Shown here one piece after another: positions 1 through 64,000 of a DNA stretch of 64,000 bases. The DNA is taken from NCBI GenBank assembly GCA_900315675.1, contig OMZY01000002.1:1-64000 (forward strand), given 5' to 3'. Under the pieces are notes generated by a model, which had not been told where the DNA came from, did not search any database, and worked only from the letters and a program-made list of their open reading frames with translations. This DNA is from an uncultured Eubacteriales bacterium. Lineage in GTDB: Bacteria > Bacillota > Clostridia > Christensenellales > Aristaeellaceae. Positions within the stretch are counted from its first letter, which is position 1, and every line of letters starts with the position of its first letter. The translations under genes and the position numbers were made by a program.

Positions 1-113
1 TCCGATTCAATGGATACCCGCTTGAATGCGCTGTCCGAATTTCAGGGTGATCGCCTGTCGGTCAGTCGGATTTTTTAAAACTCCAACTGTCCGATTTACT
101 GGGTACAGTTTAG
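1..113. repeat. Possible insertion-sequence end with imperfect repeats
   Basis: Three loosely similar units sit here, near 1, 32 and 87. Each starts TCCGATT or TCCGAATT and continues into an A/CTGGGTAC or CAGGGTGA-like core. IS21-family elements are known to carry several such degenerate repeats inside their terminal inverted repeats, and the core resembles them. No transposase reading frame is visible on either side, so this could only be a truncated end. The identification is weak; the region also sits at the window edge. Confidence 0.25.
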
Positions 114-302
114 ACCGAAGGGAGTAATCCGGGCTTTCCGCGTTAGCTGGCTAACTGCGGGCGGCGTGTTCGACTTTCACATGCCCTCTATCGTCCGCCC
201 CGCGTTAGCTGTTTGGCGGTAGCTCTGGGAGGGAAAATCGAACAGATTCCGGGGGATTTGGGGCACTTGATCGCTCAATTCAGGCGGCAGTCCGACTTCT
301 TA
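114..302. other. Non-coding edge region, unexplained
   Basis: No convincing gene is seen. It has two GCGTTAGCTG-like segments near 140 and 203. It abuts the broken tRNA-Arg half on its right. A 69-codon reading frame starting at 213 has no ribosome-binding site and runs through the tRNA fragment, so it is not accepted as a gene. Confidence 0.4.
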
Positions 303-341
303 TTAGGAGGCGGCCGCTCTATCCTACTGAGCTACGGGTGC
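303..341 (-). pseudogene. 5' half of tRNA-Arg(CCU), inner copy
   Basis: On the reverse strand the sequence begins GCACCCG (acceptor strand), continues TA, GCTC (D-stem), AGTAGGATA (D-loop), GAGC, G, GCCGC (5' anticodon stem) and CTCCTAA, a seven-base anticodon loop with anticodon CCT. It stops exactly after loop position 38: the matching GCGGC stem, T-arm and 3' acceptor are absent. A break at the anticodon loop is typical of tRNA genes cut by integrase-mediated recombination. No functional tRNA can be made from this piece alone. Confidence 0.65.
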
Positions 342-343
342 AT

Positions 344-483
344 ATTCTATTCTGCCGCTCGCCCGTTCGCTCAATCGTCGCTGTTCGTGCTTGGAGCGCG
401 CTCTCAGCTCGTTTCGCGCTAACAAACTCAGTTCACTTCCGCCTTCAGCGGACAGCACACTGTGCTGACGTTCACTTCGTTTG
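344..483. other. 140-bp segment between two tRNA half copies
   Basis: This segment lies between two identical 20-bp blocks (324-343 and 484-503) that match the start of tRNA-Arg. It contains a near-palindrome CAGCACACTGTGCTG at 454-468 and several TTCGCTC/TTCACTTC repeats. No reading frame is credible. It could be an insertion that duplicated the tRNA start, or the spacer of a tandem tRNA duplication. Confidence 0.4.
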
Positions 484-502
484 CCTACTGAGCTACGGGT
501 GC
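484..502 (-). pseudogene. 5' end of tRNA-Arg(CCU), outer copy
   Basis: A second copy of the first 19 bases of the same tRNA (GCACCCGTAGCTCAGTAGG) reads leftward from 502. After the D-loop GG it diverges into unrelated sequence, whereas the inner copy continues to the anticodon loop. The two copies form a 160-bp-spaced direct repeat. Confidence 0.6.
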
Positions 503-600
503 AAGACCTTGAAAAGTATAAGCTTCCGGAGTGCTTTTGTCAATCTCCACTTACCTGTCATTACAGGTATCCGAGACGTCAGGTATAAAATAAATCCGGA

Positions 601-629
601 TTTTCATTCACATTCTTTTCTGTTACAAT
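601..629 (+). promoter_or_regulatory. Weak candidate promoter for the GH2 gene
   Basis: TTTTCA at 601-606 and TACAAT at 624-629 are separated by 17 bp, leaving a leader of about 58 bases. Upstream, ACCTGT-CATT-ACAGGT at 553-568 forms a 6-bp inverted repeat that could be an operator. The -35 match is poor. Confidence 0.35.
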
Positions 630-693
630 GTCAGCAAATACAGAAGGATATATGTTTCCTGGACATATATAAACAGGAATCGGAGGATAGAAA

Positions 694-3156
694 ATGAACA
701 GTATTTGTCTGGATCGTGAATGGACATTCCGGAAGGGGCTGTTGGACTCAATCAGTCAGCTGAAATCAGATCCGGGAAAAACAGTGAACCTGCCCCATGA
801 CGGCATGATCGGCACGCCGGTGACGCCGGATGCTCCCGCCCGGTCTGATATGGGTTATTTCACCGGCGGACTGAGCAATTATACCAAGTACGTTTCCATT
901 CCCCGGGAGTGGGAAAACGGCTGCGTCGGCCTGCAGATTGACGGGGCGATGCTGAATGCCTCTGTGGAAGTCAACGGCTGCAAGGCCGCCCTGCAGCACT
1001 ACGGTTACGCGCCGTTTTACGTGGATCTGACCGGTCTGGTGGAATACGGCACGGAAAACCGGATCACCGTCAACATGAACGCCAGCATGCAGCCCAATTC
1101 CCGCTGGTACACCGGTTCCGGACTGTACCGCGGTGTGAAACTGCTCCACGGGCCGAAGCTGCACCTGGCTCCCGACGGAATCTATGCCTTCACCCGCGAG
1201 ATAACGGACGGTCTGGCCTTCCTGGAGGTTCAGGCGGACATTGTGAACGCCGCAGGCGAAAACCGGCTGGCAGAAGCGGAAGCAGTCCTGCTGGAAGAGA
1301 CTTCAGGAAAGCGAGTTGCCGGGGCGAAGCAGGTAATCCAGGTCAACGCCGGAACAGCGGAGACCGCCCGGATCCGCTTCACGGTGGAAAATCCGCAGCT
1401 CTGGGACGCGGAAAATCCCAATCTGTACCGCGTCACAGTGCAGGTCCGGGACCTGGGAATCTTCCGGACGCATCTGGAAAAGAATCCGGATCCCTCCGTT
1501 GACGGGGGCAGCGTTCTCTTTGGCATCCGGACGATCACCGCGGATGTCCGCCGGGGGCTGCGGATCAACGGAAAAGCAGTAAAGCTCAAGGGCGGCTGCG
1601 TGCATCATGACAACGGCCTCCTGGGTTCAGTTTCCCTCTACGAAGCGGAAGCACGGAAGGTCCGGAAGCTGAAGGAAGTGGGCTTCAACGCCATCCGTAC
1701 CGCCCATAACCCGCCCTCCGCCGCGCTGATTGAAGCCTGCGACCGGCTGGGTATGTATGTGTTTGACGAAGCGTTTGACGCCTGGGGAATTGCGAAGCGC
1801 GGCGGCGACTACAGCCAGTTCTTTGCGGACTGCTGGGAGAAGGATCTGACAGCCTTCGTCCGGCGCGACCGGTCCCACCCCAGCGTCATTCTCTGGTCCA
1901 CCGGCAATGAAATTCCGGAGCGTGGCGGACTCAACAGCGGATACCTGGTGGCAGCCCGCCTGGCGGAAGCCATCCGCCGGCTGGACGGCACCCGGCTGAT
2001 CAGCAACGGAATCTGTTCCCTGTGGAGCGGACTGGATGACAAACTGGCGGAAGGCCAGAACCAGGCCCAGAACGCCGGAGATGAACGGAAACTTCTGTGG
2101 GAAGAAGTGACCGAGCCCTTTGCGAGCAATCTCGACGTTGTGGGATACAACTACATGGAAGGCCTGTACGAGCAGGATCATGAGCTGTTCCCGGAGAGGG
2201 TCATCCTCGGATCCGAAAACTTCCCGAAGGAAATCGGCTTCCACTGGCCCCTGGTGGAGAAACTGCCCTATGTCATCGGCGAATTCACCTGGACCGCCTG
2301 GGACTACCTGGGCGAGGCGGGTATCGGTAAAGCAGTCCGTCTGCCTGCCGATGATCCGAAGATGAAAGAGGGATGCTGGTCCCTGATGCCCCCGGACGCT
2401 TCTCCCTTCCCCTGGCGGACAGCCAATGACGCGGATTTCGACATCACCGGTCTCATGCTGCCCCAGGGCGCCTATCGCAGCGTGGTATGGGGCAGTCCGG
2501 AAACCTTCCTGTATTCCCGGAAGCCGGAAGACTTCGGCAAGGATGAACTGATCACGCCCTGGGGCTTCCCGGTGCTGTTCTCCAGCTGGAACTATGCGGG
2601 TTCCGAGGGGAAACCCGTGGAAATCTCCGTCTTTTCCGCCGCGGAGGAAGTGGAGCTGTTCCTGAACGGACAGTCCGTCGGCCGGAAGGCTGTCCCGCAG
2701 GACGGAACGATGCCCCGAAGCGTCGGTTTTGAGACAGCGTATCAGCCGGGCAGACTGGAAGCCGTCAGCTATACCGGCGGCGAAGAGGTCAGCCGCGCCG
2801 TACTGGAAACAACCGGAAAACCGGCCCGGATCCGCCTGCGTGCAGATAAAAAGGCGGTGCGTCCGGACGGTCACGATCTGGTCTGTGTGGAGATTGAGCT
2901 TCTGGATCAGGAGGGACGCGTTGTCCCGGATGCAGAGCTCAGCCTTTCCGCGGAAGTGGCCGGACAGGGCTGGCTGGCCGGATTCGGAACCGGCAATCCC
3001 ATTACGGCGGAAGACTATACGGATAATATGACCGTAAGCTGGCGCGGACGGGCCCTGGCGATACTCCGTTCCGGTTATGAAAGCGGCGAAATAACCCTGA
3101 CGGTTTCGGCAAGAAACCTGCCGGAGGAAAGCGTCACCTTCCGTGTGACGGAATAA
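694..3156 (+). CDS. Glycoside hydrolase family 2 (beta-galactosidase-like)
   Basis: This 820-residue protein is a GH2 retaining glycosidase. The sugar-binding domain (about 1-155) is followed by an immunoglobulin-like domain and a TIM barrel that opens with KGGCVHHDNG near 299-308. The acid/base is E406 in the TGNE motif and the nucleophile is probably E508 in GSENF. The region after about 570 looks like the C-terminal beta domains (DUF4982 and Ig-like) common in gut GH2 enzymes. There is no signal peptide, so it probably acts on imported oligosaccharides. The start is set by GGAGGATAG seven bases upstream. It stands alone and converges with the sugar operon on the other strand. Substrate (galactoside, glucuronide or other) cannot be read from sequence. 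Confidence 0.9.
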   Translation: MNSICLDREWTFRKGLLDSISQLKSDPGKTVNLPHDGMIGTPVTPDAPARSDMGYFTGGLSNYTKYVSIPREWENGCVGLQIDGAMLNASVEVNGCKAALQHYGYAPFYVDLTGLVEYGTENRITVNMNASMQPNSRWYTGSGLYRGVKLLHGPKLHLAPDGIYAFTREITDGLAFLEVQADIVNAAGENRLAEAEAVLLEETSGKRVAGAKQVIQVNAGTAETARIRFTVENPQLWDAENPNLYRVTVQVRDLGIFRTHLEKNPDPSVDGGSVLFGIRTITADVRRGLRINGKAVKLKGGCVHHDNGLLGSVSLYEAEARKVRKLKEVGFNAIRTAHNPPSAALIEACDRLGMYVFDEAFDAWGIAKRGGDYSQFFADCWEKDLTAFVRRDRSHPSVILWSTGNEIPERGGLNSGYLVAARLAEAIRRLDGTRLISNGICSLWSGLDDKLAEGQNQAQNAGDERKLLWEEVTEPFASNLDVVGYNYMEGLYEQDHELFPERVILGSENFPKEIGFHWPLVEKLPYVIGEFTWTAWDYLGEAGIGKAVRLPADDPKMKEGCWSLMPPDASPFPWRTANDADFDITGLMLPQGAYRSVVWGSPETFLYSRKPEDFGKDELITPWGFPVLFSSWNYAGSEGKPVEISVFSAAEEVELFLNGQSVGRKAVPQDGTMPRSVGFETAYQPGRLEAVSYTGGEEVSRAVLETTGKPARIRLRADKKAVRPDGHDLVCVEIELLDQEGRVVPDAELSLSAEVAGQGWLAGFGTGNPITAEDYTDNMTVSWRGRALAILRSGYESGEITLTVSARNLPEESVTFRVTE

Positions 3157-3167
3157 CAAACAGCGCA

Positions 3168-3199
3168 AAACAGCCTGTGATTGAATTCGCAGGCTGTTT
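3168..3199. terminator. Bidirectional terminator between convergent genes
   Basis: AAACAGCCTG (3168-3177) pairs with CAGGCTGTTT (3190-3199), with T-rich sequence on both flanks. It lies between the GH2 gene (forward) and the aldolase gene (reverse), so it can serve both. Confidence 0.75.
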
Positions 3200-3227
3200 C
3201 TTTATTCCGGGGAACGGGTACAGGTCA

Positions 3228-4076
3228 TCAGGCAAAACGCCCCACGGAGCCGAACAGTTCCATCTTGTTCCTGACAACCTTCTTCATGGCCTCTATCTCA
3301 TACGGGATCAGGCCCATCATGGAGGAAGCTCCCGCTGCCAGGCCTTCCTCAATGCCGGCTTTTCCCGCCTTGTCAATATCCGTAAAGATATTCACCTTGC
3401 AGATTCCTTTCTGCACCGCCGTGCGGAAATCCGAATCGGACAGGCCGCTGCCGCCGTGAAGCACCAGGGGCAGCCCGGTGCTCCGGGCAATGGTCTCAAT
3501 CCGGTCAAAATCCAGTTTCGGCGGGAACTTGTAATCCCCGTGGGCGTTGCCTACCGCCACAGCCAGAGAATCAATTCCGGTGCGGCAGACAAAATCCGCG
3601 GCGGTATCCGGATCAGTGAAATAATCCTCCGGCTTTTCCAGCTTCCCTGCCCCTTCGTTATCCCCCACATGACCGAGTTCGCCTTCCACCGTAATCCCTT
3701 TGGCATGACAGATCCGGACCATCTCCCCGACCTTTACAGAATTCGTTTCATAGTCTGCTGTGGAACAGTCGTACATCACGGAGGTGAAGCCGAGTTCCAT
3801 CGCCTCCATGCACTTTTCAAAGGTCAGGCCGTGGTCATAATGGACGCAGACCGGCACCGAGGCTTTCCGTGCCATCGGGATCAGGTATTCCGCCACCCGT
3901 TCCAGGGACATGGCCGGCAGCAGAATTTCAGCCGTGCCGACCATTACCGGCGCCCGCAGTTCCTCCGCCGTTTCGATGATAGCCCGTGCCATTTCCACGT
4001 TCACCGCATTGAAAAAGCCCACGGCATACTTCCCTTCTTTGGCCGGCAGCAGTACATCATTCATATTCACAAGCAT
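3228..4076 (-). CDS. Class II ketose-(bis)phosphate aldolase
   Basis: This 282-residue protein belongs to the zinc-dependent class II fructose-bisphosphate aldolase family, of the GatY/KbaY size. Visible marks are HYDHG near residue 80 (a zinc-ligand histidine), EGELGHVG, the NAHGDYK segment carrying another histidine, and LHGGSG for phosphate binding. It should split a ketose phosphate into dihydroxyacetone phosphate and an aldehyde. It is the last gene of the kinase-aldolase pair, 13 bases after the PfkB stop, with AAGGAGGAAA before its ATG. With an isomerase and a ketose kinase upstream, a ketose-1-phosphate substrate is likely, but that is inferred. Confidence 0.85.
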   Translation of the reverse strand: MLVNMNDVLLPAKEGKYAVGFFNAVNVEMARAIIETAEELRAPVMVGTAEILLPAMSLERVAEYLIPMARKASVPVCVHYDHGLTFEKCMEAMELGFTSVMYDCSTADYETNSVKVGEMVRICHAKGITVEGELGHVGDNEGAGKLEKPEDYFTDPDTAADFVCRTGIDSLAVAVGNAHGDYKFPPKLDFDRIETIARSTGLPLVLHGGSGLSDSDFRTAVQKGICKVNIFTDIDKAGKAGIEEGLAAGASSMMGLIPYEIEAMKKVVRNKMELFGSVGRFA

Positions 4077-4089
4077 CCGGGTTTCCTCC

Positions 4090-5190
4090 TTACCATCCTT
4101 TGCGGATTCTTTCTTCCAGTTCGTCCAGCGGCTTTAGTCCGCTGAGCGCGTCATAGGTTGTTACGCAACAGGCGCCTTCCGCGCAGGCCAGCGCAACGCA
4201 TTCCTCCGGTTTCCGCCCGCTGAGGACCGCCGCCAGGAAAGCGGCAATGCTGGTATCCCCCGCGCCGGCGCCGCTCCGGACAATATCCGCCCTGAAGCAG
4301 GGCTGCAGTACCGTCCTGCCGCTCCATTCCTCCGTATCCAGTCCTAGCCGCGGCCCGACCTTTTCCATGTCCGCCCGGCCGACCGTGCGCAGCAGCATGC
4401 CGCTGGTGCCGCATTTGATCATTGCCGCCCGGCAACCCATGGCAAGCGCCTTCTCCGCCAGGGGCAGGGCTTCCTTTTCCATTTCCAGTCCTTCCGTCAT
4501 ATCCCCGTTTCCGGCAGCCAGGCGTTCATACCGTTCCCGGTCCAGCATCCAGCAAAGTTCCTCAAAGCTCGGCACAAAGAAATCGACATAGGGCAGCACG
4601 CGGGCCAGAATCCTCTGCCAGTCCGCCCCTCCGGCCGGTGACCGGGGATCCACAGCCGCCAGGTCCAGGCTGGTGGCAATCCCCCGTGCTTTGATCCGCC
4701 GGAACAGGGCTGTCAGCTCCTCTCCGTCGTTTTCCCAGGTCCGCCTCATCAGGGGCGGATACCCGAAATGGAACAGGGCGGCATCCTCCAGCGCGTCATC
4801 CGGAATATCCTTTCCGGAAAAGGTATCGTTCGCTCCGGGGCTGTGCAGGAAAACCCGGTCCTGTCCCGGAACAGCCAGCACAACGGAATAGGAAGTGGAG
4901 CTGTCCGGATCAACCAGCAGACCTCCGGCTCCGTATCCGGCCAGGATATTCCGGATCATCATCCCGAAGGAATCGTCGCCCACCTTGCCCATCAGCGTCA
5001 CATCGCATCCCAGCAGCTTCAGCGCCAGGCCCGTGTTGGCCACGCTGCCGCCGGTATGCACGTCCGCCGCTTCCATCTGGATCAGCTTTCCGGGAACCAG
5101 CAGGCCGGACAGGCTGTCATACTGCATTCCCGCCGGAAAAACCGGGGTAATATCCAGACAGATATGACCTGCAGAAATGATCTTTTTCAT
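4090..5190 (-). CDS. PfkB-family carbohydrate kinase
   Basis: This 366-residue protein is a ribokinase/PfkB-family sugar kinase. It has the N-terminal GGSVANTGLAL signature (47-57) and the C-terminal anion-hole and catalytic-base motif GAGAGDT (307-313, base D312). It probably phosphorylates a ketose released by the isomerase encoded 18 bases upstream, feeding the aldolase downstream. The family covers fructose, tagatose-phosphate, ribose and deoxy-gluconate kinases, and nothing here fixes the substrate. A GGGGGAAG ribosome-binding site precedes the ATG. Confidence 0.85.
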   Translation of the reverse strand: MKKIISAGHICLDITPVFPAGMQYDSLSGLLVPGKLIQMEAADVHTGGSVANTGLALKLLGCDVTLMGKVGDDSFGMMIRNILAGYGAGGLLVDPDSSTSYSVVLAVPGQDRVFLHSPGANDTFSGKDIPDDALEDAALFHFGYPPLMRRTWENDGEELTALFRRIKARGIATSLDLAAVDPRSPAGGADWQRILARVLPYVDFFVPSFEELCWMLDRERYERLAAGNGDMTEGLEMEKEALPLAEKALAMGCRAAMIKCGTSGMLLRTVGRADMEKVGPRLGLDTEEWSGRTVLQPCFRADIVRSGAGAGDTSIAAFLAAVLSGRKPEECVALACAEGACCVTTYDALSGLKPLDELEERIRKGW

Positions 5191-5208
5191 GTCTTCCCCC
5201 GTTTCCTG

Positions 5209-5892
5209 TTACCGCGGCTGCGGATATTCATTGCACAGCAGGCGGTAGGGCAGTTCATCCTCCTCAATGGCCGGAAAACGCCCCACAGGTTTTTCAAAGC
5301 GATTGTCCGCCTCGTCGTCATTGCACATGGAAACCTCTCCGATCAGGGCATAGGGTTCCCCTTCCCTGACAGTAAATGCATGATAGCACCCCGGATGCAG
5401 GGTCAGGCTTTCTCCCGGTGTGATCACAACTTCAGCTCCGGCAGGAACAGTGTAGATTCTGCCGTCCCGGTGCACGGTTACCGGTGTTTCTCTGTCTGGA
5501 AGTTCATCCGGGCCGGCATTCCACAGCCGGAAAACCACATTTCCGCCGCCCCGGTTGATGATATCCTCCATCTTGTGCCAGTGGAAATGACAGGGGCAGG
5601 TCTGTCCGCCCCGCAGCATCATAATCTTCTCCGCATACGGTTTCAGATACCGATCCTGATGCACGTTCCCGTTTCGGAGCGTAATCAGGTAAAGGCCGCA
5701 TGAGTAAAAATCCCCGCTGCCGAAATCCGTCAGATCCCATCCAAGGGCGTTATCCCGGATTTCATCATATTCACTGCCTTTGGTCAGCCATTCCTCCGGG
5801 GTAAACGACAAAAAAGGCGGAAGGAAAAAACTGTGTTTTTTCAGTACAGCTTCAAACTCCCGGATACAGGTATTGATCTCAGAGCGTTTCAT
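5209..5892 (-). CDS. D-lyxose isomerase-like cupin sugar isomerase
   Basis: This 227-residue cupin protein resembles D-lyxose ketol-isomerases, which interconvert D-lyxose and D-xylulose and often mannose and fructose. The metal-binding cluster HFHWHKMED lies near residue 102, with a later conserved histidine in the HPGCYHAF segment. The ATG at 5892 is preferred over a GTG at 5901 because AAAGGA is properly spaced only from the ATG. It heads the isomerase-kinase-aldolase cluster, separated by 118 bp from the transporter genes. A LacI-type palindrome lies just upstream (5913-5924). Confidence 0.8.
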   Translation of the reverse strand: MKRSEINTCIREFEAVLKKHSFFLPPFLSFTPEEWLTKGSEYDEIRDNALGWDLTDFGSGDFYSCGLYLITLRNGNVHQDRYLKPYAEKIMMLRGGQTCPCHFHWHKMEDIINRGGGNVVFRLWNAGPDELPDRETPVTVHRDGRIYTVPAGAEVVITPGESLTLHPGCYHAFTVREGEPYALIGEVSMCNDDEADNRFEKPVGRFPAIEEDELPYRLLCNEYPQPR

Positions 5893-5912
5893 CCGGTCCA
5901 CATCCTTTCACT

Positions 5913-5924
5913 GGAAGCGCTTCC
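5913..5924. promoter_or_regulatory. LacI/CcpA-type palindromic operator
   Basis: GGAAGCGCTTCC is a perfect 12-bp palindrome with a central CG, the hallmark of LacI-family operators and of catabolite-response elements. It lies about 20 bp upstream of the isomerase start codon. A CATAAAA element just upstream could be a -10, but no good -35 was found. Confidence 0.5.
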
Positions 5925-5963
5925 CTTTTATGCAGCGTATCCGTTATCCGCCGGAAACGGCAA

Positions 5964-5989
5964 AAGCCGCCTGCTGTACACGGCGGCTT
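5964..5989 (-). terminator. Stem-loop after the permease gene
   Basis: AAGCCGCC pairs with GGCGGCTT (8 bp) around a 10-base loop, 20 bases past the permease stop codon. The following T-run on the reverse strand is short, so it may be a leaky terminator or an mRNA 3'-end protector between transport and catabolic genes. Confidence 0.5.
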
Positions 5990-6009
5990 CTGTCTGGTAT
6001 TCCGTTTTC

Positions 6010-6966
6010 TCAGGATGCCTTCTTGCGGTTGCGCAGGAAGTCCATGTACACAGCCGACAGGATAACGGCGCCCTTGATAATGTACTGCCAGTCGGAATTG
6101 ACGCCCATCAGGTTCAGGCCGTTGTTCAGGATGCCGATGATCAGCACGCCGATCAGCGTTCCGCCCAGTTTGCCCGATCCGCCGGACATGGAGGTACCGC
6201 CGACAACCACAGCCGCGATAGCGTCCATCTCCGCGCCGTCGCCGGAGGTGCAGGTACCGGAATACAGCCGGGAAGCGATGGTAATGCCCGCCAGGCCGGC
6301 CATCAGGCCGCTGAAGGAGTAAACGATCAGCTTAACCTTTGCCGTGTTGATGGCGGAGAACTTTGCCGCCGTGTCATTGCCGCCCACTGCGTAAATATGC
6401 CGTCCGATCCTGGACCGGTTCAGGAACAGCACCGCAACGACAAACACGATAAACATGGTAATGACGGGTGTCGGAATGCCGGCCACATTGCCCGCGCCCA
6501 GGAACTTCCACGCGTCAGTCATGCAGCGGATCGGCTTGCCGCCCGAGTAGACGTACGCGATGCCCTTTGCGATGTTCATGGAAGCCAGGGTCACAATAAA
6601 GGGCGGGATCTTCGTCTTGGCGATAATCGTACCGTTGAGCAGGCCGAACAGCAGGCCGGACAGGATGGCAATCAGGATGCCTACGATTTCCGGCAGGCCG
6701 TGCCAGACCACCGCCGCCGCGCCCAGCACGCCGGACATGGCGATGATGGAGCCGACCGACAGGTCAATGCCGCCCAGGATAATGACCATCGTCATGCCGC
6801 AGGCCAGCATCAGGTTGGTGGCGCTCTGCCGCAGCACGTTGAAGATATTGTTGGTGGTCAGGAATGTGTTATGGGTCTTCGGATATACATACAGGAACAG
6901 GATCATGGCGACCAGGGCCAGGATGATTCCCAGGTTATCCCTCAGATACTTTTTGATGCTTTTCAT
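6010..6966 (-). CDS. Sugar ABC transporter permease (RbsC family)
   Basis: This 318-residue very hydrophobic protein has about 8-10 membrane segments and the family signature near GGIDLSVGS (about 65-73), typical of the ribose/galactose (RbsC/MglC) permease family. It forms the membrane channel of the importer with the ATPase and binding protein encoded upstream. Its ATG overlaps the ATPase stop codon (ATGA), showing translational coupling. Full family length, no anomalies. Confidence 0.92.
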   Translation of the reverse strand: MKSIKKYLRDNLGIILALVAMILFLYVYPKTHNTFLTTNNIFNVLRQSATNLMLACGMTMVIILGGIDLSVGSIIAMSGVLGAAAVVWHGLPEIVGILIAILSGLLFGLLNGTIIAKTKIPPFIVTLASMNIAKGIAYVYSGGKPIRCMTDAWKFLGAGNVAGIPTPVITMFIVFVVAVLFLNRSRIGRHIYAVGGNDTAAKFSAINTAKVKLIVYSFSGLMAGLAGITIASRLYSGTCTSGDGAEMDAIAAVVVGGTSMSGGSGKLGGTLIGVLIIGILNNGLNLMGVNSDWQYIIKGAVILSAVYMDFLRNRKKAS

Positions 6967-8480
6967 TCTTTGGCCCCTCCTGCTGTCTCCAGGGTCGCGA
7001 GCTGCATGATCGCTTCCTGGCTGACGTTTTCATAATCGATGCAGCCGGTAATCCGGCCGTCATACATCACATAGACGCGGTCTGCCATATTGATGATCTC
7101 CGGCAGTTCCGAAGAAACCATGATAATGGCTACGCCCTGTTTGGTCAGTTCGTTCATGATCTCGTAGATTTCCGCCTTGGCGCCCACGTCCACGCCGCGG
7201 GTCGGCTCATCCAGGATCAGCACCTTCGGCTTCGTGGCCAGCCAGCGCCCGATCATGACCTTCTGCTGGTTTCCGCCGGACAGGTTGGAAACCCGCTGTT
7301 CATGCGAAGGCGTCTTCGTCTGCATCTTGTCAATGAATTCCTGGGTGATTTCATGCTCCCGCTTGTCATTGACCCGCAGATGATTGATGATCTCCTGCAG
7401 CACCTCTATGGTGGTGTTGAAGCTTACGGACTGGATATGGTAAAGCCCCTCCAGTTTCCGGTTCTCCGGCACCATGGCAATGCCGTATTTCATGGCGTCC
7501 ACGGCGCTCCTGATATTCAGCTGTTTTCCTTCCAGCGTGATGGTGCCGGTAGCAGTGTTCGTCAGTCCGAAAATACACTGCATGGTTTCGCTGCGTCCCG
7601 CGCCGACCAGTCCCGCAAAGCCTACGATCTCGCCTTCCCGCACTTCGAATGAAACATCGTTCACCCGCTTGTGGTGCTTCTTTCCGTCATCGATATGCTC
7701 ACACTTCAGGAAGACCGGCGTGTCCTTCACATGATCCCGGGTATAGTACTGGTTCAGTTCCCGGCCGACCATCATCGTGATCAGCTCATCCCGGGGCGTA
7801 TCCGCCACAACGCAGGTACCGACATACATGCCGTCCCGCAGCACCGTCACCCGGTCGCAGACTTCGTTCAGCTCACTCATCTTGTGGCTGATATAGATAA
7901 TGCCCACGCCCTGCGCCGCCAGATTGCGCATGATTTCAAACAGCTGCGCAACCTCACGGTCTGAAATGGAGGAGGTAGGCTCGTCCATCACCAGGATCCG
8001 GCAGTTGAAGGAAATGGCTTTGACAATCTCCACCATCTGCTGCTGCGCGATGGAAAGATCGAAAATCTCATCGGTCGCGCTGATCCCCAGGTCGAATTTA
8101 TCCAGCATTTCCTGTGCGGAGGCAGCCATCTTCCTGTAATCCACGCCGAGTTTGCCCATAGGCTCCCGGCCGAGGAAGATATTCTCCGCCACGGTCATAT
8201 GCGGCACCAGGACCAGTTCCTGGTGAATAATCGAGATCCCGTTTTCCCGGGCCGCGTGAACGCCGTCAATGACCACGGGTTTTCCGTCAATCAGGATCTC
8301 GCCTTCCTCCGCGATATAGATGCCGCCCAGCACCTTGATCAGCGTGGATTTTCCTGCGCCGTTCTCACCCAGCAGCGCATGGATTTCGCCGGCCTTCAGC
8401 TGAAATTCCACATTCTGCAGCGCTTTGACGCCCGGAAAGGATTTGGAGATTCCTTTCATTTCGAGCAGGTATTCGCTCAC
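6963..8480 (-). CDS. Sugar ABC transporter ATPase (RbsA/MglA family)
   Basis: This 505-residue protein contains two ABC domains in tandem. The first has a good Walker A, GENGAGKST (38-46), and a Walker B ending LVMDEPTSS. The second has the degenerate GLVGAGRSE in place of Walker A and retains LSGGNQQKV and LILDEPTRGVD. This half-degenerate layout is normal for the ribose/galactose-type importers. It powers uptake through the adjacent permease. Confidence 0.93.
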   Translation of the reverse strand: MSEYLLEMKGISKSFPGVKALQNVEFQLKAGEIHALLGENGAGKSTLIKVLGGIYIAEEGEILIDGKPVVIDGVHAARENGISIIHQELVLVPHMTVAENIFLGREPMGKLGVDYRKMAASAQEMLDKFDLGISATDEIFDLSIAQQQMVEIVKAISFNCRILVMDEPTSSISDREVAQLFEIMRNLAAQGVGIIYISHKMSELNEVCDRVTVLRDGMYVGTCVVADTPRDELITMMVGRELNQYYTRDHVKDTPVFLKCEHIDDGKKHHKRVNDVSFEVREGEIVGFAGLVGAGRSETMQCIFGLTNTATGTITLEGKQLNIRSAVDAMKYGIAMVPENRKLEGLYHIQSVSFNTTIEVLQEIINHLRVNDKREHEITQEFIDKMQTKTPSHEQRVSNLSGGNQQKVMIGRWLATKPKVLILDEPTRGVDVGAKAEIYEIMNELTKQGVAIIMVSSELPEIINMADRVYVMYDGRITGCIDYENVSQEAIMQLATLETAGGAKE

Positions 8481-8536
8481 TCAGTCTCACCACCATTTTT
8501 GCTTAGGATATCCGGAAAAGAGGATGACATCCAGAA

Positions 8537-8605
8537 AAGGGCTTTGCCCCCATGGAACAAAGCCCCTTGCTGACTGCCGGGCCTTCCCTTCACAGGGAAG
8601 GCCGG
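8537..8605 (-). terminator. Two intergenic stem-loops after the binding protein gene
   Basis: Two hairpins stand between the binding-protein stop and the ATPase start: GCCGGCCTTCCCT/AGGGAAGGCCCGGC (8576-8605) and AAGGGCTTTG/CAAAGCCC (8537-8568). Neither has a strong T-tail on the reverse strand. They probably trim or stabilise the 3' end of the binding-protein message so that it is made in excess over the membrane parts, a common design in such operons. Confidence 0.6.
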
Positions 8606-8629
8606 CTCAAAGGTTTGGTTTCTTACAGC

Positions 8630-9538
8630 TTACTGCCAGCCACCGTTGTTGTATTCAGCGATGTTGTCAGAGTTGATCATGAAGGTAGCGATCGGATAAC
8701 GGGCTTCAACGGTCTCGCCGGCCTTCCACTTGTAGTACAGCTCAGCAATGGTCTTGCCGATGGAGATGGGGGACTGTGCGCCGGTACCGGTCACTTTGCC
8801 TTCCGCGATCAGGGCCTTGATGTCGGGAGAACCGTCAACGCCGTAGATCAGGGCCTTGGACTGTGCGGCTTCCGCGGCAGCGGCAGCGCCCAGAGCGGTG
8901 GGGTCATTGCCGCCGAAGATGGCGACAGCTTCCGGATGAGCGATCAGGGCGTCAGTGCCGTTCAGGTTGCCCTGTTCCTGGTTGCCCATGCAGTCCTTCT
9001 GGAAGACCACTTCGAAGCCCTTGCCGTCAATGGCGTCGAGGAAGCCGTTGGTGCGGTCCACAACAGACTGCATTGTGGGAGAATCCAGCACGATGATGGG
9101 GCCGCCTTCGGGCAGCTTGGCCACCAGGTCTTCACCGCAGACCTTACCGGCGTTGTAGTTGTCGGAGCCGGCATAGGTTACCAGGTAGGACATATCAGCC
9201 ACTTCGGTATCGAAACCGAACATGGGGATATTCGCTTCCTTCAGCTTGTCCAGGCCGGCGATGATGCCGTCTTTGTCAACAGGGTTGACAAACATGGCCA
9301 CGACGCCGTTGGAGATCATATCTTCAATCTGGGCAATCTGCTTTTCATTGCTGTTCTGGGGATCCAGGGAAATCAGTTCATCGCCGTTGGCTTCCACAAC
9401 CTCGCGGATAGCGGCTTCCAGGGCAACGAAGAAGGGATTGGTACCGTCCATGCAGGTATAGCCGACCTTATCGGCCAGTGCGGCTGCGCAGCCCAGAGTC
9501 AGGGCGAGCGCCAAAATCAGAGCAACCAGTTTCTTCAT
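8630..9538 (-). CDS. Sugar ABC transporter periplasmic-type binding protein
   Basis: This 302-residue protein is a RbsB/MglB-type (peripla_BP_4) sugar-binding protein. The N-terminus is a signal peptide, positively charged then hydrophobic, ending ALA before DK at about residue 22. A cysteine at residue 17 follows LTLG, so a lipoprotein is possible, but the lipobox is poor. The start is the ATG at 9538, with AAGGAGGG eight bases upstream; a longer frame to 9643 would run through the promoter. First gene of the transporter operon. The bound sugar is unknown, with ribose, xylulose or lyxose-type sugars the natural guesses from the enzymes. Confidence 0.9.
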   Translation of the reverse strand: MKKLVALILALALTLGCAAALADKVGYTCMDGTNPFFVALEAAIREVVEANGDELISLDPQNSNEKQIAQIEDMISNGVVAMFVNPVDKDGIIAGLDKLKEANIPMFGFDTEVADMSYLVTYAGSDNYNAGKVCGEDLVAKLPEGGPIIVLDSPTMQSVVDRTNGFLDAIDGKGFEVVFQKDCMGNQEQGNLNGTDALIAHPEAVAIFGGNDPTALGAAAAAEAAQSKALIYGVDGSPDIKALIAEGKVTGTGAQSPISIGKTIAELYYKWKAGETVEARYPIATFMINSDNIAEYNNGGWQ

Positions 9539-9575
9539 AGAGAAACCCTCCTTTTGGCAGATTCTTCTGCCTGAT

Positions 9576-9616
9576 ATGAAGTTTACATCGCGGTTTTCCG
9601 CCGCTGTTGACTTCAT
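9576..9616. promoter_or_regulatory. Imperfect inverted repeat in the transporter leader
   Basis: ATGAAGT (9576-9582) and ACTTCAT (9610-9616) are exact complements, with CGCGG-TTTT-CCGC forming the inner stem. The element overlaps the -10 edge and the start of the transcript, so it could be a repressor site or an RNA hairpin. Confidence 0.4.
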
Positions 9617-9643
9617 TCTAACCAGACAGGGAAAATCTGTCAA
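9615..9643 (-). promoter_or_regulatory. Consensus sigma-A promoter of the sugar transporter operon
   Basis: On the reverse strand TTGACA (9643-9638) and TAGAAT (9620-9615) are spaced by exactly 17 bp. The transcript would start near 9608, giving a 70-base leader to the binding-protein gene. A 10-bp CCCCGCGGGG palindrome lies just upstream at 9651-9660. Confidence 0.8.
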
Positions 9644-9745
9644 TCGTACGCCCCGCGGGGTTACAGATTGCTGAACCTGTTGAAAAATATGCTCTTTTTG
9701 CCCATATTTGCCAAAAGGGTATATAAAAAATATACCGTATACATT

Positions 9746-10663
9746 TCAAAAATTTACATCTTCACTGAGCACCGCTGCAATGCAGCTTCCGATATCGTTT
9801 GCCCGCCGCAGCAGTCTCTTCTTCCGGATATCGTCTCCGGCCGGCCATTCCATCAGCTTCTTGATCCGTCCCAGCGCAATCGTGCCCTGGAACCGGTCCT
9901 GCCAGGCCCGGTACAGAGACATATACCAGTTCCTTAACTCTTCCTCACTGGCTGCAGCTCCGCCCCGGATCTGCCGTGCCAGTGCGGGATTGGCCAGCAG
10001 GCCGCGCCCGATCATCACCGCTTCTGTTCCGGGGCAGCGCGCGGCCAGGGCCTCCACATCTTCCTTTGTCTTCAGATCGCCGTTGTAAACCGGGTGCGGC
10101 AGGCCTTCCCGCAGCGCCAGTTCAAACGCTTCCGGATGTCCCGCGCCGGTATACTGTTCCTTTGTCGTCCGGATATGCACCGTCACATGGCCGAAAGGAT
10201 ACTCCGCAAGCAGTTTCAGGAGTTCCGGCCATTCGTCAGGGCTTTCGTATCCGATCCTGGTTTTCACGGACAGGGATACGGGAAGGGTATTCGAAAACAC
10301 GCGGTCCAGGAAGGACCGCAGGTATCCCGGATCCTGCAGCAGGCCGCTTCCCCGGCCCCGTTTGGTCACCGTAGGCGACGGGCAGCCGATATTCAGGTCC
10401 GCGCGGGAATAGCCGCATTCACTCACATAGTACAGCCAGGCGGACAGCTGCTCCGGTTCCCTCGTCAGCGCCTGGGGCAGCACCGTCAGTCCCTCGTTTT
10501 CCTCCGGCGAGATGTCCCGTTCCTCCCGGGTCAGAAGCGACAGGGACTGGGTCAGCTTGTGAAACGGCAGGCAGTATACGTCGACGCCCCCGAAGATCCG
10601 GTTGTGGGTCTGCCGCAGAATTCCGTCCGTCATTCCCTCCATCGGGGCAAAATAGATCTTCAA
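9746..10663 (-). CDS. dus: tRNA-dihydrouridine synthase
   Basis: This 305-residue flavoenzyme of the Dus family reduces uridines in the D-loop of tRNA. Family marks are the N-terminal APMEGMTD, the catalytic cysteine C94 in NIGCPSP, the KTRIG strand, and the NGDLKT and IGRGLLANP phosphate-binding segments near the C-terminus. The start codon is TTG, with GGAGG nine bases upstream. It follows the alkyltransferase gene by 16 bases and is probably co-transcribed with it. The exact Dus subclass was not resolved. Confidence 0.9.
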   Translation of the reverse strand: MKIYFAPMEGMTDGILRQTHNRIFGGVDVYCLPFHKLTQSLSLLTREERDISPEENEGLTVLPQALTREPEQLSAWLYYVSECGYSRADLNIGCPSPTVTKRGRGSGLLQDPGYLRSFLDRVFSNTLPVSLSVKTRIGYESPDEWPELLKLLAEYPFGHVTVHIRTTKEQYTGAGHPEAFELALREGLPHPVYNGDLKTKEDVEALAARCPGTEAVMIGRGLLANPALARQIRGGAAASEEELRNWYMSLYRAWQDRFQGTIALGRIKKLMEWPAGDDIRKKRLLRRANDIGSCIAAVLSEDVNF

Positions 10664-10679
10664 ACCCGGTCCTCCGTCT

Positions 10680-10988
10680 TCAGCACTGCCACTGGTGCTT
10701 TTTCATGTCTACGTTTCCGTTTGGCAGGAAGGTGACGCCCTCCGCCTCCAGCCGTTCCCGCTGATCGCGGAAGCAGGGGGCCGTCCTGCCGGCCTGGTTC
10801 ACCACCCGGTGGCAGGGATAATCCCCGTAGTACTGCGACAGGCTCAGGATCCTGCCGACCAGCCGGGCGTTCTTATCATGCCCGGTCAGCCGGGCAATCT
10901 GTCCGTAGGAGGCCACGCAGCCCTCCGGGATTTCCTCCACCGCGGACAGGATTTCATAAATCAGATCTTCATCCATTTTCCCCTGCAT
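10680..10988 (-). CDS. MGMT-family DNA alkyltransferase (short form)
   Basis: This 102-residue protein matches the DNA-binding/active-site domain of O6-alkylguanine-DNA alkyltransferases. The PCHRVV motif contains the acceptor cysteine C59, so it is not one of the alkyltransferase-like proteins that replace it by tryptophan or alanine. The N-terminal domain of Ogt/Ada-type enzymes is absent. The role is repair or sensing of alkylated guanine. It lies between a GNAT gene and dus in a close-packed reverse-strand cluster. Confidence 0.82.
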   Translation of the reverse strand: MQGKMDEDLIYEILSAVEEIPEGCVASYGQIARLTGHDKNARLVGRILSLSQYYGDYPCHRVVNQAGRTAPCFRDQRERLEAEGVTFLPNGNVDMKKHQWQC

Positions 10989-11000
10989 GCCGTCCTTCCG

Positions 11001-11513
11001 TCAGATTTTCCGGACGCTCCTGAAAACTTCCCTTTTCTCTCCCTGGTAATCGCCAATTCCTTCGAATACCGGTTCAAATCCGCATTTCTTCAGCACATGC
11101 ACGGAGGCAATATTCTCCTTCAGGCAGATCCCGTATACCTCGCTGATTCCGACCCGTCCTGCCATTTCCGGAAGGAAAGCCTTCACTGCTTCCGTTGCGT
11201 ATCCGTTTCCGGTATACGCTTTGGCGATATGATAACCGATTTCCCAGGTACCGTCCTCCATCGGGACCATCTGCACATATCCGATGTTCTTCCCGTCCTG
11301 CCTGGTGATCACCGGATGGACCTGCGGCCCGTCGTTGGTTCCGTACACGGATATCAGGAATTCAATGGTCTCCCGGGCTTCTTCCAGGGTCTCAAACACC
11401 TCGTCCGGCACGAATCTCCGGTTGTCTTCATCCAGGGAATTCTCATGCACCGCCTGGGCCATATCCATTGTGAATTCCGTAATGATCAGTCGGTCTGTTT
11501 CAATTCTCATCAT
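11001..11513 (-). CDS. GNAT acetyltransferase, RimJ/RimL type
   Basis: This 170-residue protein has the start typical of ribosomal-protein-type acetyltransferases (IETDRLIITEF), a beta-4/5 WEIGYHIAKAYTGNGYATEA acetyl-CoA segment at about 110-130, and an NIASVHVLKKCGF helix. It transfers acetyl groups to an unidentified amine. Two ATG codons in a row start the frame after GGGGAAAAGA. It lies 12 bases upstream of the alkyltransferase gene. Confidence 0.85.
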   Translation of the reverse strand: MMRIETDRLIITEFTMDMAQAVHENSLDEDNRRFVPDEVFETLEEARETIEFLISVYGTNDGPQVHPVITRQDGKNIGYVQMVPMEDGTWEIGYHIAKAYTGNGYATEAVKAFLPEMAGRVGISEVYGICLKENIASVHVLKKCGFEPVFEGIGDYQGEKREVFRSVRKI

Positions 11514-11533
11514 TCTTTTCCCCGTCTGTTTTG

Positions 11534-12280
11534 TTACTTTGCCAGAAGCTTCAGGAACCGTGCTTCATTCATCTGTTCGTTCGTCAGATACTCCCCGTTG
11601 TAAAACAGCGCATAGGTCGTTACCGGCGTCGGGGCGTTTTGCGCCTCTGTTTTGCTTTCCAGGCGGATGGCTTTGAACGGCACCCCGTGATCCCTGGCTG
11701 TCTGTTCCACGATCGGAACGTATTTGGCATTGAACGGGCACTGATTCGTATAGTACAGAACATACCCCTGTCCGTCAACACGGGGATGCCTGGCGCATTC
11801 CCTGAACCTCGGTTTTGCCGTGCCTCCGTCAAAGTTCAATGCCCACAGCTGGATGCCGTTGTCCGCCTCGTCGCAGACCTCAAAGCCCTTATGCTTCAGG
11901 AACTTTGGATCGGCAAGGAACGGTTTCTTCTTTGCGGAGGACAGGATGCACAGGCCTTTTCTGCCCTTTGCCCGGCTGTCCGCAATGCATGCGTCCAGCA
12001 GGTCGCCGGAATATCCGTGCCCCTTGAGGGAACCGGATACCCACAGGCAGTCAATGTACATGTATCCCTCCGCTTCAATCGGATTCCAGGCGTTTTCCGC
12101 CGGGATATACTCAATAAAGCACTTTCCCCGCTCAACGCTTTTCAGGAACACCAGGCCCTCTTCAAACCTTTCCCGCAGCCAGGCTTTCTTGGAAGCCACC
12201 TGCACGTCCCGGTTATTGGAAATGGCGCAGCAGATATGCTCATTCTCTATATTGTCCTTTGTTACACGGATATATTCCAT
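11534..12280 (-). CDS. YoaP-type GNAT acetyltransferase
   Basis: This 248-residue protein joins a GNAT domain (about 1-140) to a C-terminal thioredoxin-like YoaP domain, recognised from YYTNQCPFNAKY followed by a YALFYNGEYLTNEQMN ending. The combination is known from Bacillus YoaP; its substrate is not established. The ATG at 12280 is chosen over an in-frame ATG further upstream because AGGAGGAG sits eight bases before it. A terminator separates it from the MerR gene. Confidence 0.8.
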   Translation of the reverse strand: MEYIRVTKDNIENEHICCAISNNRDVQVASKKAWLRERFEEGLVFLKSVERGKCFIEYIPAENAWNPIEAEGYMYIDCLWVSGSLKGHGYSGDLLDACIADSRAKGRKGLCILSSAKKKPFLADPKFLKHKGFEVCDEADNGIQLWALNFDGGTAKPRFRECARHPRVDGQGYVLYYTNQCPFNAKYVPIVEQTARDHGVPFKAIRLESKTEAQNAPTPVTTYALFYNGEYLTNEQMNEARFLKLLAK

Positions 12281-12304
12281 ATTCTTCTCCTCCTGATCGG
12301 AAAG

Positions 12305-12336
12305 AAGCCAGGGAGCCGCTTTGCTCCCTGGCTTTT
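12305..12336 (-). terminator. Terminator after the MerR gene
   Basis: A 12-bp perfect stem AAGCCAGGGAGC / GCTCCCTGGCTT with a six-base loop lies nine bases past the MerR stop codon. T-rich flanks on both strands make it potentially bidirectional. Confidence 0.8.
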
Positions 12337-12344
12337 CCCCGGTT

Positions 12345-13145
12345 TTATCCAATCGGGAAACAAACCTCTGTTACGTATTCGTCCGGATTCTTTGTTTCGT
12401 TCGGGCTCACATGGTAGATGTTGAACATGGGGCCTGTCACCTGATATCCGTTCTCGCTGATCCAGGAAATCACAGTGGCCGTCGCGTCGCCCATCTGTTC
12501 ATAACTGCCCCGGATAATGCAGCTCGCCACCTTGACCGCCGGAAGGGTTTTGAACTTCACATGCTCCGTATCCTCATAAGTCCCCTTCACGGTCATCCAG
12601 ACCACGATCTCCGCGTTTTCTTCCTTGTATTCCTTGTCCAGGAACTCCGCAGCGGCCAGGCAGGGATCGGCGGGAACCATGTTTTTGCACTCGCCCATCA
12701 TGGCCCAGGCCATGCCCTCGTCCTCATAGTGCGGGATCACCATGTGCACCGTGGCAGCGTATCTTTCCGGAATGGTTTTTACCGTAACGTCAAAATTCAT
12801 ATTCTGCTCCTTTCTCAGCCGTTTCCTGGCTGTTTCCAGAAGCGTCAGCTTATACTCCGTCTCCTTCGAGATCCGTTCCAGTTCCTCTTCCCGTGCGGAC
12901 AGGAACCGGTCCAGCTTCTCCCGGTCATCGTAAACCTCCAGCATTCGGATAATATCCGTCAGGGAAAAGCCCATATCCTTCAGGGCGGTAATCCGCCCGA
13001 TCTGGAACAGCTGGTCTTCCCTGTAATACCGGTATCCGGTAAAAGTGTCGGTTTCGGCGGGCTTCAGCAGCCCGATGTCGTCGTAGTGGCGAAGCATTCT
13101 GATGCTTACTCTGGATAGTTTTGAAAAATCTCCGATTTTCAGCAT
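12345..13145 (-). CDS. MerR-family regulator with GyrI-like ligand domain
   Basis: This 266-residue protein has an N-terminal MerR winged helix (MLKIGDFSKLSRVSIRMLRHYDDIGLLKP, about 1-70), a coiled-coil dimerisation helix (about 75-115), and a C-terminal GyrI/AraC-effector-binding-like domain, as in BmrR-type multidrug sensors. It probably senses a small hydrophobic or cationic compound. The ATG at 13145 has GGAGGG upstream; a longer frame would start inside the promoter. The gene's own promoter has the 19-bp spacer that MerR proteins untwist, so autoregulation is likely. No efflux pump lies beside it. Confidence 0.88.
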   Translation of the reverse strand: MLKIGDFSKLSRVSIRMLRHYDDIGLLKPAETDTFTGYRYYREDQLFQIGRITALKDMGFSLTDIIRMLEVYDDREKLDRFLSAREEELERISKETEYKLTLLETARKRLRKEQNMNFDVTVKTIPERYAATVHMVIPHYEDEGMAWAMMGECKNMVPADPCLAAAEFLDKEYKEENAEIVVWMTVKGTYEDTEHVKFKTLPAVKVASCIIRGSYEQMGDATATVISWISENGYQVTGPMFNIYHVSPNETKNPDEYVTEVCFPIG

Positions 13146-13187
13146 TCTGGTTTTCCCTCCATGGATGGTATTTCTGAGCTCGCCGCT

Positions 13188-13218
13188 ACTGTAATCCCTC
13201 ACACAGTGTGAGAGTCAA
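13188..13218 (-). promoter_or_regulatory. MerR-type promoter with 19-bp spacer and palindrome
   Basis: Reverse strand: TTGACT (13218-13213), a 19-bp spacer, then TACAGT (13193-13188). The spacer contains the inverted repeat CTCACAC-T-GTGTGAG. An overlong spacer with a dyad between -35 and -10 is the standard operator architecture for MerR regulators. Confidence 0.82.
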
Positions 13219-13224
13219 GTATTA

Positions 13225-13242
13225 AATTCAGAATTCTGAATT
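13225..13242. repeat. 18-bp perfect palindrome AATTCAGAATTCTGAATT
   Basis: A perfect palindrome lies exactly at the 3' end of the next gene (its stop codon is 13241-13243). It belongs with the other AT-rich boundary tracts of this window. Confidence 0.6.
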
Positions 13243-13972
13243 ACTTTTTGATTCCCATAACCTTCCGGATTGTCTTTTCCTCCGCTTTGGGAAAGTGTTT
13301 CCGGACCTGCTGCGCAATTCGCTCCCAGGATTTCTCCGGCGTTTCGTCGCAGCTGTTCACCGTGTCATATCCCCATTTGGTTTCCGGCGTCATCAGTTCC
13401 GCCACATGCCAGCCGTAGGCTTCCCCGTATTTATTCCGCCGCTGCCGGAAATCGCTCATAATCAGGAAAGATTTCATCTGCAGGTCTGTCAGAGCCCCTT
13501 CAAACCCCTTTTCCAGGGCCGCGCGTCTTTTGATTTCAAAGGACAGGAGGCCCAGGCCGACAGCGTCTTCATTCAGCTCCAGGATATCCATGATCCGCTT
13601 GCAGCGGCTGGTCATCTTTCCGTCCTCGTACATCCCTTCATAGTCATACCCGTCCCGCCGGTAGTTCGCAAAGCAGGGAAACCATTCCTTCGAAACAAAT
13701 CCGGCTTTCTTGTCAAAGAACTTCCCGTAGGCAACGCAGGCATTGGGCGCCAGCAGCTGCCGCCAGGCCCAGGGATCCCGTGCCGGGTCGTCCACCCACC
13801 AGTCCTCCGCCGGGGTATGCTCCTCCACGGAAAATCCGGGAATATCGTTGGAAAACAGCGGCAGGAAACCCACCTCCCGGATCAACTCCAGCAGGTCTTC
13901 CGGGGAATGCAGGCATTCACTGTCCGTCCGCCTGCAGCCCTTCATAATCCATTCACCGGCAATGGTATCCAT
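13241..13972 (-). CDS. Uncharacterised AlkZ-related protein
   Basis: This 243-residue soluble protein has no motif I can tie to a reaction. Its middle part (WWVDDPARDPWAWR near 60-75, then YGKFFDKKAGF and NYRRDGYD) recalls Clostridial proteins annotated as AlkZ-related, after a DNA-glycosylase family, but the catalytic residues cannot be verified. The start at 13972 follows AAGGAGAA; a longer frame to 14119 overlaps the helicase gene and lacks a site. It lies 22 bases downstream of the helicase and is probably co-transcribed, so a nucleic-acid role is plausible. Confidence 0.6.
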   Translation of the reverse strand: MDTIAGEWIMKGCRRTDSECLHSPEDLLELIREVGFLPLFSNDIPGFSVEEHTPAEDWWVDDPARDPWAWRQLLAPNACVAYGKFFDKKAGFVSKEWFPCFANYRRDGYDYEGMYEDGKMTSRCKRIMDILELNEDAVGLGLLSFEIKRRAALEKGFEGALTDLQMKSFLIMSDFRQRRNKYGEAYGWHVAELMTPETKWGYDTVNSCDETPEKSWERIAQQVRKHFPKAEEKTIRKVMGIKK

Positions 13973-13994
13973 AGGTTCTCCTTCTCTTTTCGGC

Positions 13995-16361
13995 TCACCA
14001 TCTGCGTCCCCGCCCGTAGCAGCTGTCGCAGATCCGGTACGGCCAATTCCACGGCAGATGCCGTTTGCAGGAGGGGCAGGTCCGCTGCTGCAGTTTCTGG
14101 GTGGAAAGGATATGGACAATGCCCTGGGAAATCAGATCCTTCCGCCGCTGGATCTCCGCCAGCAGGTTGTCAGGTTCCGGAATAAACAGGCGTGTATAGT
14201 TGTAATACAGGTCACACCGCCGGTAGTCCGCTTCCAGCCCGTCCAGCATGCGGATGGTGCAGCTTTCCGGCTCCACAATCTCCGGCATTTCCGGCATCAC
14301 GTCAATATGTTCCCCGCGGCATTCCGCATGATACATGGCTTTCCATCGGAACAGCAGATCCGGATCCTTTTCGTCAAAGGGAATGCAGATGAACCGGTAC
14401 AAAAGCCGCCGATCCGTTTTCGGGGTTTCCATCATCGCGGCAAGTTCCGCCATCCGGACCGTGGACGCCTTGGAAAAGCATCCCTTGTCCTGCATCCGGA
14501 TCCACTGGTCCAGGATGCCGGTCAGCGGCAGCGGAATACCCAGCAGGGATTCCGGGAAGCCGATCACGCCTTCCGTCAGCGGCAGCAGCGGCCGGGCCAT
14601 GGCCCGTGCAACCTCCTGCCGGAAACCGAAAGCGTTCACATAGCCGATTTCATATTTGCCGTATCGTCCCGCCCGGCCGGCAATCTGCTTGATTTCCGAA
14701 TCCGTCAGCAGCCGGGTGATATCTCCGTCATATTTTTCCGATTCCAGGAAAACCACCCGCTGAATCGGCAGGTTCATGCCCATGGCAATGGCGTCCGTGG
14801 AAACCACAACCTCCGTATCTCCCCGGTGGAACCGGTCCGCCTGGTTGCGCCGCACATCCGGCGGCAGGGCGCCGTAAATCAGGGATACCTTGTATCCCCG
14901 CGTCTTAAGTTCCGCGGCCACCGCGTGTACCCGGGCCTTGGAAAACACGATCAGCGCGTCCCCGGGCCGGACGGATCCCGGAAACTGGAATCCTTCCTTC
15001 TCCACTTCCAGGGGCGTCATCCGCTCATGGCGGATCACGGTCAGTTCATCCCCGCAGTCTTCAATGATCCGGGTCAGCAGCGCTTCTGCGTCCGGAGAAG
15101 CACAGGCATGGATTTCATCCGCGCACAGTCCCAGGATCGCCGCCGTCCAGGCGCCGCCCCGGTCCCTGTCCGCGATCATCTGGCACTCGTCAATCACCGC
15201 CACGTCATAGTGGGTCTGCAGATCCGCCATTTCCACCGTGGAAGACTGTACCCGGCTGAAAGGAACCCGGATCTGTTCTTCGCCTGTCACCAGGGAACAG
15301 GGAACGTCCGCCAGGTTCAGCGCTTCAAACTGCTCGGCGGCCAGAAGGCGCAGCGGACCGAGATACAGTCCGCAGTATGCACCGTGCAGCCGCTGGATGC
15401 CTTCATAGGTTTTGCCGGAATTGGTGGGCCCCAGATGCAGGTAGAAATGCCTGCGCATCTGCCGTGCCAACGGATACAGATCCCGGTAATGCTCCGGAAT
15501 CGCGTCCAGCAGGGCGGCCCGGATCCGCCGTTCCCGTTCATATACGGCGTCCGCCTTCTTCTGCAGGCGGATGAGGGCGCTGTTCTTCTCCAGCAGGCGC
15601 CGGAGACGGTCTTTGGAAAACTTCTTATCCAGCGCGTTGAACACCAGGCGGGTCCCTCTGTCGGCTTCCCGCCGCACTGCCGACGCCACGGTCTCCCCGG
15701 AAGGCATGCGCACATTCCTGCAGGCATTCAGTTCCGGGAACGCTTTTCCGGCCTCCGCCCGCAGATATCCTGCCAGTGATCCCGGCTGGAAGGCCCGGTC
15801 CACCGCCTTGGGCGTCAGGCCGCCGGGAAAGTACCGTTCCATAACCCGGCGGACCACGGAACGCTCCTCATCGTCTTCCTTCAGTCTTGCTCCGTGATCG
15901 CCTGTCCGCAGCCACAGCACCACCCGGTTTTCCGCCCGGGTGGTCATCTGCCCCATTTCGTCGTCAAACCAGCGGCGCAGCTCTCCTTCCCGGATGATCC
16001 GCAGGGCCTCATAGGCTTTGTCCAGGGACACCTTGCTCTTTTCCACCGTGCGCAGGAAAGCCAGATCCACCTTGTGTCCCTCCTGCAGCTCCGATGCAAT
16101 CAGACCGGCCAGACGTTCATATTCCGCCTGGTCTCCGGCCAGCACCAGTTCTCCCCGCAGCAAACCCTGCCAGATCCTGTCCCGGCGCTGAAGCTGTCTT
16201 AATGTTGTCAGAAAGGCATCGCTCTGCAGATAAGCTTCCTTCTCCGCAGGCTTCATACTGCGGGTAATCACCCGCACCTTATTCAGAGCGTGCTGATAAA
16301 GGTACCGCTCCCGTTCGGGCCGCAGTGCCTGCACATACGCGTTCATCAGTTCGTAATTCAT
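13995..16361 (-). CDS. Suv3-like DExH superfamily 2 RNA helicase
   Basis: This protein of about 788 residues resembles mitochondrial Suv3 helicases. In frame order it has a helical N-terminal region (about 1-300), Walker A GPTNSGKT (about 311-318), DECQ Walker B (about 391-394), and a second RecA domain ending in the motif VI QIAGRAGR. A C-terminal zinc knuckle follows, CPSC...CDSC with 12 residues between the pairs. It probably unwinds RNA. An in-frame GTG four codons upstream (16373) is an alternative start; neither start has a clear ribosome-binding site. Confidence 0.83.
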   Translation of the reverse strand: MNYELMNAYVQALRPERERYLYQHALNKVRVITRSMKPAEKEAYLQSDAFLTTLRQLQRRDRIWQGLLRGELVLAGDQAEYERLAGLIASELQEGHKVDLAFLRTVEKSKVSLDKAYEALRIIREGELRRWFDDEMGQMTTRAENRVVLWLRTGDHGARLKEDDEERSVVRRVMERYFPGGLTPKAVDRAFQPGSLAGYLRAEAGKAFPELNACRNVRMPSGETVASAVRREADRGTRLVFNALDKKFSKDRLRRLLEKNSALIRLQKKADAVYERERRIRAALLDAIPEHYRDLYPLARQMRRHFYLHLGPTNSGKTYEGIQRLHGAYCGLYLGPLRLLAAEQFEALNLADVPCSLVTGEEQIRVPFSRVQSSTVEMADLQTHYDVAVIDECQMIADRDRGGAWTAAILGLCADEIHACASPDAEALLTRIIEDCGDELTVIRHERMTPLEVEKEGFQFPGSVRPGDALIVFSKARVHAVAAELKTRGYKVSLIYGALPPDVRRNQADRFHRGDTEVVVSTDAIAMGMNLPIQRVVFLESEKYDGDITRLLTDSEIKQIAGRAGRYGKYEIGYVNAFGFRQEVARAMARPLLPLTEGVIGFPESLLGIPLPLTGILDQWIRMQDKGCFSKASTVRMAELAAMMETPKTDRRLLYRFICIPFDEKDPDLLFRWKAMYHAECRGEHIDVMPEMPEIVEPESCTIRMLDGLEADYRRCDLYYNYTRLFIPEPDNLLAEIQRRKDLISQGIVHILSTQKLQQRTCPSCKRHLPWNWPYRICDSCYGRGRRW

Positions 16362-16492
16362 ATCTTTTAACACAACAGATATCTATCAGATTGACCCCGC
16401 GGGATCACCTCGATATCATCATGTTTATCATAATCTATTTTGCATATAAAATCCACACCGGATCCGTTTCTGTACAGAAGGGCCGGATGAAA

Positions 16493-16527
16493 AAGCCCGT
16501 CCGGCCGCTTGGGCGTGGACGGGGCTT
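16493..16527 (-). terminator. Terminator after the DUF6320 gene
   Basis: AAGCCCGTCC pairs with GGACGGGGCTT (one bulge) and is followed on the reverse strand by TTTTCATCC. It lies 25 bases past the DUF6320 stop codon. Confidence 0.65.
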
Positions 16528-16551
16528 GATTTTCTGTATATTCTGTGTTTC

Positions 16552-17244
16552 TCAGAAGAAGAAGGTTTTCCGCAGGTGCGCGTGCAGTGGCGGAATCAGC
16601 GTCGCGATGAACAGGAACAGACCCAGCAGGCCGAAGCCGCACACACAGTAGAGGGACCAGACCCACATCGGCGTTCCGAAGGTGATGCTCTGGAAAAACT
16701 CCACCAGCATAAAGCTGCAGCCGATCAGCACCAGGTACAGGCCCAGCAGCCGCAGGCGGCCCCTGCGGATATACCGGAAAATGGTCACGCCCAGCAGTGT
16801 CAGGATGCACGCGATGCCCGTGACCGGAAAGGCGAAGGACAGGAACCAGTTTTCCCCGTTCTTCAGGCAGACATACAGCAGGAAGCCCGCCAGGCAGACA
16901 AAATCAACCGGCAGGAAAATCATCGGCCGAAAGCGGGGAAACAGCAGCGGGAACAGCAGCACAATCCAGGCCAGCGCTCCGCCCATCAGCACATATCCGG
17001 ACCAGGAGGCTTCCCCGGCCGTGTTCAGGCAGACAATCAGGCTGCTCAGGCCAGCGGCGATCATCACCGCCGTCAGCATCCAGACCAGCAGTCCCCTTCC
17101 GCTCTTTTCCTTCTCCGGCAGGCGGTCCGAATACGATGATCTGTCCCCTGCCTCCGTCTCCTGCGCAATCATCACCGGCGTACGGCACAACGGGCATTCC
17201 TTTGCCCCGTCCTGCAGTTTCACTCCGCAATAGACACAATACAT
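16552..17244 (-). CDS. Zinc-ribbon membrane protein (DUF6320-like)
   Basis: This 230-residue protein opens with a four-cysteine zinc ribbon (CVYC at 3-6, CPLC at 17-20), then a charged linker and about six membrane segments from residue 50 onward. It resembles DUF6320 proteins, which are found beside acyltransferase-like genes in Clostridia; here too the preceding gene is such an acyltransferase. Its molecular function is unknown. It might anchor or regulate its partner at the membrane. Confidence 0.72.
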   Translation of the reverse strand: MYCVYCGVKLQDGAKECPLCRTPVMIAQETEAGDRSSYSDRLPEKEKSGRGLLVWMLTAVMIAAGLSSLIVCLNTAGEASWSGYVLMGGALAWIVLLFPLLFPRFRPMIFLPVDFVCLAGFLLYVCLKNGENWFLSFAFPVTGIACILTLLGVTIFRYIRRGRLRLLGLYLVLIGCSFMLVEFFQSITFGTPMWVWSLYCVCGFGLLGLFLFIATLIPPLHAHLRKTFFF

Positions 17245-17290
17245 GTTATTTCTCCTCTGTCACTTAGCTTATCTGTGATTACAGTAACCA

Positions 17291-17370
17291 TCATTCTTCA
17301 TTTTTCATTTTTCATTCTTCATTATTGAAAGCAATTCATGGCGTAAAACGCCTTATGAATTGCTTTCAAT
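17291..17370. repeat. TTTTTCATT tract plus long hairpin
   Basis: Tandem CATT(C/T)TTCATT units (17291-17323) run into a hairpin in which 17324-17339 pairs perfectly with 17355-17370 (16 bp), with a further 4 bp inside. The hairpin overlaps the last six codons of the acyltransferase gene. A 26-base stretch of the tract recurs at 18809-18841, on the other side of the same gene. Confidence 0.7.
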
Positions 17371-18621
17371 CTCTACCGGCACTCCCAATTCCACCAGCCG
17401 GGAGAACACCAGCCGCTCCAGTTCCGATTCCCGGATGCCCCGGATCATGTTGATGTATGTTTTGCCGTTGTAAGTCGCCACGGAGCAGTTGTTTGGATAG
17501 GTGTACTGAACGCCGATGACGAACTCAAACCGTTCCACCAGCGGCTGCATGGCTTCCGGCACCGTCACAACACCCATGTTGGACAGGTTCAGGCAGCCCT
17601 TGTTTTCCCCGCTGAGCATATACACCGTCCGCATACAGATCGTCTTGATCGGCAGCGGAATCAGCCGCAGCAGCAGGTTTCGCTGCTGATCCACGTTCTT
17701 GGCCACCCGTCCTGCCATCCGCTGGGGAATGGTTTCCGCCGCCAGCTGGTGTCCCATGAGGGAGCAGATCTGCTCATGGGTGTATTCACCCAGCCGCGGA
17801 TCAAACCCGATGTTCACCGCCAGGGTAAAATTCCGGAACGTATTCATCCCGAAAGTTTTGCGCAGGTTTACCGGGATGGTGATTTTCACCGGCCGGGCTT
17901 TCTTGCCTGTACGGCCCTCTGCCAGCTGTCTCTGCTCAATAGCCTCCGCCAGCACCGCGGCCAGGAACGCCGTCACGGTCACGCCCTGTTCATGCGCTTT
18001 TTCCTTCAGCTTGTCCGCCGGTACAATCCCTGTGATGATATGCCGGAACCGGTCCGCCTCCGGCGTTCCGCTCAGGCGGTAGGCCGTATCCTCCGCCCGG
18101 CTCAGACCCCGGGATGCGCCGCAGGACTGGAAGCAGTCCCTTGTTTCCTCCGCTTTCGGTTTATCGCTGATGTCAACAATATGTCCTTCCGGCGGGATCT
18201 CCGTACCGTATTTCAGCGTCAGGTAACGGGCCGTCAGGTTTTTGAGCAGGATCAGTCCGCCCGTTCCGTCGGTCACGGAATGGAACACTTCCACGGCGAT
18301 CCGGTTGTTGTAATACAGAAAGCGTACACAGCAGGTTCTCAGTTCCCTGCGTGTCATATGCGTCAGGGGATAAGCGAAATCCTTCTGGGATTTCGGTGCC
18401 TTCAGGATGGTTTCCAGGTAATACCAGAAAAAGCCTCTCCTCAGGCGTACAAAGTATGTCGGAAACCGGGGTTTCAGATCGGCGATTGCCTGGTCCAGCA
18501 CCTCAGGATCCACCGGTTCCTTCAGCGTGGCGGAAACCCGGAAAACATTGTTCCAGTTTTTCCGGATAATCGCCGGAAATATCAAAGCGGCATTGTCCAG
18601 CCGGTACCATTGTTTCTTCAT
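17353..18621 (-). CDS. Condensation-fold acyltransferase (alcohol acetyltransferase-like)
   Basis: This 422-residue protein has the chloramphenicol-acetyltransferase/condensation fold. The catalytic HxxxDG motif is present as HSVTDGTGG (about 113-121), and a later NLSNMG segment matches the second structural motif of the group. Clostridial relatives are annotated as alcohol acetyltransferases, but the acyl donor and acceptor are unknown. It has its own promoter (18676-18704) and is followed by the DUF6320 gene, so the pair may work together. Confidence 0.72.
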   Translation of the reverse strand: MKKQWYRLDNAALIFPAIIRKNWNNVFRVSATLKEPVDPEVLDQAIADLKPRFPTYFVRLRRGFFWYYLETILKAPKSQKDFAYPLTHMTRRELRTCCVRFLYYNNRIAVEVFHSVTDGTGGLILLKNLTARYLTLKYGTEIPPEGHIVDISDKPKAEETRDCFQSCGASRGLSRAEDTAYRLSGTPEADRFRHIITGIVPADKLKEKAHEQGVTVTAFLAAVLAEAIEQRQLAEGRTGKKARPVKITIPVNLRKTFGMNTFRNFTLAVNIGFDPRLGEYTHEQICSLMGHQLAAETIPQRMAGRVAKNVDQQRNLLLRLIPLPIKTICMRTVYMLSGENKGCLNLSNMGVVTVPEAMQPLVERFEFVIGVQYTYPNNCSVATYNGKTYINMIRGIRESELERLVFSRLVELGVPVEIESNS

Positions 18622-18675
18622 CTTTTCAGTCTTCCTCCGGCCACACAGACTGTATCAGCCAGTATGTACCAGACG

Positions 18676-18704
18676 ATCATAGCACTCCGTCTTTTTCCAG
18701 TCAA
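18676..18704 (-). promoter_or_regulatory. Promoter of the acyltransferase-DUF6320 pair
   Basis: Reverse strand: TTGACT (18704-18699), 17-bp spacer, TATGAT (18681-18676). The leader would be about 48 bases. Confidence 0.75.
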
Positions 18705-18808
18705 ACCAACCAAAAGAAACACGATATAATTATTTACTGATGGCTGGATCAACAGTTCCAGGCTCAGCTTTTTCTTTCATCCGTATAGCAACAGTAAAAA
18801 ACACTATA

Positions 18809-18841
18809 TCATTTTTCATTTTTCATTCTTCATTTTTCATT
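18809..18841. repeat. TTTTTCATT tandem tract
   Basis: Repeated CATTTTT and CATTCTT units lie two bases past the amylosucrase stop codon. A 26-base core is identical to the tract at 17291-17323, so the acyltransferase gene is flanked by direct repeats about 1.5 kb apart. Confidence 0.65.
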
Positions 18842-18843
18842 GG

Positions 18844-20694
18844 TTAAAACCGTTTATAAAGCCACCTGTGTTTCCCCGCCGGAATCTTGACCGTTCCCGC
18901 CTTGCAGCGGCGTCCGGTCTCCAGGTCGGTATACATGGTCTCGTCATGGATCCAGGCAGTCTGGGGTTCCTGAGAGAAATTGAACACAGCCAGCAACTTT
19001 TCTCCCAGGTAATACCGGCCGATGCCCAGGACCTGGTCGTTGCCGGTGGGCTGAATCCACACATCCGCCCCGTCGTCAAAAACGCCGTACTGCTGCCGAA
19101 GCTGCTCCTGGCGTTTGATTTCCGCAAAGATCCTGCCTTCCGTGGTATCCGGATCCTTCCGCTTTTCCGCCTTCTGCCAGTCCATGTCTCCCCGGTGAAG
19201 ATAGCGGCTGTCCTCCGCCTTCAGGGGATCGTCGTGATAGGAGTAATCATTCTCCTGGGCAATCTCATCCCCGCTGTAGAGCACCGGCACCCCGCTGAGG
19301 GTGAACATGAGGGCGTGCAGCATGCTGTCCAGGTGGATTGCTTCCTCCAGGGCCTTTCCATTCTTCCATTCCCGGGCAGTCTCGATGCCGCACAGGGACG
19401 CGGTGGTACCGCACAGCCGGGCGTCTCCCAGTCTCGGATCATCGTTGTACAGTTCTCCCCGGGACCGGCTGCCCGGATATTTCCCGGTAAACCAGTCGTT
19501 CAGATACCGCTTGTGGGGCACCTGTTCCCAGGCAAAGTTCCATCTCAGGTAATCAAAGTCCAGTCCCCAGCCGATGTCGTCATGACAGCGCAGGTAGTTC
19601 AGGAATGTATACTGCTTCGGCAGCGCGAACACCTGTCCCAGCTGATGCTCCAGCAGTTTTACATTACGGGTGGCCACAGTGTGCCACAGGGTCGCCATGG
19701 TGGTTACGTTGTACAGCAGGTGGCATTCCGGCTTCTGCACCGTACCGAAATAAGGCACCACCCGGCTGGGCTCCATCACCACCTCACCCAGCAGCAGCGT
19801 TCCCGGGCAGACAATCTCGCAGACCATCCGCATCATCCGCACCAGGGTATGCACCTGTGGCAGATTCCGGCAGGTGGTTCCCGGCGCTTTCCAGATATAG
19901 GGCACCGCGTCCAGCCGGATGATATCCACGCCGTAGTTGCACAGGTACAGCATGTTTTCCGTCATATCGTTGAAAACCGCCGGATTGGCGTAGTTCAGGT
20001 CCCACTGATAGGGATAGAACGTAGTCATCACGATCTTCTTTGCTTCCTCGCACCAGGTGAAATTTCCCGGCGCCGTGGTTGGAAACACCTGCGGCACAGT
20101 CTGCTCATACCAGTTGGGAATGTCCCAGGTGTCATAGAAGAAATACCGGTTCTGGTAGTCCGTTTCTCCTGCCCTGGCCCGCCGTGCCCATTCATGGTCC
20201 TCGCTGGTATGGTTCATCACAAAATCCAGGCACAGGGAAATTCCTCTCTGATGGCAGTCTTCCGCCAGGTCTGCCAGATCCGCCATTGTTCCCAGCTCCG
20301 GCTGCACTTTCCGGAAATCACTCACTGCGTATCCGCCGTCGCTCCGGCCTTCCGGGCTTTCCATCAGCGGCATCAGGTGCAGGTAGTTCACTCCGCAGTC
20401 CTGTACATAGTCCAGCTTGTCCCGGACGCCCCGCAGTGTCCCGGCGAAGGCCTTCACATACATCAGCATGCCCACCATGCTGTGTCCTCTGTACCAGGCC
20501 GTGTCAGCTTCCCGTTCACGGTCCAGCTTCCGGAGGCTTTCCGGCCGGCTTTCCCACATCCGGTACAGCATCCCGGTAAAGTATTCCCAGGCCTTCTGAT
20601 CACCGTGGTACAGTTCCATATACAGCCACTTCAGTTCGTCCGCATGCCGGGCAAACCGTACGGCAAATTCTTCCTTCCAGTTCTGACTGCTCAT
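18844..20694 (-). CDS. Amylosucrase-like GH13 enzyme
   Basis: This 616-residue protein is a GH13 alpha-amylase-family enzyme of the amylosucrase subfamily, with the helical N-terminal domain (about 1-70) typical of it. The barrel shows DFVMNHTSEDHEW, the nucleophile D262 in IIRLDAVPY, the acid/base E304 in LLGEVVM, and the third acid in RCHDDIGWG. Amylosucrases split sucrose and build alpha-1,4-glucan; related enzymes hydrolyse or phosphorolyse it. There is no signal peptide. The ATG at 20694 follows GAGAGGG; a TTG further upstream would fall in it. Confidence 0.87.
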   Translation of the reverse strand: MSSQNWKEEFAVRFARHADELKWLYMELYHGDQKAWEYFTGMLYRMWESRPESLRKLDREREADTAWYRGHSMVGMLMYVKAFAGTLRGVRDKLDYVQDCGVNYLHLMPLMESPEGRSDGGYAVSDFRKVQPELGTMADLADLAEDCHQRGISLCLDFVMNHTSEDHEWARRARAGETDYQNRYFFYDTWDIPNWYEQTVPQVFPTTAPGNFTWCEEAKKIVMTTFYPYQWDLNYANPAVFNDMTENMLYLCNYGVDIIRLDAVPYIWKAPGTTCRNLPQVHTLVRMMRMVCEIVCPGTLLLGEVVMEPSRVVPYFGTVQKPECHLLYNVTTMATLWHTVATRNVKLLEHQLGQVFALPKQYTFLNYLRCHDDIGWGLDFDYLRWNFAWEQVPHKRYLNDWFTGKYPGSRSRGELYNDDPRLGDARLCGTTASLCGIETAREWKNGKALEEAIHLDSMLHALMFTLSGVPVLYSGDEIAQENDYSYHDDPLKAEDSRYLHRGDMDWQKAEKRKDPDTTEGRIFAEIKRQEQLRQQYGVFDDGADVWIQPTGNDQVLGIGRYYLGEKLLAVFNFSQEPQTAWIHDETMYTDLETGRRCKAGTVKIPAGKHRWLYKRF

Positions 20695-20762
20695 CTGACG
20701 CCCTCTCAATTTCCGCTTGATGTATGTCTTCAGGATCCTTTTATCCTTTTTCTTCTGCCTTA

Positions 20763-20791
20763 TTTATAGCATACTTCCCGGCTGCGGACAA
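20763..20791 (-). promoter_or_regulatory. Promoter of the amylosucrase-like gene
   Basis: Reverse strand: TTGTCC (20791-20786), 17-bp spacer, TATAAA (20768-20763). Confidence 0.65.
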
Positions 20792-20846
20792 GGCATACGG
20801 AATTGGATGATCGTGCCGTTGAAAACAGAAAACTGTTAATCAGCAG

Positions 20847-20882
20847 AAAAGCTCTGCGGAATTCACGTTCCGCAGAGCTTTT
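20847..20882. terminator. Strong bidirectional terminator
   Basis: AAAAGCTCTGCGGAA pairs over 15 bp with TTCCGCAGAGCTTTT around a six-base loop. It ends the GNAT-deaminase transcript on the reverse strand. Confidence 0.85.
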
Positions 20883-20928
20883 CTGTGCTGGAAAAACCGG
20901 GTTTTGCCGTCAATGTTCCTCCAGGGCT

Positions 20929-22314
20929 TCATTGTGCGCACTTTGCCAAGCCGGTCCTTCTGATCCCATCCAGCTGTTCTGCGCTCAGGGTTCCGGCGCG
21001 ATACAGCTGAAGGTATTCATTTTCAATGGAGCTGTCAAAGATCAGCAGGTCGTCCGTGTTGATCGTTACCTGGATGCCATTTTCAACCAGGATCCGGATC
21101 GGATGATCCCTGTAATCCTTCACATATCCCAGCATCACATTACTGCTTGGGCATACATTCAGCCGGATGCGGTTATCCGCCAGGAACCTCATCGTTTCCT
21201 TTGACGCACAGGCACTGATCCCGTGATGGACTTCCGAAAGGCCCAGCACTTCCACCGCCCGCCTGATGTCGTCCGCCGTACCCGTCTCCCCGGCGTGCAT
21301 CTTTTTCACAAGGCCGTACCGCTCCGCTTTCCTGTAAAGCGGCAGGAAAACTTCCACCGGCTGATAGTTTTCAAACCCGCAGATATCAATGGACCTGAAC
21401 CAGCCGGGCTGAAGATATTCGTCAATTCTTTCCGCTTCGAAGGCAGCGTCACAGTTTGACGGAAAGGTCAGTTCAGGCTCAAAAACCGTATCGGGACAAT
21501 AGGCCCGGTGAAATCCTTCAATCAGTTCCCGAAGCGCTTCCGTCCCGCCCGCCTGGTCGATCTCCGCGGCACCGAAGTTCATGGATAATCTTGCGATATG
21601 GTTTCTCTTCGCTTCCGCAAACGCGCCTTCCCAGCGAAGGAGGGCGCCTTCCTGTCCGTCACAGAAGGGCTTTATGGAGGAGCGGAACCAGTCCTGCATT
21701 CCGGTAAGTCCGTCAAGCGGCACAGGGGGATCCGGCAGGCTTCTTTTCAGCCTTTCCGCCAGCCATTCCCGACGGCACCCTTTTGTCGAGTGATTATGCA
21801 GATCACTCTTGGGAACATCCAGCAGTTTTGCGGTGTTTCCTTCCCGGAGCGCTTCGCAGAACACATTCACAATATCCTTTTTCAGCAGGAGCCTGTTTCC
21901 GTCGTCCCTGAACACAGAATACCCGGATCGCTCATAAAAGCGCATAGCTGATGTATTTGATTTTTCCACATGCAGGAGAACCGCCCTGCTTTCGATCTGC
22001 TCTGCGTATTCTTCCGCCGTACGGATCAGCGACGAACCGATTCCCTTGTTCCGGTAAGCCGCTGCAACCGAAAAGTCATCCAGGTAAATATGATCCACCG
22101 GATCATGATGGACTTCCACAGACAGGAAAGCGATCACCTGACCGTCTTCCGCAACAAAGATCCGGTCCTGGTTTTCACTCCAGTATCTGTCCAGGTCTCC
22201 GTCCCCGTAGCCTTTCACGTCATCCGTTTGGTATATCGTCCGCAGCATTTCCAGAAACAGTCCGCGTATCTTTTCTTCATCCGCCGGCACTGCCGTTCTG
22301 ATCTTATATTTCAT
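20929..22314 (-). CDS. GNAT acetyltransferase-adenosine deaminase fusion
   Basis: This 461-residue protein has two domains. Residues 1-150 form a GNAT acetyltransferase with the acetyl-CoA loop AAYRNKGIGSSL (85-96) and the NTSAMRFYERSGY helix (about 120-132). Residues 165-461 form an adenosine deaminase: metal histidines H173 and H175 in DLHNHST, HAGE (340-343), HHG (363-365) and NTDD (419-422) are all in place. It should deaminate adenosine or a related base and acetylate an unknown amine. The start at 22314 (GAGGAC upstream) overlaps the end of the DUF3021 gene by 11 bases, so the protein belongs to the LytTR operon. Confidence 0.83.
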   Translation of the reverse strand: MKYKIRTAVPADEEKIRGLFLEMLRTIYQTDDVKGYGDGDLDRYWSENQDRIFVAEDGQVIAFLSVEVHHDPVDHIYLDDFSVAAAYRNKGIGSSLIRTAEEYAEQIESRAVLLHVEKSNTSAMRFYERSGYSVFRDDGNRLLLKKDIVNVFCEALREGNTAKLLDVPKSDLHNHSTKGCRREWLAERLKRSLPDPPVPLDGLTGMQDWFRSSIKPFCDGQEGALLRWEGAFAEAKRNHIARLSMNFGAAEIDQAGGTEALRELIEGFHRAYCPDTVFEPELTFPSNCDAAFEAERIDEYLQPGWFRSIDICGFENYQPVEVFLPLYRKAERYGLVKKMHAGETGTADDIRRAVEVLGLSEVHHGISACASKETMRFLADNRIRLNVCPSSNVMLGYVKDYRDHPIRILVENGIQVTINTDDLLIFDSSIENEYLQLYRAGTLSAEQLDGIRRTGLAKCAQ

Positions 22315-22777
22315 CTTTGTCCTCACTCTGTGCAATCTGTTTTTCCTGATACCGGGCCAGGTCCGCGTTGAGTTTCTCCGCTTCTTTCCTGTCGATCAGA
22401 TACAGAATGAGATGGGACAGGACAAAAACTGCCAGAATGCCCAATGCGAGCCCGGGAAGGACCCAGCTTTTTTCCGTAGGAATGGTGTCCGCCTTCAGGG
22501 CAATCAGGATGATCGCCCCTTCAATCAGCAGAAGGCTGATAGCTTTCCGGATAATCAGACTCCGGATGCTGAGCTCCCTGTCTGACCGGGTGATCACGGT
22601 TGCCGCGGTACCGATCAGCGCATAGAGCAGCGGGGAAAGAAAGGCTTCATAACTTAAAACGCGGTCCCGGTCAAGCAGGCGCCCCAGAATCATGATCACA
22701 ACGGTGATCAGCGTAACCAGCAGCGTATACAGGCGAAGCGCCCGGATAAGCTGCTCTTTCCATTTCTGTCCGGGCAT
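22304..22777 (-). CDS. DUF3021 membrane protein
   Basis: This 157-residue protein has four predicted membrane segments (about 14-32, 46-62, 77-93 and 105-127) and a charged C-terminal helix. DUF3021 proteins are regularly encoded beside LytTR regulators and are thought to control them at the membrane. Here the start codon overlaps the LytTR stop (TGATG) and the 3' end overlaps the fusion gene, giving a tightly coupled three-gene unit. Confidence 0.83.
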   Translation of the reverse strand: MPGQKWKEQLIRALRLYTLLVTLITVVIMILGRLLDRDRVLSYEAFLSPLLYALIGTAATVITRSDRELSIRSLIIRKAISLLLIEGAIILIALKADTIPTEKSWVLPGLALGILAVFVLSHLILYLIDRKEAEKLNADLARYQEKQIAQSEDKDEI

Positions 22778-23223
22778 CAGGATTCACCGCCTTTCAGGAT
22801 ATTCTTCAGCGACGGAACATACTTCCGGGAAATGATAATTTCCTCACCGTTTTTCAGGACGGCCAGGAACCGCCCGTTCAGCGCCGGCCGAACAGAAGTG
22901 ATTTTCATCAGGTTCACAATCATGCTTTTGGAAACGCGAAGGAAGCTTTGATTGCGCAGCATCTCTTCCAGTTCGTACAGTTTCATCCGGATCTCATAAC
23001 TGTCGGCAGCGGTATACAGAAAGAGCCGGTCCTCCACCGACTCGGCGTAGAAAAGATCCACCACCGGCACCTCAAAACGCTGGCCGTCCCGGACAGCGCT
23101 GAGCTGTCCCTGACGGGATTTGACAAAGGAGATGATTTCCTGTATCTCATCCGTAATCCAGTGATACCGGATCTCCACCATTTCCGGCTCGCTTTCCGGA
23201 ATCTTCCTGGTTTCCAGTTTCAT
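22777..23223 (-). CDS. LytTR DNA-binding regulator
   Basis: This 148-residue protein carries a LytTR DNA-binding domain (about 45-145), with VVDLFYAESVEDRLFLYT, ELEEMLRNQSFLRVSKSMIVN and a KNGEEIIISRKYVPSLK ending. There is no receiver domain, so it is a one-component LytTR protein of the type paired with DUF3021. It probably regulates its own operon, whose promoter lies 46 bp upstream. Confidence 0.88.
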   Translation of the reverse strand: MKLETRKIPESEPEMVEIRYHWITDEIQEIISFVKSRQGQLSAVRDGQRFEVPVVDLFYAESVEDRLFLYTAADSYEIRMKLYELEEMLRNQSFLRVSKSMIVNLMKITSVRPALNGRFLAVLKNGEEIIISRKYVPSLKNILKGGES

Positions 23224-23268
23224 TCCACCTGCTCCTTTATACCGGTTGCTTTCTGTCCGAATGCAGTC

Positions 23269-23297
23269 AGTATATCAGAGCGGGTTGTGAACCGCAA
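23269..23297 (-). promoter_or_regulatory. Promoter of the LytTR-DUF3021-deaminase operon
   Basis: Reverse strand: TTGCGG (23297-23292), 17-bp spacer, TATACT (23274-23269). The transcript would begin about 40 bases before the LytTR start codon. Confidence 0.6.
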
Positions 23298-23305
23298 TGA
23301 ACTTA

Positions 23306-24040
23306 TTATCCTTCCAGGTGTTTCCAGTTCCAGACAGAATAACCTCCCAGCACAACAGCGCTGACAGCAATCATGATCACTGTGGTAAGAACCGGACCGC
23401 CAAGGGCTCTGTAAAGCGCTTCGTCGTTTGAAACAACAGAAAGCGCATTGAACACACTGTGAAAAACAATACAGGGCACCAGGCTCTTTCCCTTGTGGAA
23501 AAGGACAACCAGCGCAAAACCGGCAAACACGGCGAAAATGATCTGGCCGATGGTATCCAGGAGGTTCTGGCCGGTAAGCAGGTTCACGATATGGCCGATG
23601 CCGAAGGTGACCGATGAAATGATGACCGCCCGGGTCAGGTTTTCCTTTGCAATCGCCCTGAACAGGAATCCGCGGAAAATGATTTCTTCCAGGAATCCGA
23701 CGCACAGCATACTGATCACAAACAGGATGCTTTCCGCTGCCGAAAAGCGAAGTGCCGGGCTGAAAACAATCTTATACACACACACCAGCATCAGCGGGAT
23801 GAAAAGCCATGCCCGCAGGAGCCGGTATCGCGGCAGGAACAGGCCGTACTTTTCAGCCAGGCCGTTCCGCATGACCCACAGGAACAGGCAGGCCGTCAGC
23901 ACAATATGAAACGCAGCGGGAACCAGCTTATACACTCCGATTGTTTCGCTCAGCATTTCCGCCAGGCTTGTGCCGGCAACATAAATTGCAATCCATCCCA
24001 GGGCGAAAGTCAGTTCATTCTTCTCATACAGTTTTCTCAT
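23306..24040 (-). CDS. CPBP-family intramembrane metalloprotease
   Basis: This 244-residue membrane protein has about seven hydrophobic segments and the CPBP (CAAX protease/bacteriocin-processing) motifs: EEIIFRG with the paired glutamates, FGIGH with a histidine, and FHSVFNA. Bacterial members act in peptide processing or self-immunity. The ATG at 24040 follows GGAGGAAA; the longer frame to 24193 lacks a site. It lies 82 bp upstream of the LytTR gene and could be read through into it. Confidence 0.85.
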   Translation of the reverse strand: MRKLYEKNELTFALGWIAIYVAGTSLAEMLSETIGVYKLVPAAFHIVLTACLFLWVMRNGLAEKYGLFLPRYRLLRAWLFIPLMLVCVYKIVFSPALRFSAAESILFVISMLCVGFLEEIIFRGFLFRAIAKENLTRAVIISSVTFGIGHIVNLLTGQNLLDTIGQIIFAVFAGFALVVLFHKGKSLVPCIVFHSVFNALSVVSNDEALYRALGGPVLTTVIMIAVSAVVLGGYSVWNWKHLEG

Positions 24041-24214
24041 GGTATTTCCTCCATCCGTTTGTTCGGGCAAAGGATAATACCGCAATGCAGCGAGACACAA
24101 CAAACCGGCAGGTGAGATGCATTTTCCGCGGGCAAGATGCACCCGGGCTTCCCTTCCGGCGGGGTGCGGATCCCCGTTTTTTCTGATCCTCATACAACCG
24201 GTATAAGCACTCTG
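24041..24214. other. Intergenic region without a recognised gene
   Basis: Two similar GCAAGATGCA / GTGAGATGCA segments near 24111 and 24130 are the only structure I noticed. It should hold the reverse-strand promoter for the CPBP gene, but no clear one was found. Confidence 0.35.
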
Positions 24215-24273
24215 TCATTATGCATTATGCATTTTTCTTTCAGTTGCTTTATCTGTAAAGCAACTGAAAGAAA
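24215..24273. repeat. ATTATGCATT tract plus 17-bp hairpin
   Basis: The tract ATTATGCATTATGCATT (24217-24233) is followed by a hairpin in which 24234-24250 pairs perfectly with 24257-24273 around a six-base loop. The layout matches that at 17291-17370 and 57529-57581. Confidence 0.7.
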
Positions 24274-24296
24274 TTGTATGCACAACCGTCTTTTCA

Positions 24297-24305
24297 TGAT
24301 ATAAT
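24297..24305 (+). promoter_or_regulatory. Extended -10 promoter of the three-module synthase
   Basis: TGATATAAT (24297-24305) is an extended -10 element. No good -35 is present at the usual distance, which is common with extended -10 promoters. The leader would be about 110 bases. Confidence 0.55.
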
Positions 24306-24420
24306 AGGATGATGCGGTTTTGGGCATCGGGAAGATCTTATATTTTATACGTTATCATTTTTCCTTCCCCCCGTACCGCGTCAATATATCGCTCTTGAAC
24401 CGGAATGGAAGGAGGCTTTC

Positions 24421-27400
24421 ATGAGCAATCTTGACGCGCAGTCTGTTTGCAGCAGACTGGAAGCTGACCAAACGCTGGCCACCCTGTTCGACATCCTCCG
24501 GGATTACGGAGAGGCGCCCGCCGCCTACTGGCTGGAAGGCGAACAGGAAAGAACCCGCTCCTATGCGGAAATGACCCTCCGGGCGGATGACTACGCCGCC
24601 TGCCTGAACTCCCTCGGTCTTGAAGAGGGCTGGATCGGCGTTGCCGTGGATACCTGCCACGACTGGCCGTCCCTGTACTGGGGCATCATGCGCTCCGGAC
24701 ATAACGCCCTGCTGCTGGACGCGTCCGCGCCCGACAGCGTGATCCAGGGCCTGCTGGATGAAGCGCACTGCCGCCAGGTCATTTCCCTGAAACCCAGGGC
24801 CCTGTCCGGCAACGTACACCAGATCGATTTCAAAACCATCCGGGAAGCTCCCCGCACCATTGGCTTTACCCCTGTATGGGGCGAATATACCGCCATGTGT
24901 ACCAGCGGCACCACCGGCACCAGCCGGATCTTTGCCTACAACAGCAAGGCAATCTGTGCCCAGGCGCTGAATGCCTATGAGCTTTTCAAGGTGAACCCCC
25001 GCATTATCCATCCTGTGAACACCGGGCGTAAAACCCTGGCCTTCCTGCCCTTCCACCATGTGCTGGGTTTCATGGGTAACATGGTCCTTTCCATGTTCAT
25101 GGGCACCGCCAACGTGTTCCTGCAGGATCGTACGCCCAATTCCATCCTGAACACCTGCCACCATTTCCCGCCGAACCTGCTGATCATGGTTCCCCTGGTG
25201 GGCAACAGCCTGGTCCGTTCCGTGGAAAAGGGACTGAAAAAAGAGAACAAGGCCAAGCAGAGCGCCTTTAAGACTTTGAAGGCCCTGTCCCTTGCCCGTC
25301 AGGCCATTTCTCCGGAAGCCGGCCTCCAGTGGGCCCAGAAGAAAGCCTTTGCCTCCCTTAACGAGCGGCTTATCGGCACCGAGGTGGACGTGGTCATCTT
25401 CGGCGGCAGCCATACGCCGACCGAAACCCTGCGCACCCTGAATGCGCTGGGCTACTACACCGTGACCGGTTACGGCATGACGGAAACCGCCATCAACGGT
25501 TTCGAAAGAGAGATGTCCCTCAAATACCGGCTGAACGGCTCCGTCGGTAAGCCCCTGCCCGCCGCAGAATACCGGATCGTTCCGGACAAGGAAGGCAGCA
25601 AAACCGGTGAACTTCAGGTCCGCGGCTCCGGCATTCATTCCGGCCGGGTCATTGACGGCCAGATTCTCCCGCCCGACACCGTCGATGACGGCTGGCTGCC
25701 CACCGGTGATATCGCCCAGCTGGACGCCACCGGCCGCCTGTACATCCGCGGCCGCCTGAAGGACGTCATCATCAACGAATCCGGCGAAAACGTCTATCCC
25801 GATGATATGGAAGACGCCTTCGCCGCCCTGAACGGCGTGGATCAGTTCTGCGTGGTGGGCTTACGCCGCAACCGCCGGGACAACAATGAAGACATCGTTC
25901 TGGTCATGAACGTCGGTGAAAACTATACTGATGACCAGTATCTGGACAAGCTGGCCGCGAAGGTGGCTGACGCCAACCGCAAGCTGCCCATCTACACCCA
26001 GCTGAACCGTGCCATCGTCACGCCCAACAAGCTGCCCCTGGTCAGCGGCATCAAGGTCAAGCGGATCGAGCTCAAGCGCATGTATGCGGAAGGTGAACTG
26101 ACCTACCGTGAGCTGGACCTCCACGGCCAGAACGTCGGCGCCGAAGTGGCTGCCGCGGCCCGCATCGAGACCAAGAGCGCGAAGCACGACGAAATTCTGA
26201 AGAAGGTCCGCACCATGTATGCGGAAGCGCTGGAGATCTCCGAAAGCGAGATCACCGACAATGCCAACTTCATTGAGGATCTCCAGGGCGACAGCCTCCA
26301 GGTGCTTTCCATTGCGCTGAAGGCCGAAGAGGAATGGGGCATTACCATTCCCGCTGAAGAATACGGTTCCTGCGCCACCGTGGCCGGTATGGCCCAGGTG
26401 GTGGAAACCCTGCTGGAAGGTCCCGCCGAAAGCGACAAGCCGAAGGAACGCGTCCCCGTCCGGCCCATCAGCCGTTTTGAGGACACGCCGGAATACAAGC
26501 ATTTCCTTGCGCGTCAGGAAGCCCTGGTCGGCAAGGGAGACAACCCCTACTTCGTCGCTCATGAATCTCCCCTCCTGGACACCGGCATCATCGACGGCAA
26601 GGAAGTCCTGGAGTTCGGTTCCTACAACTACGTAGGCATGTCCGGCCGGAAGGAAGTCAAGGACGCCGCCAAGGCCGCCATTGACAAGTACGGCACCAGC
26701 GCCAGCGGCAGCCGCCTGCTGGCCGGTGAAAAGCAGGTCCATAAGGACCTGGAAAAGGAAATCGCCGACTGGAAGCACACCGAGGACGCCATCGTCTGCG
26801 TCGGCGGTCACTCCACCAACGTGACCTTCGTCGGCAACTTCTGCGGCAAGAACGACCTGATCCTCTACGACGCGCTGGCCCACAACTCCATCGAGCAGGG
26901 CTGCAAGCTGTCCGACGCGACCTCCAGGCCTTTCCCCCACAGCGATACCGCTGCTCTGGAAACCATCCTGAAGAGCCAGCGTGCCTTCTACGAAAAGGTT
27001 CTGATTGTCATCGAAGGCGCCTACAGCATGGACGGCGATATCGCCCCCGTGCCGGAGTTTGTGCGGATCAAGAAGGAATACGGCTGCTTCCTCATGGTGG
27101 ATGAAGCCCACAGTGCCTGCGTCATCGGCAAGACCGGCGGCGGCGTGGATGAGTACTTCGGCCTGAACGGCGACGATATCGATATCAAGTACGGTACCCT
27201 GTCCAAAGGCCTGGGCACCTGCGGCGGCTACCTGGCCGGCAAGAAGTGCCTGATCGACTACCTGCGCTACAACATGCCCGGTTTCGTCTTCAGCGTCGGT
27301 ATTTCCCCCGCCCTGGCGGCCGGTTCCCTGGAAGCCATCCGCACCCTGCGGTCCCATCCGGAAATCATGGAGCACCTGCGCACTGCCATCAAGGCCTTCG

Positions 27401-27717
27401 CGGACAGCGCGCGGCGCCGTCACCTGGATATCTGCCTGGCCGGCGAAACCGCGGTTCTGCCGATCCTGGTCGGCAAGGATGAGGATGCCTGGTTCCTCTC
27501 CAACGAGCTGAAAAAGCGGGGCGTCAGCGTTCCGCCCGCCATGTATCCCGCCGTTCCCAAGGGCAAAGCCCGGTTGCGCTTCTGCGTGATCAGCGAGCAT
27601 AAGCCCGAGCAGATTGAAAAGGCGCTGGATATCCTGGAAGCCACTGCCCGCGAATACGGCATCGAGCTTCCCCGCCGCAACTATGACAAGGCGGAAGATC
27701 CGACTCCGGTTCTGTAA
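24421..27717 (+). CDS. AMP-ligase / acyl carrier protein / alpha-oxoamine synthase fusion
   Basis: This 1098-residue protein joins three enzymes. Residues 1-565 are an ANL adenylate-forming ligase: TSGTTGTS (161-168), YGMTET (351-356), TGD (428-430) and the hinge GRLKDVI (444-450). Residues about 588-668 are an acyl carrier protein with the attachment serine S625 in GDSL. Residues about 685-1085 are a PLP alpha-oxoamine synthase (BioF/KBL/SPT family): GSYNYVGM (733-740), DEAHS (894-898) and the PLP lysine K929 in TLSKGLG. The order suggests that a carboxylic acid is adenylated, loaded on the carrier and condensed with an amino acid, releasing CO2. Sphingoid-base-like or aminoketone products would fit. 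AAGGAGG precedes the ATG; it has its own promoter and terminator. Confidence 0.88.
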   Translation: MSNLDAQSVCSRLEADQTLATLFDILRDYGEAPAAYWLEGEQERTRSYAEMTLRADDYAACLNSLGLEEGWIGVAVDTCHDWPSLYWGIMRSGHNALLLDASAPDSVIQGLLDEAHCRQVISLKPRALSGNVHQIDFKTIREAPRTIGFTPVWGEYTAMCTSGTTGTSRIFAYNSKAICAQALNAYELFKVNPRIIHPVNTGRKTLAFLPFHHVLGFMGNMVLSMFMGTANVFLQDRTPNSILNTCHHFPPNLLIMVPLVGNSLVRSVEKGLKKENKAKQSAFKTLKALSLARQAISPEAGLQWAQKKAFASLNERLIGTEVDVVIFGGSHTPTETLRTLNALGYYTVTGYGMTETAINGFEREMSLKYRLNGSVGKPLPAAEYRIVPDKEGSKTGELQVRGSGIHSGRVIDGQILPPDTVDDGWLPTGDIAQLDATGRLYIRGRLKDVIINESGENVYPDDMEDAFAALNGVDQFCVVGLRRNRRDNNEDIVLVMNVGENYTDDQYLDKLAAKVADANRKLPIYTQLNRAIVTPNKLPLVSGIKVKRIELKRMYAEGELTYRELDLHGQNVGAEVAAAARIETKSAKHDEILKKVRTMYAEALEISESEITDNANFIEDLQGDSLQVLSIALKAEEEWGITIPAEEYGSCATVAGMAQVVETLLEGPAESDKPKERVPVRPISRFEDTPEYKHFLARQEALVGKGDNPYFVAHESPLLDTGIIDGKEVLEFGSYNYVGMSGRKEVKDAAKAAIDKYGTSASGSRLLAGEKQVHKDLEKEIADWKHTEDAIVCVGGHSTNVTFVGNFCGKNDLILYDALAHNSIEQGCKLSDATSRPFPHSDTAALETILKSQRAFYEKVLIVIEGAYSMDGDIAPVPEFVRIKKEYGCFLMVDEAHSACVIGKTGGGVDEYFGLNGDDIDIKYGTLSKGLGTCGGYLAGKKCLIDYLRYNMPGFVFSVGISPALAAGSLEAIRTLRSHPEIMEHLRTAIKAFADSARRRHLDICLAGETAVLPILVGKDEDAWFLSNELKKRGVSVPPAMYPAVPKGKARLRFCVISEHKPEQIEKALDILEATAREYGIELPRRNYDKAEDPTPVL

Positions 27718-27737
27718 TCCCAAGCATCAACAATCAA

Positions 27738-27767
27738 ACGAGGCTGCCAGATGGCAGCCTCGTTTTA
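27738..27767 (+). terminator. Terminator of the three-module synthase gene
   Basis: ACGAGGCTGCC pairs with GGCAGCCTCGT (11 bp, AGAT loop) followed by TTTTA, 20 bases after the stop codon. Confidence 0.88.
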
Positions 27768-27815
27768 ATAGTTATCAGTAATGAGTGTAAAGTGAAGAGT
27801 TGCCGCAACGGCGGC
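27768..27815. repeat. AT-rich tract plus short GC hairpin
   Basis: TAATGAGTGTAAAGTGAAGAGT (split as 27779-27800) is followed by a small CCGC/GCGG hairpin. It resembles the boundary tracts elsewhere, more degenerate. Confidence 0.4.
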
Positions 27816-27837
27816 GGCCCCGCTTTATATCTGTCCT

Positions 27838-29706
27838 TTATTCCGCGTTTTTCATTACCTGCTGCTTATGCAGCCACACCTGCAGCACTGCCACATCCGC
27901 CGGATTTACGCCGGGAATCCGGCCCGCCGCTCCCAGGGAAACCGGCTTCTGCTTATCCAGCTTCTGCCGGGCCTCCAGGCGGAGATGCTCAATCTCCGCG
28001 TAGCAGATATCCTTCGGCAGCAGGGTTTCTTCCATCATCCTGGCCTGCCGGATCATGTGCGCTTCCTTTTCCAGGTAGCCCGCGTATTTCACGGATATTT
28101 CCGCCTGCTCTGCCACAGCGGGGGATACCTCCGCCCACTCCGGCCGGAGTTCTGTCAGGTCCCGCAAGGTGATCTCCGGCCGCTTCAGCAGGTCTTCCGC
28201 CTTCAGGGATCCGGCCGCTTCCGGCTGGCCCTTTTCCTTCAGCAGGCTGTTCAGTTTTTCTCCCGGTGCGAAGCGGGTGGTTTCCAGCTGCCGGATCAGC
28301 TCCGCCGTTTGCTCCCGTTTTCTCAGGGTCCTCTCCAGCCGTTCCTCCGTGGCCAGGCCGGCCTTATAGCCGATCTCCGTGAGCCGCAGGTCCGCGTTAT
28401 CCTGGCGCAGGTACAACCGGTGTTCCGCCCGGGAGGTCATCATCCGGTAAGGTTCATCCGTTCCCTTGGTGGTCAGGTCGTCTGTCAGCACGCCGATGTA
28501 CGCCATGTCCCGGGTCAGCAGGATCTGTTCCCTTCCCTGCAGCTCCAGGGCGGCGTTCATGCCGGCCAGCAAGCCCTGGCAGGCCGCTTCCTCATATCCG
28601 CTGGTACCGTTGATCTGTCCGGCGAAGAACAGTCCGCCGATGCGCAGGCTTTCCAGCGTCGGCCTCAGTTCCAGCGAGTCAATGCAGTCATATTCAATCG
28701 CGTAGCCCAGCCGGGTAAAGTCGCAGTGCCTCAGTCCCGGGATTGTCCGGTACATTTCCCACTGCACGTCCTCCGGCATGGAGGTGCTCATGCCCTGCAC
28801 ATACCATTCCCGGCTTTCCCGACCTTCCGGTTCCAGGAAGATCTGGTGCCGGTCCTTGTCCGCAAAACGGACCACTTTATCTTCAATGCTCGGGCAGTAC
28901 CGGGGGCCGATGCCGTGGATTTTGCCGCTGTACAGCGGTGCCCGGTGCAGGTTGTCCAGGATGATTTTGTGCGTTTCCGGCGTGGTCCAGGTCAGATAGC
29001 AGCTGTAGGTGTTCTCCAGCTTCCGGTCTGTCAGGAAGGAGAAGGGCACCACCGGGTCGTCGCCTTTCTGTTCCTGCATCTCGTCAAAGTCGATGGTTCT
29101 TACGTCCACCCGGGCCGGAGTGCCGGTTTTGTACCGGCGCAGGGAAAAGCCCAGCTCCGTCAGGCTGGCGGAAAGCTCGGAGGCATTCATCAGGCCCTGG
29201 GGGCCGCCGTCATGCCGATGTTCGCCAATGATGATGCTTCCCTTCAGGTAAACGCCGGTAGCTACCACCACCGCCCGGCACGGGATCCGTGCACCGGTCA
29301 CCGTTGTCACCGCCGTCACCCGTCCGTTTTCCGTCTCAATGGAGGCTGCTTCGCCCTGCCGGACCGTCAGCCGGTCCTGGGTCATTAAAGCCCGGCGCAT
29401 CCGGTTCTGGTACGCCTGCTTGTCCGCCTGCGCGCGCAGGGAATGAACCGCCGGGCCCTTCCCCGTGTTCAGCATCCGGCTCTGCAGGAACGTGTCATCA
29501 ATCGCCAGGCCCATTTCCCCGCCAAGGGCATCCAGTTCGCGAACCAGATGCCCCTTGGCAGAGCCGCCGATCACCGGGTTACAGGCCATCAGCGCTATGC
29601 CGTCCATATTCAGTGTTAACAGAAGTGTATCGATACCCATTCGCGCGGCGGCAAGGGCTGCTTCACAGCCCGCGTGCCCCGCGCCGATTACTATGAGGTC
29701 TGCCAT
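27838..29706 (-). CDS. mnmG: tRNA wobble-uridine modification enzyme MnmG
   Basis: This 622-residue FAD protein is MnmG (GidA), which with MnmE adds the carboxymethylaminomethyl group to wobble uridine of certain tRNAs. It has the N-terminal Rossmann GAGHAGCEAA (8-17), the family block PVIGGSAKGHLVRELDALGG (about 44-63), and the later QINGTSGYEEAACQGL signature. Length is that of the family. The start lies three bases after the stop of the secreted Ig-like protein gene, so it is translationally coupled to an unrelated upstream gene. mnmE is not in the window. Confidence 0.95.
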   Translation of the reverse strand: MADLIVIGAGHAGCEAALAAARMGIDTLLLTLNMDGIALMACNPVIGGSAKGHLVRELDALGGEMGLAIDDTFLQSRMLNTGKGPAVHSLRAQADKQAYQNRMRRALMTQDRLTVRQGEAASIETENGRVTAVTTVTGARIPCRAVVVATGVYLKGSIIIGEHRHDGGPQGLMNASELSASLTELGFSLRRYKTGTPARVDVRTIDFDEMQEQKGDDPVVPFSFLTDRKLENTYSCYLTWTTPETHKIILDNLHRAPLYSGKIHGIGPRYCPSIEDKVVRFADKDRHQIFLEPEGRESREWYVQGMSTSMPEDVQWEMYRTIPGLRHCDFTRLGYAIEYDCIDSLELRPTLESLRIGGLFFAGQINGTSGYEEAACQGLLAGMNAALELQGREQILLTRDMAYIGVLTDDLTTKGTDEPYRMMTSRAEHRLYLRQDNADLRLTEIGYKAGLATEERLERTLRKREQTAELIRQLETTRFAPGEKLNSLLKEKGQPEAAGSLKAEDLLKRPEITLRDLTELRPEWAEVSPAVAEQAEISVKYAGYLEKEAHMIRQARMMEETLLPKDICYAEIEHLRLEARQKLDKQKPVSLGAAGRIPGVNPADVAVLQVWLHKQQVMKNAE

Positions 29707-29709
29707 CTT

Positions 29710-31776
29710 TTATCCCACACCCTGACCAGGATTGTTATAGTTATAGTTGAGCGTTGTCCACTGCACCGGCAGCTGATCCGCTTCGGGAATGTACCAGGTA
29801 TATCCGTCGCTGTCCTTCCAGCTGAGAATTGTCAGTTTCAGCGAACCGATCGGAATATCAGCTTCGAAGTTGTTGAAGCGGAATGCGCCGTGGGCCGTCC
29901 TTTCATACGGTGCCAGAACGAAGGGATAATCTCCCTCGAAGAAGGTGCTTTCGCCGTCCGTGTTGCAGATCATGGGATTACCGTCCAGGTCGAAGCATTC
30001 AATCCTGAAATGTATATTCTCCAGGGTGAGATCCTGGCTCATGTTCCGCAGGGTAATCCGGATGCTCTGGCCATTGTCAGCCGCCAGGCCTTCCACCAGC
30101 ACCGCTTCGTTGAAGTTTCCGACCCTGATCCGGGTGGAGGCGGAATAACCGCCGTCCTCCGTGTAGGTATACACGGTTGTTGTGCCGAGGTTGATACCGC
30201 TGACCAGGCCCGTGCTCGTTCCGTTGGAACGGACCGAAGCAATGCTTTCATCCTCGGAAGCCCAGGTGACCCGCTGGTTGTTGGCGTTCTTCGGCTGCAC
30301 CACCGCACGTACGTTCGACGCGCCGCCCCGCTGCACATAGTACAGATCACGCTGCATTGCCACGCCGGTTACCGGCTGGATCACGGTCACCTTCACGCTC
30401 CCCTGCTTCTTGGAAGCGTCCTGTGCCGTAGCGGTAATGGTTGCCACGCCGCGGCCCACTGCTGTTACGACGCCGTTGGCGTCCACTGTGGCCACCTTCG
30501 GTGCCTGGCTCTTGAAGGTCAGTCCCTTGTTGGTCGCGTCATCCGGCTGTACGCTCCATTTCAGCTGGCCGCTTTCCCCGGTCTTCAGCGTCAGTTCCGA
30601 AGAATCGTTTACATTCACAATCTTCGTCACCAGCTGGCTGACGGTTACGGTTGCGGAAGCCGAAACGTCCGGATTGGAATTGCTGGTACAGGTCACGGTA
30701 CAGACGCCTGCCTTCACGCCGGTAATCTGACCGTTGCGCACCGTGGCAATGGAACTGTCGGAGGTGGACCAGGTCACCGTCTTGTCGTTGGCTTCCGCAG
30801 GCAGCACCTGGATCTTCGCCTGCGCCGTCCGGCCCACAACCACGGGGATATCCGCCTGCGTAAAGTTGATCCCGGTCACCGGCTGCGTCACGGTAATCTG
30901 CACCGTACCCGTTGCCTTTGATCCGTCCAGCGCCGTCGCGGTGATGGTTGCCGTTCCCTTCTTGATGCCCGTTACCATACCGCTTTCGTCTACCGTCGCC
31001 ACGTTCGGAGTCTTGGAGCTCCATGTCACTTCCGTCATGGAAGCGTTATCCGGGGAACAGATCGCGTCCAGTTCCATTCTGGATCCGGCCGCCACTTTCT
31101 TGTCTCCCGCGTCAATCGTGATCTTCTTCACCGGCTGGATAACCATCACCCGGAAGGTTTCCGTCACTTCCGGATTCTGCACGCTCTGCACCACCAGATC
31201 GCACTCACCCCGCTGTACCGCCTTCAGGTTGGTTCCGGTAATCCGGGCCACTCCCGCGTCGGACGTGGTATAGGTAACCTTCCGGCTCGAAGCGTCTTCC
31301 GGTGTGCAGGTCGCCGCCAGCGGAGCCACCGCGCCCGCCGGAATCACCAGCACCTGATGCTCTGTCGGTCCTTTCAGCAATCCGGCCACTGCCGGATGAT
31401 CCGGATCGTAAACCGAAAGCTTCACCGTGCTCAGCGTTACCTTCTGTACGGCGCGCAGCACGTGTACGGTCAGTTTGGTCTGGCCGACGCGTTTGCCGTT
31501 CCGCATCAGGGAGGCGGTGATTTCCGTGTCGCCCTTGCTCAGGGCCGTAATCGTTCCGTCCTCGGAAACGCTCGCCACGTTTGCCTTTCTGCTGGCAAAT
31601 ACGACCTCGCCGTCTCCGGCATAATTGCCTTCCCTTCGTACTGTCGCCTGCAGGGTTTCACCCTCAAAGAGCTGAACTGATTTTTCTGTAAAAAGAAAAA
31701 CATTGGCCGCCATCGCAGGGATCACAATACCTGCACACAGCAGTATCACCAACAAACAGGACAAAGCCTTTTTCAT
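29710..31776 (-). CDS. Secreted protein with tandem Ig-like (BIG2) domains
   Basis: This 688-residue protein has a signal peptide (residues 1-23, ending AMA) and about seven bacterial Ig-like (BIG2) repeats with the recurring pattern VTWxSxxxxVATVxxxGxVTxxxxGxxTITAT. A different beta-rich C-terminal domain follows (about 560-688), similar to DUF5780. No sortase motif, SLH domain or transmembrane tail is visible, so it is either released or held non-covalently. Such proteins usually act in adhesion or as surface scaffolds. The start at 31776 follows AGAGGGGA. Confidence 0.85.
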   Translation of the reverse strand: MKKALSCLLVILLCAGIVIPAMAANVFLFTEKSVQLFEGETLQATVRREGNYAGDGEVVFASRKANVASVSEDGTITALSKGDTEITASLMRNGKRVGQTKLTVHVLRAVQKVTLSTVKLSVYDPDHPAVAGLLKGPTEHQVLVIPAGAVAPLAATCTPEDASSRKVTYTTSDAGVARITGTNLKAVQRGECDLVVQSVQNPEVTETFRVMVIQPVKKITIDAGDKKVAAGSRMELDAICSPDNASMTEVTWSSKTPNVATVDESGMVTGIKKGTATITATALDGSKATGTVQITVTQPVTGINFTQADIPVVVGRTAQAKIQVLPAEANDKTVTWSTSDSSIATVRNGQITGVKAGVCTVTCTSNSNPDVSASATVTVSQLVTKIVNVNDSSELTLKTGESGQLKWSVQPDDATNKGLTFKSQAPKVATVDANGVVTAVGRGVATITATAQDASKKQGSVKVTVIQPVTGVAMQRDLYYVQRGGASNVRAVVQPKNANNQRVTWASEDESIASVRSNGTSTGLVSGINLGTTTVYTYTEDGGYSASTRIRVGNFNEAVLVEGLAADNGQSIRITLRNMSQDLTLENIHFRIECFDLDGNPMICNTDGESTFFEGDYPFVLAPYERTAHGAFRFNNFEADIPIGSLKLTILSWKDSDGYTWYIPEADQLPVQWTTLNYNYNNPGQGVG

Positions 31777-31837
31777 TCTGAATCCCCTCTTTCCAAAGCG
31801 TTTCCGGTTTTTTCTTTCCGTTTCCCGGGTGATAATA

Positions 31838-31868
31838 CAACGGAAGGCCTTTGCCGATCCTTCCGTTG
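31838..31868 (-). terminator. Stem-loop between ireB and the Ig-like protein gene
   Basis: CAACGGAAGG pairs with CCTTCCGTTG (10 bp). A second inverted repeat, ACGGTG/CACCGT, lies at 31886-31907. Together they probably separate ireB from the downstream gene. Confidence 0.55.
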
Positions 31869-31919
31869 TCGTTTTCCATTTGAAAACGGTGCCGTTATAC
31901 GACACCGTGCAGCAACGGA

Positions 31920-32174
31920 TTAATGCGTGTCCAGATAAGACCGGACCAGCTCTTCCAGTATTTCGTCCCTTTCAAGGCGGCAGATCAGGCTTCTGGCGGA
32001 ATTGTAACTGGTGATGTAGGTCGGTTCTCCGGTCACCAGGTACCCCACCAGCTGGGTAATCGGATCATACCCCTTCGTCTGCAGGGCTTTATATACATAC
32101 ATCAGAATATCATGTGCCTCGTTGCCTGTTCCCACAATCGGATCCATTTTATGGGTGTTGAACAGTTCTTCCAT
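31920..32174 (-). CDS. ireB: IreB-family regulatory phosphoprotein
   Basis: This 84-residue protein matches the IreB (UPF0297) family, known in Enterococcus as a substrate of the serine/threonine kinase IreK that tunes cephalosporin resistance. The family pattern is visible: [44 protein letters not shown] (in pieces). The ATG at 32174 follows AAGGAGG; the longer frame is excluded. The usual ruvX-like (yqgF) neighbour is absent from this window. Confidence 0.92.
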
Positions 32175-32207
32175 CCTGAATCCTCCTTCATCTGGGCCGT
32201 TTTTAGT

Positions 32208-32237
32208 ATTATACAACATCCTGTGTGGTAAAGACAA
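32208..32237 (-). promoter_or_regulatory. Promoter of ireB
   Basis: Reverse strand: TTGTCT (32237-32232), 18-bp spacer, TATAAT (32213-32208). It lies back to back with the glnS promoter. Confidence 0.7.
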
Positions 32238-32281
32238 TACTTTCCTTGTACACTTTCATTGGATACGCAGGGAACTTTTTC

Positions 32282-32311
32282 TTGCTTCTCTTATCATATT
32301 AATTGTATAAT
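32282..32311 (+). promoter_or_regulatory. Promoter of the glnS-gltX operon
   Basis: TTGCTT (32282-32287), 18-bp spacer, TATAAT (32306-32311). The leader is about 93 bases and contains the AT-rich tract at 32371-32393. Confidence 0.65.
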
Positions 32312-32370
32312 GTAATGTACATCTTCAGTTACAGCCCCTGTTGTTTCTGAATGTGAGACAAACCAATATT

Positions 32371-32393
32371 CTGCATTATGAATTGTGAATTGT
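32371..32393. repeat. AT-rich boundary tract
   Basis: GCATTATGAATTGTGAATTG-type repeats lie just before the glnS ribosome-binding site, one of the dispersed boundary tracts. Confidence 0.5.
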
Positions 32394-32410
32394 CAGAAGG
32401 AGTCTTCGCC

Positions 32411-34099
32411 ATGGAAGAGACAAATGCCCGCAGCAACTTTATCTGGGACGCGATCGAGAAGGATCTGGAGGATAAGCGTTATACGGAGATCCACACCCGT
32501 TTCCCTCCCGAACCCAACGGATATATGCATATTGGCCACTGCAAGGCCCTGATCATGGACTTCCTGACCGCGGAAAAATTCGGCGGCAAGTGCAACCTGC
32601 GCTTTGACGATACGAACCCTGCCAAGGAAGATACCGAATATGTCGAGGCCATCAAGCGGGATATCCACTGGCTGGGCTTCCACTGGACCGGCGGCGAATT
32701 CTACGCCTCCGATTACTATGATAAGTGCTATGAGATTGCTGAGGAGTGGATCCGCCGCGGCCTGGCCTATGTGGATGAACTCAGCAAGGATGAAATGCGG
32801 GAATACCGCGGCACCCTGACCGAGCCGGGCAAAAACAGTCCCTGGCGCGACCGTCCCGCAGAGGAAAGCCTGGATCTCTTCCGCCGCATGAAGGCAGGTG
32901 AATTCCCGGAAGGCAGCAAAACCCTGCGCATGAAGATCGACATGGCCTCCCCCAACATCGTTATGCGGGATCCTGCCATGTACCGCATCCTGTACAAGGA
33001 GCACTGGCGCACCGGTAACAAGTGGTGCATCTACCCCATGTACGATTTCTCCCATCCCATCGGCGACGCGCTGGAAGGCATCAGCCATTCCATGTGCTCC
33101 CTGGAATATGAGATCCACCGTCCCCTCTATGACTGGGTCGTGGAAAAGAGTGCGGACATGCTGCCCGCCCGTCCCCGCCAGATCGAGTTTTCCCGCCTGA
33201 ACATGACCGGCACGGTCATGTCCAAGCGTTACCTCCGCCAGCTGGTGGAGGGTGGCTATGTGGCCGGCTGGGATGATCCCCGGATGCCCACCCTTTCCGC
33301 CATGCGCCGCCGCGGCTATCCCGCCATGGCCATCCGCAATTTCGTGGATACCATCGGCATGAGCAAGGCGGACTCCACTGTGGACTACGCCGTACTGGAG
33401 CATTGCGTCCGCGACGTGCTGGGTGAAACCTCCCTCCGCGCCATGGCTGTGCTCAATCCCCTGAAGGTGGTCCTGACCAACTGGCCGGAAGGCGAAACCA
33501 AAACGGTTACCCTGGAAAATCACCCGGATCATCCGGAACTGGGCGAACGTACCCTCACCTTCGGCCGGGAGCTGTATATCGAGCAGGAGGACTTCATGGA
33601 AGTCCCGGTCAAAAAGTATCAGCGGATGTTCCCCGGCAACGAGGTCCGTCTCAAGGGCGCCTACATCGTCCGCTGCGACGACTGTGTGAAGGACGCGGAC
33701 GGCAATGTGGTCGAAGTGCACTGCACCGTGGACCTGGATTCCTTCTCCGGCAGTGCCGGCGCGGATCGGAAGATCAAGGGCAAGACCCTGCACTGGGTCC
33801 CCGTGAATGACTGTGTTCCCTTCGAAGCCCGGCTCTATGAGCCGCTTCTGAATGACGATATGGGCGAAGACGAGGAAGAGGAAGTCGACAAGAAAGACTT
33901 TATCTCCCGCCTCAATCCCGAAAGCCTGAAGGTTTGCCGCGGCTATGCTGAAAATGTCATTGCCGAAGCGGAAACCGGAACCTCTTTCCAGTTCCTGCGT
34001 ACCGGCTATTTCTGCAAGGATCCGGATTCCACCGACGCCCTGCCGGTTTATAACCGTACCGTAGGCCTGCGCGATTCTTTTGCAAAGCAGGCTAAATAA
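32411..34099 (+). CDS. glnS: Glutaminyl-tRNA synthetase
   Basis: This 562-residue class I synthetase charges tRNA-Gln directly with glutamine. It has PEPNGYMHIGH (HIGH signature at 40-43), the RFDDTNP and YDFSHPIGDALEGISHS active-site blocks, and VMSKRYL as the KMSKS loop; the C-terminal anticodon-binding beta-barrels follow. The ATG at 32411 is nine bases after AAGGAG, so the longer frame is not used. It is followed by gltX 31 bases downstream. Its presence means this organism need not rely on the amidotransferase route for Gln-tRNA. Confidence 0.95.
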   Translation: MEETNARSNFIWDAIEKDLEDKRYTEIHTRFPPEPNGYMHIGHCKALIMDFLTAEKFGGKCNLRFDDTNPAKEDTEYVEAIKRDIHWLGFHWTGGEFYASDYYDKCYEIAEEWIRRGLAYVDELSKDEMREYRGTLTEPGKNSPWRDRPAEESLDLFRRMKAGEFPEGSKTLRMKIDMASPNIVMRDPAMYRILYKEHWRTGNKWCIYPMYDFSHPIGDALEGISHSMCSLEYEIHRPLYDWVVEKSADMLPARPRQIEFSRLNMTGTVMSKRYLRQLVEGGYVAGWDDPRMPTLSAMRRRGYPAMAIRNFVDTIGMSKADSTVDYAVLEHCVRDVLGETSLRAMAVLNPLKVVLTNWPEGETKTVTLENHPDHPELGERTLTFGRELYIEQEDFMEVPVKKYQRMFPGNEVRLKGAYIVRCDDCVKDADGNVVEVHCTVDLDSFSGSAGADRKIKGKTLHWVPVNDCVPFEARLYEPLLNDDMGEDEEEEVDKKDFISRLNPESLKVCRGYAENVIAEAETGTSFQFLRTGYFCKDPDSTDALPVYNRTVGLRDSFAKQAK

Positions 34100-34130
34100 A
34101 CATTATGAATTTCGATAACCGGAGGTTATT

Positions 34131-35579
34131 ATGACTGTTCGCACACGTTTTGCCCCGTCTCCCACGGGCTTCATGCATCTCGGCGGCGTCCGTACCGCCC
34201 TTTATGAGTACCTCATTGCCAAACAGAACAATGGCACCTTTATCCTGCGCATCGAGGATACCGACCAGGAGCGTTTTGTTCCCGGAGCCACGGAAGTGAT
34301 CTATGATACCCTTCGTGCCTGCGGGCTGAACTGGGATGAAGGTCCTGATATCGGCGGCGACTACGGCCCCTATATCCAGTCCGAGCGGAAAGCCACCTAC
34401 CTGCCCTATGCAAAACAGCTGGTGGAATCCGGACATGCCTATTACTGCTTCTGCTCCAAGGAAGAGATTGATGAACGCCGCAAAGCTGTCGAAGCAGCCG
34501 GCGGCACCTGGAAATACGACAAGCACTGCATGCATCTTTCCAAAGAGGAAGTACAGCAGAAGCTGGATGCCGGCATCCCGTGGACCATCCGCATGAACGC
34601 CCCCACCGAAGGCGAAACCAGCTACCATGATATGGTCTTCGGCGATATGACTTTCCAGAATTCAGAAGCCATGGATGACATGGTCCTCATCAAGCAGGAC
34701 GGCATGCCCACCTACAACTTTGCCAATGTCATCGACGACCATCTGATGAACATCACCCACGTGGTCCGCGGCATGGAATACCTGTCTTCCACCCCGCGCT
34801 ACAACTATCTGTACAACGCCTTCGGCTGGGACATTCCGACCTATGTTCATCTGCCCACCGTGATGCGCGACGCCACCCATAAGCTTTCCAAGCGGGACGG
34901 CGATGCCTATTATTCTGATTATATTGAAAAGGGTTTCCTCACCGAAGCGCTGATCAATTACCTCGCGCTGGTCGGCTGGAATCCCGGCACGGACCAGGAG
35001 TTCTTCACCCTGCCGGAGCTGGTCAAGGCCTTCGATATCAAGCGCATCAACAACTCTCCCGGCATCTTCGACGTCAACAAGCTGGAGTGGATGAACACCC
35101 AGTATGTGGCGAAGATGGATCCGGAGAAGTACCTCGAAATGGCAACCCCGTGGTTTGACAAAGTCCTCGCCGGAAAGAACATCGATTACCGCCGCCTGGC
35201 CGAGCTCATGCAGAGCCGCACGGATATCTTCTCCCGCATTCCGGAGAAGATCGCCTTCCTGGCGGAGATGCCGGATTACGACACCGCCATCTTCTTCAAC
35301 AAGAAGCAGAAGAGCGATGAATCCGTTGCGAAGGAAGTTCTGTCCCTGCTGATCCCGGTACTGGAGGGCATCAGTGACTGGACCGAAACAAACATCCACG
35401 ATGTGGTGATGGAAAAGATCCAGGCCTGGGAGCGCAAAACCGGCTCCGTCCTCTGGCCCATGCGCATCTCCATTTCCGGTCAGGAATCCACTCCCGGCGG
35501 TGCCTTCGAGATCGCATACCTGCTCGGCAAAGACGAAACCATCCGCCGCATGAAAGCCAGCCTGGAAAAACTCGGCTGA
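34131..35579 (+). CDS. gltX: Glutamyl-tRNA synthetase
   Basis: This 482-residue class I synthetase charges tRNA-Glu. FAPSPTGFMHLGG is the HIGH-like signature at the N-terminus, LRIEDTDQERF binds the amino acid, and HKLSKRDGD is the KMSKS loop. Length is typical of bacterial GluRS. GGAGG lies six bases before the ATG. Together with glnS it forms an operon placed immediately upstream of the genes for its own and its partner's tRNA substrates. Confidence 0.95.
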   Translation: MTVRTRFAPSPTGFMHLGGVRTALYEYLIAKQNNGTFILRIEDTDQERFVPGATEVIYDTLRACGLNWDEGPDIGGDYGPYIQSERKATYLPYAKQLVESGHAYYCFCSKEEIDERRKAVEAAGGTWKYDKHCMHLSKEEVQQKLDAGIPWTIRMNAPTEGETSYHDMVFGDMTFQNSEAMDDMVLIKQDGMPTYNFANVIDDHLMNITHVVRGMEYLSSTPRYNYLYNAFGWDIPTYVHLPTVMRDATHKLSKRDGDAYYSDYIEKGFLTEALINYLALVGWNPGTDQEFFTLPELVKAFDIKRINNSPGIFDVNKLEWMNTQYVAKMDPEKYLEMATPWFDKVLAGKNIDYRRLAELMQSRTDIFSRIPEKIAFLAEMPDYDTAIFFNKKQKSDESVAKEVLSLLIPVLEGISDWTETNIHDVVMEKIQAWERKTGSVLWPMRISISGQESTPGGAFEIAYLLGKDETIRRMKASLEKLG

Positions 35580-35598
35580 GAACTGATCCGATGGTCAG

Positions 35599-35635
35599 AC
35601 GCCCGGCTGTTCCCTGTGAACAGCCGGGTGTTTTT
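35599..35635 (+). terminator. Terminator after gltX
   Basis: ACGCCCGGCTGTTC pairs with GAACAGCCGGGTGT (14 bp with one wobble) followed by TTTTT. Confidence 0.88.
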
Positions 35636-35696
35636 GCTTTTCGTCCCTTGTTTTTCCTTGCTTTTCGTGACATTGAAAGTTTTCTTGTTTTTTTTC

Positions 35697-35725
35697 TTGA
35701 CATGGTTCCTGCCGTCTGTTATAAT
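35697..35725 (+). promoter_or_regulatory. Perfect consensus promoter of the tRNA pair
   Basis: TTGACA (35697-35702), 17-bp spacer, TATAAT (35720-35725). Both hexamers are exact sigma-A consensus. The transcript starts about 15 bases before tRNA-Gln. Confidence 0.9.
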
Positions 35726-35746
35726 ACCGCTTGCGGCTAAAGCCGA

Positions 35747-35817
35747 TGGGGAATGGTGTAACGGCAGCACCTACGACTCTGACTCGTATTGTCTAGGTTC
35801 GAATCCTAGTTCCCCAG
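35747..35817 (+). tRNA. tRNA-Gln (anticodon CTG)
   Basis: The cloverleaf folds cleanly: acceptor TGGGGAA / TTCCCCA, D-arm with GTAACGG loop, anticodon stem TACGA / TCGTA with loop CTCTGAC (anticodon CTG, reading CAG), and T-arm TAG GTTCGAATC CTA. Discriminator G. The CCA end is not encoded. A CTG isoacceptor reads only CAG, so a TTG one must be encoded elsewhere. Confidence 0.93.
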
Positions 35818-35830
35818 CTTTTCTTTTTCT

Positions 35831-35903
35831 GGCTCCGTTGTCTAGAGGCCTAGGACGCGGCCCTCTCAAGGCTGAAACACGGGTTCGAATCCCGTCGGAG
35901 CTG
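35831..35903 (+). tRNA. tRNA-Glu (anticodon CTC)
   Basis: Acceptor GGCTCCG pairs with CGGAGCT (one wobble at the end). The anticodon stem is CGGCC / GGCTG with loop CTCTCAA, giving anticodon CTC (reads GAG). The T-arm is CGGG TTCGAAT CCCG. It follows tRNA-Gln by 13 bases and shares its promoter. The accessory region begins just beyond it. Confidence 0.92.
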
Positions 35904-35912
35904 CTTTTTTAT

Positions 35913-35948
35913 GTCCTTGCAAATTAACGCTTGCAGGTCTTTTTTTTT
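35913..35948 (+). terminator. Terminator of the tRNA operon
   Basis: GTCCTTGCAA pairs imperfectly with TTGCAGGTC and is followed by a run of ten T. Confidence 0.82.
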
Positions 35949-35965
35949 GCCCAAATTCAGCCTTT

Positions 35966-35985
35966 TACGACAACCGTACGACAAC
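35966..35985. repeat. Direct repeat TACGACAAC x2
   Basis: TACGACAAC occurs at 35966-35974 and 35977-35985 (11-bp period), 60 bp past tRNA-Glu. Paired short direct repeats next to a tRNA can be integrase arm-binding sites, but no integrase gene is present. Confidence 0.35.
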
Positions 35986-36027
35986 TGACTTTCTGTTCTT
36001 CTCAGACCTTCAGAAAACGGAGTCAGA

Positions 36028-36459
36028 TCAAACACCAATTGAATCAATAAAGCTCTGCATCCTATTAGCGCTATTGCCTGTCGGCATGGGCAAGGATTTT
36101 GAAGCATTCTCAATGAAAAAAGCATGCTTGCTGTCTTTGTATCGGTTGACGATCGGCGGCATAGCCTCATCCTGCATCGCCAGGGCCTTCTTCGCCATCG
36201 TCGTCAGATTGGAAAAAGTCATGGATTTCAGCATAATCTGAAGCAATTCCTCCGGAGTCTGGACAGCCTCGATTGATTTCGCGGTCTCTGCTATCTCTTT
36301 CAGTCGTTCTGCCGGCAGCATGCGATCCGAGAACTTTTCCACTTCTTTGTTGAAGTCATCCTTCAGGAGAATCCGGAACTGGAAATCAGCAAGGGCTGCC
36401 ACAGACATTTCCTTCTGTGGATGTTCTTTAAGGAATTTGATCAGTTCACGCTTTTTCAT
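36028..36459 (-). CDS. Uncharacterised 143-residue protein
   Basis: No family is recognised. The protein is soluble and mostly helical, beginning MKKRELIKFLKEHPQKEM and ending in a segment rich in polar residues (FIENASKSLPMPTGNSANRMQ). Its ATG lies inside the last codons of the glycosyltransferase stub (36446-36529), which would couple translation of the two. Whether it is a real gene or itself the remnant of a larger one cannot be decided from sequence. Confidence 0.5.
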   Translation of the reverse strand: MKKRELIKFLKEHPQKEMSVAALADFQFRILLKDDFNKEVEKFSDRMLPAERLKEIAETAKSIEAVQTPEELLQIMLKSMTFSNLTTMAKKALAMQDEAMPPIVNRYKDSKHAFFIENASKSLPMPTGNSANRMQSFIDSIGV

Positions 36460-36529
36460 CCGCAATGCTGTCCACACAACGACGCAGGTATTTTCCCACT
36501 TTGTAGACAGGAACGATTACACTGATCAT
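36446..36529 (-). pseudogene. N-terminal stub of a family-2 glycosyltransferase
   Basis: A 27-codon frame starts MISVIVPVYKVGKYLRRC and continues VDSIADEKA before a stop. This is the characteristic beginning of GT2 glycosyltransferases (MISVIVPVYN.EKYLRRCVDSI). AAAGGAAAG lies upstream of the ATG and a promoter at 36607-36634. The rest of the enzyme is gone and the reading frame runs into the next gene. Confidence 0.65.
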
Positions 36530-36606
36530 TCTCTTCTTTCCTTTCTGCTTAAGGGTCTGGCCCATGGCAGTTATTGATACTCTGGTCAGAATTATGGGCT
36601 GCTACT

Positions 36607-36634
36607 ATTATACATGAGCTTTCTTATACTTGAA
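36607..36634 (-). promoter_or_regulatory. Reverse promoter before the glycosyltransferase stub
   Basis: Reverse strand: TTCAAG (36634-36629), 16-bp spacer, TATAAT (36612-36607). Confidence 0.5.
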
Positions 36635-36643
36635 ATACCGCGT

Positions 36644-36672
36644 TTGCAGAATAAAGGTATGCATGGTATAAT
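36644..36672 (+). promoter_or_regulatory. Forward promoter before the receiver remnant
   Basis: TTGCAG (36644-36649), 17-bp spacer, TATAAT (36667-36672). It may still drive the solute-binding protein gene 530 bp downstream. Confidence 0.6.
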
Positions 36673-36689
36673 ACATATAAAAATTTGAG

Positions 36690-37200
36690 ATTATGAAAGT
36701 ACAGAACAACAATCCGCAGCCAGCATGAAGGCAGAAATGATCTCTGCCTGATTATCCTAGACAGGCAAACGCCAGACCTGAACATTATCAGGACAATCAG
36801 GCATGCGCGGGCGGAGGCCACCGCTCTGTTCCCCGTCCTGACAGCCCATATGAAACTGAAGATAAAGCTAAAAAGCAGGAGCGAAGAGACTTATTATCTT
36901 TTGGATTGTATGATAAAAGCAAGCGGACGGCCCGGGACGAAAGCCACGTTCGCGGAACAGGCGGGCGGCTGATCAGAACCGGCCGGAATGGGCAGCCGGA
37001 TCGCGGAGTACGACGATATCAGCCGGGAAGCCATCCCAGTCCTGCCGGTCATGATTGAAACCGCATCAGCAGCATGGCTAAGAACGAACGGATATGCACA
37101 GACAAAACAGCGGAAGTCACAGAAGAACGTTATGATCTGGGATTATTTACAAAACCAATCGATCTGAAAAGCTTTATCTTCGAAGGATCAAGGAGGAAAT
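36690..37200 (+). pseudogene. Decayed gene, possibly a response-regulator receiver
   Basis: No open frame covers this 500-bp gap, but pieces read like a receiver domain. From about 36749 one frame gives LIILDRQTPDLN, then TIRHARAE and FPVLTAH. Near 37130 another frame gives LGLFTKPIDLKSF, like the conserved lysine loop (YLTKPFD). These match in order the aspartate strand and the KP loop of receivers. Stops and frameshifts separate them. The assignment is tentative. Confidence 0.35.
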
Positions 37201-37203
37201 GAA

Positions 37204-38484
37204 ATGAAAAAACGGCTTTGCATCATCCTGACCGCCCTGCTCATCGTCTTTTCAGTGAGCTTTGTTTCCCTTGCACACGCGGAGTTCCAGCCCAGGCTGG
37301 ATACAAACACTGAGTGTGAAATCACAGTGGTTGGAAGCTACTCCAACTTTGAAGCGCTGGAAGCTGAATTCGACAGCTTCAACGAGATCTATCCCAATGT
37401 TGGTCTGACCTATCTAAAGCCTGACGACTATGACCACATGCTGGCGACAGTGTTGGATAGCAAAAACCCTCCAAATATTTTCTTTTCATTTCCGTGGATG
37501 TATGGAAACGAAGAATACTATGCAGTCTTTGAGCATATGGAGGATCTTTCTGATCCCCGACTAAACATGGACCTGGAATGCATTCGTCCCAACCTGCTGA
37601 GATATGATGCCAACGGTCGATTGCTAACGATACCTGTTTTTGCCAGAAACTTCGGGATGCTGGTAAACAACGACCTTTTTGAAAAGGAAGGCTTGCGGGT
37701 TCCGACTACCTGGGGAGAACTGCTGGCCGTATGTGAGGCATTTCTCAGCAAAGGATATATCAGTCCGATGATGGGCTACAGCGCAGGTCCTTCCAGTTGC
37801 CTGATGAGCATATTGGTATATCCGGAGATCGTGGCTGCCCTGGCCAACGATCCCGAAACGCTCAAAGCCGCAAATGATATGGATTCCTCCGCCGGGCCGT
37901 CCATGCGCCGGAGTCTGGAATTGATGATGCATCTGATCGAAAAAGGCTATATTAACCTGAATCAATGCAATGAGATCAGCGACAACTATACACAGGTTAT
38001 TTTACGGTTCTTTGAAGGAGATGTCCCCATGATGATCTGCACTGCGGATACCGTTTCCGGAGCAGAAAAACGGGAAAGTCAATCCGAGGCGTTCTCCAAA
38101 GCACCCTTTACTTATACTTTTTATCCAATTCCGCTTTCAGAAGCCGGAGGTTATTTTATTGACAGTCCATCAGTGGAATTTTCAGTCAATAAAACCTGTA
38201 ACAACCTGGATATGACCAATGAATTTATGCGCTTTCTGATTACCCATGAGGAACTGAACAAAATGGCTTTGGTGAAGCACCTGGTTACGCCGACAACGGA
38301 TCTGTTCGTCAACACAGTATACGAACCTTTCGGTCGGGTGCCCGCTGAACGGGTGCTGTACCCGGAGCAGATCGGAATCACAGATTCCCTTTTCATACAG
38401 GTACGGAACGCATCTTACATGGTCGGAACCGGAGCCGCCACCATTGATGAAGTAGTCAGCCAATATGGATCCCTCAAGCCATAA
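37204..38484 (+). CDS. Orphan extracellular solute-binding protein
   Basis: This 426-residue protein resembles family-1 carbohydrate-binding proteins of ABC importers. It has a signal peptide (about 1-27, ending AHA), the EITVVGSYSNFEALEAEFDSFNEIYPN start typical of the family, and a CGTP-like middle with GYISPMMGYS. No lipobox cysteine is evident. AAGGAGG lies just before the ATG. No permease or ATPase gene is nearby, so it must pair with a distant transporter or serve as a sensor for a signalling system. Confidence 0.82.
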   Translation: MKKRLCIILTALLIVFSVSFVSLAHAEFQPRLDTNTECEITVVGSYSNFEALEAEFDSFNEIYPNVGLTYLKPDDYDHMLATVLDSKNPPNIFFSFPWMYGNEEYYAVFEHMEDLSDPRLNMDLECIRPNLLRYDANGRLLTIPVFARNFGMLVNNDLFEKEGLRVPTTWGELLAVCEAFLSKGYISPMMGYSAGPSSCLMSILVYPEIVAALANDPETLKAANDMDSSAGPSMRRSLELMMHLIEKGYINLNQCNEISDNYTQVILRFFEGDVPMMICTADTVSGAEKRESQSEAFSKAPFTYTFYPIPLSEAGGYFIDSPSVEFSVNKTCNNLDMTNEFMRFLITHEELNKMALVKHLVTPTTDLFVNTVYEPFGRVPAERVLYPEQIGITDSLFIQVRNASYMVGTGAATIDEVVSQYGSLKP

Positions 38485-38822
38485 AGCACCGAAGGAGTCC
38501 TCCGGAATCCCCAGAGTATTCTTTGGACCGTACTACAAAAAAGCGCAATGAAATGCTGCAAAAACACCCGGAGGCCTGCCCCGGGAAACCGGAGGAGGCC
38601 GTTTTCTGTATGCTTTGATTGTTTTCCGGTGTGCGCTTACTTTTCTTTTTGAATAATGCCGACCGGACCGGCACACGGGTTGAAAGGCCGGAAGACTAAA
38701 CTGCATTAATGGAAGCTACGGTCCGCAGCTTCAAAAGCCACGGAGTCTGCCCTGTGGCAGTCCCCGTTCCCGTTTTCCTTAGTTTTCGATTTTATCATAA
38801 GCCGATCATTTATATCTCTTTA
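38485..38822. other. Intergenic region without a recognised gene
   Basis: No gene is supported. It contains a GC-rich inverted segment (GGAGGCCTGCC... GGAGGAGGCC, 38570-38600) that could be a weak terminator for the solute-binding protein gene. Confidence 0.4.
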
Positions 38823-38856
38823 CGGCAAAAACAACATTCAATTGTCGTTTTTGCCG
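38823..38856. repeat. Inverted repeat beyond the aquaporin stub
   Basis: CGGCAAAAACAAC and GTCGTTTTTGCCG pair with one mismatch around an eight-base loop. It could be a terminator on the reverse strand or the end of the deleted segment. Confidence 0.55.
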
Positions 38857-38888
38857 ATATGAAGTATCAAAACGGAGACAGGATACGA

Positions 38889-38969
38889 TCAGCATACAAG
38901 CATTGCGGTTCCGCAGCCCATAAACACCAGAACAAAGGTACCGATCAGTTCAGATAAATACTTTTTCAT
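38889..38969 (-). pseudogene. N-terminal stub of an aquaporin/glycerol facilitator
   Basis: A 26-codon frame reads MKKYLSELIGTFVLVFMGCG then TAMLVC and stops. That is the conserved first membrane helix of MIP-family channels (AELIGTFVLVF.GCG). AAGGAGA lies properly before the ATG. No NPA motif or further helix is found downstream, so all but the first helix is lost. The gene overlaps by operon spacing (seven bases) with the hypothetical gene upstream. Confidence 0.7.
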
Positions 38970-38976
38970 GCTTGAT

Positions 38977-39423
38977 TTAATCTCCTTTCCCATGATCAGC
39001 CAAACCCGGATCCTTTATATTTGGCAGTGCGTCTGAAGGTGTTTCTACGCCGCCGATCTCAAAATCCACTGCTTCAATCCTCCGCAGACCGTGTATGCTG
39101 CACAACACATAGATGGCCTTCACCTTATCCCCCTTGGGTATACTGAACGTGACGTTCGGTCTTTCACCGGGATCCAGCACAATACACTGCCCGCACTTTT
39201 CCGATTCACAGTAAACCCACTTGATATAATGATTCAGGAGCATATAACGCGATATTGTACTGACCTTCAATTCAGTAAAGTTTTTCTGGTAACAAACCCG
39301 AAGCTGATAGCATAACGCATTTTTGTGCATAGAATTGAGCGCCAGCAGCCGGCTTTTTCCCTTTGCATGAAAAAATGAAACACTTCCGTCAGCATACCGA
39401 CAGGCATAGTAGCGTGTGTCCAA
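38977..39423 (-). CDS. Uncharacterised 148-residue protein
   Basis: No family is recognised. The protein is soluble with several cysteines (C8, C38, C44, C71, C77, C80, C107), including CESEKCGQC, which could bind a metal. The start codon is TTG, chosen because AGAAGGTGG lies six bases before it and no ATG follows in the N-terminal part. It is followed after seven bases by the aquaporin stub, so the two once formed an operon. Confidence 0.5.
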   Translation of the reverse strand: MDTRYYACRYADGSVSFFHAKGKSRLLALNSMHKNALCYQLRVCYQKNFTELKVSTISRYMLLNHYIKWVYCESEKCGQCIVLDPGERPNVTFSIPKGDKVKAIYVLCSIHGLRRIEAVDFEIGGVETPSDALPNIKDPGLADHGKGD

Positions 39424-39675
39424 TTTGCCACCTTCTCACTTCATTTTGGGTCTGTGTACCGGGAGTATCCGGCCCTGTTTTCCGCTGAAATCCCGTTGTT
39501 TTCAGGCATGCAAACATTTTTGAATATCCAGCTTTCATCCCAACAATCCCTTTTTGATCGCAGGTGAATTACCAAAATGCTCTTTTTTATCATACAAGTC
39601 CTGTAGTAACCGTTTACTAACGGTTTCGCAGGATTCAGGGCAATTAACGCTGACTTTTTATATTTTCCTGTTTAG
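39424..39675. other. Intergenic region with a TACTAACG palindrome
   Basis: No gene is supported. The notable element is AACCGTT-TACT-AACGGTT at 39608-39625, a 7-bp inverted repeat whose TTTACTAACGG core recurs at 44412-44422. Confidence 0.4.
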
Positions 39676-39868
39676 AAAGGGATACCTGATCGTCTACCCT
39701 GCCGGCAACTGGAACTGGATATCCGCGGTGATGGACGGAACCATTCCGTTTGTTGACCTTTGCCGATGGATTGATGAAAGCTACGAGGCGAACCGGAAGA
39801 AAACAGGCAATCAAAAAAGCGCCCTTGCCGGAGCGAAAATAAAAGAGTATTCTTTATATGAAAAGTAA
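39676..39868 (+). pseudogene. C-terminal fragment of an MmcQ/YjbR-like protein
   Basis: The frame translates to GYLIVYPAGNWNWISAVMDG then TIPFVDLCRWIDESYEANRK. This pattern (aromatic-rich strand, LDG.(V/I)P, then a helix ending (I/L)DESY) resembles the end of MmcQ/YjbR-family DNA-binding-like proteins. The N-terminal half is missing. An ATG at 39554 opens the same frame but has no ribosome-binding site. Confidence 0.35.
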
Positions 39869-39922
39869 AATTGGATTCAGTATCCAGTTATCATTATTCT
39901 CCCATAAAGATACGGACAGGAG

Positions 39923-40693
39923 ATGCGTTATGTGACGATATGCTATTTCACCGCCACCGGTAACAGTCTTTATGCCGCCAGGCAGATCGGCGGAACACTT
40001 CTTTCCATTCCGCAGCTCATGCGGCAGGAAACTGTCCAAATTGAAGACGATGCCGTTGGAATCGTATGCCCCTGCTTTAACTGTGAAATGCCCATGATGG
40101 TACGGGAATTCATGCGGAAAGCCCACATCCGGACAGGGTACTTCTTTTTTATTTACACATACGGTTCAGGGCTTGGAGAGGCATACGCGTACGCAAAACT
40201 GGCCGCGCGGGAAGCGGGGCTTAATCTCAGCTACGTGAACGCCGTCCTGATGGTGAATAATTTTATCCCGTTTTATGATATACAGGAGCAACTGGATACA
40301 CTGGCTGAAAAGAAAGTGGAAAAGCAGCTTCAAAAGATCCGCGATGATATTTCCTTACGGGTGACCGTATATTTTAAAGTCACGGTCACCATGAAAGCGC
40401 AGATGAACATGTACCACAAAAAGGTAGCGGAACCATGGCTGCGCAAGGACTCCGCCCTTTCCTACACAGTGAATAACAGCTGTACCCGCTGCGGGATCTG
40501 TGCTGCGGTCTGTCCGGCAAACAACATCTCCGTCACCGCGGAAGGCGTACGCTTTTCCGATCACTGCGAGGTGTGCTATGCCTGCCTGCATCACTGTCCC
40601 CGCGGGGCCATCCATATGAAGCAGGAAGCCGGAACAAAGCGTTTCCGGAATGAACATGTTTCATTGTACGATATCACCGAAGCGAATCAATAA
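39923..40693 (+). CDS. EFR1-family flavodoxin-ferredoxin protein
   Basis: This 256-residue protein combines an N-terminal flavodoxin-like domain (YFTATGNS phosphate-binding loop at 8-15) with a C-terminal two-[4Fe-4S] ferredoxin domain: CTRCGICAAVCP and CEVCYACLHHCP at about 188-226. This is the EFR1 ferredoxin arrangement, an electron carrier whose partners are not fixed. AGGAGA lies before the ATG. It is followed by the thioesterase gene on the same strand after 105 bp. Confidence 0.87.
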   Translation: MRYVTICYFTATGNSLYAARQIGGTLLSIPQLMRQETVQIEDDAVGIVCPCFNCEMPMMVREFMRKAHIRTGYFFFIYTYGSGLGEAYAYAKLAAREAGLNLSYVNAVLMVNNFIPFYDIQEQLDTLAEKKVEKQLQKIRDDISLRVTVYFKVTVTMKAQMNMYHKKVAEPWLRKDSALSYTVNNSCTRCGICAAVCPANNISVTAEGVRFSDHCEVCYACLHHCPRGAIHMKQEAGTKRFRNEHVSLYDITEANQ

Positions 40694-40798
40694 AAAGCAT
40701 CATCCAAAGACACGCCTGCTCCTGAGCCCCGACTGAAAGGTCATCTCTGTTCTTTCCCGGTGTGTTTTTATTTTTGCAGGAAGAGAGGAGAAATCACA

Positions 40799-41524
40799 AT
40801 GCCTTTTATCCAAAAAGAGCTGCCTCAGTATCACTATGCGGATGACGACGGATTGATCGGCCTGCGCGGCGCGATGCACTATTTTCAGAACATCCACACG
40901 TGGCATCTGCGCTCCATTGATAAAGGAAACGATATTCTTCCGCAGAAGTATGAGGCAGGATGGATCTACACCCGATACCATGTTGCGTTGAAACAGAAAA
41001 TGGACTATCGGGGAGAACTGACCCTCCGCGCCTGGATGGAGCCATATCGGCAACCCGTACTTGTCAATGAGGACGTTGAAATCATGCAGCACGGAAAAAT
41101 CACTGCCTGCGGAAAAATGGAGTGTTGTGTATTCAGCCTTTCCAGGCAGCGCCCGATGCGCCTGACCGCGATCGATTTTCCGGATTGCTTTGCCGAGGCT
41201 GTGCCGAATCATATACCGGATTTCCTGGGCATTGAAAAAACAGCGGACAACATGGAAGAACGCTATATCCGTACAGTGCGCACTTCCGACCTGGATGTGA
41301 ACCGGCATATGAATAACCTGCGCTATATCGAGATGTTCCAGGACGCCCATGACAGTGCGTTCTGGCGTGATTTTACGCCGAATGAAATGGAAATCTGTTT
41401 CGTGTCCCAGTGCCGGGAAGGCGAAAAAATCTCTGTGTTGAGCAAGCTGGAGAACAATACCATACACCTTGCCGCGCTTCATCAGGACGGGCGCATAGCT
41501 TCCGTGGCTGAATTCAGAAGATAA
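40799..41524 (+). CDS. Acyl-ACP thioesterase
   Basis: This 241-residue protein has two hotdog folds in tandem, as in acyl-ACP thioesterases of the FatA/FatB type found in Clostridia. The second half contains VRTSDLDVNRHMNNLRYIEM (about 160-179), where the N-x-H-M-N block carries the catalytic-site residues. It releases fatty acids from acyl carrier protein. The ATG at 40799 follows AGAGAGGAG. It converges with kamA with only 31 bp between stop codons. Confidence 0.85.
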   Translation: MPFIQKELPQYHYADDDGLIGLRGAMHYFQNIHTWHLRSIDKGNDILPQKYEAGWIYTRYHVALKQKMDYRGELTLRAWMEPYRQPVLVNEDVEIMQHGKITACGKMECCVFSLSRQRPMRLTAIDFPDCFAEAVPNHIPDFLGIEKTADNMEERYIRTVRTSDLDVNRHMNNLRYIEMFQDAHDSAFWRDFTPNEMEICFVSQCREGEKISVLSKLENNTIHLAALHQDGRIASVAEFRR

Positions 41525-41555
41525 AATGCCAATCATACAGAATCTGCGGAAACAG

Positions 41556-42665
41556 CTAGATTCCCTTCAGCGTTCCGTCCAACCAGGTATCCGAAGGAGA
41601 AAGCTGTGTACAAAACAAACGGTCTGCGTCAGCTTCATCCTTACTCTGATGAAATTTAAAAAACATGTTTTGACCTTCGCCCGGTCCCAGAATCTCAATC
41701 TTTCCCCGCGGATGGCTCATGGCAAAACGAAAGCATTTCCCAAAGCCGTTTTGCATGGATTTTGCTTCAGCCACAATCGCCGCGCCCTCAAGGAGCGGAA
41801 CCTGGAACCGGCTCCTGACACCCCGGACCGGGCGGCACTGGAACACATAATAAGGTGTGACTCCGAGCCCTGTAAGCCCCTGCAGAAGACTGCCCAGCGT
41901 TTCCGCACTATCATTGACGCCCCGCAGAAGTACCGTCTGATTCCGAACCTGTATTCCCCTCTGCTGCAGGCACCGAACCGCGTCCTTTTGTTCCCCGGCC
42001 AGTTCCCGCGGATGATTGAACTGTGTGACCAGATACAATGCTTTTCTTTTCCCGAACTTTTCCAGTATGTCCAGCAGTTCATCATCTTCCAGTATCCTTT
42101 GCGGAAAAACCACAGGCATTCTTGAACCAATCCGGACAAAATCAAGGGTCTCCAGGGCCGCCATCGCTGAAAGGTACTGTCTGAGAACATAATTGGACAG
42201 CATCAGCGCATCGCCCCCTGAAAGCAGCACATTGTTGATTTCCGGATGATTCCGCACATAATCCAAAGCGTCTTCCGTCTGCCTGTTCAGTTCTGTTTCC
42301 GATGTTCCGACCAGTCTCTTTCGGAAACAATGGCGGCAATACATAGCACAAACATTTGTTGTAAGGATCAAAGCCGTCTGACGATATTTGTGCTGAAGAC
42401 CCGTCTGAGCCGTATTGTCTTTTTCTCCGCTGGTATCAAAGCTTCCCGAAGCGTTCAGCTCTTCAACTGAAGGCATGCACATTCTCGCAATCGGATCATC
42501 CGGATTGTCCGGATCAATCAGAGAATAGTATGAAAGCGGGATTTTCATCGGAAAAAGGCGTATAATACGGTCTGTTTCTGCCAGCTGATCTTCCGTCATG
42601 CCGGTAACCCTGCGCAGGTCATCCGTTGTCCTGAGAATATCATTATTCGTTCCTGATCTGTTCAT
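41556..42665 (-). CDS. KamA-family radical SAM aminomutase
   Basis: This 369-residue protein belongs to the lysine 2,3-aminomutase family. The [4Fe-4S]/SAM motif is CAMYCRHC (C106, C110, C113), followed by LLSGGDALML for SAM binding and RIGSRMPVVFPQR. Family members move the amino group of lysine or related amino acids using PLP. The ATG at 42665 is preferred because AGGAGG lies 11 bases before it. The ablB acetyltransferase usual beside kamA in osmolyte clusters is absent, so a beta-lysine osmolyte role is not supported. Confidence 0.85.
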   Translation of the reverse strand: MNRSGTNNDILRTTDDLRRVTGMTEDQLAETDRIIRLFPMKIPLSYYSLIDPDNPDDPIARMCMPSVEELNASGSFDTSGEKDNTAQTGLQHKYRQTALILTTNVCAMYCRHCFRKRLVGTSETELNRQTEDALDYVRNHPEINNVLLSGGDALMLSNYVLRQYLSAMAALETLDFVRIGSRMPVVFPQRILEDDELLDILEKFGKRKALYLVTQFNHPRELAGEQKDAVRCLQQRGIQVRNQTVLLRGVNDSAETLGSLLQGLTGLGVTPYYVFQCRPVRGVRSRFQVPLLEGAAIVAEAKSMQNGFGKCFRFAMSHPRGKIEILGPGEGQNMFFKFHQSKDEADADRLFCTQLSPSDTWLDGTLKGI

Positions 42666-42848
42666 CCTGTAGTACGCCTCCTGTTCTTTTTGCATTCTGT
42701 TTTACTTATACAACAGGGAAACTAACAGGAAACAAATCAAAAAAAGCCGCTACGGCTAAAAACAAATAGGGACTGCGTTCCAATCAGGCGCTTCATCCAG
42801 GCCGAACTGCCCATGCAAACGCACAAGACCGGCGGACAAGCAACAAAA

Positions 42849-42885
42849 ACACGGTGGGGATTCATATTGCCCCATCGTGTTTTTT
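42849..42885. terminator. Terminator after the HU gene
   Basis: ACACGGTGGGG pairs over 11 bp (one wobble) with CCCCATCGTGT, with T-runs on both strands. A second small stem with a T-run on the reverse strand (AGCCG-CTA-CGGCT) is at 42745-42757. Confidence 0.75.
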
Positions 42886-42914
42886 CCAGGCTTTTTCCGT
42901 CTGTTACCGTAAAA

Positions 42915-43211
42915 TCATGTCCTGGCATCAGTGTTCTGATATTGCCTGACCCTTTTCTTCAGCGGTATTCCCGCCCGAAAGGAAACATAGCGGAACGATT
43001 CAACGGGTACCGGCTCGCGGGTTCGCGGATTCACCAGATTGCGTGCTTCCCGTTTAATCACCCGGAAGGTTCCGAAACCGTTTATTTTTACCTTTTCGCC
43101 TTTAGAAAGCGTTTCACTGATAATCTCAAAAATGGCGTTGACAGCCCTGACTGATTCATACATCCCAAAGTCGCGCAACGCAAGATTGTATTTCAGTCCG
43201 TCCTTGTTCAT
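42915..43211 (-). CDS. HU-family DNA-binding protein
   Basis: This 98-residue protein is a divergent HU/IHF histone-like protein. The beta-arm signature is clear: GEKVKINGFGTFRVIKREARN and NPRTREPVPV. The N-terminal dimerisation helices (NKDGLKYNLALRDFGM) are unusual compared with the normal NKTELI start. The start at 43211 follows GGAGG. It lies 29 bases after an HU-like mini-ORF. Confidence 0.87.
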   Translation of the reverse strand: MNKDGLKYNLALRDFGMYESVRAVNAIFEIISETLSKGEKVKINGFGTFRVIKREARNLVNPRTREPVPVESFRYVSFRAGIPLKKRVRQYQNTDART

Positions 43212-43240
43212 CACTTTTTTCCTCCCCGCCTGCCGTACAT

Positions 43241-43414
43241 TCAGTCTTTTTCCGGTTCCTGTTTCATTTTGCCGCATTTATGCTTCTTATTGAGGGCATT
43301 GATCAATCCAAGCATTCCACTCAGCAATGCTGTGATGGCATCGAAAGCCACAGCGGCATCCGGTCTTGTCAATCCTTTCCGGACAAAACAATCGATCATT
43401 TTCGTCTTGTACAT
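43241..43414 (-). CDS. HU-like 57-residue mini-protein
   Basis: A short frame begins MYKTKMIDCFVRKGLTRPDA and continues AVAFDAITALLSGML before a lysine-rich tail and stop. Its first 35 residues resemble the helix-turn-helix dimerisation part of HU (MNKTELIDAVAEKxGLSKKDAxxALDA), without any beta-arm. The ribosome-binding site is weak (GAAGAGA). It could be the severed N-terminus of an HU gene or a small protein that dimerises with the intact HU downstream. Confidence 0.5.
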   Translation of the reverse strand: MYKTKMIDCFVRKGLTRPDAAVAFDAITALLSGMLGLINALNKKHKCGKMKQEPEKD

Positions 43415-43591
43415 TTTTAGAGTCTCTTCATATATGCTTTTTCATTCCCTTATGTTATGGCATTCATCAAAGCCATCTTCTGCAAAACACACTCCTTCAG
43501 ATCCGGCATAAGTACTGTGATCCGCAACCTGCAACATGAATTCTGCGGAAGAATGCAACAGTTTTCTTCCGGATCCATAGTCCGTACCTTC
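43415..43591. other. Intergenic region
   Basis: A 43-codon frame on the reverse strand, starting near 43579 after GAAGG, ends near the mini-ORF, but it resembles nothing known. Otherwise only AT-rich spacer is seen. Confidence 0.3.
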
Positions 43592-44251
43592 TCAGTAGTT
43601 TTCTGCCTGAATCTCAAAAAATGCCTGTGAACATGAGCATACAGGACAAACAGCAGGTGCGCGCACGCCGATCATTGCATGCCCGCAGCTCCGGCATTCC
43701 CAAATCATAACACCGTTCTTTTCAAATACCTTTCCAACCTCAACGTTCTTCATCAGTTTCCGAAACCGTTCCTCGTGTCTTTTCTCAACAGCTGCCACGC
43801 CGCGAAATTTATCAGCCAGTTCATGAAAGCCTTCTTCGTCTGCCTCATGAGCCATCCGGTTATACATATTAGTCCAACCATAGTTCTCACCCAATGCCGC
43901 ATGAAGCAGGTTGTCTATTGTGTTTCCTAGTCCTCCAAGCATCTTCAGCCACAGCCTGGCATGCTCCTTTTCATTGTTCGCGGTTCTCAGGAAAAACGAT
44001 GCAATCTGTTCATAACCTTCCTTCTTTGCCGCTGCCGCAAAAAAGATATATTTATTACGCAGCTGTGATTCAACGGCAAAAGCCTCCTCCAGGTTTCTTT
44101 CTGACCTGGTTCCCTTCAGCGGTTTTTCCATTTCCGTTCCTTCGATTTTGACAAAATGTTCTTTGCCATGTTCACACAACGGGCACTGAAACCCAGCGGG
44201 CAAAAAATCCTCATGAACATAGCCACAAACTGAACATCTCCATTTTTCCAA
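43592..44251 (-). CDS. Rubrerythrin with rubredoxin-like domains at both ends
   Basis: This 219-residue protein has an N-terminal rubredoxin-like CSVC...CPLC zinc/iron site (about 6-25), a ferritin-like diiron domain with repeated ExxH ([20 protein letters not shown], about 45-170), and a C-terminal CRSCGH...CPVC rubredoxin (about 180-205). Rubrerythrins reduce hydrogen peroxide in anaerobes; having both end domains is less common. The start is the TTG at 44251, since AGGAGGGG lies six bases upstream and the preceding ATG codons lack a site. Confidence 0.85.
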
Positions 44252-44473
44252 TATCTTCCCCTCCTGTTTTCTCATATCCTCACAAAAAAGATCATCTCCC
44301 CTGCCTGTTTCACACAGAAAAACAGTCCCACAGTCCTTTTCGTGCCAGCCAGGTATGAACGAAAAGCAAAAGCATCCTGTTCCTTTTTTATACACAACCG
44401 GAAATAACACTTTACTAACGGCAAAACAAAAAGGCTCAAAGCGCAGCTTTAAGCCTGATCAATACATAAAACA
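44252..44473. promoter_or_regulatory. Upstream region of rubrerythrin with a TTTACTAACGG element
   Basis: The element TTTACTAACGG at 44412-44422 matches the core of the palindrome at 39608-39625, and TACTAACG also occurs in the dyad at 46846-46867. The hexamers of a promoter were not clear. Confidence 0.35.
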
Positions 44474-45259
44474 TTATTCGTCCATTTCCATCCGGGCCAG
44501 AAAAATCTCTCCCCATGAATATTCAGAAAGCAGCTGCCCCTCAAACCGATCTTTACGGCCCATATTCCTGTCCTGCCAGGAATAATAATCGCAGTCAAAC
44601 AAGGCCGTGTTCACCAGCTGCCCTCTTTGGGTGGAAATCAGCAGGCCCTCCAGTTTTTCTCTTTTCAGAGCCTGCTTCAGCCTTCTTAACGCATTGTAAT
44701 ATACCGTCATCTCATCATTGCCATACGGCCTGTTTTCCCAAACTGTACTGTATATCTCTTCATTACTGATTTCCTTTCCGCGGCGCATTACGATCAGCGC
44801 GAGAATTTCTTTCGCTTTCCCTGTCAGGCGTATCGGGACATCGTTCCGGAAAACCGTAAACCTGCCGAAAGTCTGGATGAATATATCCTTTTTCTGCCGC
44901 TGTGCAAGCAGCCGCAGTTTCCCCATTGCCATTTCGAGTGTCTCCAGATTGTATGGTTTGATAATATAATAATCTCCCCCAATCTGGTTAAAATCCCACA
45001 GATACTCATCATACGCCGAAACAAACACAATCAGAACATCCGGACGTATTTTCCTGAGTTCCTTTGCCAGCTCAATTCCGCTCATTCCCGGCATCGCCAC
45101 ATCCAGGAACGCTACCTCAAAAGTATGGTCCGCCGCAAACGACAATGCTTTCGCCGCGGATTCAAACTGCCCTTCCAGATGAACATCCCCGATTTCCGCA
45201 CTGAGCCGTTCAAATTTCCGCAGCATGAGCGGTTCATCATCCACAACAATAGCTCTCAT
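44474..45259 (-). CDS. Response regulator with winged-helix output
   Basis: This 261-residue protein has a receiver domain (1-120, phosphoacceptor D53 in FLDVAMPG, KP loop IIKPYNLE) joined to an OmpR-like winged helix (about 125-215) whose layout recalls SARP/BTAD regulators without the BTAD part. It regulates transcription when phosphorylated by the adjacent kinase, whose stop codon overlaps its ATG (ATGA). Confidence 0.87.
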   Translation of the reverse strand: MRAIVVDDEPLMLRKFERLSAEIGDVHLEGQFESAAKALSFAADHTFEVAFLDVAMPGMSGIELAKELRKIRPDVLIVFVSAYDEYLWDFNQIGGDYYIIKPYNLETLEMAMGKLRLLAQRQKKDIFIQTFGRFTVFRNDVPIRLTGKAKEILALIVMRRGKEISNEEIYSTVWENRPYGNDEMTVYYNALRRLKQALKREKLEGLLISTQRGQLVNTALFDCDYYSWQDRNMGRKDRFEGQLLSEYSWGEIFLARMEMDE

Positions 45260-46773
45260 GAACACTTTTTCTCCCTTGGTATTGTAATCATTACTTTGGT
45301 TCCGTCTCCTGTATTGCTTTGGATCGTAACCGATGCATTCATTGTTTTTTCCAGGCGGAAACTGATGTTTTTCAGGCCTGTTGAATCCCTTTTCCCTGAA
45401 GAAACATCAAAGTGATAGGCATTCACATTAAATCCTACGCCGTCATCCTCGACAATAATATACACCACGTCCTCGTTTTCTCCGGTTCTGATATGGACAG
45501 TCCCGCCCTGATCGCCCCGTTCATAGATTCCGTGGCGGATCGCATTTTCCACAAGCGGCTGTACGCTCAGAGGTGTGATTGAAAAATCTTTTGCCCGGAT
45601 GTCATAGACAACTTTCAGCTTGTCACCCAGACGCATCTTCTCTATGTTCACATAAGCTTTGATATTGGCAAGTTCCTGCTCAAAAGGAATAGGATCATCA
45701 TTGGACATTGCGCGGATGCAGCTGCGAAGATGAACGGTAAAATCACCGATCAATTCGGAAGCATAGGCCGGGTTATCCAGAACAATTTCCTGAATGGATC
45801 CCAGTGTATTGTACAGAAAATGGGGCTGCATCTGGCTTGTAAAGTTCCGGAGCCTGCTCATCTGGAGTTCATGCTCCAGATCCCTGAGTTCTTTTTCCCT
45901 CCGTTGCTGCTCTGTCAGATCATAAAGCACACAGAACGACAGCGTATCCCGTGACAAAGCGTCCTGATACAAATAGAAAACCATCTTGCACGGCTGATCC
46001 TTCCCATTGATTGTTCTCATCGCAAAGGATGCGGATGCTCTCCGTTCTCCCTGAATAAAACAATTGATCAGATATTCCCGGCTGCTTATTTCCCTGATCT
46101 TTTCCCGGTTTTCAGTCACCAGATGTTCAATACTCCACCCCATAAAATCAGTATAGGATAAACGCCCCGTCACCGCAGCCTGATACAGGTTGCCAGGCAA
46201 TCTTCCAGTGAGCATACGCGGAGACAACTCATGCACGACGTTCTTCGTAAGATTCACCTCCAGATATCCGTCCGCGCTGGCAAGTATTGCTTCAAGGTGG
46301 TTCATTTCTTTGGTACGCATCGCTGATAACTCTTCCGCCTGTGCTTTATCCTGACGGAAAGCGGTATCTACATTCCTGATTCCGATGAGAAAATGTGTTT
46401 TCCATTCAATTAATTCCGTTGTCGCCCGGAATTTATGGTAAAGCGGTATCCCGTCAATCACAAGACGGTAAACAAAAGAATAAAACCTGTTCTTTTTTAA
46501 CCCCTCATGCAGTTTTTCCTTGGAAATCATGTTTCGGACAAACTTCTGATCGTCCCGGTATATGGTCTTAATCAGGTTTCCCTCCGCATCCCGAAAGAAA
46601 TCTTCCCCCTTGCTTTTCAGGCGCAGAGAACTGTATGTGTCGCTTTCGAAAAAGCATTGATAAGCTGATGTTTCAGCATCCACAATATAAATACATTCAT
46701 AATTCTCGGAAAGCGCCCTGAGAATCACATCCTGCGTCAGTGATACATATTGGGGGTCTGTCCTTTGGTTCAT
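45256..46773 (-). CDS. LytS-type sensor histidine kinase without membrane segments
   Basis: This 505-residue protein has a PAS-like sensory region (about 20-290, with two similar halves), a His_kinase (PF06580) dimerisation segment with the phosphoacceptor H318 in QMQPHFLYNTL, and an ATPase domain with LVENAIRHGI (407-416) and EDDGVGF (442-448). No hydrophobic stretch long enough for a membrane helix is seen, so it probably senses a cytoplasmic signal. It forms an operon with the response regulator, behind a dyad at 46846-46867. Confidence 0.87.
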   Translation of the reverse strand: MNQRTDPQYVSLTQDVILRALSENYECIYIVDAETSAYQCFFESDTYSSLRLKSKGEDFFRDAEGNLIKTIYRDDQKFVRNMISKEKLHEGLKKNRFYSFVYRLVIDGIPLYHKFRATTELIEWKTHFLIGIRNVDTAFRQDKAQAEELSAMRTKEMNHLEAILASADGYLEVNLTKNVVHELSPRMLTGRLPGNLYQAAVTGRLSYTDFMGWSIEHLVTENREKIREISSREYLINCFIQGERRASASFAMRTINGKDQPCKMVFYLYQDALSRDTLSFCVLYDLTEQQRREKELRDLEHELQMSRLRNFTSQMQPHFLYNTLGSIQEIVLDNPAYASELIGDFTVHLRSCIRAMSNDDPIPFEQELANIKAYVNIEKMRLGDKLKVVYDIRAKDFSITPLSVQPLVENAIRHGIYERGDQGGTVHIRTGENEDVVYIIVEDDGVGFNVNAYHFDVSSGKRDSTGLKNISFRLEKTMNASVTIQSNTGDGTKVMITIPREKKCS

Positions 46774-46845
46774 TTATCTGCTTCCTTTCCGTTTCCAGTC
46801 CGTCATTTTTTGAAGATAAACAATTCTCTATTGTATAGTTTAACA

Positions 46846-46867
46846 GAGTCATACTAACGTATGACTC
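46846..46867. promoter_or_regulatory. Dyad upstream of the two-component operon
   Basis: GAGTCATAC-TAAC-GTATGACTC is a perfect 9-bp inverted repeat with a four-base centre, 73 bp before the kinase start. On the reverse strand TTAGTA...TACAAT (16-bp spacer) could be the promoter it overlaps. Confidence 0.55.
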
Positions 46868-46994
46868 ATCATTAAGAATACGGTTATGCGGTCCGCGCCG
46901 CACACGCTTCCCGGCTTAACGGGAAAGGCCGTTATATACAGGATGCCGGTAAATGCCAGCAACCGTTTTTCTTTTATACAGAGGCTGCCGATGA

Positions 46995-47750
46995 TTACAA
47001 ATCAATCCACTCGCCGGAAACCGGAACCAGGAGCTGACGAAGTCCCTTCTCTGCCGCGAATTTCCGCACCGTCTGACTTGTCAGGCTGGTATACAGATAA
47101 CTGTCCAGATGGGTTACAACCACGGCTGCGTCCGGAGCTGCATTACACACCGCTTCCACTTCGTCCAGGTTCATGAACACCCGGCAAAGCGGAGGATTTG
47201 CATCAGAGCAGTTCAGCACGATAACATCCGGTTTGTTTTCCGCGATGGTTTTCCCGATCCCGGGATAATAGACCGTATCGCCGGCAATATACAGGGTCTG
47301 CCTCTCCCCTTGCAGGAGGTAACCGCTGACCGGCCCGAGCTTATAAGCTACAGCAGGATCCTTGGCATGAATAGCCGGTGTTTTCAGCAATACCTGTCTG
47401 CCATTATGCAGCCCATCATCCGGTACTGCCTCAACATTGGTAAAGCCCATTTCCGCCGCCTTGACCCGGTCTCCTTCATTCTGAACGAAGATTTTCAGAT
47501 CCTTTTCCAGATAATCCGGAGAAAAATGGTCAGGATGAAAATGAGTCACAAGACAGCATTCCACATCCCGCAGGATCTCTTCCGGAGGGAGAGGGAGATT
47601 GTCAATCGGATAATAAATTTCCTTTTTTTCCAGATTCAAAGGTTTTATTGAAAAGCCGGTCCCTTTGTCCTGCAGCCATGGATCCAGCAGAATGGCATGT
47701 CCCTCAAATCTGATTTTCAATGTTGCGTTTCGAAGTAGCTGAAGCTGCAT
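46995..47750 (-). CDS. MBL-fold metallo-hydrolase
   Basis: This 251-residue protein has the metallo-beta-lactamase fold: THFHPDHF at 69-76, a later GDTVYY with the bridging aspartate, and VTHLDSY. It resembles the UlaG/YtnP-like group of small cytosolic hydrolases. Substrate unknown. AAAGGAAATG forms the ribosome-binding site. Confidence 0.83.
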   Translation of the reverse strand: MQLQLLRNATLKIRFEGHAILLDPWLQDKGTGFSIKPLNLEKKEIYYPIDNLPLPPEEILRDVECCLVTHFHPDHFSPDYLEKDLKIFVQNEGDRVKAAEMGFTNVEAVPDDGLHNGRQVLLKTPAIHAKDPAVAYKLGPVSGYLLQGERQTLYIAGDTVYYPGIGKTIAENKPDVIVLNCSDANPPLCRVFMNLDEVEAVCNAAPDAAVVVTHLDSYLYTSLTSQTVRKFAAEKGLRQLLVPVSGEWIDL

Positions 47751-48095
47751 TTCCTTTTCTCTTTCTGTCCTGATCTTCTTAACCTTTCCTTTTAGATTAT
47801 AGGGAGATCATTCCCGGTTCGGCAAGCTGTAATTACTGTAAATTGTTTCTGTCATTTTCTGTATTTGCAATCATCCGAATCGTCCGCGCCTCCTCCTTTT
47901 GCTGCACAGCCGGCTTCCGTTGCATCGGCACGCTGCGGAAGAGGCGGCTGTTCCCGGTTTCAGACAACCACCAGAGCTGCCTGTCAGCATTTAAATGTTG
48001 CTTCTGGTATCCTCTGCGGAACAAAGCCGACATTTGCATCGTTATATAAATGTAGGACCTGCTGAAGGTCCTGCTCAGATAAAGGAGGGATACCC
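47751..48095. other. Divergent intergenic region
   Basis: No gene is supported. Near the right end AGGACCT-GCTGA-AGGTCCT (48054-48072) forms a hairpin in the leader of the next gene, just before its AAAGGAGGG. Confidence 0.4.
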
Positions 48096-48767
48096 ATGAA
48101 GAAACTCATTGCAATTTTGTCAATCGTAATGATTCTGCTGACCTCGGCGGCGCTGGCACAGGACTACGCGACCCCGACTGATATAAGGGCAACGCCGACT
48201 GATATGAGAGCGGTCAACCGGGATATGGTACAGAGGCCCTCATTCGACACCTTCGGGGAAGCCCTGAAGGCTGAGCCCGCTGACGAGGCGTTCTACAATG
48301 ATAAATTCTGCGCAACGATCGTGCAGTCTGACGGCGTATACTACCGCTTCGTGGCGAAATACGACAAGGAAGCCAGAAATCTCTGGACCGAAGCCCAGAA
48401 GGCCGAGCCCGCTGACGGAACAGATCCCACGCAGGCATTCCAGAATTACATTAATAAGCTGCCTGTGAAATATGACGGAGAATTTACTGAACAGCCGCTT
48501 GAGCAGGGGGAACTGGACCAGCTGATCGGCAAAACCGTGGCTGAGGCGAAGAAGGCCGGATACTCCTTCATTCGCGGTGAACAGGAGGAAAACACGCCGG
48601 AGGTGACCTGCGGTCTGACCAAGGGATACTTCAGCTACCTGATTACCCTCAATGAGTCCTTTGATGTATATCAGGAGCATGACCTGCAGAGCAGTTATGA
48701 TGACCTGACCATCCAGAAGGTTACCTTTACTTCTCCCAGATTCTCCGCCAGGGCCTGGGGAATCTGA
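48096..48767 (+). CDS. Secreted protein of unknown function
   Basis: This 223-residue protein begins with a signal peptide (about 1-21, ending ALA). The mature N-terminus repeats ATPTDIR and ATPTDMR. Two segments centred on the same KAEPADE / KAEPADG motif (about 58-65 and 99-106) suggest an internal duplication. No lipobox, anchor or family was recognised. AAAGGAGGG precedes the ATG and it has its own terminator. Confidence 0.65.
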   Translation: MKKLIAILSIVMILLTSAALAQDYATPTDIRATPTDMRAVNRDMVQRPSFDTFGEALKAEPADEAFYNDKFCATIVQSDGVYYRFVAKYDKEARNLWTEAQKAEPADGTDPTQAFQNYINKLPVKYDGEFTEQPLEQGELDQLIGKTVAEAKKAGYSFIRGEQEENTPEVTCGLTKGYFSYLITLNESFDVYQEHDLQSSYDDLTIQKVTFTSPRFSARAWGI

Positions 48768-48806
48768 TTCAGCAACTGAAAACATATGATTGACAAAAGG
48801 AACGCG

Positions 48807-48832
48807 AAGGCGCGGCTTAGTCCGCGCCTTTT
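48807..48832 (+). terminator. Terminator of the secreted protein gene
   Basis: AAGGCGCGG pairs with CCGCGCCTT (9 bp, six-base loop) followed by TT. Confidence 0.78.
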
Positions 48833-48898
48833 CAAATTTCAAAGATTCCAGGCAAAGAGATGAAAACCGGAGCATCATACAAATGACCAGTTTTGCCA

Positions 48899-48927
48899 TT
48901 GAAAGTGGCAATTCGATTCAGTATAAT
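48899..48927 (+). promoter_or_regulatory. Promoter of the antiporter-mgtC operon
   Basis: TTGAAA (48899-48904), 17-bp spacer, TATAAT (48922-48927). It lies 285 bases before the start codon, giving an exceptionally long leader. Confidence 0.75.
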
Positions 48928-48933
48928 AATTAC

Positions 48934-49206
48934 AGAAGCACTGCCTTGTGCGGTTACGGGGGGCTGGTGAGAAAGCCGTCCGATCGTAAAGCTTTTAGCG
49001 AGTGGGCAGTGTCTATTTTATTACAGCTGGAAAGGGAGCGTTTGCTTTTACCGTGTCTTTTCCTGCCGTCCTTAACACCCCAAGGGATTCCACTGCCTTT
49101 CAGTCAAGCGAAGTATACACTGTCCCGGTCTGTATTATTCCTTATTCACCAAAGTCAGAATCCATATAAAACATGAGCTGCCGGCCCGAAGGCAGTTGTC
49201 TTTTTT
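48934..49206 (+). ncRNA. Candidate riboswitch leader with attenuator
   Basis: A compact element is closed by P1, CACTGCC (48939-48945) with GGCAGTG (49005-49011). Inside is a hairpin CGG..GGCT/AGCC..CCG at 48957-48982. Near the start codon CTGCC (49178-49182) pairs with GGCAG (49191-49195) and runs into six T: an intrinsic terminator. Because the 3' strand of P1 has the same GGCAG as the terminator's 3' strand, it could pair with CTGCC instead, so the two structures can compete. The cargo is a cation/proton antiporter, so a metal-ion ligand such as sodium is a reasonable guess. Confidence 0.6.
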
Positions 49207-49218
49207 ACAGGAGCCAGA

Positions 49219-50670
49219 ATGATTCAATATCTTTATCCTCATTATCCTGAACAATACTCTTCGGTTGCCGTTGTCATTATTTCGGTTGCAATGATGCTGT
49301 TCCTTGGGTTTCTTATGACGCGGATCACAAAGAAGCTCAAGCTCCCCAATGTAACCGCATATATCGTCACCGGAATACTGATAGGCCCTTTCTGCCTTGA
49401 TCTTATTCCCAAAGAGGTAGTCAGCGGCAGCGAATTTCTTCCGGATATCGCCCTTGCGTTTATCGCCTTTTCCACAGGCGAATTCTTCAGGTTCTCAACG
49501 ATTAAGCAAAACGGACTTAAAGTGGTTGTCATCACACTTTTTGAGGCTTTATCTGCCACCGTACTCGTTTTCCTCGTCACGCACCTGATTCTCGGGCTTA
49601 ATCTGGCATTTTCGATTGTACTTGCCGCCCTTGCCAGTGCGACTGCTCCCGCGTCCACTGTCATGACAATACGGCAGACAGGCGCTAAGGGCGACTTTGT
49701 CGATACGCTTCTCCAGGTTGTGGCCCTGGATGACATTGTCGGGCTAATGGCCTACAGCATCGCGATTTCCATCGCCGTATCCTCCGTATCGGGGGCAAGC
49801 TTTTCCATTTTTAATGTTCTGAAACCTGTTTTAAGCAATGCAGGAACGATTCTGCTTGGCGGTCTTTTCGGGCTTCTACTAAAGTTCCTGATAGACGAAA
49901 AGCGTTCAAAGGACAACCGGCTCATCATCTCCATCGCGTTTATTTTTGCGTTTTGCGGAGTTTGTGCACTTTTAGACGTATCCCCGCTTCTTGGCTGTAT
50001 GTCAATGAGCACAGTCTACATTAATCTGACGGGCGATGACAAACTGTTCAAACAGCTTAATTATTTCAGCCCGCCGATTCTGCTTCTGTTCTTCGTTCGC
50101 TCCGGCCTTTCCTTTGACCTCGGCTCTCTTGTAAACGCTTCAGGTGTTTCCGGAACAACTCCGCTTCTGCTTGTCGGTATTATTTATTTCGTTATACGTA
50201 TTCTCGGCAAATACGGAGGCTCCTACATAGGCTGTCTCTTCGCAAAGAAAGACAAAAAAATCCGTAATTACCTGGGTCTTGCCCTGATTCCGCAGGCCGG
50301 TGTCGCCATCGGTCTTTCTGCTCTCGGTGCCAGGACCCTCGGGGGAGAAATAGGAAACACCCTTCAGACCATCATCCTTGCTTCAAGCGTACTGTATGAA
50401 CTGATTGGACCTGCCTGCGGCAAGCTTGCCCTATACCTTTCGGGATCATATTCCAACAGAATTGAGGATATCGTTGAAGTACCGCATACCGATGAGGAAG
50501 GTAATCCCAAGAGCCAGGTGGAACTGCTGATCGAGCGTATACAAGCTATACAAAAAGAACTGCCTGAGCATACGATTTCCGAAGAGGAGCAAGCCTTTAA
50601 CACAGCCGCGGAAGAGCAATACGAATTGATCATGTCGGCGAGAACACCCCGTGGCTTCAGGCGCAAATAA
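49219..50670 (+). CDS. Cation/proton antiporter (CPA2, Kef-like)
   Basis: This 483-residue protein has about 12-13 membrane segments in the Na+/H+-exchanger fold and a hydrophilic C-terminal tail (about 430-483) without a TrkA-N domain. The discontinuous-helix region (ASATAPASTVM, LDDIVGLMAY near 150-180) carries the acidic pair typical of the family. It exchanges sodium or potassium for protons. AGGAGCC precedes the ATG. It is followed 12 bases later by the MgtC gene. Confidence 0.87.
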   Translation: MIQYLYPHYPEQYSSVAVVIISVAMMLFLGFLMTRITKKLKLPNVTAYIVTGILIGPFCLDLIPKEVVSGSEFLPDIALAFIAFSTGEFFRFSTIKQNGLKVVVITLFEALSATVLVFLVTHLILGLNLAFSIVLAALASATAPASTVMTIRQTGAKGDFVDTLLQVVALDDIVGLMAYSIAISIAVSSVSGASFSIFNVLKPVLSNAGTILLGGLFGLLLKFLIDEKRSKDNRLIISIAFIFAFCGVCALLDVSPLLGCMSMSTVYINLTGDDKLFKQLNYFSPPILLLFFVRSGLSFDLGSLVNASGVSGTTPLLLVGIIYFVIRILGKYGGSYIGCLFAKKDKKIRNYLGLALIPQAGVAIGLSALGARTLGGEIGNTLQTIILASSVLYELIGPACGKLALYLSGSYSNRIEDIVEVPHTDEEGNPKSQVELLIERIQAIQKELPEHTISEEEQAFNTAAEEQYELIMSARTPRGFRRK

Positions 50671-50682
50671 GGAGGGCATACC

Positions 50683-51414
50683 ATGCAGTCTATTTTTATT
50701 GATCCGATCGCAAACACGCTCGGGAGCTGGTCCATTGACCTGTCCCTTGGCTCTGTTATCCTGAGAATATGTCTTTCACTCCTGCTCGGGGCAATTATTG
50801 GCTGCGAGCGCGCTACCAAGCGGCATTCAGCGGGAGTCAGGACTTTCATGCTTGTAGTCCTTGCGTCAACGCTCACCCTGATCACCGACCTTATCCTTTG
50901 TACTGTTCTTGATAACCACATCTACCTTCTTTCCGCAGCAACAGTCATAGGGGTTGCGATGCTCAGCGTAAACTGCGTGCTTTTCTCTTCGAGGAACCAG
51001 ATTAAAGGACTCACGACCTCCGTTGCCCTATGGGCCTGCGCAACAATTGGTTTTGCAAGTGGCATAGGCTATTACACATTGGCAATAGCCAGCTTTCTGG
51101 CTCTGATCTGTACGCTTAATCTGTTTCCCACAATCGAGCATTATTTGAAAAACCGCTCAAACCACTTTGAGATACACCTTGAGCTCAAAAAAGCCGCAAA
51201 TCTTCAGGACTTTGTCGCTACGATCAGAAAACTCGGCGTTCTGATTGATGATATCGAATTGAACCCGGCCTATGTTAATTCCGGACTGAGCGTCTACTCG
51301 ATCTCTGTTTCGATCGTAAGCGGCGAGCTTAAGAAGTATAAAACGCACAAGGAAATCATCGAGGCACTTTCAAGTCTTGACTACGTATACCATATTGAAG
51401 AAATGAGAGGCTGA
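50683..51414 (+). CDS. MgtC/SapB-family membrane protein
   Basis: This 243-residue protein has five predicted membrane segments (about 20-140) with the family blocks GAIIGCERATKRHSAGVRT and a soluble C-terminal ACT-like domain (about 160-243). MgtC proteins modulate magnesium homeostasis and the ATP synthase. AAGGAGGG precedes the ATG. Pairing with an antiporter behind a shared leader RNA points to ionic stress. Confidence 0.88.
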   Translation: MQSIFIDPIANTLGSWSIDLSLGSVILRICLSLLLGAIIGCERATKRHSAGVRTFMLVVLASTLTLITDLILCTVLDNHIYLLSAATVIGVAMLSVNCVLFSSRNQIKGLTTSVALWACATIGFASGIGYYTLAIASFLALICTLNLFPTIEHYLKNRSNHFEIHLELKKAANLQDFVATIRKLGVLIDDIELNPAYVNSGLSVYSISVSIVSGELKKYKTHKEIIEALSSLDYVYHIEEMRG

Positions 51415-51468
51415 AAATTTCCTTTTTGCCAGTCAGTTTGCGACAGTACTCATTCTCTCGTTGCCGTT

Positions 51469-51500
51469 AAAAGCCCGTTGCCATCAGGCAGCGGGTTTTT
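51469..51500 (+). terminator. Terminator of the antiporter operon
   Basis: AAAGCCCGTTGCC pairs with GGCAGCGGGTTTTT around ATCA, leading into a T-run. Confidence 0.85.
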
Positions 51501-51512
51501 CCGTATCTGTGC

Positions 51513-52454
51513 TCAACGCCTGCCGGTTTTCTCTGAAAAATCCCGGATCAGTGCGTTTGCGGGTTTCCCCCAGGTGCAGTATCCGTTGTCATCTGTCCCG
51601 GCATACTCCGGATACAGCCTTGTCGCCGGCCAGTCCCACCAGCCGGTTCCCCGGACAAACGGATAGCGTTCCAGGGCGTCCAGAAATGCCCTATACCATT
51701 CTGCCTGGGTTTCCGGACTGACGCCTGTCCCGTATCTCCAGTCATTCGGGCGCCGGTCACTTCCGTGTCTGGAAGGGCATCCGCATTCCATGAACATGAA
51801 CGACTTCCCCGCCCGTTCCGCTGCGCCGCGGATCCGCTCAAACTGCCGGTCCAGATCATCCGCAGGATAATACCCTGAGGAGGAGATCACATCCACCGCG
51901 TCCCACCAGGATACATGATCCTCCTGGTATTTATCACAGTTATAAGTCAGCGGCCCCGCATATATTCCCCGTACTTCAGCAATCAGGTGTCGCCATTCCG
52001 TTTCCCGGTGGTCTGTTCCCACCATCTCACACCCGACGCACAGCATGTCCGCCTTGTTTTCTTCTGCCATCTTTGCCACGAGCTTCACATGTTCCGTCCA
52101 GGCGGCGAACCATTCTCCCCAGCCGGGTTCCACCGGCACTTCCTGATCGAAGAAGTGGATATACGCCCGCCAGTAGCCGTCCCGGCAGTTCACCATTGCT
52201 TTCAGGATAACCTTCAGGCCCAGTTCCCTGGCGTATCCGCAGACATTCCGCACATCCTCGGCAGACATCACATCCGGGTGCACGGAATCCATCTTCACGG
52301 ACCAGGTGTGATCCTGCCATGCGCATACGGGAAGAATCACCGCATTGCAGCCTGTGGACTCAGCCAGCAGCCGCAGGGAGTGTTTCCAGGCATTTCCCCG
52401 GGTAAAACCCTGCTTCTCACAGAAACCGTATGTATAGGCGTTGATAAAGTCCAT
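51513..52454 (-). CDS. GH113-like glycoside hydrolase
   Basis: This 313-residue TIM-barrel protein resembles GH113 beta-mannanases and relatives. The likely acid/base is E143 in VGCEMVGTD and the nucleophile E223 in FMECGCPSR, at the ends of strands 4 and 7. There is no signal peptide, so it should act on imported oligosaccharides. GGAGG lies before the ATG. It follows the MATE gene by 31 bases and is probably under the same LacI-type operator. Confidence 0.78.
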   Translation of the reverse strand: MDFINAYTYGFCEKQGFTRGNAWKHSLRLLAESTGCNAVILPVCAWQDHTWSVKMDSVHPDVMSAEDVRNVCGYARELGLKVILKAMVNCRDGYWRAYIHFFDQEVPVEPGWGEWFAAWTEHVKLVAKMAEENKADMLCVGCEMVGTDHRETEWRHLIAEVRGIYAGPLTYNCDKYQEDHVSWWDAVDVISSSGYYPADDLDRQFERIRGAAERAGKSFMFMECGCPSRHGSDRRPNDWRYGTGVSPETQAEWYRAFLDALERYPFVRGTGWWDWPATRLYPEYAGTDDNGYCTWGKPANALIRDFSEKTGRR

Positions 52455-52485
52455 TTCCTTTTCCTCCGCAATATCTCCCGGACCG

Positions 52486-53892
52486 TTACTCTCCGCAGAT
52501 CTGTTTCCTTTCCGGCTTCCAGCCTTCCAGGGCGGCCCTGCCTTCCGGAGTCACCGGTCGGATCCATTTCCCTTTATACAGGTGTCTCTGCATCATCACA
52601 TAGCGGATCGGTTCATCCGCGTAGCACAGGGCAAACACCGCCAGCGTCGGCCACTTCAGCACCAGACCGGAAACGCATACACAGGGCAGCACCATCAGCC
52701 ACATGAAAATGATCTCCAGCACCGTTCCGGTGGTAGCGTCTCCCGCAGCCCGGAAGGTATCGTTCTGTGTCCAGTTTCCCATGCGGATCAGCGCCGCGGC
52801 CAGGTATATCGCCAGCATGCCGAAGGCCAGTCGGAAGCTTTCCCCGCTCATACCCATCACGGTCAGAATCGGCGTATGCAGGGCGATCAGCGTCACACCC
52901 AGCAGCCCGATAAATCCCTGGCACAGGTATACCAGCCGCCAGGCACGCCCGTATGCCACATCCAGCCGTCCCGCGCCGACTTCCGTCCCAACCAGCACCG
53001 ACGAAGCGTTGGAAAACCCGGCAAAGAAACCAATCACCAGGCCTTCCAGCGTCCGCAGCACCGCCAGTGCGGCAATGGCTTCCTCCGGCTGTCTGCCCAG
53101 GACAATATTGATTACCATATTCCCCAGCCCGATCAGCACTTCGTTGCAGATAATCGGGAAGCATTTCTTCAGGTATGCTGCCACAAACGGACGTTTCCAG
53201 CGGAAATGCCGGCGGACTGCCAGCAGGTATCGGTGGCCGCTGCGGCGGGCCGCAATCAGGATCACCGCGCAGTTCACCGCCTGGGCGATCACCGTCGCCG
53301 CCGCAGCACCCCGGACGCCCATGGCAGGCGCTCCCAGATGGCCGAAGATCAGCACCCAGTTCAGGAAGATATTGGTGCCCACTCCGGCGATGGATCCCCA
53401 CAGCGGGATTCTCACTTTCCCGGTACACCGCAGCAGGGACGCCATCGCCATGGAAAAGACGATCAGCGGATAGGCAAATCCGGCAATACGGAGATACTCT
53501 GTTCCGATCTGCCGGATGGACTCCTTGTCGGTATACATCCGCATCACTGTTTCCGGAAAGCAGATCGCCAGCAGGCCGAAGATCATTCCCACCGTCATCA
53601 TACAGGTCAGCGTCAGTCCGTAGGACCGGTTGATTCCTTCGTCATCCCCGGCGCCCCAGAACTGGGAAAAGAACAGCATGCCGCCGCCCACAAAGCCCCA
53701 GTAGCAGGAAAACATCAGGGAGGAAAACTGGGCGCACAGACCTACCGCCCCTACCTCAAGCTGCCCGAGGGAGGCAATCATCATCGTGTCCACCATGGAA
53801 CCCGTCGTGGTCAGCAGGTTCTGCAGGGCGACAGGTACCGCGATGACGGCTATTTTTTTCAGGAATGATTTCCAGGGATAATTCGTTTTCAT
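52486..53892 (-). CDS. MATE-family efflux transporter
   Basis: This 468-residue protein has 12 membrane segments in two halves of the MATE fold. The start (AVPVALQNLLTTTGSMVDTMMIASLG) and the mirrored second half (FSNASSVLVGTEVGAGRLDVAY) are characteristic. MATE proteins export drugs or metabolites using sodium or proton gradients. GAGGCGG precedes the ATG. Its promoter carries a LacI-type operator, unusual for a drug exporter, and it is co-transcribed with the glycosidase gene. Confidence 0.9.
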   Translation of the reverse strand: MKTNYPWKSFLKKIAVIAVPVALQNLLTTTGSMVDTMMIASLGQLEVGAVGLCAQFSSLMFSCYWGFVGGGMLFFSQFWGAGDDEGINRSYGLTLTCMMTVGMIFGLLAICFPETVMRMYTDKESIRQIGTEYLRIAGFAYPLIVFSMAMASLLRCTGKVRIPLWGSIAGVGTNIFLNWVLIFGHLGAPAMGVRGAAAATVIAQAVNCAVILIAARRSGHRYLLAVRRHFRWKRPFVAAYLKKCFPIICNEVLIGLGNMVINIVLGRQPEEAIAALAVLRTLEGLVIGFFAGFSNASSVLVGTEVGAGRLDVAYGRAWRLVYLCQGFIGLLGVTLIALHTPILTVMGMSGESFRLAFGMLAIYLAAALIRMGNWTQNDTFRAAGDATTGTVLEIIFMWLMVLPCVCVSGLVLKWPTLAVFALCYADEPIRYVMMQRHLYKGKWIRPVTPEGRAALEGWKPERKQICGE

Positions 53893-53940
53893 TTATGTCC
53901 GCCTCAGGGATTCCCGATTCTTAAACAGTGATGCGCGGAG

Positions 53941-53970
53941 ATTATAGCAAACGTTTGCTTTTCCCGTCAA
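53941..53970 (-). promoter_or_regulatory. Promoter with embedded LacI-type operator
   Basis: Reverse strand: TTGACG (53970-53965), 18-bp spacer, TATAAT (53946-53941). The spacer contains AGCAAACGTTTGCT (53946-53959), a perfect 14-bp palindrome with central CG, the standard LacI/GalR-family operator form. A protein bound there would block the promoter. Confidence 0.82.
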
Positions 53971-54028
53971 CGGACCGCCGGATGTCGGCCCGTCTACGTA
54001 TTGTTTACACTGTGTTCACATTCGCGCA

Positions 54029-54057
54029 TTGATCCTCTTTTTTCTTTTGTGTATAAT
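54029..54057 (+). promoter_or_regulatory. Promoter of the foldase gene
   Basis: TTGATC (54029-54034), 17-bp spacer, TATAAT (54052-54057), leader about 45 bases. Confidence 0.8.
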
Positions 54058-54107
54058 AATACAGTCGGGTTATACCCTTCACTCTTAATCACGGAGGAAG
54101 AACAATC

Positions 54108-55571
54108 ATGATGAAACGCCTTTTCTGTATCCTGCTTTCACTGGCCATGCTGATCAGTGCGTCTTTCGCGCTGGCAGAGGATACTGCCGATGCCGCGGCT
54201 GAAACCGCGGAAGTCCTTTCCGATGAGCCGGTTCTGCTGGTTACCGTAAACGGTGACGAAATCTGGTCCAACGATAACTACCTGCTCTATACCCAGGCCA
54301 ATTATGAAAACTATGCCGCTTCCAACGGCTACAATACTGCTGATGAAAATCTGATCAAGGCGATTAACCAGCAGTCCCTGTATGAAACCATCGGGTATCG
54401 CCTGATCCTCCAGAAGGGTAAGGAACTGGGGCTGGATCAGATCACCGATGAGGACAAAACCGGCTTTGAAACCGATGCGAAAGCCCAGTGGGAGGAAATC
54501 GTCAGCAGCTTCATCAGCAGCATGGGAAAAGTTACCGAGGAATCCTCTGATGAAGACAAAGCTGCCGCCCGCGCCGACGCGGAAGCCCAGCTGCTGTCCG
54601 ACTACGGTTTTGACGAAGCCCGTTATGTGGAGGAATACATCAGCCAGGCTTCCAGCAATACCGTCTATTCCCGCGTAACGGATCACCTTTCCAAGGACCT
54701 GAAGGTAACTGACGAAGATGTTCAGACCTACTTTGAGGATCTTGTGAAGGACGATCAGGAAACCTACGAGAACGACGCCGGTGCCTATGAGTTCTATACC
54801 CAGTATTACGGACAGCCTTCCTACTATATGCCTGAAGGTTACCGCGGCATCACCCACATCCTGCTGAAAGTGGACGATGATCTTCTGAATAACTGGAAGG
54901 ATCTCAGCGCCCGCCTGGAGGAACAGGCTCAGGCTGAGACGGATACTCCCGCTGCCGAAGAAACCCCCGCTGAGGATGCCGAGCCCACTGCCGAGCCTGA
55001 ACCCACCGAGGAACCCGTAACCGAAGAAATGGTCACAAAGGCGAAGGAAGCCATTCTTGAGAGCGTGAAGGCCACTGTAGATGAAATCAAGGCCAGGCTG
55101 GACGCCGGCGCCACCTTTGATGACCTGATCAAGGAATACGGCACCGATCCCGGCATGCAGGATGACACCATGCGGGCGGAAGGCTATCCCGTTCACAATG
55201 ACAGTATCCGTTATGATCCTGCCTTCAAGGACGCCGCTATGGCCCTTGAAAAGGTCGGCGATGTCAGCGAACCCGTGGTTGGTTCCTACGGTGTGCACAT
55301 CCTGCACTACCTGCGCGATATCCCCGGCGGTGCTGTGGAACTGACGGATGATATGAAGGCAGAGTTCCGTGAAACCATCCTGCACGAAATGATTTCTGAA
55401 GCGCTGCACAGTGCTGTGGATCAGTGGATGGAAGAAGCCGAAATCGTCTACTCCGAGGCCGGTGAAGACTGGAAGCTGCCCGTCGCTGACGACGACGAGG
55501 AAGACGCAGAGGAAACGGCCCCCGCTGAAGAAACTTCGGAAGCCCCTGCCGCTGTCCTGCCGGCTGAATAA
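54108..55571 (+). CDS. Secreted parvulin-type peptidyl-prolyl isomerase
   Basis: This 487-residue protein is a SurA/PrsA-like foldase. It has a signal peptide (about 1-24, ending ALA, with no lipobox cysteine), a SurA-N-like helical region (about 45-220), a proline/glutamate-rich insert (about 280-312), and a parvulin domain with RGITHILLKVDDD and VGSYGVHILHYL at its two ends. It helps secreted proteins fold. The C-terminus is a long acidic tail. GGAGGAAG lies before the ATG; a second ATG follows directly. Confidence 0.87.
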   Translation: MMKRLFCILLSLAMLISASFALAEDTADAAAETAEVLSDEPVLLVTVNGDEIWSNDNYLLYTQANYENYAASNGYNTADENLIKAINQQSLYETIGYRLILQKGKELGLDQITDEDKTGFETDAKAQWEEIVSSFISSMGKVTEESSDEDKAAARADAEAQLLSDYGFDEARYVEEYISQASSNTVYSRVTDHLSKDLKVTDEDVQTYFEDLVKDDQETYENDAGAYEFYTQYYGQPSYYMPEGYRGITHILLKVDDDLLNNWKDLSARLEEQAQAETDTPAAEETPAEDAEPTAEPEPTEEPVTEEMVTKAKEAILESVKATVDEIKARLDAGATFDDLIKEYGTDPGMQDDTMRAEGYPVHNDSIRYDPAFKDAAMALEKVGDVSEPVVGSYGVHILHYLRDIPGGAVELTDDMKAEFRETILHEMISEALHSAVDQWMEEAEIVYSEAGEDWKLPVADDDEEDAEETAPAEETSEAPAAVLPAE

Positions 55572-55589
55572 AGTTTGACATGTATGATA

Positions 55590-55619
55590 AGAGCTGTGAG
55601 ATCCTCACAGCTCTTTTTA
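55590..55619 (+). terminator. Terminator of the foldase gene
   Basis: AGAGCTGTGAG pairs with CTCACAGCTCT around ATC, followed by five T. Confidence 0.9.
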
Positions 55620-55628
55620 TTTCAATAA

Positions 55629-55664
55629 TCAATTGTGCATTATGCATTATGCATTGTGCATTGA
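55629..55664. repeat. ATTATGCATT tandem tract
   Basis: AATTGTGCATTATGCATTAT continues as GCATTGTGCATTGAATT immediately past the bipA stop codon (55666). The same repeat unit occurs at 24217-24233. Confidence 0.65.
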
Positions 55665-55665
55665 A

Positions 55666-57492
55666 TTAAGCTTCTTCTCCCTTGCTCCGCGCCTTGGCCC
55701 GCAGGGAGTGATCCAGCTGGCGCTTGCGCATGCGCAGGCTCTTGGGGGTAATCTCCAGCAGTTCATCGTCGTCGATGAACTCCAGGCATTCCTCCAGGGT
55801 CAGGGGATGCACGGAGATCAGCCGCATGGCGTCTTCGGAAGCGGAAGCGTTACGCATGTTGGTCACGTGCTTCGCCTTGCAGACGTTGCACACCAGGTCA
55901 CCCGGGCGGGCGTTCTGGCCGCAGATCATACCGGCATAGACGTTCTCACCGGCGCCGATGAACAGGGTGCCGCGTTCCTGCGTGTAGAACAGGCCGTAGC
56001 TGGTGGAAACGCCTGTTTCGAAGCAGATCAGGGCACCGGCGTTCCGGTGCGGAATATCGCCCTTCACGGGCTCGTAACGTTCAAAGACGGAGGACATGAT
56101 GCCTTCACCCCGGGTGTCGGTCATGAACTCGCTCCGGTAGCCGAACAGGCCGCGGGAGGGTACCAGGAACTCCAGGCGCACCCGGTCCAGGCCGCTCATG
56201 TGCTCCAAAGTGCCGCGGCGGCGGCCGATCTTTTCAATAACGGCGCCCGCGGATGCCTGGGGTGTATCCACGATCAGGCGCTCAATAGGCTCGCACTTAA
56301 CCCCGTCAATCTCCTTGTAGATAACCTTGGGCTTGCTCACCGCGAACTCATAGCCCTGACGGCGCATATTCTCGATCAGGATGGACAGGTGCAGTTCACC
56401 GCGGCCGCACACTTCAAAGGAATCCGTGGTGTCGGTATCGTTGACCCGCAGGGAAACGTCTGTCTGCAGTTCCTTCATCAGGCGGGCCCGCAGGTGACGG
56501 CTGGTCACATACTGGCCTTCCCTTCCCGCAAAGGGGCTGTCATTGACGGAGAAGGTCATGGTTACCGTAGGCTCGGAAATCTTCACAAAGGGCAGTCCTT
56601 CCACCTTGGCTGGGTCGCAGACCGTATCGCCGATGGAAATGTCCTCCGCGCCGTACAGGGCAACGATATCGCCCATACCGACTTCCGTGGCGTTCACCCG
56701 CTTCAGGCCGTCATACAGGAACAGGCCGCCCAGGCGCCACATGGGGCTGGTCACGCCGGTTTCCAGGTTGGTGTGCACCACATTCATGCCTTCGGTAAAT
56801 TTACCGCGAACCACGCGGCCAACGCCGATCCGGCCCACATACTCGCTGTAGTCAACGGTGGAGATCAGCACCTGTGCAGGACCTTCCGCGTCGCCTTCCG
56901 GAGCGGGAATGTACTTCAGGATTGCGTCAAACAGAGGGCGCAGGTCGGTTCCGGGCTGTTCCAGATCCAGGGTGGCCGTACCCTTCCGGGCAGACACGTA
57001 CAGGATCGGGTTCTCGATGGTACTTTCGTCCGCTTCCAGGTCAATCAGCAGGTCCAGGATCTCATTGACCACCTCGTCGCACCGGGCGTCGGGACGGTCG
57101 ATCTTGTTGATCACGATCAGAACCTTCAGTTTCAGCTCCAGGGCCTTCTTCAGCACGAAGCGGGTCTGGGGCATAGGACCTTCAAAGCTGTCGATCAGCA
57201 GCAGCACGCCGTCCACCATCTTCAGCACACGCTCCACCTCACCGCCGAAGTCGGCGTGACCGGGAGTGTCAACGATGTTGATCTTGTGGCCCATGTAATG
57301 CACGGCCGTGTTCTTGCTCAGGATGGTAATGCCGCGTTCACGCTCCAGATCATTGGAGTCCATCACACGGTCCACGGTCTGCTGGTTTTCCCGGTAGACG
57401 CCGCCCTGTTTGAGCATCTGGTCCACCAGGGTGGTCTTGCCGTGGTCAACGTGAGCGATAATAGCTATATTCCGAATATCTTCCCGAATCAT
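55666..57492 (-). CDS. bipA: Ribosome-associated GTPase BipA/TypA
   Basis: This 608-residue translational GTPase has AHVDHGKTT (G1), the ERERGITI switch I region, DTPGHADFGGEVER (G3) and NKIDRPDA (G4), followed by the EF-G-like domains and the BipA-specific C-terminal region. It assists ribosome assembly and translation under stress. The ATG at 57492 follows GAGGGAAAGGG; the longer frame is excluded. It is followed only by an AT-rich tract. Confidence 0.95.
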   Translation of the reverse strand: MIREDIRNIAIIAHVDHGKTTLVDQMLKQGGVYRENQQTVDRVMDSNDLERERGITILSKNTAVHYMGHKINIVDTPGHADFGGEVERVLKMVDGVLLLIDSFEGPMPQTRFVLKKALELKLKVLIVINKIDRPDARCDEVVNEILDLLIDLEADESTIENPILYVSARKGTATLDLEQPGTDLRPLFDAILKYIPAPEGDAEGPAQVLISTVDYSEYVGRIGVGRVVRGKFTEGMNVVHTNLETGVTSPMWRLGGLFLYDGLKRVNATEVGMGDIVALYGAEDISIGDTVCDPAKVEGLPFVKISEPTVTMTFSVNDSPFAGREGQYVTSRHLRARLMKELQTDVSLRVNDTDTTDSFEVCGRGELHLSILIENMRRQGYEFAVSKPKVIYKEIDGVKCEPIERLIVDTPQASAGAVIEKIGRRRGTLEHMSGLDRVRLEFLVPSRGLFGYRSEFMTDTRGEGIMSSVFERYEPVKGDIPHRNAGALICFETGVSTSYGLFYTQERGTLFIGAGENVYAGMICGQNARPGDLVCNVCKAKHVTNMRNASASEDAMRLISVHPLTLEECLEFIDDDELLEITPKSLRMRKRQLDHSLRAKARSKGEEA

Positions 57493-57528
57493 ATATTCCC
57501 TTTCCCTCTTATCTGTTGGCACCGACTC

Positions 57529-57581
57529 ATAATTCTGAATTGTTGAGGAAGTATCCGCACTTCAGTGCGGCGAATACTTCC
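57529..57581. repeat. AT-rich tract plus hairpin between prfC and bipA
   Basis: ATAATTCTGAATTGT is followed by a hairpin with GGAAGTAT/ATACTTCC (57547-57554, 57574-57581) and CCGCAC/GTGCGG (57555-57560, 57565-57570). The tract-plus-hairpin layout is the same as at 24215-24273. It may act as a terminator for prfC. Confidence 0.6.
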
Positions 57582-57636
57582 CATGCTACAGCTGTCCAAA
57601 TCTTTGATTTGGGTAACAGCGATCGCAGAATTAGCT

Positions 57637-59253
57637 TCAGCGCTCTGCCGTTTCCTTCAGTTCCAGCCCTTCGTTGTTTTCAACGGCCAGCCGGATACTC
57701 CATTCATTTTCAAACAGCAGCACATCCCGTCCGTGGCTGTCCTTGGCCCGTCCGGAGGTGGAGGTCAGCTTCAGATCCTCCACAGGCTTCGGGGTCTTGA
57801 TCACCCAGCGCACATGGCGGAAGGGCATGCCTTCCATGACGATTTCCGTCTGGTATTCGGTCCGAAGGCGGTGCTCCAGCACTTCAAACTGCAGCACGCC
57901 GACCACGCCGACCATGAACTCCTCCAGACCTGTTTCTGTACGGATGAAGGTCTGAATGGCGCCCTCCTCGGCCAGCTGGCTGATGCCCTTCTGGAACTGT
58001 TTGCGCTTCATGCTGTCCATAGGGCGCACCCGGTTGAAGAATTCAGGCGCGAACACCGGAATGTTGGCATAATGCATCTTGGGTCCGGTGGACAGCGTAT
58101 CTCCCAGCCGGTATATCCCGGGGTCGAACAGACCGATGATGTCGCCTGCCCATGCCTCCTCCACCGCTTCACGCTCATCAGCCATGAACTGCTGGGGCTG
58201 TTTGAGCGCCACGATCTTGTTGGTACCGGAATGCCATACCTCCATGCCCTTTTCAAAGGCGCCGGAGACAATCCGCATAAAGGCGAGCCGGTCCCGGTGC
58301 GCCGGGTTCATGTTCGCCTGGATCTTGAAGATAAAACCGGAGAAATACGGTTCTTCCGGACCGATCAGTCCGGTGTCGCTCTCTCTGGGCAGGGGCGGCG
58401 GCGTGAAGGACAGGAACCGGTCCAGAAAAGGTTCCACGCCGAAGTTGGTCACCGCGGAGCCGAAGAACATGGGCGTCAGTTCACCCGCCCGGACCTTTTC
58501 CAGGTCGAAGGCGTCTCCTGCCTCATCCAGCAGTTCGACTTCTTCCATCAGCCGGTCGCGGTAATGCTTCTCCAGCACCTTTTCCAGCTCCGGATCGTCA
58601 ATCCCGATGTCCGTCTTTTCAACCATCTTCTTGCCGTGATCCCCGCCGGTGTACAGTTCCACCGTCCGGGTATCCCGGTGATAAACGCCCTGGAAGTCGC
58701 CGTCAATACCGATAGGCCAGTTGATCGGGCAGGAACGGATGCCCAGCACCTGTTCCAGCTCCTCCATCAGGGAGAAAGGATCCTTGGCCGCCCGGTCCAT
58801 CTTGTTCACAAAGGTGAAAATCGGAATGTTGCGCATCCGGCATACCTTGAACAGCTTGATGGTCTGGGCCTCAACACCCTTGGCTGCGTCCAGCAGCATG
58901 ACCGCGGCGTCAGCCGCAACCAGCACCCGGTAGGTATCTTCCGAGAAATCCTGGTGGCCGGGGGTGTCCAGGATGTTGATCCGGTATCCGTCATACACAA
59001 ACTGCATGGCGGAGCTTGTCACGGAAATGCCGCGCTGCTTCTCAATCTCCATCCAGTCCGAGGTGGCGTGCTTGTCCGTCTTCCGGGCTTTGACGCTGCC
59101 CGCGCTGCGGATCGCTCCGCCGTACAGCAGCAGCTTCTCAGTCAGCGTTGTTTTACCCGCGTCAGGATGGGAGATGATGGCAAAGGTACGCCGCTTTTCC
59201 ACTTCCTCGTGCAAAAGCGACTGGAACTCCCTGGAATCTCTCTCTGGCAGCAT
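57637..59253 (-). CDS. prfC: Peptide chain release factor 3
   Basis: This 538-residue GTPase is RF3, which recycles RF1/RF2. It has SHPDAGKTTLTE (G1), DWMEIEKQRGISV (switch I), DTPGHQDFSEDTYR (G3), VNKMDR (G4) and the RF3-specific C-terminal domain with VGVVGVLQFEVLEHRL. The ATG at 59253 follows GGGGGAGGA; the upstream extension is excluded. Its own promoter is at 59329-59358. Confidence 0.95.
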   Translation of the reverse strand: MLPERDSREFQSLLHEEVEKRRTFAIISHPDAGKTTLTEKLLLYGGAIRSAGSVKARKTDKHATSDWMEIEKQRGISVTSSAMQFVYDGYRINILDTPGHQDFSEDTYRVLVAADAAVMLLDAAKGVEAQTIKLFKVCRMRNIPIFTFVNKMDRAAKDPFSLMEELEQVLGIRSCPINWPIGIDGDFQGVYHRDTRTVELYTGGDHGKKMVEKTDIGIDDPELEKVLEKHYRDRLMEEVELLDEAGDAFDLEKVRAGELTPMFFGSAVTNFGVEPFLDRFLSFTPPPLPRESDTGLIGPEEPYFSGFIFKIQANMNPAHRDRLAFMRIVSGAFEKGMEVWHSGTNKIVALKQPQQFMADEREAVEEAWAGDIIGLFDPGIYRLGDTLSTGPKMHYANIPVFAPEFFNRVRPMDSMKRKQFQKGISQLAEEGAIQTFIRTETGLEEFMVGVVGVLQFEVLEHRLRTEYQTEIVMEGMPFRHVRWVIKTPKPVEDLKLTSTSGRAKDSHGRDVLLFENEWSIRLAVENNEGLELKETAER

Positions 59254-59328
59254 AGCGTCCTCCCCCTGAGCAGGCTGAATAAGTAAGCCTTTGCGGACCT
59301 TCCGGTCCGCGCAGAACAAAAACACTGT

Positions 59329-59358
59329 ATTTTATATCTGAAAGGCCTTATTTGTCAA
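59329..59358 (-). promoter_or_regulatory. Promoter of prfC
   Basis: Reverse strand: TTGACA (59358-59353) with TAAAAT (59334-59329) at 18 bp, or TATAAA at 16 bp. Confidence 0.65.
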
Positions 59359-59522
59359 GGTTTATGCGCCGTTGCGGCGGTATTTGCGGCAGAGGAGATA
59401 ATTTTGTATCCAACGGTTTTTTTCTTTCCGGATCTTCCTGTTTTTTCGCTGAATTGAACAGAAAGAAGCCGCCGGTTTTCACCGGCGGCTTTCCTGGTTT
59501 ATCCGAAAACGGAATCAATCGC

Positions 59523-61250
59523 TTACAGTCTGCACTCCAGCTTTGCCAGAGCGTCTTCAACAAAGCGGACAATGAAGTCCTCCGCTTCATTCACCGGCAC
59601 AAGTTCCTTCATGGACTTGTCGCGGGTTGCGATCTCGATGGTGCTGTTCTGAAGGCCCTTGGGGCTGACAATCACACGCAGCGGCACACCGAACAGGTCG
59701 GCGTCGGAGAACATCACGCCGGCGGAAACAGCACGGTCATCCCACAGTACCTCAACGCCGCGGGCAGTCAGCGCGTCATACAGTTTCTGGCTCATTTCCA
59801 CCACTTCCGGCTGGTCAGCTCTCAGGGAGCAGATCTGTACGTGCCAGGGAGCGATGCTCATCGGCCAGACGGGACCGTAATCATCGTGATGCGCTTCGCA
59901 GACGGAAGCAGCCAGACGGCCAACGCCGATACCGTAGCAGCCCATGATGGGATGCTTAAGGCTGCCGTCCTGATCCACATAGGTCATGTCCATGGACTCG
60001 GTGTACTTGGTGCCCAGCTGGAAGATGTTGCCCACCTCAATGCCGCGGCTGGTATAGATGGAGGGCTTGCCGCACACCGGACAGATGCCGCCGTCAAAGG
60101 CCTTGGCCACATCCACATAATCAACCTTGCCGATATCCCGGGCAATGTTGAATCCGGTATAGTGCTTGTCGTTCTCGCAGGCGCCGGTCACCAGCCATTC
60201 GATTCCCTTCAGGGAGCTGTCATAGACCACAGTCACGCCTTCCGGCAGGCCGATCGGTCCGGTGAAGCCGGCATGAATGCCGCTGTCTTCGGTCACGATG
60301 GCGGGATGTACCTCCGCCTTCAGGTAATTGCGCAGTTTGGTCTCGTTCACGTCCAGGTCGCCGCGGATGAACACAATCACAAAGGAATCGTCCGCGTTGC
60401 GCTGATACATCACGGCTTTGCAGGTCTGCTGCGGCTTGATCTTCAGGAAGGCGCACAGATCCTCGATGGTCTTGACGTCAGGCGTATCCACCTTTTCCAG
60501 GGGTGCAATCTCCCCGGCCTCGTTGTTCAGCAGGCAGGGAGCCGCTTCCATGTTGGCGCGGTAATCGCAGTCGTGGCACAGCACGATGGTGTCTTCACCC
60601 ACGTCGGTCAGCAGCATGTACTCGTGGCTTACCTTGCCGCCCATCATGCCGCTGTCGCTGGCCACCGCCACAACCTCCGGAACGCCGCAGCGGGCATAGA
60701 TGCGGTTGTAGGCCTCGTAGCAGCGCATATAGTACTGCTCCAGGTCTTCCTGGGAAGTATGGAAGGAATAGGCGTCCTTCATGGTGAACTCGCGTACGCG
60801 GATCAGGCCGCCGCGGCAGCGGGGCTCGTCCCGGAACTTCGTCTGGATCTGATAGATCATAAACGGATACTGGGTATAGGAGTCCGCAACGTCCGTCATC
60901 AGATGCACGGAAGCTTCCTCATGGGTCATGCCCAGGACCATATCCGCGTTGGAGCGGTCCTTGAAGCGCAGCAGCTCCGATCCGATGGAATCATACCGGC
61001 CGGATTTGCGCCACAGGTCAGCGGGCATGGTGACCGGGAACAGCACTTCCTGGCCGTCAATGCGGTTCATCTCCTGGCGGATGATGTTTTCAATCTTGGC
61101 GGTAATGCGTTTGGTAATGGGGAACAGCGTAAAGATGCCGTTGCCCACCGGCTTGATATAGCCGCCGCGCATCATCAGCGCCTGGCTGGCAATCTGGCAA
61201 TCCGCCGGGGTCTCCTTGTAACGCTTGGATACGAGATTCCTGACCTTCAT
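59523..61250 (-). CDS. proS: Prolyl-tRNA synthetase (bacterial type)
   Basis: This 575-residue class II synthetase charges tRNA-Pro. Class II motif 2 is FRDEPRCRGGLIRVREFTMK (near 135-155) and motif 3 is IGVGR with the preceding GCYG. Between them is the INS editing domain (about 225-400) that clears Ala-tRNA-Pro, which defines the bacterial type. The ATG at 61250 follows GGAGGTC. It is controlled by a T-box leader upstream. Confidence 0.95.
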   Translation of the reverse strand: MKVRNLVSKRYKETPADCQIASQALMMRGGYIKPVGNGIFTLFPITKRITAKIENIIRQEMNRIDGQEVLFPVTMPADLWRKSGRYDSIGSELLRFKDRSNADMVLGMTHEEASVHLMTDVADSYTQYPFMIYQIQTKFRDEPRCRGGLIRVREFTMKDAYSFHTSQEDLEQYYMRCYEAYNRIYARCGVPEVVAVASDSGMMGGKVSHEYMLLTDVGEDTIVLCHDCDYRANMEAAPCLLNNEAGEIAPLEKVDTPDVKTIEDLCAFLKIKPQQTCKAVMYQRNADDSFVIVFIRGDLDVNETKLRNYLKAEVHPAIVTEDSGIHAGFTGPIGLPEGVTVVYDSSLKGIEWLVTGACENDKHYTGFNIARDIGKVDYVDVAKAFDGGICPVCGKPSIYTSRGIEVGNIFQLGTKYTESMDMTYVDQDGSLKHPIMGCYGIGVGRLAASVCEAHHDDYGPVWPMSIAPWHVQICSLRADQPEVVEMSQKLYDALTARGVEVLWDDRAVSAGVMFSDADLFGVPLRVIVSPKGLQNSTIEIATRDKSMKELVPVNEAEDFIVRFVEDALAKLECRL

Positions 61251-61513
61251 AATATGACCTCCATTGCTTGACATAAAAAACAGCCTGTCCTGTGCAGGGA
61301 CGAGGCTGCTGCTTCGCGGTACCACCTTGCTTGACGGCCTGTGCCGTCATCTCTCTGCCCTGTATCGGGAGCTCCCGGCGAAATTTCACTTCATCAGCGC
61401 TTTCTTCCGCGCACTCCGGGGGCGGGAGCCTTTTCGCCGGTTCATACGCGCCTTTCAGCCGCGGGCGCGCTCTCTGAAAAAAACCTGCGGAGCCTTCCCC
61501 ATCATCGTACGGC
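61251..61513 (-). promoter_or_regulatory. T-box leader of proS
   Basis: The conserved T-box AAGGTGGTACCGCG lies on the reverse strand (61328-61315), followed by a terminator hairpin AGCCTCGTCC/GGACAGGCT and six T (61307-61275). Upstream, GATGATGGGGAAGG and CAGAGAGCGC match the usual start and AG-bulge region of stem I. Uncharged tRNA-Pro should open the terminator. I could not identify the specifier codon with confidence. Confidence 0.88.
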
Positions 61514-61517
61514 ATCC

Positions 61518-61546
61518 ATTATATAAAGGATCCGGCAATTATGCAA
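61518..61546 (-). promoter_or_regulatory. Promoter of the proS T-box transcript
   Basis: Reverse strand: TTGCAT (61546-61541), 17-bp spacer, TATAAT (61523-61518). It lies just past the stop of the membrane sulfatase gene. Confidence 0.75.
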
Positions 61547-61550
61547 GCTT

Positions 61551-63908
61551 TTATTTTTCAACGGTTTCCGCCTGCTCTGCAGCCTGTTCGACCGACCAGT
61601 TTTCCGGATCAAAGATATCCTTATTGCGGAAGGTAATCCGCAGCGGGTCCGTAAACGTATTGCCGCAGTTGGTCACAATATGCCAGTCGGATTCAACAAT
61701 ATGGCATTCCGTCAGATTCTTCGCTTCCCGCGTGACCGTCTTGCCTGTAAACGGATTTACCGGATGGTCGATCGTCCCCTCAAAAGCCAGTCCGGGGGTT
61801 TCTGCGTTGGTCATGAACGCCGTGTCCGTGGTAAAGCCCGTTGCGCCGAAATCCTTGACCATCAGCAGCGGATTGTAGCAGGTGGTATCCGTCCACTCCT
61901 CCGCCAGATATCTGCCCAGCACGCTTTCGTCACTTACCCGGTCCGCCAGGTTGACTCCCGTCAGACCCAGATAGCATCCATGGTCGGAAACCAGGATGAT
62001 CCGGGTGTTGTCCCACACACCCTGCGTCCGCAGCTCGTCAAACCATTTCCCCAGCTGGATAAACGCCGCCATATCCGACTGATAGTGGATCCGCACGATC
62101 TCGTCAGCCTGGGAGATATCCAGTTCTTTTCCGTCCTCTGTGCGCCGGACGCCGTGCTCCGCTTCGTAGGCGGTATTGTCCACATTGTTCCCCGGCGTAT
62201 AGTCCGGCTCCTGCAGTTCAATCACGTCGTGGGTCATTTCGTTGGACAGCAGCAGGAACGTATTTTTTCCCTCTTCCGTCACTCTGGTGAGAGTGCCGAG
62301 ATTTTTCATCACCATGTAGTTGTTCAGGAAATCCGGAGAAACGCCGATCAGTTCCGAGCCTTTGCCCTTGTCCGCCTTCGCGTCCATCTCCAGGTACCGT
62401 CCCTGGTCATACAGGGTTTCCTGCAGCAGCAGGGGGGCGGAACGGAAAAGGCTGTAGAAGAAGATATTCCGGTTCCGGTTCCGGTCCAGGTTTTCCAGCA
62501 TCTGCACCTTGTACTCGTCAAACATGCCGATGGTATTGTAGGTGCGGATGTCCGGATACTCGTCAAAAATGCTCATATCCGGGATCCACTGATAATTGGC
62601 GTAGGACGCGTCACAGACGGTCACTTCATACCCCGCGTCCAGGAAATTCAGCGGCATGATCTTCAGGGCTTCATTGTGCTTGTCCTTCAGGGAAAGCTCC
62701 GCCCGTTCCTCCAGGCCGTCCGGAGTATATTCATATCCGCCGTAGAGCGCCGGCGATGCGATGTTGGTATGATAGCCGTAGGAAAGCGAATTCGGATAGT
62801 ACGTGAAACCGTCAAACTGTTCCTTCAGTTCCGGTTTTTCGTTCATCAGGTACGGCACAAAGCTGCCGATAGCTCGGTCCATCATGATCACAATCACGTT
62901 GCGGCCTTCCCGGTCCAGCCGGAAGGAGGCGTCCTCCGCCTTGATCCGGTCGGTAATATCCCGGACTTCCCCTGCTTTTTTCTCCATCCCGCTGATATTG
63001 ATCACGGACATCACAGCCAAAGCCGCGCAGCCGTACAGGCACAGGATCCGGAGAATCAGGGAACGTTTTTTCCGCAGCAGGAAAAACACAGCCGCCGCAG
63101 CAGCCAGCACGCAGCCTGTATTGATCAGTGTTTTCTCCAGCCGGTTGGTAATGGCCGTTTCATACTGCAGGGCAGAGGAGATAAATCCGTAATCCTTCCC
63201 GAAGAACATATAGTTCACGGCCGCGCTTGCCACACAGATCGCCATGAACAGGGTCAGCCGTTTCCTGGCCCGGGGTGAAAGCAGCATGCCGTACAGGATT
63301 CCCCAGAACAGGAATGTGCCCGAAGCCAGCAGGGCGGAAGAAAGCAGGTACCGGGCCGGATTGTGGTAATAATGGGCGTCCACGAATTCCGCCGGCGAGG
63401 CGCCGATTAGTGCAGAGGGAATCAGCAGTCCTGTCAGAATTGCCATATACAGGCAGCTCAGCACCAGCAGGATGATGTTGTTCCGGTTGGTTTTCAGCTG
63501 CCGCGTGTTCATCTTCATGGGTGTATAGCCCCATCCGGTCAGGGCGCGCAGCACGGCAAAAACGGCATATCCGCCCCAGAACAGAATCAGTCCGTTGGTG
63601 CCTCCCAGATCCCGGATCGGGCCGAAGGATGCCCCGCGGAAAGCCCGCAGACCTGTAAACCAGCGGATGGAGGCAATGAGCACCAGCCCCTGAACCAGCA
63701 GGACCAGTCCCGCCCTGCACCATTCTTTCCTTCCGTCCGGTTTCTGTTTCGGCCGCAGCGGCGTCGCAATCAGGCAGAAGAACAGGCTCATGCACAGGAT
63801 CGCCGCACCCGGGCTCAGGGACATCCGGGTCAGCAGGGAGCAAAGCACGTCAAACAGCAGCTGAACAGGTCTGACCGTCAGTGTTCCCAGTATCGTCTGT
63901 ATGCTCAT
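61551..63908 (-). CDS. Membrane sulfatase / LtaS-type phosphotransferase with YidC-like N-terminus
   Basis: This 785-residue protein has about nine membrane segments in its first 320 residues and an alkaline-phosphatase-fold domain after that, with VIVIMMDRAIG (first metal site) and VSDHGCYLG (second). It is an LtaS/phosphoglycerol-transferase or sulfatase family enzyme facing the outside, probably modifying surface glycopolymers. The first 60 residues (VRPVQLLFDVLCSLLTRMSL then SPGAAILCMSLFFCLIATPL) resemble the first helices of YidC/Oxa1 insertases, which some Clostridia fuse to such enzymes. GGGAGG precedes the ATG. The predicted nucleophile (in YGYHTNIASP) is uncertain. Confidence 0.8.
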   Translation of the reverse strand: MSIQTILGTLTVRPVQLLFDVLCSLLTRMSLSPGAAILCMSLFFCLIATPLRPKQKPDGRKEWCRAGLVLLVQGLVLIASIRWFTGLRAFRGASFGPIRDLGGTNGLILFWGGYAVFAVLRALTGWGYTPMKMNTRQLKTNRNNIILLVLSCLYMAILTGLLIPSALIGASPAEFVDAHYYHNPARYLLSSALLASGTFLFWGILYGMLLSPRARKRLTLFMAICVASAAVNYMFFGKDYGFISSALQYETAITNRLEKTLINTGCVLAAAAAVFFLLRKKRSLILRILCLYGCAALAVMSVINISGMEKKAGEVRDITDRIKAEDASFRLDREGRNVIVIMMDRAIGSFVPYLMNEKPELKEQFDGFTYYPNSLSYGYHTNIASPALYGGYEYTPDGLEERAELSLKDKHNEALKIMPLNFLDAGYEVTVCDASYANYQWIPDMSIFDEYPDIRTYNTIGMFDEYKVQMLENLDRNRNRNIFFYSLFRSAPLLLQETLYDQGRYLEMDAKADKGKGSELIGVSPDFLNNYMVMKNLGTLTRVTEEGKNTFLLLSNEMTHDVIELQEPDYTPGNNVDNTAYEAEHGVRRTEDGKELDISQADEIVRIHYQSDMAAFIQLGKWFDELRTQGVWDNTRIILVSDHGCYLGLTGVNLADRVSDESVLGRYLAEEWTDTTCYNPLLMVKDFGATGFTTDTAFMTNAETPGLAFEGTIDHPVNPFTGKTVTREAKNLTECHIVESDWHIVTNCGNTFTDPLRITFRNKDIFDPENWSVEQAAEQAETVEK

Positions 63909-63943
63909 GCGCTGCCTCCCTTGTTTTTACAATACAATATTTA

Positions 63944-63972
63944 ATGTTATCACAGGTTGGAATGGCTGGCAA
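63944..63972 (-). promoter_or_regulatory. Promoter of the membrane sulfatase gene
   Basis: Reverse strand: TTGCCA (63972-63967), 17-bp spacer, TAACAT (63949-63944). Confidence 0.6.
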
Positions 63973-64000
63973 CTTGTCTGTCGGGCACCTTTCCCCGAAA

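Follow-up and report, generated by a model that had tools for sequence, protein, structure and literature searches.

A single gene in the analysed window, a 64,000-nucleotide stretch of contig OMZY01000002.1 from an uncultured Eubacteriales bacterium, encodes an AMP ligase, an acyl carrier protein (ACP), and an alpha-oxoamine synthase (AOS) fused in this order (24421-27717, + strand, ATG start, 1098 residues, from the open reading frame list and Pfam). Judging from its sequence, the product is reasonably likely to be a self-loading, CoA-independent sphingoid-base synthase, the base then being reduced in trans by a KdsR-like reductase. The N-terminal ligase would activate a free fatty acid as acyl-AMP and load it onto the phosphopantetheine of the internal ACP, while the C-terminal AOS, presumably as a dimer, would bind an amino acid, L-serine being the likeliest, and join it by decarboxylative condensation to the acyl chain carried by the ACP. 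The expected product is a 2-amino-3-keto lipid of the 3-ketosphinganine type, which would be turned into a 2-amino-3-hydroxy base by a KdsR-like short-chain reductase whose gene lies at another site in the genome. Under this reading, free fatty acids would pass straight to bases, presumably long-chain ones, without CoA, since the ligase and the ACP are joined to the AOS.

Pfam finds all the modules that the initial annotation had placed in one chain, in the same order, and the four matches exceed the gathering cut-offs. The ligase comprises an AMP-binding domain (PF00501, E = 6.5e-37; residues 28-408, 24502-25644) and an AMP-binding_C_3 domain (PF23562, E = 1.1e-5; residues 448-555, 25762-26085), the carrier is a PP-binding domain (PF00550, E = 4.1e-10; residues 595-660, 26203-26400), and the AOS, also identified by its tree placement, is an Aminotran_1_2 domain (PF00155, E = 3.1e-44; residues 728-1071, 26602-27633), all on the + strand. 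The two residues singled out at the outset are in place: S625, the predicted phosphopantetheine serine (codon 26293-26295), sits in a D-S-L motif, and K929, the PLP lysine (codon 27205-27207), in GTLSKGLG. This layout would suit the PLP-dependent condensation of a carrier-bound acyl chain. The motifs of the three modules are intact, and their catalytic residues are kept in all 27 aligned fused proteins (the window protein and those of 26 loci). Identical throughout are, in the ligase, TSGTT (161-165), GMTE (352-355), G429-D430, R445, K447, D448, R548, and K545, the candidate A10 lysine in LPLVSGIKVKR (codon 26053-26055); in the carrier, D624-S625-L626; and in the AOS, H821, S869, DEAH (894-897), T926, S928, K929, and R1053. 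Position six of the A3 motif is variable (G in 19 proteins, S, D, or A in the other 8), and among the 22 full-length fused genes of an order-level genome sample, two (G198 and G263) have an AOS devoid of the PLP lysine. An AlphaFold2 model of the full-length protein, built with 24 close homologues, reaches a mean pLDDT of 65.8 and a pTM of 0.47, much of the AOS core being below 50. The best NCBIfam model for the ligase is a long-chain acyl-CoA ligase, below its cut-off (147 of 476 bits), and the fatty acyl-AMP ligase model scores 63 of 600 bits. The genome encodes one AcpS-sized phosphopantetheinyl transferase, in line with the proposed reading.

The AOS stays below the curated NCBIfam cut-off of each equivalog model considered. 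BioF gives its best score (340 bits); the three SPT models NF047600, NF047599, and NF047603 return 292 of 640 (the SPT-CFB score), 271 of 500, and 228 of 670 bits. The BioF score raises the idea of a biotin-pathway enzyme combining pimelate activation with 8-amino-7-oxononanoate synthesis in one chain. However, it falls short of the BioF cut-off of 426 bits, neither bioB (77 of 225 bits) nor bioA (213 of 405 bits) passes its cut-off in this 96% complete genome, and the tree places the AOS with polyketide synthase (PKS)-linked AOSs, E. coli BioF appearing only in a different tree and on a very long branch. A role in biotin synthesis is therefore very improbable. Placement among canonical serine palmitoyltransferases (SPT) was likewise rejected, on the SPT cut-offs and on the tree, in which the AOS lies outside the separate SPT group of 12 rows. 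In this tree, which contains neither PfSgaB nor RkpG, the AOS domains of the fused proteins fall instead with mostly PKS-linked AOSs in a group of 25 rows, with a support of 100/100.

The active site bears on the choice of amino acid. The PLP residues of the Sphingobacterium multivorum SPT (SmSPT; His138, Asp210, His213, Thr241, Ser243, Lys244, and the Arg) are all matched in the alignment. Asn52 of this enzyme, which holds the serine hydroxyl via a water molecule (PMC10196870), is replaced by a Tyr, as it is in the S. wittichii SPT, and Ala79 by a Ser. A signature SYNY / GHxTN / PGFxxSVG is found in the AOS and in most compared rows, those of Sinorhizobium, Streptomyces, and Paraburkholderia and loci L137 and L140 departing from it in part. 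The two substitutions, along with the position outside the SPT group and under the SPT cut-offs, could mean that the same chemistry operates on alanine or glycine, yielding 1-deoxy bases or simple aminoketones and amino alcohols. Against this stand PfSgaB, the nearest characterised arrangement and a published PKS-linked AOS, which uses L-serine virtually exclusively (PMC12134224), and the identity of 20 out of 27 active-site positions between the AOS and a Pseudomonas PKS-linked AOS, itself not known to be serine-specific. We regard another amino acid as rather unlikely, and by analogy serine is probably the substrate.

The genome carries a KdsR-like short-chain dehydrogenase/reductase (SDR) on another contig (G000:C19), away from the fused gene. 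Its best NCBIfam model is the sphingosine-pathway reductase KdsR (NF049977; 230 bits, below the cut-off of 400), which we take to be built around Bacteroides BT_0972. At seven of eight sister-clade loci, the fused gene is immediately preceded by a same-strand SDR gene, with a spacing of -4 to +30 nt in the open reading frame list; at the eighth (L064) the reductase is not adjacent. NF049977 is also the best model for the sister-clade SDR (218 bits), both reductases exhibit the GxxxGxG and YxxxK motifs, and the C19 protein is the genome's best match to the sister SDR (55% identity, E = 1.1e-92), the next four SDRs reaching 28-32%. One sister SDR (L062) scores higher with a general SDR model than with KdsR and does not contain the exact GxxxGxG. 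Among same-genus genomes with an AOS, 34 out of 35 also possess the reductase. In the order-level sample, 50 of 104 AOS genes have an SDR similar to the KdsR-like one no more than 300 nt away, namely 44 of 82 stand-alone genes and 6 of 22 full-length fused genes, the other 16 having none that close; one of the 22 genomes with a fused gene (G141) returns no SDR at E <= 1e-25.

These results undercut the inference drawn from the lack of a nearby sphinganine-route reductase: the Pfam scan of 20 window open reading frames identifies no KdsR-like reductase, adjacent to the fused gene or beyond, but the genome has one on C19. The absence from the window would fit an unreduced aminoketone lipid or signal, comparable to the CqsA-type autoinducers, and the initial annotation had suggested that the product may be a different aminoketone lipid. 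The reductase on C19 and the position of its counterpart just ahead of the fused gene in sister lineages speak against this, and in a PDB comparison the AOS scores 214 bits with SPT chains vs 85 bits with CqsA chains. An unreduced end product is improbable; because a matching reductase is found elsewhere in the genome, a sphingolipid-type base is suggested instead.

The fused gene stands alone in the window, as first described: its neighbours, encoding an Rce1-like protease upstream and MnmG downstream, are both on the opposite strand. A Shine-Dalgarno AGGAGG (24410-24415, +) and an extended -10-like TGaTATAAT (24297-24305, +) are seen by eye, but the consensus scan lists neither this -10 nor any other promoter preceding the gene on the + strand. 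The gap where the fused gene and mnmG converge contains a 13-pair stem-loop (27736-27765), which is scored as terminator-like only on the - strand, the one carrying mnmG; it might, at a guess, serve both genes. The promoter and terminator of its own with which the fused gene was first credited are accordingly no more than plausible.

A search for the three-domain fusion finds it in 28 of 37 same-genus genomes. Seven more have the AOS alone, making 35 with an AOS in some form, and two have none; in these nine genomes devoid of the fusion, the ligase-ACP half returned no match at E <= 1e-15, in a search run without a positive control. The own genome holds a single AOS (one match at E <= 1e-50, and one when an SPT-like query is used at E <= 1e-15). 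None of 1745 matching plasmid records or 46 matching phage records contains a homologue over 80% of the fused protein, and 17 loci (L068-L084) match its ACP or ligase without any AOS match. The fused gene is under purifying selection, with dN/dS of about 0.05-0.15 (0.052, 0.049, 0.135, and 0.154 against four relatives). A recent foreign origin was considered and rejected, the gene (GC 60.5%, GC3 79%) resembling the adjoining mnmG (61.7% and 77%). The window as a whole has a GC of 54.4%, compatible with the 53.0 and 53.5% tabulated for Aristaeella, whose rumen isolates may belong to the genus. Among plasmid records, most of the closest AOS relatives are PKS-linked, which might hint at a polyketide-like secondary-metabolite route with its other enzymes elsewhere. 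However, Pfam identifies no PKS domain in the 20 window open reading frames scanned, and the AOS combines a native base composition with retention in 35 of 37 same-genus genomes; there is little chance that such a route is at work.

The initial statement that sphingolipid synthesis normally relies on acyl-CoA gives only part of the picture, since Rhodobacteria preferentially use a specialised acyl-ACP as donor (PMC9386255), and the A-CP-AOS architecture was already tabulated in 2013 (PMC3870968). With AMP-binding, PP-binding, and Aminotran_1_2 domains in order in one chain, the fused protein belongs to this class. The tabulated A1ZVW4 (Microscilla marina) and A3ZWL3 (Blastopirellula marina), listed as A-CP-PLP2, share its three domain families, their order, and an AOS-type PLP domain, but belong to other organisms, are likened to it by tabulated domain order, and have their product and cluster type listed as unknown (PMC3870968, Table 2). 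The Rhodobacterial AasR, AcpR, and SPT (C. crescentus, E. coli BL21) have the same three activities, taking a fatty acid to a dedicated ACP and on to condensation with serine, but are three separate genes (PMC9386255). E. coli BL21 AasR matches the ligase at superfamily level only (27% over 166 residues, E = 5e-10), and the BL21 SPT, which falls inside the SPT group, is 34% identical to the AOS over 345 residues. Unlike the partner reductase here, the neighbouring Rhodobacterial reductase, presumably CerR, is of the epimerase type and not KdsR-like. The PfSgaA/SgaB/SgaC cluster of Pseudomonas fluorescens MYb115 also contains a KDSR homologue alongside a PKS-linked AOS that functions as an SPT, but its acyl chain comes from a PKS and its AOS is separate, instead of being fused to a fatty acid ligase and an ACP (PMC12134224). 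Plasmid locus L120 is tied to this cluster by gene order only. According to PMC12134224, bacterial pathways other than those of Bacteroides and Prevotella seldom include a KDSR step. Bacteroides KdsR BT_0972 (PMC9278070) represents the family that the partner reductase, with its SDR motifs, matches best, but the match remains well under the family cut-off.

The A-CP-AOS architecture and the separate ligase/ACP/SPT triads are already known, while the Clostridial lineage, the AOS branch, and the KdsR-like pairing look new. Among the papers listed by a literature search that took in no preprints and only a minority of subscription papers, none, judged by title and opening of the abstract, describes Clostridia, Firmicutes, or Christensenella making sphingolipids. 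More tentatively, at somewhat less than even chances, members of this Clostridial order, many from the ruminant gut, may make sphingoid bases with a PKS-type AOS of a branch distinct from SPT, fused to a fatty-acid ligase and an ACP, together with a KdsR-like ketoreductase partner, two routes coexisting among them: a stand-alone SPT-like AOS with a KdsR-like SDR, and the fused enzyme. If this holds true, a single protein would turn a free fatty acid and serine into a sphingoid precursor, which would make it a useful biocatalyst, and the sphingoid bases of the animal gut would not come from Bacteroidetes alone.

The fused gene is an intact open reading frame (24421-27717, + strand), and Pfam analysis of its product reports four regions in this order: AMP-binding, AMP-binding C-terminal subdomain, carrier, and Aminotran_1_2. 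The phosphopantetheine serine S625 of the acyl carrier protein (ACP) and the PLP lysine K929 of the alpha-oxoamine synthase (AOS), as placed in the initial annotation, match the protein sequence exactly. The motifs of all three modules, likewise described there as intact, are so in the 27 fused proteins aligned (the window and 26 loci, the partial L041 being excluded): the key residues, including K545, S625, H821, DEAH, K929, and R1053, are identical in all 27, and variation is confined to position six of the A3 motif. The conserved A10 motif reads S-G-I-K, its lysine lying one place later as compared with the SGK form. The base composition of the gene is native, and its dN/dS values against four relatives are 0.052, 0.049, 0.135, and 0.154, with 0.03-0.05 for the AOS part alone. 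The predicted structure of the fused protein is of too low quality for use. The gene is isolated, as first proposed, both neighbours lying on the opposite strand, and Pfam matching returns no lipid, polyketide synthase (PKS), or sphingolipid gene among the 20 window ORFs scanned, three of which have no match at all. Elsewhere in the window, one ORF combines a GNAT acetyltransferase and an adenosine deaminase domain (20929-22335, - strand), a 731-residue protein with five Big_2 immunoglobulin-like stretches adjoins mnmG (29710-31905, - strand), and two tRNA genes (35747-35903, + strand) follow two class I tRNA synthetase genes of E and Q type (32378-35579).

The fused gene is present at near whole length in 28 of the 37 same-genus genomes, its own included; the AOS alone (62-64% identity) occurs in seven (G013, G017, G018, G025, G026, G031, and G032), which retain the reductase discussed below, and two (71% and 58% complete) have neither. 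In these nine genomes the ligase-ACP half was not found by a search run without a positive control. Relatives that bear a name are assemblies from Clostridia, and the gut of goat, sheep, buffalo, or yak is the source of many. Across 297 genomes of the order there are 22 full-length fused genes, a count that excludes two incomplete copies and ten matches to the ligase alone or to ligase-ACP alone. In a phylum sample of 398 genomes, each scored for no more than two candidates, three besides the window's own match at E <= 1e-100; two of these carry an ACP-AOS didomain and one a ligase-ACP, and none matches over the whole protein. The ACP-AOS didomain genes L135:7491-9722 and L136:6959-9207 (genomes G365 and G669, another family of the phylum) have a CDP-alcohol phosphatidyltransferase gene (PF01066) upstream on the same strand, at 84 and 74 nt, which hints at a lipid head-group step. 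Separately, the fused proteins of L139:6419-9613 (G198), L149 (G263), and L150 (G198) have lost the PLP lysine of the AOS, GTLSKGLG being replaced by GSLCGAFG in both genomes; the His821 and Ser869 positions are also altered in L139. No second AOS is found in G198 or G263 at E <= 1e-15, and their fused AOS may be non-catalytic or repurposed.

The AOS of the fused protein falls under every equivalog cut-off read. The last of three AOS trees has 39 rows, among them neither E. coli BioF nor the long-branched L139, and is rooted at the midpoint. In it the fused rows and those near them group together (100/99), and this group unites at 100/100 with AOS rows of Pseudomonas, Paraburkholderia, Sinorhizobium, Planktothrix, and Streptomyces, separate from 12 rows of serine palmitoyltransferase (SPT) or SPT-like type, the E. 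coli BL21 SPT among them. A type I PKS gene lies near the AOS at the Pseudomonas and Paraburkholderia plasmid loci, the AOS is built into a PKS at the Planktothrix plasmid locus, and the Streptomyces protein (1607 residues) carries a carrier and an AOS. At the Sinorhizobium plasmid locus, which resembles rkpA/rkpG, the large gene upstream of the AOS is annotated only as a short-chain reductase (SDR)-family protein. SYNY, GHxTN, and PGFxxSVG occur in most rows of this PKS-type group, those of Sinorhizobium, Streptomyces, Paraburkholderia, L137, and L140 each deviating in part. Locus L120 encodes a PKS, an AOS, and, five genes further, an SDR, with a tag spacing equal to that published for sgaA, sgaB, and sgaC of MYb115; the two appear to be the same cluster type. 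The L120 SDR is only 28% identical to the C19 reductase of the window's genome. For PfSgaB, PMC12134224 gives L-serine as the near-exclusive substrate over Ala and Gly. Aligned to the S. multivorum SPT, with active-site positions from PMC10196870, the fused AOS retains His138, Ser185, Asp210, His213, Thr241, Ser243, Lys244, and the Arg, and differs at Asn52 (Tyr), Ala79 (Ser), Phe114 (His), Met271 (Val), and Ala274 (Val). Since the S. wittichii SPT also has Tyr at the Asn52 position, serine remains compatible with the fused AOS. Activity of the fused protein is predicted, and the amino acid and acyl chain assigned to it, like its end product, are putative.

The initial annotation reported no reductase nearby, which holds for Pfam matches in the 20 window ORFs, but a KdsR-like SDR is encoded on contig C19 of the same genome, and its like adjoins the fused gene in a sister clade. 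In this clade (eight loci, 53-55% identity), an SDR gene lies immediately upstream on the same strand in seven loci, L064 being the exception. Its best counterpart in the window's genome is G000:C19:141177-141998 (55% identity over 266 residues, E 1.1e-92), the next SDRs reaching 28-32%, an identity gap that, rather than a tree, suggests orthology. The best model for both proteins is NF049977, 3-ketodihydrosphingosine reductase KdsR (218 bits for the sister SDR and 230 for the C19 reductase, both under the cut-off of 400), leading the next family by 39 and 29 bits, respectively. The sister SDR of L062 scores 197 bits on a general SDR model versus 192 on KdsR, and the exact GxxxGxG is absent from it. 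Two tandem ORFs (L090:14002-16146) immediately follow the C19 reductase on the same strand, the first resembling a phosphodiester glycosidase (NAGPA) by Pfam and the second similar to the first by eye. The C19-type gene occurs in 36 of the 37 same-genus genomes, as two fragments in G024, and G027 (57% complete) is the sole genome without it among the 35 with an AOS. The AOS and reductase are thus the constant pair in the genus, and the ligase-ACP front is the part that may be lacking. A single AOS was found in the window's genome, which has one AcpS-sized PF01648 phosphopantetheinyl transferase (123-residue frame), and neither bioA nor bioB is found over cut-off.

The architecture is already known, A-CP-PLP2 proteins of the AOS class being tabulated with product unknown in Table 2 of PMC3870968. 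According to PMC9386255, AasR loads AcpR, and acyl-AcpR is the preferred SPT donor. The E. coli BL21 operon comprises a fatty acyl-AMP ligase, an epimerase-type gene, an ACP, and spt; the fused protein matches its ligase at 27% over 166 residues only and its SPT at 34% over 345 residues, and the C19 reductase has no match to the epimerase-type protein. Judged from these comparisons, the fused protein would work like the AasR-AcpR-SPT system but is of a different lineage. Stand-alone AOS genes also occur in other families of the order, and the three examined reach 506-561 bits on SPT-CFB, whose cut-off is 640. In the order sample, an SDR match stands within 300 nt of at least 44 of the 82 stand-alone AOS matches, on the same strand in at least 42 cases, and equally close to at least six of the 22 fused genes, in each case on the same strand. 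A few of the 82 may represent AOS of another type, and some of the SDR matches, at about 30% identity, are unlikely to be orthologues. Such an SDR is present somewhere in at least 21 of the 22 genomes with the fused gene. With one or two per genome of 1-4 Mb, chance adjacency should be very rare. A KdsR-like reductase is thus linked to each of two different AOS lineages, fused and stand-alone, which argues that both share one two-step chemistry.
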